A stretch of 37,885 nucleotides of DNA from Syntrophorhabdaceae bacterium (GTDB lineage Bacteria; Desulfobacterota; Syntrophorhabdia; Syntrophorhabdales; Syntrophorhabdaceae): contig JAOAGQ010000067.1 in NCBI GenBank assembly GCA_026415675.1, positions 1-37,885 of the forward strand. Reading direction: 5' to 3'. The notes under the pieces are model-generated. The model searched no databases, was not told the origin of the DNA, and saw only the letters and a program-made list of their open reading frames with translations. The translations under genes and the position numbers were made by a program. This document shows, in pieces, positions 1-37,885 of this stretch (positions are counted from its first letter, which is position 1; each line of letters opens with the position of its first letter).

Positions 1-1
1 G

Positions 2-175
2 CTCATTTTAAATATAGGTAAACCTCTGATAGGTAGGTTCCTCATATATAGTGCATTGACCACGGGTTTTCACATAATGACCGTAGAGCGAAATCCCGAT
101 TGCCCCCTGTGTGGGGAAAGACCAACCATCAAGGCATTAAACGGGGATGAGAACGGTGTTGGGTGTGGGATTTAG
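2..175 (+). CDS. MoeB/ThiF-family sulfur-carrier adenylyltransferase, C-terminal end (partial)
   Basis: An open frame enters from the left edge and stops at 173-175, giving 57 codons. It reads IGKPLIGRFLIYSALTTGF followed by NPDCPLCGERPTI. This is the typical C-terminus of E1-like MoeB/ThiF/HesA enzymes, and CPLC would be the second half of the four-cysteine zinc site. The family adenylates the C-terminal glycine of small sulfur-carrier proteins (ThiS, MoaD, CysO) so that they can be thiocarboxylated. The ATP-binding domain and the first CxxC lie outside the window, so MoeB, ThiF and a cysteine-dedicated E1 cannot be told apart. cysK follows 31 bp downstream, which hints at a shared sulfur-transfer role. 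Confidence 0.8.
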   Translation, partial: LILNIGKPLIGRFLIYSALTTGFHIMTVERNPDCPLCGERPTIKALNGDENGVGCGI

Positions 176-206
176 TTTAAAAATGAAAATATAACGGAGG
201 GAATAA

Positions 207-1202
207 ATGGCGAATATATATCAGGACAACTCATATTCAATAGGGAGGACACCCCTTGTGCGGCTAAACAAGGTGGTGGATGGGGCCAATGCAATGATCC
301 TTGCAAAGATAGAGGGGAGAAACCCTGCCTATTCTGTAAAATGTAGAATAGGGGCGGCCATGATATGGGATGCAGAGAAAAGGGGTATTTTAAAACCGGG
401 CATGGAGATCATAGAACCCACATCGGGTAATACAGGCATTGCCCTTGCCTATGTTGCGGCGGCAAGGGGATACAGGCTCATCCTTACCATGCCCGAGACG
501 ATGAGTATCGAGAGGAGAAAGCTCCTTAAGATATTCGGGGCGAATCTCATCCTCACAGAGGGGGCAAAGGGGATGAGGGGTGCCGTTGAGAAGGCAGAGG
601 AGATAGCAAAGAGCGACCCTTCCCGCTATTTTTTACCCCAGCAGTTTGAAAATCCGGCAAATCCCGCAATCCACGAGGCAACAACGGCCGTTGAGATATG
701 GAATGACACGGATGGTAACATGGATATATTTGTCGCAGGGGTTGGAACAGGCGGTACCATAACAGGGGTAAGCCGCTTTTTTAAAAAGAGAAAGGGGAAA
801 AATATCCTCTCCGTTGCTGTGGAGCCTGCCCATTCCCCTGTTTTGACCCAGACAAGAAACGGCGAGGAGATAAAACCTGGTCCCCACAAGATCCAGGGCA
901 TCGGTGCCGGTTTTGTCCCGAAGATCCTCGACATGGATCTTATTGACCGCATAGAACAGGTGACAAACGAAGAATCTATGGAGATGGCGAGGAGACTTGC
1001 TAAAGAGGAGGGTATACTGTCAGGTATCTCCTGTGGTGCTGCTGTGACCGCGGCGGTACGCATTGCAAAAGAGCCAGAACATAAAGGCAAGACGATAGTT
1101 GTAATCCTCCCTGATGGAGGGGAGCGTTATCTATCGACGCCTCTCTTTGAAGGTATCTTCACAGGAGTTGAAAAGGCCTCGGCCTCAAATGATGTGCTGT
1201 GA
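207..1202 (+). CDS. cysK: Cysteine synthase (O-acetylserine sulfhydrylase), CysK type
   Basis: A cytoplasmic PLP enzyme of 331 aa that replaces the acetyl group of O-acetylserine with sulfide to make cysteine. The PLP lysine is K45 in the SVKCRIG motif. The substrate loop PTSGNTGIA spans residues 71-79, and the PLP-phosphate loop GVGTGGT spans 178-184. The length and the near C-terminal GERYLST motif match E. coli CysK closely. The start is clear: GGAGG at 196-200 lies 6 nt before the ATG. The loop that is ISSGAA in E. coli CysK reads ISCGAA here, and PSSGER reads PDGGER. An E1-like sulfur-carrier activating enzyme lies directly upstream, so a thiocarboxylate sulfur donor (as in CysO/CysM) is an alternative to free sulfide. 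The overall sequence is CysK-like rather than CysM-like. Confidence 0.95.
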
Positions 1203-1263
1203 TTTAGTTTAAGTAGGGTTGATAAACCTTTAAATTTTGAATAAATTAAAAAGGAGTTTTAAA

Positions 1264-1557
1264 ATGGTAGAGAAGGAAAACGCTGCTTTATCATCAGAAG
1301 ACAGGGAGCTCGTAGAGAAGATCCTCGGGATGAGGTTAAAGGTATTATACAGGGAGACGGGGGAGACAAAGGTCTTTACCCTTGCGGAGGCCAAGGAATG
1401 GGATTGGTCAAACCCTGAAATCTGGCGGATTGCAAACGGTTGGCAGATTACGACCTTCCAGAGGCTCCTTAAACTTTTATACCTCAAGGCAAAGAAAGGT
1501 TACGATGAGATAGAGATACTGGAAGCCCCCCGTTTCACCATGCTTTCAGGGGGATAA
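1264..1557 (+). CDS. Conserved-looking small protein of unknown function
   Basis: A 97-aa soluble protein that I do not recognise. The start was set at the ATG preceded by AAGGAG (1251-1256, 7 nt away); a TTG further upstream at 1237 is less likely. The N-terminal third is acidic and helical. The middle carries a tryptophan-rich patch, EWDWSNPEIWRIANGW (about residues 54-69), and the rest is basic, ending FTMLSGG. It has no signal peptide, membrane segment or cysteine. It lies 61 bp downstream of cysK in the same direction and may be its operon partner, but nothing in the sequence gives a function. Confidence 0.65.
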   Translation: MVEKENAALSSEDRELVEKILGMRLKVLYRETGETKVFTLAEAKEWDWSNPEIWRIANGWQITTFQRLLKLLYLKAKKGYDEIEILEAPRFTMLSGG

Positions 1558-1571
1558 ATGTAATATATCCT

Positions 1572-1638
1572 CGATAGATGTTAAGGCCATACCTTCCTTA
1601 TCCTTGACTAACATGGGCTAATCTATTATCATCTATCG
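1572..1638. repeat. Inverted repeat in the gap before the restriction-like gene
   Basis: The 9-bp arms CGATAGATG (1572-1580) and CATCTATCG (1630-1638) are perfect inverted copies, 49 nt apart. The right arm ends 4 nt before the ATG of the next gene. It could be an operator or a weak RNA structure, or it could be chance. Confidence 0.35.
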
Positions 1639-1641
1639 GTA

Positions 1642-3537
1642 ATGCACCCTTCGATCAAGAGAAATACCCTCCTTTCGGAGGCCGGTGTTAAGTCTATCTT
1701 GAGTGCGCCTTTTGAGAGGGATATATACGAGAATATCTACAGGATACTTACAAAATTTCAGGAAATCAAAGGGTTTGCGAGTGAAATACATACGGAAACC
1801 CATATCGTAAGGCCCATATTAAAGCTTTTTGGGTATGCCTGTGAGTCAAAACCAAAGTTTTTTGAGGAGAGGATCAAGGGCCCCGATGTAGCCCTCTTCT
1901 CCTCCGAAGAGGCAAGGGTTTATGCCTCAAAATTGTGGGGTCTTAAAGAATACTACGATATGCCCCTGGGGATCCTCGTTTTAAAAAGATACGGCAGAAG
2001 CCTCGATAAAGGGATAAGTGGTTTTTATCTCGAGTTTGAAAACAGGATACCTGTCTATCAGGTGTTATATATGTTGAAAAAGACTAAAACACCCTGGGGG
2101 ATTCTCACAAATGGAAAAGAATGGATAATCATTAAAAGGCCGGTAAAATTCGAGTTGATGATGATCGAGGTCGATATCGAAAAGGGGATGGTGGATAAAA
2201 CGTATGAAACCTTCCATCTATTTTACAACATCTTTTCTCTGGGAGCGATTAGTAAAACCATACCCCAGATTATGGACAGGGAGAGGGAAGAGATTGTTGG
2301 AATGGTAAAGGAGAAGAGGACCTCTTTTAAGGAGGCTATATCGGGTCTTAAGAAAAAGTCGGAAATAATGCCAAAGGTGATGGAAATATTAGAGGAATTT
2401 TCTATAGGATCCCCCATTTGTACCCCCAGGGGATACACTAATCAGGGTGATGAAACACAAGATGTATTAAAGAGGATAGACAACATCAACCCTTACAACA
2501 TCATCCATATTTTAAACACCTTATTTACAAAAAAGATAGGGGACGATGATGAACCGGGCATCGCCGATATCCTTTTTAAGGGGGACGCAAGGTATAGCAA
2601 AGAGGATATCCTTTCCTTAAAGATCCTCGACCTTACCCCTGGTTTTGGTACGACCCTTATGGACTTACAGAACGAACTCGCTTACCTCTCCTTTGTGCTG
2701 CCTTACAGGGAAAAGAATACTTTCGTTGCCGAGTGGGAAGATGAACAAGGCCTAAAAAAATATATCATGGATAACGTCTTCTATGGTGTTGAACGTTCCC
2801 CGGCAGTCCTTCAGATTTTAAAAAACACCTTCAATAACTTTATCCATTTGGAACTGCCTAACTTTCGTGGAGGTAACCCATTATTCGGGATGACCATCAG
2901 GGACATCTCTTCTTTATACGATTCAAAAAAACAGATGGGTCTTTTTGGCAAGACCCCACTGGAAGTCCTTGAATATTTCAAAGAAGGGTACAAGAGATTC
3001 TTTGCCCTTTCGGATAAGATAAGAGAGGATGCGGAAGAGAAAAAAGAAATCGCATCTTATCTAAACCTTTATAGAGAGAGGATTAGGGATATCCTCGATG
3101 TGTTAACCGCCACCTATCTCAGTAGGACAATAGAAAAAAAGAAAGTCCAGGATTTAATCATGCATCTGGGAGAGGAAGAATCCCTTTGGGATGCGATGAG
3201 AAAGAAAAACTGGTTTGTGGAATCGAAAGAGATGGCGAGAAAATACGGCTTTTTCCACTTCGAGGTGGAATTCCCCTTTCTCTTTCAGACTTCCTTCGAT
3301 ATCATACTTATCAAACCGGAAATGGTATACCTATGGGAGGAAGACCCTCCGATATTGGACATTACAAAGTCCTATATAAAGAGCGGTTTTCGGTTTTTAA
3401 AGCCCGAAGGAAAGATGGTGATTTACATGGATAAACCATCGGAGCCCTTTATTGAGGAATTGAAGGGGTCAAAAAAATATACCTTTGAAAAGATAAAAGG
3501 GGCAATCCTTCTGTCAAGGAAAGCCCCTTCTGCCTGA
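1642..3537 (+). CDS. Degenerate type IIG restriction-modification homologue (predicted catalytically dead nuclease-methyltransferase)
   Basis: A 631-aa protein with the layout of Eco57I/type IIG enzymes. The N-terminal PD-(D/E)xK-like domain (about 40-170) keeps GPDVALF (D82), the LKRYGRSLD stretch and TPWGILTNGKEW. Where active homologues have E-A-K, it has V113-L114-K115, so the acidic residue is gone. The N6-adenine methyltransferase domain has LDLTPGFGTTL (329-339) in place of LDPACGSGTFL and VFYGVERSP (379-387) for motif II. It also keeps the FHFEVEFPFLF lead-in to motif IV. Motif IV itself, normally NPPY/W, is K558-P559-E560-M561. The chain ends after the methyltransferase fold, with no target-recognition domain, and is shorter than usual (typically about 900 aa or more). 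No stop or frameshift interrupts it, so it may have been retained in a non-enzymatic role. It lacks a good ribosome-binding site. An unrelated SAM-fold protein is possible but less likely. Confidence 0.75.
   Translation: MHPSIKRNTLLSEAGVKSILSAPFERDIYENIYRILTKFQEIKGFASEIHTETHIVRPILKLFGYACESKPKFFEERIKGPDVALFSSEEARVYASKLWGLKEYYDMPLGILVLKRYGRSLDKGISGFYLEFENRIPVYQVLYMLKKTKTPWGILTNGKEWIIIKRPVKFELMMIEVDIEKGMVDKTYETFHLFYNIFSLGAISKTIPQIMDREREEIVGMVKEKRTSFKEAISGLKKKSEIMPKVMEILEEFSIGSPICTPRGYTNQGDETQDVLKRIDNINPYNIIHILNTLFTKKIGDDDEPGIADILFKGDARYSKEDILSLKILDLTPGFGTTLMDLQNELAYLSFVLPYREKNTFVAEWEDEQGLKKYIMDNVFYGVERSPAVLQILKNTFNNFIHLELPNFRGGNPLFGMTIRDISSLYDSKKQMGLFGKTPLEVLEYFKEGYKRFFALSDKIREDAEEKKEIASYLNLYRERIRDILDVLTATYLSRTIEKKKVQDLIMHLGEEESLWDAMRKKNWFVESKEMARKYGFFHFEVEFPFLFQTSFDIILIKPEMVYLWEEDPPILDITKSYIKSGFRFLKPEGKMVIYMDKPSEPFIEELKGSKKYTFEKIKGAILLSRKAPSA
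3497..3529 (+). terminator. Possible hairpin at the end of the restriction-like gene
   Basis: AAGGGGC (3497-3503) pairs perfectly with GCCCCTT (3523-3529), and CCTT/AAGG pairs inside it. It overlaps the last codons of the gene and lies in a convergent junction with fhs. Only a loose T-rich stretch follows, so terminator function is uncertain. Confidence 0.3.
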
Positions 3538-3552
3538 TTCTTATTGTAATTT

Positions 3553-5313
3553 TTAAAAGAGACCCTTTACCCTTCCCGTTGTGGTATCCACATCTATCCT
3601 TCTGAAGGCGGGGTCTGAACTTGTACCTGGCATTAAGCTTATGGTTCCTGTCATAGGGCATAAGAATCTTGCCCCGGAGAATATGAGGATGTCCCTTATG
3701 GGGAGGGTCCATCCCTTCGGTACACCCTTCCATTCGGGCACATGGGAGAGACTGAGGTGTGTCTTTACCATCATCGTATAATAGTTTTTAAACTCGGGAT
3801 CTGTCTCTAATTTCTTTGCCTTTTCCTCCGCCTCCGGAATCCAAAGTACACCGTCGGCACCGTATACGTTTTTTGCAATGATCTCGACCCTCTTTCTAAG
3901 AGGCATCTCCAGGGGGTAAAGGTATTGAAATTCTACCTTCTCCTCGCAGGCATCGATTACCGCATCGGCGAGTTCTAATGCCCCTTCCCCGCCTTTCAGC
4001 CAGTGCTCAGATACGGCTACCCTTGCCCCTTCGGCCTCAGCGTAACGTCTGATCAGTGCGATCTCATCCTTTGTATCCGTACTGAAACTGTTTATACAGA
4101 CTACAGGTTTCATCCCTGACATCTTAATGGTACGGATATGGTGGAGAAGATTTTCTATACCCTTTTCGAGGAGTTGGAGGTTTTCCTTGGTATATTCCTG
4201 GGGTATGGGGAGTCCGGGGGTAACCTTAGGTCCGCCGCCATGCATCTTTAAAGCCCTTACCGTTGCCGTTACCACAGACACATTTGGATGTAAGCCACTG
4301 ATCCTACATTTCACATTCCAGAATTTTTCAAACCCGATATCCGCGGCGAAACCACTCTCCGTTACATGGTAATCGAACATCTTAAGGCCCATTTTATCCG
4401 CTATAATAGAAGACTGACCTATCGCTATATTTGCAAAAGGCCCTGCATGGACCATAACTGGCTGTCCTTCGATGGTCTGTAACAGGGTGGGGTTTATGCT
4501 TTCCCTCATAAATGCGGTCATCGCCCCTGCCACCTCGAGGTCTTCCGGTGTTATTGGCCTGCCTTTTTTATCATATGCGACGGTGATCTTGCCGATACGT
4601 TCCCTTAGGTCCTTTAAATCCTTGGCTATGGAAAGGATCGCCATGATCTCGGAGCTGACCGCAATATCGAAGCGGGATTCCATGGTAAAACCATCCATCT
4701 TTCCCCCAAGCCCTATGATGATCCTCCTTAGTGTCTGGGCGCAAAAATCCATAACCCAGCCCATCTGCACGTTCTTTGAATCGACATCAAGGCGTCTTAA
4801 CCCCCTCTTTGCAAGGGCTTCATCATCATAGTTTCTCTCATGCTGCATCCTTGAAGTTAAGGCTACCATACAGAGGTTATGGGCATTGACCACGTTATTT
4901 ATGTCCCCTGTAAGCCCGAGGGAAAATTCGGTTAAAGGTATGGCCTGGGCATTACCGCCCCCTGCTGCACTCCCTTTTATATTAAACGTGGGCCCCCCTG
5001 AGGGTTGCCTTATGGCACCCCCCACAATTTTCCCCCTTTTCCCGAGTCCCTCGATCAAACCCATTGATGTGGTCGTTTTTCCTTCACCGAGAGGGGTTGG
5101 GGTTATGGCGGTGACCTCTATATATTTACCGTCCGGTTTGTCTTTTAGCCGTTCCATGATTTTGAGATAATCGAGCCTTCCGATTTTCCCATAGGGGATC
5201 ACCTCATCCTTTTCCAGCCCCAACTCGTCTCCGAGTTGCCATATGCTCTTCATGTTTTTTTCAGCTGCTTCTGAAATTTCCCAGTCCGCCATTTTAGTAG
5301 GATCGTACGGCAT
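3553..5313 (-). CDS. fhs: Formate-tetrahydrofolate ligase
   Basis: A 586-aa cytoplasmic enzyme that makes 10-formyl-THF from formate, THF and ATP, the entry step of the methyl branch of the Wood-Ljungdahl pathway and of formate assimilation. The ATP loop [10 protein letters not shown] is at residues 72-81. Other family segments are [11 protein letters not shown] and [11 protein letters not shown], and the C-terminus ends [11 protein letters not shown]. Homologues are usually about 555-560 aa, so this one is slightly long. The frame stays open upstream to 5496, but I start at the ATG at 5313. It has an AGGAG site, its N-terminus ([13 protein letters not shown]) is family-like, and a good promoter lies inside the longer version. 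The gene ends 15 bp from the convergent gene on the other strand. Confidence 0.95.
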
Positions 5314-5398
5314 ACCAGTTCTCCTTTCTTTTCGTAATTTTTTGTTTTTTTGAGTCCTGGTTGAGCTTTTCATAACACCCCCAAAACTTTTGCCATAA

Positions 5399-5426
5399 AT
5401 ATTAATGAAATCAAAAGAAATGTCAA
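5399..5426 (-). promoter_or_regulatory. Sigma-70-type promoter for fhs
   Basis: On the minus strand, TTGACA (plus-strand 5421-5426) is followed after 16 nt by TAATAT (plus-strand 5399-5404). Transcription would begin near 5391, giving a leader of roughly 80 nt before the ATG at 5313. This also argues against a start at 5496. Confidence 0.6.
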
Positions 5427-5495
5427 CTTTTTTAGTATTAAATGTCCATGCAAAATAATGTACATCCCGTTTTACAGAAAATAATAAGTTACGCA

Positions 5496-5524
5496 TTGAC
5501 GGAAGACTTAACCTGTTGTAAAAA
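5496..5524 (+). promoter_or_regulatory. Possible promoter for the Tat flavoprotein-cytochrome operon
   Basis: TTGACG (5496-5501), a 17-nt spacer and TAAAAA (5519-5524) lie upstream of the ATG at 5563 in a very AT-rich divergent intergenic region. The -10 element is weak. Confidence 0.4.
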
Positions 5525-5562
5525 TATAAACAAAAATAAAAATGCTATTCGGAGGAATTACT

Positions 5563-6771
5563 ATGTCTGACAGAAAGACTAAAGAAAATATTGAAGAGAG
5601 AGGCGTAAGCAGGCGGGATTTTATAAAAAATGTTTCAGTAGGGGCAGCAGGGGCGATAGCCTTAGCCACAATTGCAAAGAAGGATCATCTCGAAGCAGCG
5701 GAACAGGTAAAAAAAGTAGAAGAAGCAAAGCCAAAAGGTCAACCCCTTACAATGGAGGATATCCTCAAAAATGCTAGGGAAAAGCTCTATCCAAGGTGCC
5801 GGGTATGCCATGAATGCGATGGTGTAGCATGTGCCGGTGAGGTTCCCGGTATGGGTGGTATCGGTTCCGGGCAATCCTTTAAGAATAACTATATTGCCCT
5901 TAAGAACATACAGTTGAATATGCGAACCCTTCATGATGTAAAAAAAGTGGATACGTCTATCACCCTCTGGGGGGAGAAACTCTCCTTCCCTGTTCTTGCC
6001 GCACCAACGGGGGGTACAACCTATAATATGGGATTAAAAGGAAAGATGACAGATGACGAGTATATCGAGGCAGTCCTTGGGGGCTGTATAATGGCAGGCA
6101 CCATAGGTTTTGCCGCAGATGGTATAGGCGATCCTGTCGAGGTTTTTGAAATAAGGCTCAAGGCCGTAAAAAAATATAACGGTAAGGCAATAGTGACCAT
6201 CAAGCCGAGGACCCAGGAAGAGATCATGAAACGTATCAGAATGATAGAACAATCAGGGGCCATAGCCTTTGCGATAGATATAGATTCTGCAGGCCGGGCC
6301 GCCCGGGCCCTTCCCGGTCAGACAGTGGAACCAAAGACGTTGAAACAATTGAAAGAGATTGTAAATTCAACTAAATTGCCCTTTATCCTAAAAGGTATAA
6401 TGACCGTTGATGAAGCAGAGATGGCCCTTGATTCAGGGGCTGCAGGTATCGTGGTCTCCAACCATGGGGGAAGGGTCCTCGATTATACCCCTGGTGTGGC
6501 TGAGGTTTTACCGAAAATTGCGGAAAAAGTGAAGGGTAAAACGATAATATTTGCCGATGGGACAGTAAAATATGGAACAGATGTGTTGAAACTGATGGCC
6601 CTGGGGGCGGATGCGGTGCTCTCCGGAAGGCATCTTCTAAGGGGGGCAGTTGGTGGGGGCAAAGATGGGGTTGCCCTCATGTTAAACAGAATGAGAACAG
6701 AGCTAATCGACTCTATGGTCTTGACAGGGACATCGGATATCAAAAAGGTAAACAGGAAGATTATAGTTTAA
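5563..6771 (+). CDS. Tat-exported FMN-dependent alpha-hydroxy-acid oxidoreductase
   Basis: A 402-aa protein starting at the ATG 7 nt after GGAGG (5551-5555). Residues 16-22 (SRRDFIK) followed by a small hydrophobic stretch form a twin-arginine signal, so a folded, cofactor-loaded protein would be exported. The rest is a TIM-barrel of the lactate/glycolate oxidase family: K277 in FILKGI, and H301 and R304 in SNHGGRVLDY, match the FMN and substrate residues. Ahead of the barrel is C79-x2-C82-x2-C85-x4-C90, a cysteine pattern I recall from a clostridial branch of this family and compatible with an Fe-S cluster. A triheme cytochrome follows 35 bp downstream, so a periplasmic cytochrome rather than O2 is the likely electron acceptor. 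The substrate is unknown; lactate or another 2-hydroxy acid is a guess. Confidence 0.85.
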   Translation: MSDRKTKENIEERGVSRRDFIKNVSVGAAGAIALATIAKKDHLEAAEQVKKVEEAKPKGQPLTMEDILKNAREKLYPRCRVCHECDGVACAGEVPGMGGIGSGQSFKNNYIALKNIQLNMRTLHDVKKVDTSITLWGEKLSFPVLAAPTGGTTYNMGLKGKMTDDEYIEAVLGGCIMAGTIGFAADGIGDPVEVFEIRLKAVKKYNGKAIVTIKPRTQEEIMKRIRMIEQSGAIAFAIDIDSAGRAARALPGQTVEPKTLKQLKEIVNSTKLPFILKGIMTVDEAEMALDSGAAGIVVSNHGGRVLDYTPGVAEVLPKIAEKVKGKTIIFADGTVKYGTDVLKLMALGADAVLSGRHLLRGAVGGGKDGVALMLNRMRTELIDSMVLTGTSDIKKVNRKIIV

Positions 6772-6806
6772 CTTGTTGCTTGTTAACTTCTTAGAGAGGC
6801 GTTTGT

Positions 6807-7112
6807 ATGAAAAAGATAGCGATTATCATCGCCACAGTGTCCGTTATTTTTCTGGCAGAGGGTGCTCTCCTTTCCTTAATAGGGCAGGAAACACTGATAT
6901 ACGGTGGAGGAGGGCAGGGCAAGGTGATCTTTGACCATAAGACCCATATCTCCAGTGGGTTTACATGTAAAGAGTGCCATTCATCCCTTTTTGATACCCA
7001 TAAAAAAGCCCTTTTTACTATGGACGAACATTTTACAGATAAAAAATGCTTCTACTGTCATGATGGTAAAAAGACTTTTAATGGGTGTAACCTATGCCAC
7101 AGAAAATTTTAA
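6807..7112 (+). CDS. Periplasmic triheme cytochrome c7-type protein
   Basis: A 101-aa protein with an N-terminal signal or anchor (KK followed by a hydrophobic run to about residue 25) and three CxxCH heme sites: CKECH (54-58), CFYCH (81-85) and CNLCH (94-98). H44 and H47 in FDHKTH, and H65 or H75, are candidate distal ligands. The layout matches the PpcA/cytochrome c7 family of anaerobic metal- and sulfur-reducing bacteria, which shuttles electrons in the periplasm at low potential. It lies just after the Tat-exported flavoenzyme, so it is the obvious electron acceptor for it. No quinone-linked or outer-membrane partner is seen in the window. Confidence 0.9.
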   Translation: MKKIAIIIATVSVIFLAEGALLSLIGQETLIYGGGGQGKVIFDHKTHISSGFTCKECHSSLFDTHKKALFTMDEHFTDKKCFYCHDGKKTFNGCNLCHRKF

Positions 7113-7119
7113 TGAGGCT

Positions 7120-7143
7120 ATCCCTCTCATTTCAGTGAGGGAT
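7120..7143 (+). terminator. Weak hairpin after the cytochrome gene
   Basis: ATCCCTC (7120-7126) pairs with GAGGGAT (7137-7143) across a 10-nt loop, 8 bp after the stop codon. A strong T-run is missing, so this is only a candidate terminator for the flavoprotein-cytochrome pair. Confidence 0.4.
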
Positions 7144-7254
7144 TATGGTTTAAAAATTCTTTGTATCGTAGTGGGGATAACTCCATGCTTTTAAAGGTTT
7201 AGGTGAAAATGGGTATGGGCTTATATAATTGACCCTGCGATTTCTCAAAATATA

Positions 7255-7282
7255 TTGACTCATTATAAGGAGTGGATATAAA
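7255..7282 (+). promoter_or_regulatory. Promoter for tRNA-Thr
   Basis: TTGACT (7255-7260), a 16-nt spacer and TATAAA (7277-7282) lie just before the tRNA at 7294, placing the start a few bases upstream of the mature 5' end. Confidence 0.6.
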
Positions 7283-7293
7283 TTATCAAAAAT

Positions 7294-7365
7294 GCCGACA
7301 TAGCTCAGTGGCAGAGCAGCTCACTCGTAATGAGCAGGTCGTGGGTTCAAATCCCACTGTCGGCT
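7294..7365 (+). tRNA. tRNA-Thr (anticodon CGU)
   Basis: A complete 72-nt cloverleaf. The acceptor stem is GCCGACA/TGTCGGC, the D arm is GCTC..GAGC, and the anticodon stem GCTCA/TGAGC encloses loop CTCGTAA with anticodon CGT. The T arm is GTGGG-TTCAAAT-CCCAC, and the discriminator is T. G1-C72 and C2-G71 agree with threonine identity. CCA is not encoded. It borders an accessory patch, but I found no repeated tRNA 3' end that would mark an integrated element. Confidence 0.95.
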
Positions 7366-7521
7366 AATAATTATTTCAATACGCTTATAATACTCCAAAC
7401 CTTGACAGGGCAATTAATTGGATGCAATCCTGAAGTAGCTCCATAGAAAAGGGTGAACATTAATAAAAGATCAACAAAAAAGAGATGTTACTTCCAAAGA
7501 AAGGTTGCCCCTAAGGCAGTT

Positions 7522-7786
7522 ATGGTAAAAAAAGAATATTTCTCAAATTGCATGCAAATAAGGTGTTTATACCAATCGTTTACGTCAGTGGAAAAATAAC
7601 GAAAGGCTTTATGAATCATTCGATTATAGGACTCTTTTAAATTATTGTCTTGATGATCGGGAGTGGTTTATAGGTTATCAGAAAACGTTGACAGGGAAAA
7701 AGTTGTTTGTTATAAATAATCACAAAGTCAATGTCGAATGGGCACCTCCTCACTCCAAACGACAATTGGTTTTTTTATCTAAATAA
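7522..7786 (+). pseudogene. Decayed ORF remnant upstream of the DUF3237 gene
   Basis: The 433-bp space between the tRNA and the next gene has no intact gene. A frame open from 7562 to 7786 (74 codons, no start codon) reads like protein, for example DDREWFIGYQKTLTGKK. A short ATG-led frame at 7522 (MVKKEYFSNCMQ) would join it with one frameshift. I do not recognise the product. It may be the remains of a small accessory gene, or chance in AT-rich DNA; a strong promoter lies inside it. Confidence 0.3.
7688..7716 (+). promoter_or_regulatory. Near-consensus sigma-70 promoter for the DUF3237 gene
   Basis: TTGACA (7688-7693), an exact 17-nt spacer and TATAAA (7711-7716). It lies about 80 bp upstream of the next ATG and is the best match to consensus that I found in the window. 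It suggests strong, simple expression of the secreted protein downstream. Confidence 0.65.
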
Positions 7787-7798
7787 CAGGAGGAAAAA

Positions 7799-8362
7799 AT
7801 GAAGAAGGTGTTGTTTGTAGCCCTTTTAGTGGCCTTTTTTGTCAGTCCATTTATGGCTTTTGGTCAAACCAAAGTTGGTGATACAAAAGGATTTGAACCC
7901 CCTAAACCAAAACTCGAATATCTCGGTAAATGGACTGTTGAGCTCATTGCACCTGTATGGGAGCTTGGACAGACATCTGACCTCGGTAAACGTCGTATTA
8001 TCCCCATAACAGGTGGATATTTTGAAGGCCCGAACATAAAAGGTAAGATTCTCAATAACGGGGCTGACTGGCAAATTGTCACAAAAGATGGGCTGGCCAT
8101 TATTGACACAAGATATCTACTTCAAACTGATGATGGTGAATATATTTATCTTCAAACAAAAGGTTATCGCTTTGGACCGCCAGATGTACTCGCTAAGGTT
8201 GGAAAAGGGGAAGTGGTTGACCCCAATCTTTATTATTTTCGTGTAACCATGCAATTTGAAACAAGCTCAAAAAAATATGATTATTTAAACCGTCATATCG
8301 GTATTGCCTTTGCAATGCGTCTTGGAAATGCAGTGGTTTACGATGCTTATCTCGTTAAATAA
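7799..8362 (+). CDS. Secreted DUF3237-family protein
   Basis: A 187-aa protein with a clear Sec signal peptide (MKKVLFVALLVAFFVSPFMAFG, cleavage near residue 22). The body has DUF3237 hallmarks: GKRRIIPITGGYFEGP, then NNGADWQIV, LLQTDDGEYIYLQTKGYR and a closing YDYLNRHIGIAFA. DUF3237 proteins are small beta-barrels of unknown biochemical role; most are cytoplasmic, so the signal peptide is notable. AGGAGG precedes the ATG. Arginine codon use is foreign: five CGT, one CGC, one AGA and no AGG, while nearby genes favour AGG/AGA. With a strong private promoter, a tRNA upstream and a transposase remnant downstream, horizontal acquisition is likely. Confidence 0.8.
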   Translation: MKKVLFVALLVAFFVSPFMAFGQTKVGDTKGFEPPKPKLEYLGKWTVELIAPVWELGQTSDLGKRRIIPITGGYFEGPNIKGKILNNGADWQIVTKDGLAIIDTRYLLQTDDGEYIYLQTKGYRFGPPDVLAKVGKGEVVDPNLYYFRVTMQFETSSKKYDYLNRHIGIAFAMRLGNAVVYDAYLVK

Positions 8363-8399
8363 AGAATAGCATTCCCGGATTTAACAAATCGAAGAGTGA

Positions 8400-8767
8400 A
8401 GAGGTGCCACTGGACTTGCCCCCCATCAAACTGTACATCTAGCTTATTTTGCATCATTTTGCATCATCCTTTCTTCAACTATGAGCTTTTTTTCTATAAT
8501 CCTTTCCTCTATCTGGTAGGCCCTGTTTTTATACTGGATTGTATAATCATTCTTTACGGTACGGACTGTTTTAATACACAGTATAAAATCAAGCTCTGAT
8601 ACTTCAGGTTGACGGTGGAGGTTTTCCTCTTTAATGGCATGCACTGCATACTTTCTGTTGTATATGGAAAGTAGGATATAAGAAAATCGTTTGCCTCTTA
8701 AATGGTACTTATATATCCTTCGTTTGAGGTGGATAGGTATCATCAGGTCAACACCTGCCAAAATCAC
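8400..8767 (-). pseudogene. Transposase C-terminal remnant (ISNCY/IS481-like)
   Basis: On the minus strand a frame from 8767 to 8444 reads YNRKYAVHAIKEENLHRQPE, then LDFILCIKTVRTVKNDYTIQ and YKNRAYQIEE. This is the C-terminal pattern of DDE transposases of the ISNCY/IS481 type (N-R-x-F/Y-A, later RTV-x-x-D-x-x-x-x-Y-x-x-x-x-Y-Q). The catalytic core is absent upstream. A 10-bp tandem duplication of TTTTGCATCA (8447-8466) shifts the frame. Taking out one copy continues the protein as NKLDVQFDGGQVQWHLF, typical of the family C-terminus. The remaining 264 bp up to 9031 shows nothing I recognise. Confidence 0.6.
8447..8466. repeat. 10-bp perfect tandem duplication
   Basis: TTTTGCATCA occurs twice head to tail (8447-8456 and 8457-8466) inside the transposase remnant. 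Because 10 is not a multiple of 3, it accounts for the frameshift there. Confidence 0.8.
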
Positions 8768-9031
8768 TTATAAGGCTCTGTCCTATTTAAATTAGGGATG
8801 GATGGAGATCTATATGCGCTTTCTCTTCCGCCATCTGTGATGCTTCCCCCACAGCCCTTTTTACCATGTTATTTTAAGCTTCTCTGCAAAAAGGTAAAAT
8901 TGAAACCGTTTTAAAGGGATACATTAATAACCCAAAAAGATAAAGAGATTATCATTTTGGGATAACGTTTAGGTTTTTCGCAATTGCTTTTTATATTCAT
9001 ATATTTTAATATACAAAAGAGCGTATGTATT

Positions 9032-9187
9032 ATGTTTATGACCCTTGGTGCTATTGTTGGAAGGCTTTTGCATTTAAAAAGGACATGTCCTAAATGCAAA
9101 AAGGAGCAGATTGTGCCTCTGGCAAAAAAGCATGATGATATCAACTGTAAGTGTTGCGGTACGAAGGTCCCTCCCCCTAAGAAATAG
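9032..9187 (+). CDS. Small zinc-ribbon peptide
   Basis: A short protein of about 51 aa: MFMTLGAIVGRL, then RTCPKCKKEQ and CKCCGTKVPPPKK. The two CxxC-type pairs (CPKC and CKCC) about 20 residues apart look like a zinc ribbon. The frame is open further upstream to a TTG at 8984; the ATGs at 9032 or 9038 give a more sensible protein, though no strong ribosome-binding site is seen. It ends 27 bp before the antiporter gene and may be co-transcribed with it. Function unknown. Confidence 0.45.
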   Translation: MFMTLGAIVGRLLHLKRTCPKCKKEQIVPLAKKHDDINCKCCGTKVPPPKK

Positions 9188-9214
9188 GTTTGCCTCTTTA
9201 TATAAAATAAAAAT

Positions 9215-10939
9215 ATGAACCTTGAAGACTTTGTCTCCTCTGCGGTAATCCTTCTTATAACAGCTTCTTTAATGAATATACTCTTCAAGCGCCTGGGGCT
9301 TGGATCCATAGCGGGGCTTCTTGTGGCAGGTATAATTGTAGGCCCTTACACACCTGGACCATATATTACAACCCATGTAGAGAGCGTTAGGAATTTTGCG
9401 GAACTCGGGGTTGTGCTCCTTCTCTTCGTTATAGGGCTTGAGATGAGGCCTTCCCGCATATGGGCGTTAAGGAGAGAAATATTCGGTCTTGGCATTCTCG
9501 AGATTATTTTTACCGCTTTTGCTATTAGTGGTTATATGTTTTTAAACCATCCAAACTTAGAAACTTCTATAATTATCGGTCTGACCTTTGCCATGTCATC
9601 AACTGCTATTGTTATGCAGATGTTGCTCGATAGAGGAGAGATAGCAAGCCCCCATGGCAAAACCGTTTTTGGTGTACTCCTAATGCAGGATATCGCTATT
9701 GTCCCGATCCTTGCCCTTATACCTCTACTTTCCTTTCCGGAAAGATTTTCAATATCCATACCTGAGGGGAAACATGTAGTCCATATAACAGGTGCTTTTT
9801 TGGTTGTGTTGGGATTCGGTAAATTTTTAATACCTTTTGCACTGGATAAGCTTGCCCGTCAGAAAAACAGAGAAGGTTTTTTGATTGTCACAATGCTCTC
9901 AGTCTTTCTTTCCGCCTGGGCCATGCACAAGGCGGGTTTTTCCCTTGCCCTTGGTGCCTTTTTAATGGGTATGCTTCTGTCGGATTGCCGATATAATCTA
10001 CAGATTGAGGCTTATATTGAGCCATATAAGAGAATTCTTATCAGCCTCTTTTTTGTGGCCGTTGGCATGTCCATAGATATCGGTTTGATTGCCTCAAATA
10101 CCCTTTTATTTATCAAGCATTTGTTTGTTATCACTTTAATCAAAATAACCATTATATTCTTATTGTGCCTTATCTTGAAAATGAGTAAAAGTCGGGCTAT
10201 CAATGTATCTTTTATGCTTGCCCAAGGAGGGGAGTTTGGATTTGTCCTTCTTGCATCAGCTAAGTCATTTCATATAATTGATGATGATGTCTTTATTATA
10301 GGTATTAGCATTATATCTGTGAGCATGCTTTTTACCCCATTGTTGGCAAGGTTTGGTAATTTCCTCTCCATACGTTTTTCCCGTAAGGAGGAAAGTGGCG
10401 ATGCCTTCCCCGGTCTTAATATAGAGGAGGGGGAAGGAGAAAGGGTGATTATAGGTGGCTACGGCCGGGTAGGTCATATAGTGGCAGTACTTCTTCATGC
10501 AAATAGAGTACCTTTCATCGTTTTCGATAATGACCCGGTAAAAGTGGCAAAGGGAAAATCGGAGGGGTTCCCAGTTTACTACGGGGATATAGCAAACCCT
10601 GAGCTCCTTGCCGCTGTCCATCTGGAGAATGCCTCGTTAGTAGTACTTACTGTGGACCAAGAATCAACTGCCGTTCAAGCCATCTCCCATATAAGAAACA
10701 ATTATACCTCTTTGCCAATCATAGCCAGGGCCAGAGACCTTGAAGGGAGTGAAAGGTTGATTCAAAAAGGAGCAACTATTGCCATGCCTGAAGCCCTGGA
10801 AAGTAGTCTTCGCCTTGCCAATGAGACGCTTAAAATGGTAGGGGTTCCATCCGATGATATTGACCTCCTTCTTATGGATATAAGGAGAAAGAACTATGAA
10901 CTGGTGGCAGGAGATAAAAGGGAAGGGCATAAAGGGTGA
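9215..10939 (+). CDS. KefB/KefC-type monovalent cation/proton antiporter with RCK (TrkA-N) domain
   Basis: A 574-aa inner-membrane protein. Residues about 5-390 form a CPA2 sodium/proton-exchanger domain with about a dozen hydrophobic segments, beginning LGSIAGLLVAGIIVGP and including FAELGVVLLLFVIGLEM. The cytoplasmic part (about 410-560) is an RCK/TrkA-N Rossmann domain with GGYGRVG at 414-420 and an acidic residue after the second strand (FDNDP), as expected for NAD(H)-binding. The family exports K+ or Na+ in exchange for H+. E. coli Kef proteins are about 600-620 aa and glutathione-gated; gating here cannot be inferred. A P-type cation ATPase follows, so this stretch looks like an ion-homeostasis group. 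Confidence 0.85.
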   Translation: MNLEDFVSSAVILLITASLMNILFKRLGLGSIAGLLVAGIIVGPYTPGPYITTHVESVRNFAELGVVLLLFVIGLEMRPSRIWALRREIFGLGILEIIFTAFAISGYMFLNHPNLETSIIIGLTFAMSSTAIVMQMLLDRGEIASPHGKTVFGVLLMQDIAIVPILALIPLLSFPERFSISIPEGKHVVHITGAFLVVLGFGKFLIPFALDKLARQKNREGFLIVTMLSVFLSAWAMHKAGFSLALGAFLMGMLLSDCRYNLQIEAYIEPYKRILISLFFVAVGMSIDIGLIASNTLLFIKHLFVITLIKITIIFLLCLILKMSKSRAINVSFMLAQGGEFGFVLLASAKSFHIIDDDVFIIGISIISVSMLFTPLLARFGNFLSIRFSRKEESGDAFPGLNIEEGEGERVIIGGYGRVGHIVAVLLHANRVPFIVFDNDPVKVAKGKSEGFPVYYGDIANPELLAAVHLENASLVVLTVDQESTAVQAISHIRNNYTSLPIIARARDLEGSERLIQKGATIAMPEALESSLRLANETLKMVGVPSDDIDLLLMDIRRKNYELVAGDKREGHKG

Positions 10940-11064
10940 GAACCCCTCAATAATTATAAAATTCAGTTAACTTTGTAATCGTGTGCTAAAAAAACGAATT
11001 AATATGATAGAATTGTATTGGATGATACAAAAACCATCGAGATAAAACCTGGAAGGAGGTTGCT

Positions 11065-13740
11065 ATCGACTGGTATAAGCTCGACATAAAAAATATTTAT
11101 GGGAGATTGGGTTCGGGGCCAAACGGACTTGAGATACATGAGGTGGAAGAGAGAAGAAAGAAGTATGGCCCTAATCTGATATCAGAAGGAGAGTCCGTAA
11201 GCCGTCTTAAGATTATCCTCGACCAGTTTAAAAGTCCCCTCATCTATATACTCTTAGTATCCGCCGCTGTAACGGCCTTGCTGGGGGAGTATATTGACAC
11301 AGGTGTTATAGGGGCGGTACTCATAATAAATGCGATTGTGGGTTATTTTCAAGAGTATAAGGCAGAGACCAGTATAAAGGCTTTAAAACGGATGATCGTT
11401 GCAAAGACCAAGGTTGTAAGAGGTGGTAGAGAATATGAGATAAAAAATGAGGAACTCGTCCCTGGTGACATAATATACCTCGGGTCAGGCCAGAAAGTGC
11501 CTGCGGATGTGAGATTATTTGATGCAATCGAGTTGAGGATCGACGAAGCTGCCCTGACAGGAGAATCCCTTCCGGTAGTCAAGTCTACAGAGCCCATATT
11601 GGAAGATAATCTTTCGCCAGGTGATCAGAAGAACATGGCCTTTATGGGAACCATAGTTGTAAACGGCAGGGGTAAGGGTATAGTTGTTGATACAGGAATA
11701 AATACGGTGATAGGGAAAATTGCAAGGGATGTGAAAGAGCAGTCTGTAACCCAGACCCCCCTGCAGCAGAAGATGGAGAGGTTTGCCCATTTTATAGGTA
11801 TCCTTGTCCTCGGCAGTGCCTTGGTTATAATACTTCTTGGGCTTTCTATGGGTATAAGGATAGGGGAGATATTTACGATAGCCGTTGCTGCAGCTGTTGC
11901 CGCTGTCCCGGAAGGTCTACCGATTGTTGTGACCGTTGCGATGGCCATAGGGATACGGAGGATGTCAAAGAGAAATGCGGTCATTAGAAAGCTCCCGGCC
12001 GTAGAAACCCTCGGAAGCACATCTATTATATGTACAGACAAGACAGGGACCCTGACAAAGAACGAGATGACGGTGAAGGCCATCTCAAACGGTGAACATA
12101 ATTTTGAGGTAACAGGTACGGGTTATAATCCGGAAGGCAGGATATTCCACGAATGGAAACCTGTCGAAGGGGAACTTCTCGAAAAACTGCAGATGCTCCT
12201 GAGAATAGGCCTTTTGTGTAACGAATCTAATCTCGTTGAAGAAGAAGGCCGTTTTAAGGTCGAGGGCGACCCAACGGAGGCAGCACTTATAGTATCTGCT
12301 ATAAAAGGGGGACTTGAGCCTGCAAGGGAGAGAATCGCTTACAGTCTTAAAGGTATAATACCCTTTGAGTCAGACAGGGGTTTCATGGCGACCCTTCACG
12401 CATTTCAGGGCAAGGCCTTTATATTCATTAAGGGAGGGCCAGAGATTATCCTTTCTCTCTGCAACAGGGCAGAGTCAGATATTCCCTTTGATAGAGAAAG
12501 TATCATGGAGATAGTGAACTGTTTTGCTGAAGACGGCCTTCGGGTACTGACTATGGCATTTAAAGAGGTTGACATCTCTATCTTAGATAAACCCTTTACA
12601 GAGGATCTCATAGGCAATGATTTTATCTTTTCCGGCCTTCAGGCTATGATTGATCCTCCGAGAACTGAAGTGCAGGAAGCGATAGAAGGGTGTAAGAAGG
12701 CAGGAATAAGGGTATCCATGATAACGGGGGACCATAAGGTGACCGCCTCCGCAATAGGGCGTATTCTCCATATTACAGAAGGAAAGGGAGGTGTCCTTAC
12801 CGGTAAAGAGATAGAAGCTATGGACGATGAAGAGTTATACAGGAAGGTTCAAAGTACCTCTATTTTTGCAAGGGTATCCCCTCAACACAAACTGAGGATT
12901 GTAAAACAGTATATAAGACATGGAGAGGTGGTTGCCGTCACCGGTGATGGGGTAAACGATGCCCCTGCACTGAAGGCTGCCCATATAGGTGTGGCTATGG
13001 GGATAACAGGAACGGATGTAGCAAGGGAAGCAGCCGATATGGTCATAACCGACGATAATTTTACAAGTATTTTTCATGCGGTGGAGGAAGGAAGGATAGT
13101 CTTCGACAATATAAGGAAGGTCGTATTCTTCCTTATTCCAACAGGCTTTGCAGCCATCCTTTCTATTATCATATCGATGGTTATGGATCTCCCCGTTCCG
13201 TATGTTGCTTCTCAGCTTTTATGGATTAACCTCGTTACAAACGGCCTCCAGGATGTTGCCCTCGCTTTCGAACCAGGAGAAAAGGATGTCTTATTGAGGA
13301 AACCGAGAAGCATCAAGGAAGGTATCATGTCGAGGCTCCTGTTTGAAAGAAGCGTTATGGTGGGCATTCTCATTTCAATGGGTATAGTTTACACCTATTA
13401 TGATGCACTAAACAGAGGAGAGAGTGTAACCCATGCAAGGACCATTGCAATGACCACGATGGTCTTTTTTCAGTTTTTCCAGGCCTGGAACTCAAGATCC
13501 GAAACGAGATCAGTCTTTCAAATAAACCCGTTAAGCAATCCCTTCCTTTTTTATAGTATGGTAGCCGCTTTGGTGGCCCAGATAGGGGTAATCTATATAC
13601 CGGCCATGCAGTGGTTATTTAGAACCAGTCCCCTTACTCTTTCTGAATGGGTGAAGGTCATCATCGTATCTTTTTCTGTTATCATCCTTGTTGAGGGGGA
13701 TAAATACTTAAGAAAAAGATTTTCAAAACCGGGTAACTGA
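11065..13740 (+). CDS. P2-type cation-transporting ATPase (Ca2+-ATPase-like), unusual start
   Basis: A 10-helix P-type ATPase of about 890 aa. Counting from the TTG at 11107, it has the actuator motif TGES (151-154), PEGLP in helix M4 (268-272), phosphorylation site DKTGT (D311) and hinge GDGVND (613-618), and ends with a cation-ATPase C-terminal domain. Helix M6 reads LLWINLVTNGLQD, with Asn where SERCA has the Ca2+-binding Asp800, so the ion may differ. The frame contains family sequence upstream of the TTG (IDWYKLDIKNIYGRLG, the usual W-x-x-L lead-in). No ATG, GTG or TTG precedes that stretch. A strong GGAAGGAGG (11051-11059) lies 5 nt before an in-frame ATC at 11065, which I take as the tentative start; 11107 is the conservative alternative. 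Confidence 0.85.
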   Translation: MDWYKLDIKNIYGRLGSGPNGLEIHEVEERRKKYGPNLISEGESVSRLKIILDQFKSPLIYILLVSAAVTALLGEYIDTGVIGAVLIINAIVGYFQEYKAETSIKALKRMIVAKTKVVRGGREYEIKNEELVPGDIIYLGSGQKVPADVRLFDAIELRIDEAALTGESLPVVKSTEPILEDNLSPGDQKNMAFMGTIVVNGRGKGIVVDTGINTVIGKIARDVKEQSVTQTPLQQKMERFAHFIGILVLGSALVIILLGLSMGIRIGEIFTIAVAAAVAAVPEGLPIVVTVAMAIGIRRMSKRNAVIRKLPAVETLGSTSIICTDKTGTLTKNEMTVKAISNGEHNFEVTGTGYNPEGRIFHEWKPVEGELLEKLQMLLRIGLLCNESNLVEEEGRFKVEGDPTEAALIVSAIKGGLEPARERIAYSLKGIIPFESDRGFMATLHAFQGKAFIFIKGGPEIILSLCNRAESDIPFDRESIMEIVNCFAEDGLRVLTMAFKEVDISILDKPFTEDLIGNDFIFSGLQAMIDPPRTEVQEAIEGCKKAGIRVSMITGDHKVTASAIGRILHITEGKGGVLTGKEIEAMDDEELYRKVQSTSIFARVSPQHKLRIVKQYIRHGEVVAVTGDGVNDAPALKAAHIGVAMGITGTDVAREAADMVITDDNFTSIFHAVEEGRIVFDNIRKVVFFLIPTGFAAILSIIISMVMDLPVPYVASQLLWINLVTNGLQDVALAFEPGEKDVLLRKPRSIKEGIMSRLLFERSVMVGILISMGIVYTYYDALNRGESVTHARTIAMTTMVFFQFFQAWNSRSETRSVFQINPLSNPFLFYSMVAALVAQIGVIYIPAMQWLFRTSPLTLSEWVKVIIVSFSVIILVEGDKYLRKRFSKPGN

Positions 13741-13762
13741 CATTCATCATCACAGTTAACCC
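13731..13762. terminator. Hairpin at the convergent ATPase/sensor-kinase junction
   Basis: GGGTAACTG (13731-13739) pairs with CAGTTAACCC (13753-13762) with one bulged base. It spans both stop codons of the convergent genes and could serve either strand, but it has no T-tract. Confidence 0.35.
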
Positions 13763-16722
13763 AGTACTTCCTTTATCTTCCGAGAAAGCTCGATCAAAGT
13801 GAACGGTTTCTGGATAAACCCGTTGCAGCCCTTCTTCATTATGGATACAGCCTGTCCATTCAGGCTATACCCGCTTGACAGGATCACCTTTATCTCAGGG
13901 TTTATCCCCTTCAATCTATCGTATATATCACCCCCTCCCATCCCTGGTAAGACCATATCGAGTATCACAAGGGCTATATCGTCCTTTTTTGTTTTGTAAA
14001 TCTCAATCGCATCCTCCCCTGATTGGGCCATGAAAACACCGTAACCGAGCATCTTTATCATCTCCGATGCCACCTTTATGATGTCCTCCTGGTCGTCTAT
14101 AATGAGTATATTGCCCGAACCTTTTATTAATGTTGTATCCCTTTTATCTTCTTCTAATGGTAGGAGATTCTCGGTTGCGGGCAAGTATAAAGTGAAAGTT
14201 GCCCCCTTCCCCTTCTCGCTGTATACGTTGATTGCCCCATTATGGTTTTTTATGATTCCATAAACAGACGCAAGCCCAAGGCCTGTCCCCTTCCCCATCC
14301 CTTTTGTGGTGAAGAAAGGCTCAAATATCCTCTGTTTTGTGGCCTCATCCATACCTATGCCTGTATCTGAAACGGAGATCTTAATGTATCTGCCTGGGGT
14401 AAGCAAAAGTGGAACCATATTCTCATGGAACGTTACATTCCCTGTCTCGAGGTATAAATCCCCTCCTCCTGGCATCGCTTGCCATGCGTTGAGGAAGAGA
14501 TTCAAAAATACCTGTTCCATCTGGCCTCTGTCCACCTCTGTTATCCAGAGGTTCGTTTCTAATTTTTTATGTATCCTGATCTCCTTTTTTGTACGACCGA
14601 ACATATCGGCGGAGCGGGTCAAGATTTCATTTAGGTTCGTCGGTTTCACCTCGTATTTCCCTCCCCTTGCAAAACCGAGGAGTTGTTTCGTAAGTTTTGC
14701 CCCGCTTATTACCTGTTCCTCTATCGTCTTCAGTTTTTCATAGTCAGGATCATGGGGGTCTTTATTCACAAGCATAAGGGATGCATAGCCGAGGATCGTC
14801 ATGAGGAGGTTGTTGAAATCGTGGGCTACCCCCCCTGCCAATGCCCCTATTGCCTCCATCTTTTGGGCCTGAATCAACTGTGATTCGAGCAATTTTTCCT
14901 TTGTGATATCTATCACCATACCTACAGATGCGGGCCTTCCGTTGTATATTATGCTACTTCCGAACACCTTAACCGTGATTATTTGACCGTCCTTTCTTAT
15001 CCCTTTGAATTCATAGATAAGATTCTTCACCTCCCCTGATATCCTTTTTCTTCTATTCTCTAAAACCCGCTCCCTGTCATCGGGATGGATGGTAATCTTG
15101 GGGTCCATCTTTTCTATAAGCTCTTCCCTGGAGTAGCCGTATATGTCACAGAAGGCCTGGTTTACGAATTTATACCTCTCATCTTGGATGATACAGAAAC
15201 CTATTAGACTATTTTCAACGAGGATGCGGTATTTCTCCTCCGATTCGGCAAGGGCAACCTCGTATCGCTTATGTTCGGTTATATCCTTCACAATATGGAC
15301 AGCCCCTGAGATATTACCTTCTTCATCGAATATAGGGCTTACAGAGACCAAATACCATCTGTCTCTTGCTGCATCGTAGAATTCCGTCTCCTCATGGGTT
15401 TTTGACACCATCATCTTCTCAAAAGGACAAGATGAAGGGGGGTCTTCTGTGCCGTGCATAAGGGAAAAACATGTTTTTGAAGGTATGGTTTCTATCGGTA
15501 AATTGAGAAATGAAGAGGTGGCCCTATTACACCTTACGATATGGAACCTCTCATCGAGGATCATGACCATATCCCCTATGGCATCGAAAGTCTCCTGCCA
15601 GTCCCGGGCGATCTTCTGAAGGGTATGCTCTATATTTTTCTGTTCCTGCTCTTTGCTTTCCAGGGTATCTGCCATCCAATCGAACGCAGAGGCGAGTCTC
15701 CCTATCTCGTCATCCGTATGTTGTACACCGGTTCTTGCCTTAAAGTCACCTCCGCCGAGCCGTCTTGACACATCGGCAAGTTTTTTAAGTCTGTTTGATA
15801 TGAGATGGTTCCCTAAAAACATGGCAAGTATCAGGGATGATGCGAGGGCGATGGTCATAAGGCCGATATTTAAGACTATACTCTTTCTTGCATTCTTCAA
15901 GATCTCTGTTTTAGGGATGGAAACCCTTATAAAAAGATAGGGGGGGTCGTTCTTTTTTAAATGGAATCTCCTATATAGTTTCAGGTATTCTATATTATTA
16001 GAGTCTTTGTACGTAAATTTTCCTTCTTCGCCATATTTTAACATCAGTTCGATCACCTCAGGTGAATCGGGCTTTAGAGCCCCATTCTGATCAGGATATC
16101 TGTATGTCAAAATTCCCCTATGGTCTGTAATAGAGAGGAATGAACCCTGGGGTAGATTATATACCGGAAATATCCTCGCATATTTTGCGATATCGACCGT
16201 TACCGCTACAATGCCCTTGAATTCTCCCTTTTCCCCTTTTATCGGGTAGGAGAAGTGGAAAGAAGGCTCTTTCGTTGTAACCCCTGTAACGGCCTCTCCG
16301 GCAGAGAAGTCCATTGTTTTCAAGGCGTCCACAAAATATTTCCTGTGGGAGAGGTTCTCCGGGGTAGTAGAATGCATTCTTCCCGAGGCAAATCTAACCC
16401 CCTTTTCGTTTACCGCAAAAATACTGCTAAGCAAAGGGTTCTGTTTGATAAGCTCTGAGAAGATTTTGCTTGTCTCAAGGCCGTTCTGGTTACGTACCTG
16501 GGGCAGGGTTGAGAGGGTTATCAAGAAATGGCGAATGGTGCTTACCGTCCTTTCGTGGTCAATGGCAAAGCTGCTCAGAACGAAGAGGGCGTCCGATTCA
16601 GTGTTCGCTATCTCTTGATTGTGCCTTTCAATACTTGAATATGTAATTATGGCGAGGGCAGGGAGAATGGAGACAAAAAAGAGCAAGAGTAGGTATCCTT
16701 TTATCGACTTGAAAAAAGCCAT
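13756..16722 (-). CDS. Hybrid sensor histidine kinase (dCache-HAMP-PAS-PAS-HisKA-HATPase-REC)
   Basis: A 988-aa membrane sensor. An N-terminal helix (about 8-28) and a second near 285-305 bracket a roughly 250-residue dCache-like periplasmic domain. Then come HAMP (about 305-360), a PAS with the CPFEKMM segment (about 385-490) and a second PAS (about 505-615). The HisKA phospho-acceptor is H634 in GVAHDFNN, followed by a HATPase domain with DTGIGMDE and GTGLGLA. A C-terminal receiver (about 870-988) has D922 in VILDMVLPG. The start is the ATG at 16722, 5 nt after AGGAGG; the GTG 6 nt earlier overlaps that site. As an attached-receiver hybrid it would need a phosphotransfer partner, and none is adjacent. 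The ligand is unknown. Confidence 0.9.
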   Translation of the reverse strand: MAFFKSIKGYLLLLFFVSILPALAIITYSSIERHNQEIANTESDALFVLSSFAIDHERTVSTIRHFLITLSTLPQVRNQNGLETSKIFSELIKQNPLLSSIFAVNEKGVRFASGRMHSTTPENLSHRKYFVDALKTMDFSAGEAVTGVTTKEPSFHFSYPIKGEKGEFKGIVAVTVDIAKYARIFPVYNLPQGSFLSITDHRGILTYRYPDQNGALKPDSPEVIELMLKYGEEGKFTYKDSNNIEYLKLYRRFHLKKNDPPYLFIRVSIPKTEILKNARKSIVLNIGLMTIALASSLILAMFLGNHLISNRLKKLADVSRRLGGGDFKARTGVQHTDDEIGRLASAFDWMADTLESKEQEQKNIEHTLQKIARDWQETFDAIGDMVMILDERFHIVRCNRATSSFLNLPIETIPSKTCFSLMHGTEDPPSSCPFEKMMVSKTHEETEFYDAARDRWYLVSVSPIFDEEGNISGAVHIVKDITEHKRYEVALAESEEKYRILVENSLIGFCIIQDERYKFVNQAFCDIYGYSREELIEKMDPKITIHPDDRERVLENRRKRISGEVKNLIYEFKGIRKDGQIITVKVFGSSIIYNGRPASVGMVIDITKEKLLESQLIQAQKMEAIGALAGGVAHDFNNLLMTILGYASLMLVNKDPHDPDYEKLKTIEEQVISGAKLTKQLLGFARGGKYEVKPTNLNEILTRSADMFGRTKKEIRIHKKLETNLWITEVDRGQMEQVFLNLFLNAWQAMPGGGDLYLETGNVTFHENMVPLLLTPGRYIKISVSDTGIGMDEATKQRIFEPFFTTKGMGKGTGLGLASVYGIIKNHNGAINVYSEKGKGATFTLYLPATENLLPLEEDKRDTTLIKGSGNILIIDDQEDIIKVASEMIKMLGYGVFMAQSGEDAIEIYKTKKDDIALVILDMVLPGMGGGDIYDRLKGINPEIKVILSSGYSLNGQAVSIMKKGCNGFIQKPFTLIELSRKIKEVLG

Positions 16723-16853
16723 CTCCACCTCCTGCCAGAAAGGTTATTATTCATTATTTATATAGTTATCGGCTATATCGTCTAATCATTAAAATTTTTT
16801 TTCAAACTCAGAGCTTTAAACATCCACGCCCCATAACCATTGCAAAAGAAGCC

Positions 16854-16883
16854 TTGACTTTTGATGGCTGTTTATCATACTAT
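16854..16883 (+). promoter_or_regulatory. Likely promoter of the rplU operon
   Basis: TTGACT (16854-16859) and TACTAT (16878-16883) are 18 nt apart, 40-70 bp upstream of rplU. They would drive the tight twelve-gene run that follows. The spacing is acceptable but the -10 element is weak. Confidence 0.45.
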
Positions 16884-16922
16884 AAATAGTTTTTTTTAAA
16901 TAACAGGATAGGAGAAAGATGT

Positions 16923-17241
16923 ATGTATGCAGTTATAGAAAACGGTGGAAAACAGTATAAAGTTGCAGAAGGAGACAGGGTTAGATTGGAGAGGATTTCT
17001 GCGAACGAAGGGGATGAGATCTCTATAAAAGAGGTCCTTGCAGTCTTTGGGGGGGAGAGACCTCTGATTGGGAGTCCCTATGTTGATGGTGCCTATGTTC
17101 AGGGTAAAATCATATCCCAGGGAAGGGCGAGAAAGGTAATTGTCTTTAAATACAAGAGAAGGAAGGATTACAAGAAGAAAAACGGACATCGTCAGCTATA
17201 CACAGAGCTATTGATAGAAAGAATAAATGTGGAGGCTTCTC

Positions 17242-17252
<11 letters not shown>
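16923..17252 (+). CDS. rplU: 50S ribosomal protein L21
   Basis: A 109-aa ribosomal protein of the large subunit that contacts 23S rRNA near L20. [18 protein letters not shown] is the L21 signature, and [17 protein letters not shown] is the family's basic RNA-binding loop. The length is normal. GGAGAA at 16911-16916 precedes the ATG at 16923; a second ATG at 16919 is out of frame. Its last 11 nt overlap rpmA, so the two are probably translationally coupled. Confidence 0.97.
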
Positions 17253-19616
<2,364 letters not shown>

Positions 19617-19620
<4 letters not shown>

Positions 19621-20861
19621 AACCGGAAAGACTCGCAAAGATATCAAAAGAGGCATCAAACATCATTTCCCATCTCTCCCAGGAGGAGAAGAATAAAGCC
19701 CTTGGGACCCTTGAGGTTCTTATAGAGGATAAAAAGGGCTATCTCTTCGAAGAGAATAGAAAGGACATAGAGAAGGCCGAGAGGGAAGGGATACCGAAGA
19801 GCATGATAGACAGGCTAAGGATAGACGATAAGGTAATCCGGGAGATGAGGGCGAGTTTAAGGGATGTGATAGCCCTTCCCGACCCTGTCGGGGAGATAAC
19901 GAAGCTATGGAAAAGACCGAACGGACTTATGGTGGGAAGGATGAGGATACCTATAGGGGTGATCCTCGTGATATACGAATCGAGACCCAATGTGACCGTA
20001 GAGGCCTATTCCCTCTGTTTGAAAAGCGGGAATTGCGTGATCCTGAAAGGAGGGTCCGAAGCTTACCACTCTAATCTCGCCTTATATAGCCTGATCGTTG
20101 AATCCCTTGAGAAAAACGGTATCACCGCCGATGCCGTTCAGTTTATAAAGGCATCAGAGAGGTCCTATCTGTATGATCTGCTGAAACTCGACGATTACAT
20201 TGATCTCATAATCCCGAGAGGGGGGGAGACGATGATAAGGAGTGTGGTTGAGCACTCAAGGATCCCCATATTAAAACATTACAAAGGGGTATGCCATATC
20301 TATGTAGACGATGAGGGCGATTTAGAGCTTGCTTATAAAGTGTGTCTCAACGCAAAGGCCCAGAAGCCGGCAACATGTAATGCGATGGAGACCCTTCTCG
20401 TCCACGAAGCGATCGCCGATACATTCCTCCCCGAAATGGCAACAATTTTTGAAAAGAGCGGGGTTTCCATAAGGGGTTGTAAGAAAACGAGGAAGATCTT
20501 AAAGGGTATAGAAGAGGCAACGGAGCAGGACTGGTACGAAGAGTACCTTGATCTGATCATCGCCATACGGGTGGTGAAGGATATGGATGAGGCTATTGCC
20601 CATATCAGAAAATACGGTTCAAACCACACGGAGGCGATTATAACAAGAAACTATAACAAGGCATGGCGTTTTTTGAGGGAGGTAAACTCCTCCCTCGTTC
20701 TTATCAATGCCTCAACCCGTTTGAACGACGGGTTTCAGCTCGGTTTGGGGGCAGAGATGGGGATAAGTACCACAAAGCTCCATGCCTTTGGTCCTATGGG
20801 GCTTGAAGAGTTGACCGTAACAAAATTTATTGCCTTTGGAGACGGGCAGTTGAGGGTATGA
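19617..20861 (+). CDS. proA: Gamma-glutamyl phosphate reductase (glutamate-5-semialdehyde dehydrogenase)
   Basis: A 414-aa NADPH enzyme that reduces the ProB product to glutamate-5-semialdehyde. Catalytic C254 lies in KAQKPATCNAMETLLVH. Other family stretches are IPIGVILVIYESRPNVT and LGLGAEMGISTTKLHAFGPMG. It shares a 4-nt ATGA overlap with proB, consistent with a ProB-ProA pathway pair. proC is not in this window, though a Rossmann-fold oxidoreductase (27507-28361) lies further down the same run. Confidence 0.96.
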
Positions 20862-21517
20862 TGAGGGTAGGGATTTTTGGTGGAACCTTTGATCCTGTAC
20901 ATTATGGACACTTAAGGGCCGTGGAAGAGGTAAGGGAGGCCTATTCATTAGACAGGGTATACTTTGTCCCTGCCTATATCCCGCCCCATAAACAGACAAA
21001 AAAGATTACCGATTATGACTTTAGACTAAAAATGCTCAAGGCCGCAATAAGGAATAACAGGTACCTCCGCTTATCGGATATGGAGATTAGAAGAAAGGGG
21101 GTATCATACACGATAGATACCATCAAGGCATTTGAGAGGCGCTTCGGGGAGATATATTTTATTGTGGGTTTGGATGCCTTTCTTGAGATCGATACATGGC
21201 ATCGGTATACAGAGCTATTCTCCCACACAAATTTTATTATTATGGAAAGGCCTGTCAAGGCAGGGGTAAATGAAGGTGTTCGTGGAAAGGATATATTCCC
21301 CCGAGAGGTAAGGGGGGAGATCACAGAGTACGACAGAGAGAGTTTCCAGCATAAATCGGGAAAGAGGATATATATATACCGGGTGACCCCCCTTGATATT
21401 TCCTCAACCCTGATCCGGACGTGTATTAAGAGTGGGAAATCTATCCGTTACCTTGTTCCATCTCCGGTAGAAAGGATTATAGGGGAGAAGATGCTCTACT
21501 TGAACGGTGCTATTTGA
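20858..21517 (+). CDS. nadD: Nicotinate-nucleotide adenylyltransferase
   Basis: A 219-aa enzyme that adenylates nicotinate mononucleotide to deamido-NAD. The nucleotidyltransferase signature is GIFGGTFDPVHYGHLR at the N-terminus, with the SSTLIR motif near residue 188. Two tandem ATGs (20858, 20861) make the exact start ambiguous by one codon; the first overlaps the proA stop. Placement between proA and rsfS is a common bacterial order. Confidence 0.95.
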   Translation: MMRVGIFGGTFDPVHYGHLRAVEEVREAYSLDRVYFVPAYIPPHKQTKKITDYDFRLKMLKAAIRNNRYLRLSDMEIRRKGVSYTIDTIKAFERRFGEIYFIVGLDAFLEIDTWHRYTELFSHTNFIIMERPVKAGVNEGVRGKDIFPREVRGEITEYDRESFQHKSGKRIYIYRVTPLDISSTLIRTCIKSGKSIRYLVPSPVERIIGEKMLYLNGAI

Positions 21518-21553
21518 TTTTGTTTATAAAAATAGAACTTTAAGAAAGTGACA

Positions 21554-21943
21554 ATGGAAGGAATGGAAAAAGTAAATTTGTGTGGTATATACGCTGAGGA
21601 GAAGAAGGCCCGACATGTGGTGATCCTTGACCTAAAAGGGCTAACGGATATTGCCGATTTTTTTCTCATCGCAGATGGTACAAGTGAAAGGCACATAAAG
21701 ACCATATGCGATAACATCGAAGAAAAGATGGAGGGACACGGTCTTAAACCCTATTCTGTTGAAGGTTATAAAGAGGGCAGGTGGGTTATCATGGATTACG
21801 GCGATGTTGTTGTGCACCTGTTTATTGAATCACTACGGGAATTATATGACTTGGACAGTCTATGGATAGAAGCTAAAAGATACGGAGTTGAAAAAGAACA
21901 TACAAGGCAAGCAGAGGTGAAAAATGGAAAAAGAAAGGCTTGA
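21554..21943 (+). CDS. rsfS: Ribosomal silencing factor RsfS
   Basis: A 129-aa homologue of YbeB/RsfS, which binds L14 and blocks joining of the ribosomal subunits when nutrients are short. Family segments: VVILDLKGLTDIADFFLIADG, SERHIKTICDNIEE, EGYKEGRWVIMDYGDVVVHLF and YDLDSLW. The ATG at 21554 was chosen because AAGAAAG lies 5 nt upstream; GTG at 21548 and ATG at 21563 are alternatives. The 3' end overlaps the next gene by 20 nt. Confidence 0.93.
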   Translation: MEGMEKVNLCGIYAEEKKARHVVILDLKGLTDIADFFLIADGTSERHIKTICDNIEEKMEGHGLKPYSVEGYKEGRWVIMDYGDVVVHLFIESLRELYDLDSLWIEAKRYGVEKEHTRQAEVKNGKRKA

Positions 21944-22280
21944 GTACTTCAAGAGGGTACTTCTTAAAACAAGGGAGGGTATCCTTAATAAGTCGAAGAG
22001 ACTCAAAGAGGATTCGTACAGCCTGGGGACCGATGGAATCCAGGATATGGCGGATGCAGCGAGCAACACCTACACCGCAGATATACTGATGAGCTTGAGT
22101 GATAACGATATCAACCTCCTGAAGGAGATCGACAATGCCCTTGATAAGATAAACAACAATACTTATGGTATATGTGAGGAATGTGAAGAGAAGATAAACG
22201 AAAAAAGGCTTGAGGCGAATCCTGTTGCAAGATATTGTATAACCTGCAAGAGAATGATGGAACAGAAAGGCATACAATGA
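21924..22280 (+). CDS. DksA/TraR-family zinc-finger regulator
   Basis: A 118-aa protein with an N-terminal coiled-coil hairpin (about 1-80) and a C4 zinc finger, C-x2-C-x17-C-x2-C, starting CEECEEKINEKRLEANPVARY. The hairpin tip carries DMADAA, a DxxDxA pattern like the acidic tip by which DksA acts in the RNA polymerase secondary channel with ppGpp. E. coli DksA is longer (151 aa). Its place after the ribosome genes suits a growth-rate regulator. TraR/YocK-like roles cannot be excluded. Confidence 0.88.
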   Translation: MEKERLEYFKRVLLKTREGILNKSKRLKEDSYSLGTDGIQDMADAASNTYTADILMSLSDNDINLLKEIDNALDKINNNTYGICEECEEKINEKRLEANPVARYCITCKRMMEQKGIQ

Positions 22281-22281
22281 G

Positions 22282-23655
22282 ATGAAATACAAAATCTTTT
22301 TTCTCCTCCTTTTTATTTTTGTACTCTTTTATGTATATATAGACCATCTGAACCCCGACAATGTAAAGTTTTATATAGGGGGCGGGAGGTTTTTAGAGAC
22401 AGGTATCGCCACCTATGTGATGGCATCTTTTCTGGTAGGGGTCTTGCTCTCTATGATTGTGAGCCTTTTCTCGGATCTGGGAAAGACGATTGTAAACTGG
22501 AAAGAAGAGAAGAAGGAAAAGAAGAAAGAAGAACTGAAAGAATTTTTTGAGAGGGCAAGGGCATATGATCTAAAAGGTGACCGAGAAAAGGCCATAGATA
22601 TTTTAAACAGGATCATAAGAAAGGTTCCTGAGGTTGAGGAGACCTATCTTTATCTTGCCGATATCCATCTCTCCATGAAGGAATATGAAAAGGCCCTTGA
22701 TATACTGAAACTCGCTGAGATGAATCTTGGAAAAAAGGAAACGGTCTCTCTGAAGAAGGCAAAGGCCATGCTGGCGATGAATGATGGGGAAAATATGGAG
22801 ACCGAGCTAAAGGAGGTTATCAGTAAAAATGAATCCAATATAGAAGCCCTTGAAATGCTCCGTAACCTCTATGTATCGAAAAAAGATTGGGATAAGGCCT
22901 TAGAAATAGAGAAAAGGATCACCCGATTTGTAAAGACAGAGGAGGAAAACAGGAGGCTTCTTGGTATCAGGCTCGAGAGGTTAAAGGTTCTTTACAACAA
23001 AAATTTTGAAGACCATGGGGAAGAGATCACAAAAGGGTTAAAAGAGATAATAGGCGAAGATAAAAGGTTTGTTCCTGCCTACATACTCCTCGCCGATGTT
23101 TACAAAAGGACGGGCAAACTGAATGAGGCCGGTAGGGTCTACGGTAGGGGTTACTCAAAGACTGGACATATCATCTTTCTTTTAAAAATGGAAGACCTGT
23201 ACATTGAGCGGCGGACCCCGGAAGTGATTTTAAAGATATACAGAAGACTTCTGGACATCTCTCCAAAGAATGGCGTTATTGAGTTTCTGTATGCGAGACT
23301 TTGCCTCAGGCTGGAGATGATAGATGAGGCGATAGAAGCCCTCAACACTTTACTCGCCTCAGGAGCAGACTTCAAGGCCCTCCACAAGGCCATGGCAGAG
23401 GCGTATATACACAGGGGTGAGATGGATAAGGCGGTTATGGAATTCAGGCTTGCCTTTCCCCCAGAACATGTTTATATACCCTTTATCTGTAACAACTGTA
23501 AAACGAAAAAGGTTGAATGGTCTGAATTTTGTGATGTTTGTTTCAGCTGGAATACGATAGTGGTGAGAAGAGAGGATTTTCTCCAGGCAGAGATGACGGA
23601 AATTAAAAGACTTTACGAGAGTGAGAACTGGGAAGGGGAAGGGGAGGTACGTTAA
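22282..23655 (+). CDS. LapA-LapB fusion: envelope assembly protein with TPRs and rubredoxin-like zinc site
   Basis: A 457-aa membrane protein. The N-terminal 70 residues have two hydrophobic helices (about 4-20 and 44-66) separated by HLNPDNVKFYIGGG, resembling LapA/DUF1049. A lysine/glutamate-rich linker follows, then TPR-like repeats (about 90-400) and a C-terminal CNNCKTKKVEWSEFCDVC zinc site like that of LapB (YciM). In E. coli, separate LapA and LapB sit together in the inner membrane and control LpxC degradation and hence lipopolysaccharide synthesis. A single fused chain is consistent with that partnership. The gene begins 1 nt after the DksA-like stop. Assignment of the N-terminus to LapA rests on topology and a short motif only. 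Confidence 0.75.
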   Translation: MKYKIFFLLLFIFVLFYVYIDHLNPDNVKFYIGGGRFLETGIATYVMASFLVGVLLSMIVSLFSDLGKTIVNWKEEKKEKKKEELKEFFERARAYDLKGDREKAIDILNRIIRKVPEVEETYLYLADIHLSMKEYEKALDILKLAEMNLGKKETVSLKKAKAMLAMNDGENMETELKEVISKNESNIEALEMLRNLYVSKKDWDKALEIEKRITRFVKTEEENRRLLGIRLERLKVLYNKNFEDHGEEITKGLKEIIGEDKRFVPAYILLADVYKRTGKLNEAGRVYGRGYSKTGHIIFLLKMEDLYIERRTPEVILKIYRRLLDISPKNGVIEFLYARLCLRLEMIDEAIEALNTLLASGADFKALHKAMAEAYIHRGEMDKAVMEFRLAFPPEHVYIPFICNNCKTKKVEWSEFCDVCFSWNTIVVRREDFLQAEMTEIKRLYESENWEGEGEVR

Positions 23656-23692
23656 AAGCCCCTGAAGATACTCGTTATCATTCTGAAGGACA

Positions 23693-24412
23693 ATGCCTCC
23701 TAACATTTCAATTATATTCAAAGATGCCCTTCAAAGCCTGTTAAATTCTGTCTATCCTGTGAAGTGCGGGGGGTGCGGGAAGTCAGGAGGGGCTCTTTGC
23801 AACGACTGTATAGATTCTTTTCAACGGATAGATGAAAATACCTCTTGCCCTATCTGTGGTAGGGGGATGGGTATAAGGTCGGTGTGCGGTGAATGTATAA
23901 AGGACGAGAGGGGGTTTATCGAGGGCAGGTATGGTTTTTTCTATGAGAAAAACTTAAGGGAAGCGATACATGCCTTTAAGTTTCACGGAAGAAAGGACGT
24001 GGGCAGGGCGCTGACCAATCTCTTATCGGAAAAGATAAAGGGTTTGTCGAGCACCGTGGATCTCATAATCCCCATTCCAGTTACAGAAAAAAGACTTAAA
24101 GAGAGGGGGTTTAACCCGTCCTTTATCATATCCCAGGTTATATCAGAAATTATAAAAAAGCCTGTCCTTCCCACGGTTTTAATAAAGGGTAAAGAGACCC
24201 TTGACCAGTCAAGACTGGACAGGGAGGAGCGGTTAAGGAATATAAAAGGGGCCTTTTCTGTGAAAGATGGCGAAAGGATAAAGGGAAAAAGGGTCCTCAT
24301 CGTCGATGACCTCTTTACGACAGGGGCAACGGCAAGAGAGGCATCCTATACCCTTAAAAAAAGGGGGATAGATAGGTTATATTTCTTTGCCCTCGCAAGG
24401 GCAATGACATGA
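23693..24412 (+). CDS. ComF-family phosphoribosyltransferase-like protein
   Basis: A 239-aa protein with an N-terminal double zinc-ribbon (CGGCGKSGGALCNDC and CPICGRGMGIRSVCGEC, residues about 24-66) and a C-terminal type I PRTase domain with VLIVDDLFTTGATARE. ComF/GntX proteins are linked to DNA uptake in competent species, but their enzymatic role is unsettled, and no other competence gene is seen here. It overlaps the next gene by 4 nt (ATGA). Confidence 0.88.
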   Translation: MPPNISIIFKDALQSLLNSVYPVKCGGCGKSGGALCNDCIDSFQRIDENTSCPICGRGMGIRSVCGECIKDERGFIEGRYGFFYEKNLREAIHAFKFHGRKDVGRALTNLLSEKIKGLSSTVDLIIPIPVTEKRLKERGFNPSFIISQVISEIIKKPVLPTVLIKGKETLDQSRLDREERLRNIKGAFSVKDGERIKGKRVLIVDDLFTTGATAREASYTLKKRGIDRLYFFALARAMT

Positions 24413-27400
24413 AAAAGATATCCCTTCTCCTTTTCGTTTTAGTTTCAATTTTTATCCTCTCTCTGTATATCATAAAAACCCATCTCCCCTTCTTTACCTC
24501 TTTTGCCTTTTCTAAACTATTAAGCTGCAATGTCCATATATCCAAACTGGATATAACCTATGAAAGGGGAGCCCTCCATTTAACTGGAGAGGGCATAAAG
24601 GTTGAGGGGGATGTAGAGGTAGAGGCTAAAAGCCTCTACGCTGAGATCAACGTTTGGAAAGGGTTATACCTGAAAAGACTCTCCGTTTCAAATTTTCATG
24701 CGAAATCCATTGTAATAAAAGATGAAAAATTACCCCCCATTGACTTTCTGAAAGGGTCAGTGGAGCTAAAAAACGGGGTGATATACCACAGGGGGGAAAG
24801 GTATGTCGTAGATTACATGGTATTTAGAAAGGAAGGGGCAGATAAAAGGTTTGACTTCAAGGCGACACTGAAAGATACCCCCTATTTCCATAAGTTGAAT
24901 GTATCGGGAAGGGGTAAATATAGCGGTATCGATTCTGAAGTTGAAGGGGATATCTTCGTTTCGGCCTTTAACCTCGCCGAGCTTTCAAAGGATATGAAGG
25001 GGGTGGTCGATACAAAAGGGGTATTTCTTTATAAAAACAGGAATCTCGAATATAAGGGTGACTTTGGTATAAACGGATTTTTTTTAAAGGATAGGGTATT
25101 TAATGTACCCCTTATACTGGAGAGAACAAGGGGTCGACTGTCCCTACGGTATTTCGACAAAAAATTATCTTTGAACATAAGGGAGGGGGAGTATAAAGAG
25201 ACATGGATAAATCTCGATCTGGTTATAGCAGGGAGAAGACTTGTCGATTTCACGTTAAGCTCAGGCCCGATAGATATAAAGGAGATAAAGGAGTTTATAA
25301 GCCTTGATGTAATGGAACCTTTAAAGGAAATAGGCATCTGGGATTACCTCATAGGGGGTACGGTAAAGGCCGGAAGACTATCTTTCGGGGAGAATAAACC
25401 GATTACAGGGGAATTCTATTTAAATGATCTCAGATTGGTTTATCAAGACGTGGTGGTAGAGCGTATAAATGGGGTGGTCCTCTTTGATGAGGAGAGGGCA
25501 TCGATATCCCGAACAGAAGGTTATATAGGAACAAGTAGAATCTATGACCTCTTTGGTGTCTATACCTTTACAAAAGAGGGGTTAAAAGAGTTCAAGGCAA
25601 AATATGCCTTTGATGTGAGGGAGTTGCCCCGGACAGCACTTTTGGTTGATTTTGAACTAAAAGAAGGGCAGACATATGGTGCCATAGAATTTACAGTGGA
25701 ACAGGAGGAGAAGAAAGGGTTCAGGATAAGGGGAGAAGGGGATCTTATAGATGTTTTGGCCAAGTGGAAAGGTTTTTCTGGAAGATTAAACGGCCATTAT
25801 AGCTTTGACGACGAAAGGATCTTCTTTAATCCCCTTAACATAAAAGAGGGCGAAACAGGGCTTATGGTCACCGGAAGATACGATACCAAAGCATCTATTT
25901 ATGATTTGGCGGTATCGGGGCAAATAGATGTTGACCACATAAAACCAATTATGCCGGTGCCTTCAGGCGTGGAAGGGGAGATAAGACTCAAGGCCGATAT
26001 AAATGGGGTGGGGAATAGGGCAGTGCTTAAGGCAGATGTGGTGATGGATGAACTTAAGGCCCACCTGCCCGGTATTTTAAAAAAGGACAGGGGTATTAAA
26101 AGTAGAGGCGATATCTCCATTATTATTGTTCCTGAGATGTACAGGATAGAAAACATCTCTTGTTCTTTGGATGGTATCCGTATTGAGGGAAAGGGGGAGA
26201 TAAAAAAGGATCGCATCACCGATATGAGGATAGCCCTGAAGGTGTTTGAATTTGAGAAGGTCGCCTTTCTCTTTCCATACGGTACAGGGGGTGGAAGGGG
26301 AAGCATTGAGGCGGATCTGTCTTTGAAGGAACTCAAATTTCCTGTTGATACCCTACCGTATATTGATGGTTATATAAAGCTCGAGAATGGCTCCATCCAT
26401 CTACCGATTTTTAAAAAGCCCTTAAACAGAATAGACATCTTTTCAGACTTTAAAGGGGACGTCTTCAATGTGGACGTAAGGGCCCTTGAGCTGGGAAATA
26501 CCATAGTAAATCGTGCCATTCTCAGGATCGAAGGCCTCGAGGCCCCCCGATTTTATCTGGATCTGGACTTAGAAAAACTTGATCCTAAGGATTTTGAAAG
26601 ACATAGGACATACAGGATAGAGAGGGTTAAAGAGGGAAGCATCCTGAAAAGAACAGCAGGGGATTTTTCCATAAAGTCAAGGCATTACCGCTTTGATAAG
26701 GTGGAGGGGGATAACCTCTCTTTAACAGGTTTTTTCAATGGAGGAAGGGTGGATATATCGGAACTAAAGGGAGATGTATTTGAAGGGGGGTTTTATGGTA
26801 CCGGTTCTATCGATGTATCCCCCTTAGAGCCTGTCATAAATTTAGCAGGTTTTGCCAAGATAAAAGGGGCCACCCTCTTAAAGACTTTTGAGGCGAAAAC
26901 GGAGATAGAGGACAAGCTCACGATGCTTGCCTTTTATATCGTTTCCAAGGGGAATACCATAAAAGAGATGGTGGGTAATACGGAGGGGAATCTCGTCTTG
27001 CAAAGCCAGGAAGGTACCATCTTGAGATGGAATTTCCTCTCAAAACTCTTTGGATTGATGAACATTCAGGCGATTCTTAGAGGAAAATCACAACTCGAAA
27101 AGGAAGGACTCCCGTACTCGAAGATGGGGGCAACCTTTAATATAAAGGAAGGCATCCTTTCTACGGAGGATTTTGTCATAGATGGTCCATCGATGTTAAT
27201 TACAGGGGAAGGAAATGTGGATCTCAAAACAAAGGAGATAGACGGTAACATAGCGGTCTCTCCCCTTGTTACCATCGACTGGTTCATAAGCAGTCTCCCC
27301 ATTCTGAAAAACATTCTGAAAGAAAAAGACAAAGGGTTTCTTTATGCCTCATATAAAGTGAAAGGGAAACTTAACAACCCGGATGTAACCGCCACTTTTG

Positions 27401-27483
27401 TGAAGGGGGTGTGGGATAGATTTAAGGATATTTTTAGGAACCTGTTTTATTTGCCGGGGAAGTTATATAATAACGGCAGGTAG
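24409..27483 (+). CDS. Large AsmA-like (DUF3971/YhdP-type) envelope protein
   Basis: A 1024-aa protein with one N-terminal membrane anchor (about 5-24). A very long beta-rich body begins NVHISKLDITYERGALHLTG, the AsmA-family opening. The C-terminal region (about 830-1010) has NTEGNLVLQSQEGTI, LRWNFLSKLFGLMNI and DGNIAVSPLVTIDWFISSLP, the AsmA/DUF3971 C-terminal pattern. These proteins form long hydrophobic grooves thought to bridge inner and outer membranes for phospholipid transport. The gene implies a diderm envelope and fits next to the LapA-LapB homologue. Whether it is closest to AsmA, YhdP or TamB is uncertain. Confidence 0.8.
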   Translation: MKKISLLLFVLVSIFILSLYIIKTHLPFFTSFAFSKLLSCNVHISKLDITYERGALHLTGEGIKVEGDVEVEAKSLYAEINVWKGLYLKRLSVSNFHAKSIVIKDEKLPPIDFLKGSVELKNGVIYHRGERYVVDYMVFRKEGADKRFDFKATLKDTPYFHKLNVSGRGKYSGIDSEVEGDIFVSAFNLAELSKDMKGVVDTKGVFLYKNRNLEYKGDFGINGFFLKDRVFNVPLILERTRGRLSLRYFDKKLSLNIREGEYKETWINLDLVIAGRRLVDFTLSSGPIDIKEIKEFISLDVMEPLKEIGIWDYLIGGTVKAGRLSFGENKPITGEFYLNDLRLVYQDVVVERINGVVLFDEERASISRTEGYIGTSRIYDLFGVYTFTKEGLKEFKAKYAFDVRELPRTALLVDFELKEGQTYGAIEFTVEQEEKKGFRIRGEGDLIDVLAKWKGFSGRLNGHYSFDDERIFFNPLNIKEGETGLMVTGRYDTKASIYDLAVSGQIDVDHIKPIMPVPSGVEGEIRLKADINGVGNRAVLKADVVMDELKAHLPGILKKDRGIKSRGDISIIIVPEMYRIENISCSLDGIRIEGKGEIKKDRITDMRIALKVFEFEKVAFLFPYGTGGGRGSIEADLSLKELKFPVDTLPYIDGYIKLENGSIHLPIFKKPLNRIDIFSDFKGDVFNVDVRALELGNTIVNRAILRIEGLEAPRFYLDLDLEKLDPKDFERHRTYRIERVKEGSILKRTAGDFSIKSRHYRFDKVEGDNLSLTGFFNGGRVDISELKGDVFEGGFYGTGSIDVSPLEPVINLAGFAKIKGATLLKTFEAKTEIEDKLTMLAFYIVSKGNTIKEMVGNTEGNLVLQSQEGTILRWNFLSKLFGLMNIQAILRGKSQLEKEGLPYSKMGATFNIKEGILSTEDFVIDGPSMLITGEGNVDLKTKEIDGNIAVSPLVTIDWFISSLPILKNILKEKDKGFLYASYKVKGKLNNPDVTATFVKGVWDRFKDIFRNLFYLPGKLYNNGR

Positions 27484-27506
27484 TCCCGGTTTTGGAGGTT
27501 AAAGGT

Positions 27507-28361
27507 ATGGATATAGGCATAATAGGAGCAGGTAGGGTCGGGGTATCTATAGCATACGTATTGAAAAATAGGGGGATGAAGATAACATCGGTCTCCGATA
27601 TACACGATGCCCCGTTGGTAATCGCAAAAAGATACTTAGGTGATGATGTCCTATATACGAAGGACAATATGGATGTCATAAAAAGTTCTCATGTAGTTGC
27701 CATAACCACCCAGGACAGGGCTATAACGCAGGTGGCAGAGGAGATAGCGGAGAAGGGCAAAGACCTTGAGGGCAAGATGTTTTTCCATACAAGCGGGGCC
27801 CACCCCTCCTCCATCCTGTACACCATCGATAAAAAAGGTGGCCTGATCGGCTCACTCCACCCCCTCCAGACATTTCCGGATATAGAGAGCGCAATAAAGG
27901 TGATCCCCACAACCTATATATTTATCGAAGGAGAAGGGCCTGCCCTTAATATTTTAAATGAGTTGGGTGGGGTCTTAGGTCGTAAAGTATGTACAATCAA
28001 GGGAAAGGACAAGGTACTATATCATCTATCCGCTGTCTTTGTATGTAATCTCCTCTGTGCCCTCATATATGCGGGGAAGAAGATCATGGATAAGATCGAG
28101 ATTGACCTTGGGCCCTTTTTCCCCATCATCGATGCAACCCTTTCAAACATAAAGGAGAAAGGCCCGGTGAACTCTTTAACAGGGCCTGTTGTAAGGGGAG
28201 ATATCGAGACAATTAACTCCCATATCCGTGAAATGGGGGAGATGGAGTTACACAAGAAGGTGTATAAGGTTCTGTCCCTTTTTGCCCTTGAGATGGCACA
28301 GAAGAGGAATACCCTAAATGATGAGACGTTTGAAGAGATAAAAAGGTTACTCGAGGGCTAA
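27507..28361 (+). CDS. Rossmann-like/DUF2520 oxidoreductase
   Basis: A 284-aa protein starting at the ATG 8 nt after GGAGG (27494-27498). The N-terminal NAD(P) fold opens DIGIIGAGRVGVSIAY. A helical C-terminal DUF2520-like domain follows, with GSLHPLQTFPD and VLYHLSAVFVCNLLCALIYAG. The family resembles ketopantoate reductase, ProC and F420-dependent NADP reductase; no reaction is assigned that I can name with confidence. It is the last gene of the rplU run and converges on xseA 10 bp away. Confidence 0.85.
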   Translation: MDIGIIGAGRVGVSIAYVLKNRGMKITSVSDIHDAPLVIAKRYLGDDVLYTKDNMDVIKSSHVVAITTQDRAITQVAEEIAEKGKDLEGKMFFHTSGAHPSSILYTIDKKGGLIGSLHPLQTFPDIESAIKVIPTTYIFIEGEGPALNILNELGGVLGRKVCTIKGKDKVLYHLSAVFVCNLLCALIYAGKKIMDKIEIDLGPFFPIIDATLSNIKEKGPVNSLTGPVVRGDIETINSHIREMGEMELHKKVYKVLSLFALEMAQKRNTLNDETFEEIKRLLEG

Positions 28362-28371
28362 TTTTAGTTTT

Positions 28372-29598
28372 CTATCCTATAATGTTCCTATAATGTTTCT
28401 CCGTGACCGTACATTCAATTTCACCTCTGTAAAGCCTTACAACTACATCCTCTTTTATTTCAACGCTTTGTGCATCGAAGACCACATGACCAGAATCTTT
28501 CCTTGTGGTGATACTGTAACCCCTTTTCAATATCCCGTAAGGGTTTAGGTCCTCCATCCTCTGGGAAAGTGATAAGAGGTGCCTTTTTGTGTTTGTAATG
28601 TATCTTTCAAATCCATGAAAAAGGTTATTCTGCAGGTCATCGAGAAACATACGGTATTCTATAAAGACGTCCCTCTTTTCTTTAAGGGCCATAGATGAAC
28701 GGATAAGATTCAAGCGTGACCTCTCCAGTTTTCCCGTAATGGCCCTTTCTAAACCCTTTTTCCGGGCTTGTATCAGTTCAACCATCTCGTATTTATTACC
28801 AACAGCGAGATCCGCAGCGGCCGTTGGGGTAGGAGCCCTTACATCGGCAACAAAATCTGCTATGGTAAAGTCTATCTCGTGGCCAACGGCAGAGATAACA
28901 GGTATCTCCGATGCCGCTATTGCCCTTGCGACGACCTCCTCATTAAAAGGGGACAGGTCTTCGTATGAACCGCCGCCCCTCCCGATTATAATTACATCCA
29001 CATCTTTCACCGTATTGAGAAGGTCTACCGCCTCCGCTATCTCATAGGCTGCATCGTCCCCCTGAACCTTTACAGGGTATACAAGGACGGCCATATTCTC
29101 AAATTTACTATAAATCACCTTTAACATATCTTTGATTGCGGCCCCTGCAGGGGATGTGACGATACCTATACATTTGGGCAGAAGGGGTAAAGGTTTCTTC
29201 CTCTTTGGATCGAAGAGCCCCTCTTTCGATAGCTTCTCCCACAGTATCCTGAATTTAAGCTGGGATATCCCTATACCTTTTAAGTCGAGATCTTCAACGA
29301 TCAGTCTATACTCCCCCCTCTTTTCATATACATCGACCCTGCCTTTGCAGAGGATGTTTAACCCATCCCCGAGGTTTATCCCCCGAAATCGATCCCCGTA
29401 ATTGAAAAAGACCGCCTTTATGATCGCATTCTCGTCCTTCAACGTAAAATATAGGTGACCCGAAGGGTATACCTTGAAGTTGGAGATCTCCCCCTCTACG
29501 ATCACATCTCTAAACTGACCGTTGATCAAGTGGCGTATCCTTGAAGTAAGACTCGAGACGGTGTATATCTCTATGGGCCAGAAAGAAGGTTCTCTCAT
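28372..29598 (-). CDS. xseA: Exodeoxyribonuclease VII large subunit
   Basis: A 408-aa subunit of the single-strand exonuclease. The N-terminal OB fold (about 8-110) has VIVEGEISNFKVYPSGHLYF. The catalytic core has IGIVTSPAGAAIKDML, VIIIGRGGGSYEDLSPFNEE and SAVGHEIDFTIADFVADVRAPTP. A helical region and a C-terminal NPYGILKRGYSI segment complete the family pattern. It is 22 bp downstream of thiC in the same direction. xseB, the small subunit usually next to it, is absent here; it may be elsewhere. Confidence 0.95.
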   Translation of the reverse strand: MREPSFWPIEIYTVSSLTSRIRHLINGQFRDVIVEGEISNFKVYPSGHLYFTLKDENAIIKAVFFNYGDRFRGINLGDGLNILCKGRVDVYEKRGEYRLIVEDLDLKGIGISQLKFRILWEKLSKEGLFDPKRKKPLPLLPKCIGIVTSPAGAAIKDMLKVIYSKFENMAVLVYPVKVQGDDAAYEIAEAVDLLNTVKDVDVIIIGRGGGSYEDLSPFNEEVVARAIAASEIPVISAVGHEIDFTIADFVADVRAPTPTAAADLAVGNKYEMVELIQARKKGLERAITGKLERSRLNLIRSSMALKEKRDVFIEYRMFLDDLQNNLFHGFERYITNTKRHLLSLSQRMEDLNPYGILKRGYSITTRKDSGHVVFDAQSVEIKEDVVVRLYRGEIECTVTEKHYRNIIG

Positions 29599-29620
29599 AT
29601 CCCTTATTCAACGCCTGGTG

Positions 29621-30904
29621 TTACTTTTTCAGGTAGTCCTTCATGATCTTCATGGAGCAGTATTCTCCGCACATACTGCATACATCGTTTTTGAGCTTCC
29701 TCTCCTTTCTGAAGGTCTTAATCTTATCGGGGTCTATCGCATATTTGATCTGGCCTTCCCAATCAAGGGCCTTTCTACATTCTGCCATCTTCCTGTCCTG
29801 TTCTATGGCCTCTCTGTTTCCCCTTGCGAGGTCTGCCGCATGGGCTGCTATCTTCGTTACAATCACACCCTCCCAGACATCTTTGGGCTCCGGTAACCCA
29901 AGGTGTTCAGAGGGGGTAACATAGCAGAGGAAATCTGCCCCATAGAAGCCTGCAAGGGCACCCCCTATGGCAGAGGTTATATGGTCATAACCGGGGGCTA
30001 TATCGGTGACAACAGGCCCCAATACATAAAAAGGTGCCTCGTTGCACAGCCTTTTCTGCAATAGAATGTTTGCCTCAATCTGGTTTATGGGTACGTGTCC
30101 AGGCCCCTCTATCATTACCTGTACCCCTTTATCCTGGGCCTCTTTACAGAGTTCCCCCAGTATTATCAACTCTTCTATCTGACCCCTGTCCGTTGCATCG
30201 GCTATGGAACCAGGTCTTAGGCCATCCCCGAGGCTCAACGTCATATCGTATTTTTTTGCGATATTGATCAGACGGTCAAATTGTTCGTACAGGGGGTTTT
30301 CTCTTCCATTAACTATCATCCATTCTGCAAGAAAGGCCCCACCCCTGCTCACTATATCCGTTACCCTGCCCTGTTTTTTTAACCTCTCTATGGAACTTCT
30401 CGTTACACCACAGTGTACCGTTATAAAATCCACACCATCCTCACCGTGCCTCTCGATGGTATCGAATATCTCCTCGGGATCCATCTTTGTGATGGTTTTT
30501 CTCTTTTTTACAGCCTCCACAGCAGCCTGGTATATGGGTACTGTACCGAGAGGGATCCCTGCCTCTTCGATAATCACCCTCCTGATCTCGTTGAGGTCCC
30601 CTCCGGTACTTAAATCCATAACCGTATCTGCCCCGGCCTTCTTTGCTGCCTCGAGCTTTTCAAGCTCTTCCTTTATATCTGCCCTTTCAGAGGATGTACC
30701 GATATTGGCATTCACTTTCACCCTCATCCCCTTGCCCACCCCTTTTGGTGTAAACCCTTTATGCCTGTTGTTAGCAAGGATCACAGTTTTGCCCTTCGCT
30801 ATCTGTTCCCTTAGAACCTCTTTATCGATCCCTTCTTCTTTTGCCACACGCTCCATGACCTTTGTTATCTTTCCATTCCGGGCGGCGAGCATCTGATTTT
30901 TCAT
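29621..30904 (-). CDS. thiC: Phosphomethylpyrimidine synthase (radical SAM)
   Basis: A 427-aa enzyme that rearranges aminoimidazole ribotide into the HMP-phosphate half of thiamin. The [4Fe-4S] site is the C-terminal C409-x2-C412-x4-C416 (CSMCGEYC). Further signatures are VNANIGTSSE, MDLSTGGDL, VMIEGPGHVP and APGYDHITSAIGGA. The length matches the short anaerobe form without the long N-terminal domain of E. coli ThiC. The start is the ATG at 30904, 8 nt after AAAGGAG, rather than the GTG 6 nt earlier. It lies 27 bp downstream of thiD. No TPP riboswitch was recognised before thiC, thiD or the start of the operon. Confidence 0.96.
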   Translation of the reverse strand: MKNQMLAARNGKITKVMERVAKEEGIDKEVLREQIAKGKTVILANNRHKGFTPKGVGKGMRVKVNANIGTSSERADIKEELEKLEAAKKAGADTVMDLSTGGDLNEIRRVIIEEAGIPLGTVPIYQAAVEAVKKRKTITKMDPEEIFDTIERHGEDGVDFITVHCGVTRSSIERLKKQGRVTDIVSRGGAFLAEWMIVNGRENPLYEQFDRLINIAKKYDMTLSLGDGLRPGSIADATDRGQIEELIILGELCKEAQDKGVQVMIEGPGHVPINQIEANILLQKRLCNEAPFYVLGPVVTDIAPGYDHITSAIGGALAGFYGADFLCYVTPSEHLGLPEPKDVWEGVIVTKIAAHAADLARGNREAIEQDRKMAECRKALDWEGQIKYAIDPDKIKTFRKERKLKNDVCSMCGEYCSMKIMKDYLKK

Positions 30905-30931
30905 AAACACATCTCCTTTAGCAGTGTTTGT

Positions 30932-31759
30932 TTAAATTGATTCTGATGATACAGAATCTGATGGTTTTTTTACGGGCATAGACCTGCCAATAAGCGGTAA
31001 CGGGGAGACGTAAAAATATCCATCTCTATCTATCCTGTAACAACTCTGGAACAATCTTTCCATCGCTTGACTGGTTTCAAAAAAAGCCTCCTTTGTATTG
31101 AGTCCTGCTACAGCATAGGAGAGCATGAGAGATGAGAATATACAGCCCGTGCCGTGGACTGCTTTATCTAACCGCTTCTTCTTATTCATATAAAATTCGC
31201 TACCATCAAAGAACAGATCCACAGGGTCCCCATCTATATGGCCTCCCTTAATTACAATAGATTTGGGCCCCATCTCCTTAATTGCCACCGCAGCCATCTT
31301 CATATGGTCTATGGTCCTCACCTCTATGCCTGTGAGGATTGAAGCCTCCTCTATATTTGGTGTAACAACATCTGCCAGGGGGAAGAGCATCGTCTTCATA
31401 GACTCTATACCTCTGTCGGAGAGGAGCCTCATCCCGTTCTTTGCAGAGATTACCGGGTCTATCACAGAAAAGGTATCTTTTCTTTTGAGTAGTTCCCATA
31501 CTATTTCCCCATATGCCTCGTTAAGTAGAACCCCAATCTTTATACCATCTATGGCAAGCCCATCTATTACATCCACCATTTGGATAAATTGGGGATAGGG
31601 AACGGGGTAGATATCATTAACCCCTTTGGGACCCTGTATCACTAATGAGGTTGGTATGGAGAGACCGTGAAAACCGAACGAGGCGAAGATCTCCACATCC
31701 ATAGTAATACCGGCCCCCGAAGATGGGTCGTAGCCAGCTATTGTTAATAGCTTTTTCAC
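30932..31759 (-). CDS. thiD: Hydroxymethylpyrimidine (phosphate) kinase
   Basis: A 275-aa ribokinase-fold enzyme that phosphorylates HMP and HMP-P on the way to thiamin. It has TIAGYDPSSGAGITMD at the N-terminus, VIDPVISAKNGMRLL, VTPNIEEASILTG, IVIKGGH and the anion-hole motif HGTGCIFSS. There is no ThiE fusion. The upstream gene is 21 bp away, so thiD, thiC and probably xseA form one transcription unit with the methionine-synthase-like gene. Confidence 0.93.
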   Translation of the reverse strand: MKKLLTIAGYDPSSGAGITMDVEIFASFGFHGLSIPTSLVIQGPKGVNDIYPVPYPQFIQMVDVIDGLAIDGIKIGVLLNEAYGEIVWELLKRKDTFSVIDPVISAKNGMRLLSDRGIESMKTMLFPLADVVTPNIEEASILTGIEVRTIDHMKMAAVAIKEMGPKSIVIKGGHIDGDPVDLFFDGSEFYMNKKKRLDKAVHGTGCIFSSLMLSYAVAGLNTKEAFFETSQAMERLFQSCYRIDRDGYFYVSPLPLIGRSMPVKKPSDSVSSESI

Positions 31760-31780
31760 CTAAACAATATATCACATTTT

Positions 31781-32764
31781 TTATCTGATTTCTTTCAGGA
31801 ATTCCATTGCCTTTTTGGCCCCTTCGATGGAAAGACTTCCAAGACCACAACTTGTGGTTATGAGATTGAGGTGGTTCGGGATGCCTGTTCCATGTTCTGC
31901 CATAAGGTCATCGAAACGTTTTTTAAATCCCTTTATATCCTCTATTTTCACCTTGAATATGTCGTCCGTTGAGGGGACAATACCGGGGGATAGAATCCCC
32001 CCTTTTTTCAGGAAATACACAAGCTTTTCTTTGAAATAGAAGGGTGTTTCAATAAAATTGAAGGCATCATAGTTGACGATCCCGATGTTCGATTCGAAAA
32101 GAACCGACCAGTCTGTATTACCACAGCAGTGGACTCCGATTTTTGCCCCTATACTATCCGTCGATTCGTTTAACATGGAGACGACTTCTTCCCTCGATAT
32201 AGGGATGTAGGCGGAACCAAAGGATACCATAAACGGCTCATCAAAAAAGAGGATTACCTCCTTATCGGGGAATAGTGCTTTAAACTGACCTACCATCCAT
32301 TTCGCCTTCATATTCAGGGTCTTTTTTATTATGTCGAAATATCCTGGGTTATATATTACGGGCTTTCCCTCCTCATCTTTAAGCCCCATTCCCATGCTGA
32401 AAGGGCCTGTCAACTGTCCTTTTATGTATACGATATCCCCTTCTATCTCCTTTAACCTTTCCAAAAAACGGTATAGCCCCGGGGCGACTTCGGGGCTTAT
32501 TTTGAAGTATTCAAGGTTATTGTTGCCGTACTCCTCGTAGAACTCCTCAATCCCTTCTGTCTTTGAGGTGTCCATATAGAGTGAACCTCCTTTTTCATCT
32601 GAGACGATACAGGGGGTTGACTCTAAGAAAGGGGTGTACATATTCTCCAGGGGTGATCTTCTCGGTAGTTGAGGCCAGAAAGGGATCTCCCTGCATGTAG
32701 AGAAAATCAGGTCTATCGCCAAATCGATTTCTGTAAAGGGTAAACTCCCTATGCCTGTAATCAT
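31781..32764 (-). CDS. Core-MetE-like zinc methionine synthase
   Basis: A 327-aa protein corresponding only to the C-terminal catalytic barrel of cobalamin-independent methionine synthase. A full zinc site can be read: H212 and C214 in VHCCGNTDWS, E239 in FNFIE, and C306 in TTSCGLGS. E176 in FFDEPF is also conserved in the fold. Short core-MetE proteins, characterised from Dehalococcoides, take the methyl group from a corrinoid protein rather than methyl-THF polyglutamate. With fhs in the same window, methyl transfer from the Wood-Ljungdahl branch is plausible. The uroporphyrinogen decarboxylase/MtbA-like methyltransferases share the fold, so the acceptor homocysteine is inferred. Confidence 0.8.
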   Translation of the reverse strand: MITGIGSLPFTEIDLAIDLIFSTCREIPFWPQLPRRSPLENMYTPFLESTPCIVSDEKGGSLYMDTSKTEGIEEFYEEYGNNNLEYFKISPEVAPGLYRFLERLKEIEGDIVYIKGQLTGPFSMGMGLKDEEGKPVIYNPGYFDIIKKTLNMKAKWMVGQFKALFPDKEVILFFDEPFMVSFGSAYIPISREEVVSMLNESTDSIGAKIGVHCCGNTDWSVLFESNIGIVNYDAFNFIETPFYFKEKLVYFLKKGGILSPGIVPSTDDIFKVKIEDIKGFKKRFDDLMAEHGTGIPNHLNLITTSCGLGSLSIEGAKKAMEFLKEIR

Positions 32765-32847
32765 ATGGTATCCTCTAACAATATAAAATCGTTAACATTC
32801 TTGTCCAGATCGGTGTTATAACCCAATCTTCATCGGTTTTTTTGGGC

Positions 32848-33939
32848 TTAAGCGGGCAGGTATATATATAATGTGGTCCCTTTCCCCGGTTCACTTATAA
32901 CCTCAATAAAACCGTTATGTTGCTTTATGATGCCGTATACGATAGATAAACCGAGGCCAACCCCCTTTCCAGGCTCTTTTGTTGTAAAAAAGGGTTCGAA
33001 AATCCTCTGCCTTACCGATTCATCCATTCCTATACCTGTATCCTTAATAGAGAGAAGGGCATAAGAGGTACCCTGTTCTCTTAAGACCCCTTCCGTTTTG
33101 ATGATGATTTCCCCCCCTTCAGGCATGGCATCGCAGCTATTTTTTACAATGTTTGATATCACCTGATGTAACTGTGTGGGGTTGGCCATCACATAGAGAT
33201 CTTCCCCTGTTAGGGAGAGGGAGATCCTGATATCCTGTCTATTTACCATATCTTTTAGAAAGGGGGCTATACTATTTACTGTTTGGTTTAAATTGATCCG
33301 GAGGAGATCCCCGGCCTTCCTCCTTCCAAAGGAGAGTAAATCCCCTGTATATACCTTTGCCTTATCCACAACCCCCAGTATCTTGTTGAGATATTCCTCT
33401 TGGAGGGCTCCTTGAGTCGGTTTCATCTTTATCATAGAGGCGTAACCCATTATTGCCATGAGAAAATTGTTGAAGTCATGGCCGACCTTGTTCGCAAAGA
33501 GACCCAGCTTTTCGAGGACCTCTGTGTCGTATCCCTCCTCTTTAGTCGGTGTTATCGAAGGGAACTTTACCCTTTTATGTCTTCTTACGGTAAGTTCAAG
33601 GGTCAACGCAATTTCAATATCGGTCGCTGTATGTTTTATAAAAGCATCCGGTTCGAGCTCCATTATGAAACCCCTATAAACCTCATCTACCTTTCTGGTG
33701 AAAAGGACGACCGGTATATCAAATGTATCCCTTATCTCTCTCGCGATTTTCGGGATCTCCCCTTCCCCTTCAGGGATGATGGCGAAGATCACAAGTTCAG
33801 GGGGATTTATTTTAATCCCTTCGATAAGCCCCCCCTTATCAATGTGTATCCCCCCTATGGGATAGCCCATCTTTTCAAGTCGTGACACTATTTTCTTTCC
33901 TAAATCTTCTCTGTTTGAAAAAATGGCAACAGGTTTCAA
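32848..33939 (-). CDS. Histidine kinase with N-terminal pseudo-receiver domain
   Basis: A 363-aa soluble protein with no membrane helix. Residues 1-125 look like a receiver fold, but the phospho-acceptor position in LVIFAIIPEGEG is A53, not Asp. A HisKA domain has H154 in KVGHDFNNFL. The HATPase domain has N-box IVKNSCDAMPEGG, DTGIGMDE and GKGVGLGLSIVYG, and ends LYIYLPA. The kinase core resembles that of the large hybrid kinase at 13756-16722. The start is a TTG at 33939 behind AAAGGGA. It is the first gene of the run leading to the core-MetE-like gene, thiD, thiC and xseA. The partner receiver is not adjacent and the signal is unknown. Confidence 0.85.
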   Translation of the reverse strand: MKPVAIFSNREDLGKKIVSRLEKMGYPIGGIHIDKGGLIEGIKINPPELVIFAIIPEGEGEIPKIAREIRDTFDIPVVLFTRKVDEVYRGFIMELEPDAFIKHTATDIEIALTLELTVRRHKRVKFPSITPTKEEGYDTEVLEKLGLFANKVGHDFNNFLMAIMGYASMIKMKPTQGALQEEYLNKILGVVDKAKVYTGDLLSFGRRKAGDLLRINLNQTVNSIAPFLKDMVNRQDIRISLSLTGEDLYVMANPTQLHQVISNIVKNSCDAMPEGGEIIIKTEGVLREQGTSYALLSIKDTGIGMDESVRQRIFEPFFTTKEPGKGVGLGLSIVYGIIKQHNGFIEVISEPGKGTTLYIYLPA

Positions 33940-34000
33940 TTATCGTCCCTTTCCATTTAAAGATTTCAACAGTTTATATTCCACCCTGATTATACTTTGA

Positions 34001-34030
34001 AGCATAGTATTTATGGGAGTATTTTGTCAA
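34001..34030 (-). promoter_or_regulatory. Promoter for the kinase-metE-thiD-thiC-xseA run
   Basis: On the minus strand, TTGACA (plus-strand 34025-34030) is followed after 18 nt by TATGCT (plus-strand 34001-34006), about 60 bp upstream of the TTG start at 33939. It separates this run from the surface-protein genes. Confidence 0.5.
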
Positions 34031-34041
34031 GTCATGGGCTT

Positions 34042-35418
34042 TTACTGTTGCCATTCTATTACCCCGCTACCCTGGGTTATCTTTATCCAGTACGCCTTAC
34101 CCCTTGTGAACTTGGAAAGTAGGGTTGGTGTGAAGATGGAAGGGGTTAAAATCGATGGGGTATCCCTTTTTATATGTTTCCATACATTGTTGGTCCAGTT
34201 CCATATGATCGTCCATCTGTCGGTTAGACCCTCTACTTTTGTTTCGATGCCTGCATTGTCTATCCCCGAATAACCCACAAGATTCCATCCCTCGTACAGA
34301 AGAATCTTACCTGATGTATCCCGACCAATGACGGTAAGGGTTGCATCATCTTTCATATAGACCCAGTAACCCCTGCCGGGTTCAAAAGAGGTAAGCGTGG
34401 GATTTTCCATTCCTGGTTTATATTTCAGCCAGGTCTTTGTCTCGTTTTTGTAAGACCATACGATATTTACATTCGGGGATATGTCCTTCAACACGAGACC
34501 AATCGATGTATCGATGGGCTCAATCGGTATGGAGATAAAGTTCCAGCCTGTATTGAGGGTCAATATAAACTGGTTTATCGACTCAAGGGGCACCTCTATA
34601 TCGAGGGCATATCTCCCATTATCGGTATAGACAGGGGGCAGTGGGGATGGGAGAGAAGAACCCGTTGCTGTTCCCTGCCTTAAAATGATACTGCTCATCG
34701 GGTATTCGGTACTTGTGCTCTTCTCCCACACTTTGAATGTAAGGGGTTTGCCTGAGATGGCACTTTGACTGCCGTATACATGCATGAACCCGTATGTATT
34801 ACCCTTTTTGGTAAACAGAAAGTGGCCTATTACATTACCGTCTCCATCGAAGACACCTATCTCATCCCCGGGTTTGGGCTCTCTCCCTTTTATTGTTAAG
34901 TTTCCCCAGAAATCTACAGAACCCGAATATAACGACGGATCCGGTCTCGGGAAGTGGGTCGAAGTGTCTATGTTAAGGGCAAAATCTGTATCTCCCTGCC
35001 ACTCAGGGGGTATAAGAGAGGGCGTAGAGCTCCCGCCGTAGAACCCTTTTGTTAGAGAAAGCTCTGGGCCTTCAAGCTCTGTACCGGTTGAACTATCCCA
35101 GATCTTGACCGTGAGCACATCCCCTGCCTTAGCCCCCTCGTCTATGGATTGCGTCGATGGGTCATCGCCATAGACAGGGACCCTGCCGTATTTTCCCGGA
35201 ACACGTACCACATATAGGCCACATAATACACCCTGGGGATCAAAAAAGGCAACCTCGTCCCCCACCCTGGCATCGACACCGTTTATTTTAAAGTCACCGA
35301 AAAAGAAAGAAGCGGTGTTTGTAGGGGTAGGTTCAGGGAAATGGCCGGCGTGGGTGAATGAATGCCACAATATACAGGCAATGATCAATGTGCATATAAA
35401 ACGAAATGACCTGCTCAT
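34042..35418 (-). CDS. Exported protein with two GDEV/YG-HVYG modules and GWN repeats
   Basis: A 458-aa protein with a Sec signal peptide (MSRSFRFICTLIIACILWHS, cleavage near 24). Residues about 36-150 and 165-280 are two copies of a beta-rich module. Its hallmarks are an opening F-x-G-x-x-x-I-x-G, then GDEVAFFDPQGVLCGLY, and YGRVPVYGDDP or YGFMHVYGSQS. The C-terminal part (about 290-458) has two GWN repeats: NTGWNFISIPIEP...GRGYWVYMKDD and YEGWNLVGYSGI...GKAYWIKI. It has no membrane anchor or sorting signal that I recognise. It lies 12 bp after a small gene with the same module, so they are probably one operon. Function unknown; adhesion or matrix roles are guesses. Confidence 0.8.
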   Translation of the reverse strand: MSRSFRFICTLIIACILWHSFTHAGHFPEPTPTNTASFFFGDFKINGVDARVGDEVAFFDPQGVLCGLYVVRVPGKYGRVPVYGDDPSTQSIDEGAKAGDVLTVKIWDSSTGTELEGPELSLTKGFYGGSSTPSLIPPEWQGDTDFALNIDTSTHFPRPDPSLYSGSVDFWGNLTIKGREPKPGDEIGVFDGDGNVIGHFLFTKKGNTYGFMHVYGSQSAISGKPLTFKVWEKSTSTEYPMSSIILRQGTATGSSLPSPLPPVYTDNGRYALDIEVPLESINQFILTLNTGWNFISIPIEPIDTSIGLVLKDISPNVNIVWSYKNETKTWLKYKPGMENPTLTSFEPGRGYWVYMKDDATLTVIGRDTSGKILLYEGWNLVGYSGIDNAGIETKVEGLTDRWTIIWNWTNNVWKHIKRDTPSILTPSIFTPTLLSKFTRGKAYWIKITQGSGVIEWQQ

Positions 35419-35430
35419 CGTAAACCTTCC

Positions 35431-35838
35431 TTACTTTTTGATATCCACCCTGTTTCTCTCGGCATCCCCTGTCCACAATACGAGTCCATCGGTCTGTAAG
35501 GGTTCACCGTTCAACCTGAACATGAGGGGTTCATTCACTTTTGCCCCCTCAATAACTTCTGTCTTCGGATCATCACCGTATACATGGAGAAAACCGTATT
35601 GCCCATCCTTTGTAACGACGAATCTTCCGCACAGGATACCCCTACTACTGTAAACGGTGATCTCGTCCCCTGCCTTTGCCCCATCGGCCTTACCATAAAA
35701 ATCCATGAAATAAGGGGTGGCTATGGGTTCAGCGGAGAAGACGTGCAAGGGGAAAAGAAGTAGTATGATAAAAATCAGGGGAAGGGTATTTCCAAGCCCC
35801 GGTATTCGATATTCGATTCCCGAAATATATGTTCTCAT
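35431..35838 (-). CDS. Small exported protein with a single GDEV/YGFLHVYG module
   Basis: A 135-aa protein starting at the ATG 8 nt after AAGGAGG (plus-strand 35847-35853). It has a long hydrophobic signal segment (about 20-36, ending VFSA). The rest is one copy of the module found in its neighbours: FMDFYGKADGAKAGDEITVY, GILCGRFVVTKDGQYGFLHV and YGDDPKTEVIEGAKV. It lacks the GWN repeats. It could be a stand-alone subunit that assembles with the larger neighbours. The gene begins 13 bp after the upstream stop codon. Confidence 0.75.
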   Translation of the reverse strand: MRTYISGIEYRIPGLGNTLPLIFIILLLFPLHVFSAEPIATPYFMDFYGKADGAKAGDEITVYSSRGILCGRFVVTKDGQYGFLHVYGDDPKTEVIEGAKVNEPLMFRLNGEPLQTDGLVLWTGDAERNRVDIKK

Positions 35839-35851
35839 CTCACTCACCTCC

Positions 35852-37885
35852 TTACTCATATTTGAGGTTTCCAGGGGTCTTCATCTTTATCCACATACCG
35901 TAGCCCGGGCCTATGTACGTTAAATCGTTGAATCCGGGCAGATAGGGGTCGTATGTATGGAAGCCCGTATCGAAAGAACGCACGATGGAATACTTATTGG
36001 CGATCGACATGAAGGCATCCCCCATATCCGAAAGGAGGGTGTATTTTGTTGCATCAGGAGGGAAGGATACGGTGGGTTTACTCCCCATATACCTTATGTC
36101 CTCGGCCCAGTAACCTATGAGATTCCATCCTGAACGTAAGGGGAGTGTATCCAAAGATACCGCCCTCGTACCGCTTATTTTAAGTTCACCATCCTCCTTC
36201 ATCTTTATCCAGTATCCATAACCCCCTGCCATGTACTTCATATCACTGTAATCCGGCAGTAAGGGGTCGAAGGTGTGGGCCCCTTCACCGTCAAAACTCC
36301 TAACAACATCGCATTTTCCATCTATCGAGGAGAGGACCTGGGCGATGCTTGCCACCTTTATGTAGGTAGTGCCTGGTAGCATGGGTTCTGCAGGGGGTGT
36401 TGGTGTCGTATAGTAGCAGTTTTTAACGGAGAAGCTGATCAAGTTCCATCCTTTCTTAAGGGGTATCCTCTGTTCCTCTGCCCCGTTTAGATTAACGTTG
36501 GCCACCTGCCTGTCCCCCATCCATGCAGGGGGATTCGACCCGCTTATAACGGTTGCCGTTGCCAGCATCTCAATACCTGTACTAGCCCTATAGGCCTTAA
36601 ATGTAATGGCATCCCCTGTTGCCATACCCTCTGTCTTATAGACATGCATAAAACCGTACTGACCTGGAGTGGTAACTGTATACTGCCCACAGACGATATT
36701 ACCTTTGCATATAGCGGCAACCTCATCCCCTATATTTGCGGCCATACCGTTTATGGTGAATGTGCCGTAGAAGTCCATGGACTCCCCTGTTACACTCCCT
36801 AAAGTAAAATGCCTCTGTATGATGGGGACTGTACCATCCTGATAGTGCTTAAGGTTTGTCTTGCCGTCGTTGTTCGCATCTTTCCCTGCGTCGGAAGGAT
36901 CAAGGGGGTTTAAGCCGTATCTTACCTCCCATCCATCGGGCATACCGTCCATATCGGTGTCGGCCTTTGTAGGGTCTGTACCTCTCGAGTATTCCTCGAG
37001 GTTTGTAAGACCGTCATTATCTTTGTCGAGGGAGGCGTCGTTTCCATCAGTTGGGTTTAGGCCATATCTTACCTCCCAGTCATCGGGCATACCATCTCCG
37101 TCTGTATCCCCGAATGTACCACCCTGGAGTACTGCATAGGCCTTAAATGTAACGGGGGAACCTATAAGACCGGATGCGCTTGCAGATACAACCACCTCTC
37201 CTGTATTTGGACCCAGAATCAGTCTGTTTTTCGCATAACCGGCAGTGTCTGTTGGAACGGGAGAGGCGGTCGCAAAAGATGCGGAAGGGTCACCGGAGAC
37301 CCTTGCAAAATTGACATTTACACCTGTGACAGGATTCCCGAGGACATCCGTCACCTTAACAACAAAAGGGTTTGGCAGGGAAAGCCCCACCGTATTCGTC
37401 TGGTTATCCCCTGATATCTTTTCAAGCCTCATCGCCTGACCTACCTCGTAACCTGTGGCCGTGAATGTTACGGACTGGATCGGGTTACTGTCCTTTACGG
37501 TGGCAGTTACCGTGTTTGCGCCTGGGGTTACCCCTAGGGTTAGAATTGTAGAGGCCTTGCCGTCTGTGCCTGTTGTGACGGTTGTTTTGGAGAGGGTCCC
37601 TCCTCCCCCTGTTACCGTAAAGTCTACGACGATACCAGGTCTTGGTCTGTTGTCAGGATCATGGACAAGGGCCGTAAATGGATTGGAGAGGGCCATACCT
37701 ACCTGACCGGTCTGACCGTCCCCTGCGGACTTCTTTATATAGCTCTGAATTGTCGTGTCCTCCCCTATTCGGATTTCATCAATCGTCCAGCCACTACCCC
37801 TGTTATTTATCCCGCATCCCGATGCGGCGTTGTCTATCATGACAAATTTTATCCTCACATCGGGGATGCCTGCCCAGTTACTCAA
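35852..37885 (-). CDS. Large exported multidomain surface protein, N-terminus missing (partial)
   Basis: The frame is open to the window edge, so the true start and any signal peptide lie beyond 37885. Of the 677 visible residues, the first 45 or so look like the end of a jelly-roll domain (GSGWTIDEIRIGE). Two Big_1-like Ig domains follow (about 50-145 and 150-250), then a calcium-loop region (about 255-352) with DTDGDGMPDDWEVRYGLNP and its near copy DTDMDGMPDGWEVRYGLNP. One GDEV/YGFMHVY module (about 358-470) comes next. The protein ends with two repeats of about 95 residues, each opening GWNLI and closing GYG-W-IKM with VRSFD and a T-[YF]-DP-LP core between. It shares its modules with the two genes downstream. 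A secreted or surface structural role is likely. Confidence 0.8.
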   Translation of the reverse strand: MSNWAGIPDVRIKFVMIDNAASGCGINNRGSGWTIDEIRIGEDTTIQSYIKKSAGDGQTGQVGMALSNPFTALVHDPDNRPRPGIVVDFTVTGGGGTLSKTTVTTGTDGKASTILTLGVTPGANTVTATVKDSNPIQSVTFTATGYEVGQAMRLEKISGDNQTNTVGLSLPNPFVVKVTDVLGNPVTGVNVNFARVSGDPSASFATASPVPTDTAGYAKNRLILGPNTGEVVVSASASGLIGSPVTFKAYAVLQGGTFGDTDGDGMPDDWEVRYGLNPTDGNDASLDKDNDGLTNLEEYSRGTDPTKADTDMDGMPDGWEVRYGLNPLDPSDAGKDANNDGKTNLKHYQDGTVPIIQRHFTLGSVTGESMDFYGTFTINGMAANIGDEVAAICKGNIVCGQYTVTTPGQYGFMHVYKTEGMATGDAITFKAYRASTGIEMLATATVISGSNPPAWMGDRQVANVNLNGAEEQRIPLKKGWNLISFSVKNCYYTTPTPPAEPMLPGTTYIKVASIAQVLSSIDGKCDVVRSFDGEGAHTFDPLLPDYSDMKYMAGGYGYWIKMKEDGELKISGTRAVSLDTLPLRSGWNLIGYWAEDIRYMGSKPTVSFPPDATKYTLLSDMGDAFMSIANKYSIVRSFDTGFHTYDPYLPGFNDLTYIGPGYGMWIKMKTPGNLKYE
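36900..37105 (-). repeat. Duplicated calcium-loop unit (TSP3/dockerin-like)
   Basis: Two copies about 157 bp apart encode D-x-D-x-DGMPD-x-WEVRYGLNP-x-D. Each is followed by a second acidic loop (DKDNDGLTNLEE and DANNDGKTNLKH). The DNA copies remain very similar, pointing to a fairly recent internal duplication. Confidence 0.7.

Follow-up and report, generated by a model that had tools for sequence, protein, structure and literature searches.

A conserved, probable pseudo-restriction enzyme of type IIG/DrmMI ancestry in two families of Syntrophorhabdales

Type IIG restriction-modification (RM) enzymes such as DrdV, BpuSI, and BsaXI share with DrmMI of DISARM class 1 the same collinear nuclease and N6-adenine methyltransferase domains, and their distribution is patchy. 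RM genes are usually patchy and short-lived, and the persistent ones that have been described are active orphan methyltransferases (PMC6471742). Here we describe a gene from a Syntrophorhabdaceae bacterium whose product is a new, well-conserved pseudo-restriction enzyme (herein the pseudo-RM protein). It lies in a 37,885-nucleotide stretch of DNA (herein the window) and forms an open reading frame of 631 codons at 1642 through 3537 on the forward strand. A sequence-only reading of this DNA had called the frame intact, as it is: internal stops number zero, and the opposite strand is stop-rich. The features referred to below are as follows.

207..1202, +, cysK, upstream neighbor, in this position only in the window genome (neighborhood comparison)
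1264..1557, +, small open reading frame with its own Shine-Dalgarno sequence, not kept beside the gene in relatives (neighborhood comparison)
1604..1632, +, predicted sigma70-type promoter TTGACT-N17-TATCAT, 9 nt 5′ of the ATG, no Shine-Dalgarno sequence (sequence, 33 genomes)
1642..3537, +, pseudo type IIG restriction-modification protein, 631 residues (open reading frame, homology)
1642..2241, +, nuclease-fold (PD-(D/E)XK) domain, residues 1 through 200 (alignment, model)
1783..1785, +, E48, helix glutamate of the nuclease core, kept in 33/33 (alignment)
1885..1887, +, D82, aspartate of the PD motif, kept in 33/33 (alignment)
1978..1986, +, V113-L114-K115 replacing E-x-K; glutamate missing in 33/33, lysine present in 33/33 (alignment)
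2623..2658, +, methyltransferase motif I, altered (ILDLTPGFGTTL, residues 328 through 339) (alignment)
2791..2793, +, E384, acidic residue of motif II (aspartate in active relatives), 33/33 (alignment)
2872..2889, +, GNPLFG, motif III, counterpart of GNSLIG (alignment)
3313..3324, +, KPEM replacing NPPY/W (relatives mostly QP[SA]L) (alignment)
3553..5496, −, formate-tetrahydrofolate ligase gene (fhs), convergent downstream neighbor, in this position only in the window genome (neighborhood comparison)

Homology and predicted structure

Profile-profile alignment (hhalign; P 99.9, E 5e-35) shows that residues 6 through 601 are collinear with intact type IIG/DrmMI relatives from the same phylum. 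V113 is paired with the glutamate of ExK, K558 with the asparagine of NPPY/W, and D330 through G336 with DPAMGSG. The sequence-only reading had singled out V113, LDLTPGFGTTL (residues 329 through 339), and KPEM (558 through 561); all three are found at those positions, with V113 opposite the ExK glutamate. It had also reported the target-recognition domain as missing, and the chain indeed stops at residue 631, past the methyltransferase fold. The active relatives are mostly hundreds of residues longer, and the helical connector is ∼230 residues shorter than in intact type IIG enzymes (profile alignment). Of the hallmarks of type IIG, the protein has the nuclease and methyltransferase domains in a single chain and lacks all three of the others, namely the ExK glutamate, a motif IV of the form (N/D/S)PP(Y/F/W), and the target-recognition domain.

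Neither Pfam nor NCBIfam gives a significant match to the 631-residue protein, and PADLOC matches it only weakly to DrmMI (8.6e-5), because the family is highly divergent. A sequence search of the PDB with the family profile returned low-complexity helical matches only, and the phage and viral collections yielded no relative. Among the plasmid matches shown, only type IIG-like nuclease domains appear, mostly haloarchaeal and at 26 to 31% identity. At the inspected loci no DISARM partner genes lie beside the gene; its neighbors in the window and in relatives are metabolic or unrelated. A literature search found nothing on the gene.

As the sequence-only reading had anticipated, both folds are predicted in the full-length AlphaFold2 model (pLDDT 84.9, pTM 0.85); the nuclease domain modeled alone has a pLDDT of 89.0. 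The best Foldseek match to the full model is PglX/BrxX (8c45, E 8.8e-5), and BsaXI and CamA are also matched. Comparison of the full model with DrdV gives a Z of 13.4 over 399 residues and an rmsd of 13.6, a large value that probably reflects the modeled domain orientation. The nuclease-domain model matches DrdV with a Z of 10.8 (rmsd 2.9, 134 residues), BpuSI with a Z of 10.6, and HsdR with a Z of 10.1; in Foldseek alone it returned nothing below 1e-3. A separate match of this model (window 1642 through 2361) is to a structural component of the mammalian mitoribosome, chain 5 of its large subunit (Z ∼9.5, ∼170 residues); the likeness, if real, would provide an earlier example of the fold in non-catalytic form within a ribonucleoprotein.

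Lost residues, distribution, and selection

Alignment of 33 homologs shows E48, D82, K115, R116, P137, Q140, G158, and W161 to be invariant. All 11 active relatives have the ExK glutamate; the corresponding position, 113, is acidic in 0 of the 33 homologs, which have L (22), V (3), Q (2), M (2), or F, I, S, and A (1 each) there. The nuclease core has lost a single carboxylate and retained the remainder. With a median net charge of 0 in the nuclease part and −4 in the methyltransferase part, the protein is not basic, so charge gives DNA binding no support.

In the methyltransferase domain D330 (32/33), G336, E384, G411, N412 (32/33), L414, G416, FFH (537 through 539), and D553 are kept. NPPY is present in none of the 33, nor is the intact motif IV of an active orphan DNA methyltransferase; it is mostly replaced by Gln-Pro-Ser/Ala-Leu, with Gln in 32 (Lys in the window copy), the first Pro in 32, and QP at the start in 31. 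Since the relatives are already QPxL, KPEM is a private change atop a dead motif, with Q558K found in the window copy only. The region of motif X (YYTP in active relatives) is unrecognizable. Invariant positions number 81 of 631, and fall at 38 of 145 positions in windows around the ancestral motifs versus 43 of 486 elsewhere, a descriptive comparison given that the windows were hand-picked. Two statements of the sequence-only reading hold in part. It had both active sites destroyed, which is true of the ExK glutamate and NPPY, but E48, D82, K115, Q140, D330, G336, E384, N412, and D553 remain; and it looked for KPEM-like motifs across species, where the loss of NPPY is general but KPEM itself is confined to the window.

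A homolog is present in 37 of the 38 other genomes of Syntrophorhabdaceae (f1), in single copy and full length except for copies truncated or divided at contig ends; all 4 tested genomes of another family in the order (f2) have one too. The f1 and f2 homologs have 38 to 54% identity over long matches. A further family, f3, lacks the gene in all three of its genomes. Outside f1 and f2, large type IIG/DrmMI proteins were all that a profile scan across 395 genomes of the phylum turned up, and a scan of one genome per species (84,980 species), using two peptide patterns only, found 27 loci, all from this group where they could be matched to the searched genomes. Besides its pseudo-RM protein, genome G008 encodes an intact 1373-residue type IIG/DrmMI-like enzyme (EAKR, DPAMGSG, NPPY; L035:4325-8443).

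Values of dN/dS are 0.06 to 0.15, including for genome G021, which has no adjacent operon (see below); they refer to within-genus pairs among the relatives and not to the window copy, whose nearest relatives are saturated at synonymous sites. Distribution and dN/dS together rule out a decaying gene. As expected of a conserved pseudoenzyme, catalytic residues have been lost clade-wide, and frame and fold are under purifying selection; both the conservation of the gene and the loss of its catalytic motifs are well supported. The proposal of the sequence-only reading that the protein is selected for a non-catalytic job is likewise supported, by the many species without the ExK glutamate or NPPY and by the low dN/dS. 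Close relatives with intact sites, which it had named as a sign of simple decay, were not seen, the only intact homologs being type IIG giants of 24 to 31% identity.

Genomic neighborhood and a promoter-like element

The fixed neighborhood that the sequence-only reading had looked for exists: 27 of 32 genomes have a cytochrome b gene 5′ of the pseudo-RM gene, both in the same orientation. The full gene order is sdhC-sdhA-sdhB-Rieske-cytochrome b-85-residue membrane protein-pseudo-RM gene, with a gap of ∼30 nt between the last two. The operon as such unites parts of complex II and of bc type in Syntrophorhabdales (L051:3414-7971; L091 and L092 in f3); a literature search found no paper on an sdhCAB-Rieske-cytochrome b operon, and the 85-residue membrane protein has no Pfam match.

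In f3 genomes G040 and G042 the operon is followed by convergent MBL-hydrolase and epimerase genes with no pseudo-RM gene between, and in f1 genomes G018 and G024 and f2 genome G041 the pseudo-RM gene adjoins the same MBL-hydrolase and/or epimerase genes. From these shared neighbors we infer that the gene was probably inserted there in the ancestor of f1 and f2. It is partly unlinked from the operon in f2. Cytochrome b was not found in G000, G018, G021, and G024, all four of which retain the pseudo-RM gene; gaps in metagenome-assembled genomes could conceal an operon, although the window genome has a completeness rating of 99%. The gene in G021 adjoins the divergent gene that usually flanks the operon start. 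The whole operon is absent between these two genes, and the 213 nt that separate them (L098:8820-9032) are partly alignable to the region upstream of the operon in sister species.

The operon-less genomes fall at three separate places in the tree, which points to at least three operon losses, the window lineage included; as the gene outlived these losses, it is more than a component of the SDH-Rieske-cytochrome b complex. Its neighbors in the window are cysK with the small open reading frame on one side and the convergent fhs on the other, and none of them is conserved around it. The small frame (1264 through 1557), which follows cysK, encodes 97 residues, has a good Shine-Dalgarno sequence, and matches nothing in Pfam or NCBIfam.

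Upstream of the gene, all 33 genomes carry TTGACT-N17/18-TAT(T/C/G)AT (TATTCT in two), ending 5 to 17 nt 5′ of the ATG; the distance from the −10 element to the ATG is 5 to 11 nt in 23 and 12 to 17 nt in 10. A promoter matching at ≥9/12 positions with its −10 element within 20 nt of the ATG is found in 33 of 33 copies versus 16 of 266 control genes, and a Shine-Dalgarno-like GGAG/GAGG/AGGA in the last 20 nt in 0 of 33 versus 87 of 266, the controls being other genes of the same loci with starts taken as first ATGs, partly wrong. In genomes with the operon, the −35 element extends into the stop codon that ends the small membrane-protein gene (CTT GAC TAA). The promoter is also kept where that gene is absent (G000, G018, G024, G021, and f2) and hence is not due to coding constraint alone. 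The closeness of the −10 element to the ATG and the lack of a Shine-Dalgarno sequence predict a leaderless or near-leaderless transcript of the gene's own. Leaderless transcripts are known in the control of type II R-M systems, for example that of the AhdI C gene (PMC5333194).

Possible function and comparison with known systems

We consider it probable, with reservations, that the gene encodes a domesticated RM enzyme that is non-catalytic, holds nucleic acid in its old nuclease cleft, and serves as a housekeeping binding or regulatory factor. The explanation builds on the homology, the lost residues, the distribution, the purifying selection, the promoter-like element, and survival past operon loss. 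A type IIG/DrmMI-like RM protein would have arrived in the ancestor of the two Syntrophorhabdales families beside the electron-transport operon; it would have lost the target-recognition domain, most of the connector, the metal-binding nuclease glutamate, and the methyltransferase NPPY before being fixed as a core gene and inherited vertically. The old cleft may hold nucleic acid (DNA, possibly RNA) and the methyltransferase fold may be a scaffold or ligand pocket, the product being a putative housekeeping factor made from a near-leaderless transcript. As the nuclease core is otherwise frozen, a non-catalytic nucleic-acid holder seems the most likely mechanism. The pattern of kept pocket residues is as would be seen in a cleft that goes on binding its ligand. 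Absence of catalysis is inferred from the residues, and nucleic-acid binding and a housekeeping role of a regulatory or structural kind are proposed. The fullest version of this reading, in which an RM enzyme has lost catalysis, is expressed from a leaderless transcript, and has become a lineage-wide housekeeping protein of nucleic-acid-binding or regulatory function outside any known family, is put forward tentatively.

Restriction enzymes of the Cfr10I/NgoMIV type have another acidic residue in place of the ExK glutamate, and a nuclease rewired in this way, with for example E133 in the loop before the Q140 helix as the substitute, might still be active. E133 is invariant in all 33 homologs together with E48, D82, K115, and Q140, as in a working site. 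We nevertheless find such activity improbable: position 133 is also acidic in active relatives (8 of 11) whose ExK glutamate is intact, so it is no specific replacement; loop 126 through 134 has a pLDDT <50 in the nuclease-domain model, so its geometry cannot be judged; and the protein has neither a target-recognition domain nor an active methyltransferase domain for host protection. Descent from a defense enzyme related to DrmMI and PglX would suit an anti-phage decoy, sensor, or partner that binds anti-restriction proteins or helps a real restriction system. This role is rather improbable given that no defense genes were recognized alongside in the inspected genomes, the phage and viral collections yielded no relative, and the gene has evolved slowly and vertically, in single copy, throughout the family; for these reasons the decoy has the least support among the decoy, sensor, and regulator jobs suggested by the sequence-only reading.

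A position directly downstream, fixed in most of the family, would fit a protein that assists, assembles, or regulates the SDH-Rieske-cytochrome b complex, but this is largely refuted and very improbable, as the operon occurs without the gene in two f3 genomes, four genomes keep the gene without the operon, linkage is partly lost in f2, and the gene has its own promoter-like element; the first two of these also make a subunit of the complex unlikely. Loss of function in the window copy alone, through relaxed selection after operon loss and relocation in an otherwise functional family, is unlikely as well. Its terminal branch measures 0.84 versus ∼0.30 in the sister, and 10 of 122 near-invariant columns have changed, besides the private Q558K; yet the frame is clean, the promoter is intact, and the three-point rate ratio against G002 is 1.78, versus 1.2 for proA and 1.5 to 1.6 for obg of the same genome. 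The mild acceleration that these sequences suggest is compatible with slightly looser constraint rather than decay.

Both activities have apparently been lost, yet the gene is a core gene of two bacterial families and was kept despite the disappearance of the adjacent operon. A domesticated RM enzyme of this kind would be a test case for how defense enzymes turn into housekeeping proteins, and makes it testable whether a nuclease cleft minus one carboxylate holds nucleic acid uncut.

Unlike type IIG enzymes and DrmMI, the pseudo-RM protein has no ExK glutamate, NPPY, or target-recognition domain and lacks most of the connector; their distribution is patchy, whereas its gene is core and vertically inherited. 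With PglX/BrxX of BREX it has the methyltransferase fold in common. PglX is a larger, active methyltransferase with DNA recognition and is found in BREX loci, and none of this applies to the pseudo-RM protein. Conserved orphan methyltransferases (Dam, CcrM, CamA, and those of haloarchaea; PMC6471742) are likewise RM-type proteins that became lineage-wide conserved genes. These orphans are catalytically active, whereas the pseudo-RM protein has no catalytic motif. METTL14 is a pseudo-methyltransferase with a dead catalytic motif that works on RNA with an active partner; in both proteins a methyltransferase fold is under selection despite a dead motif, and only the pseudo-RM protein has a nuclease fold attached.
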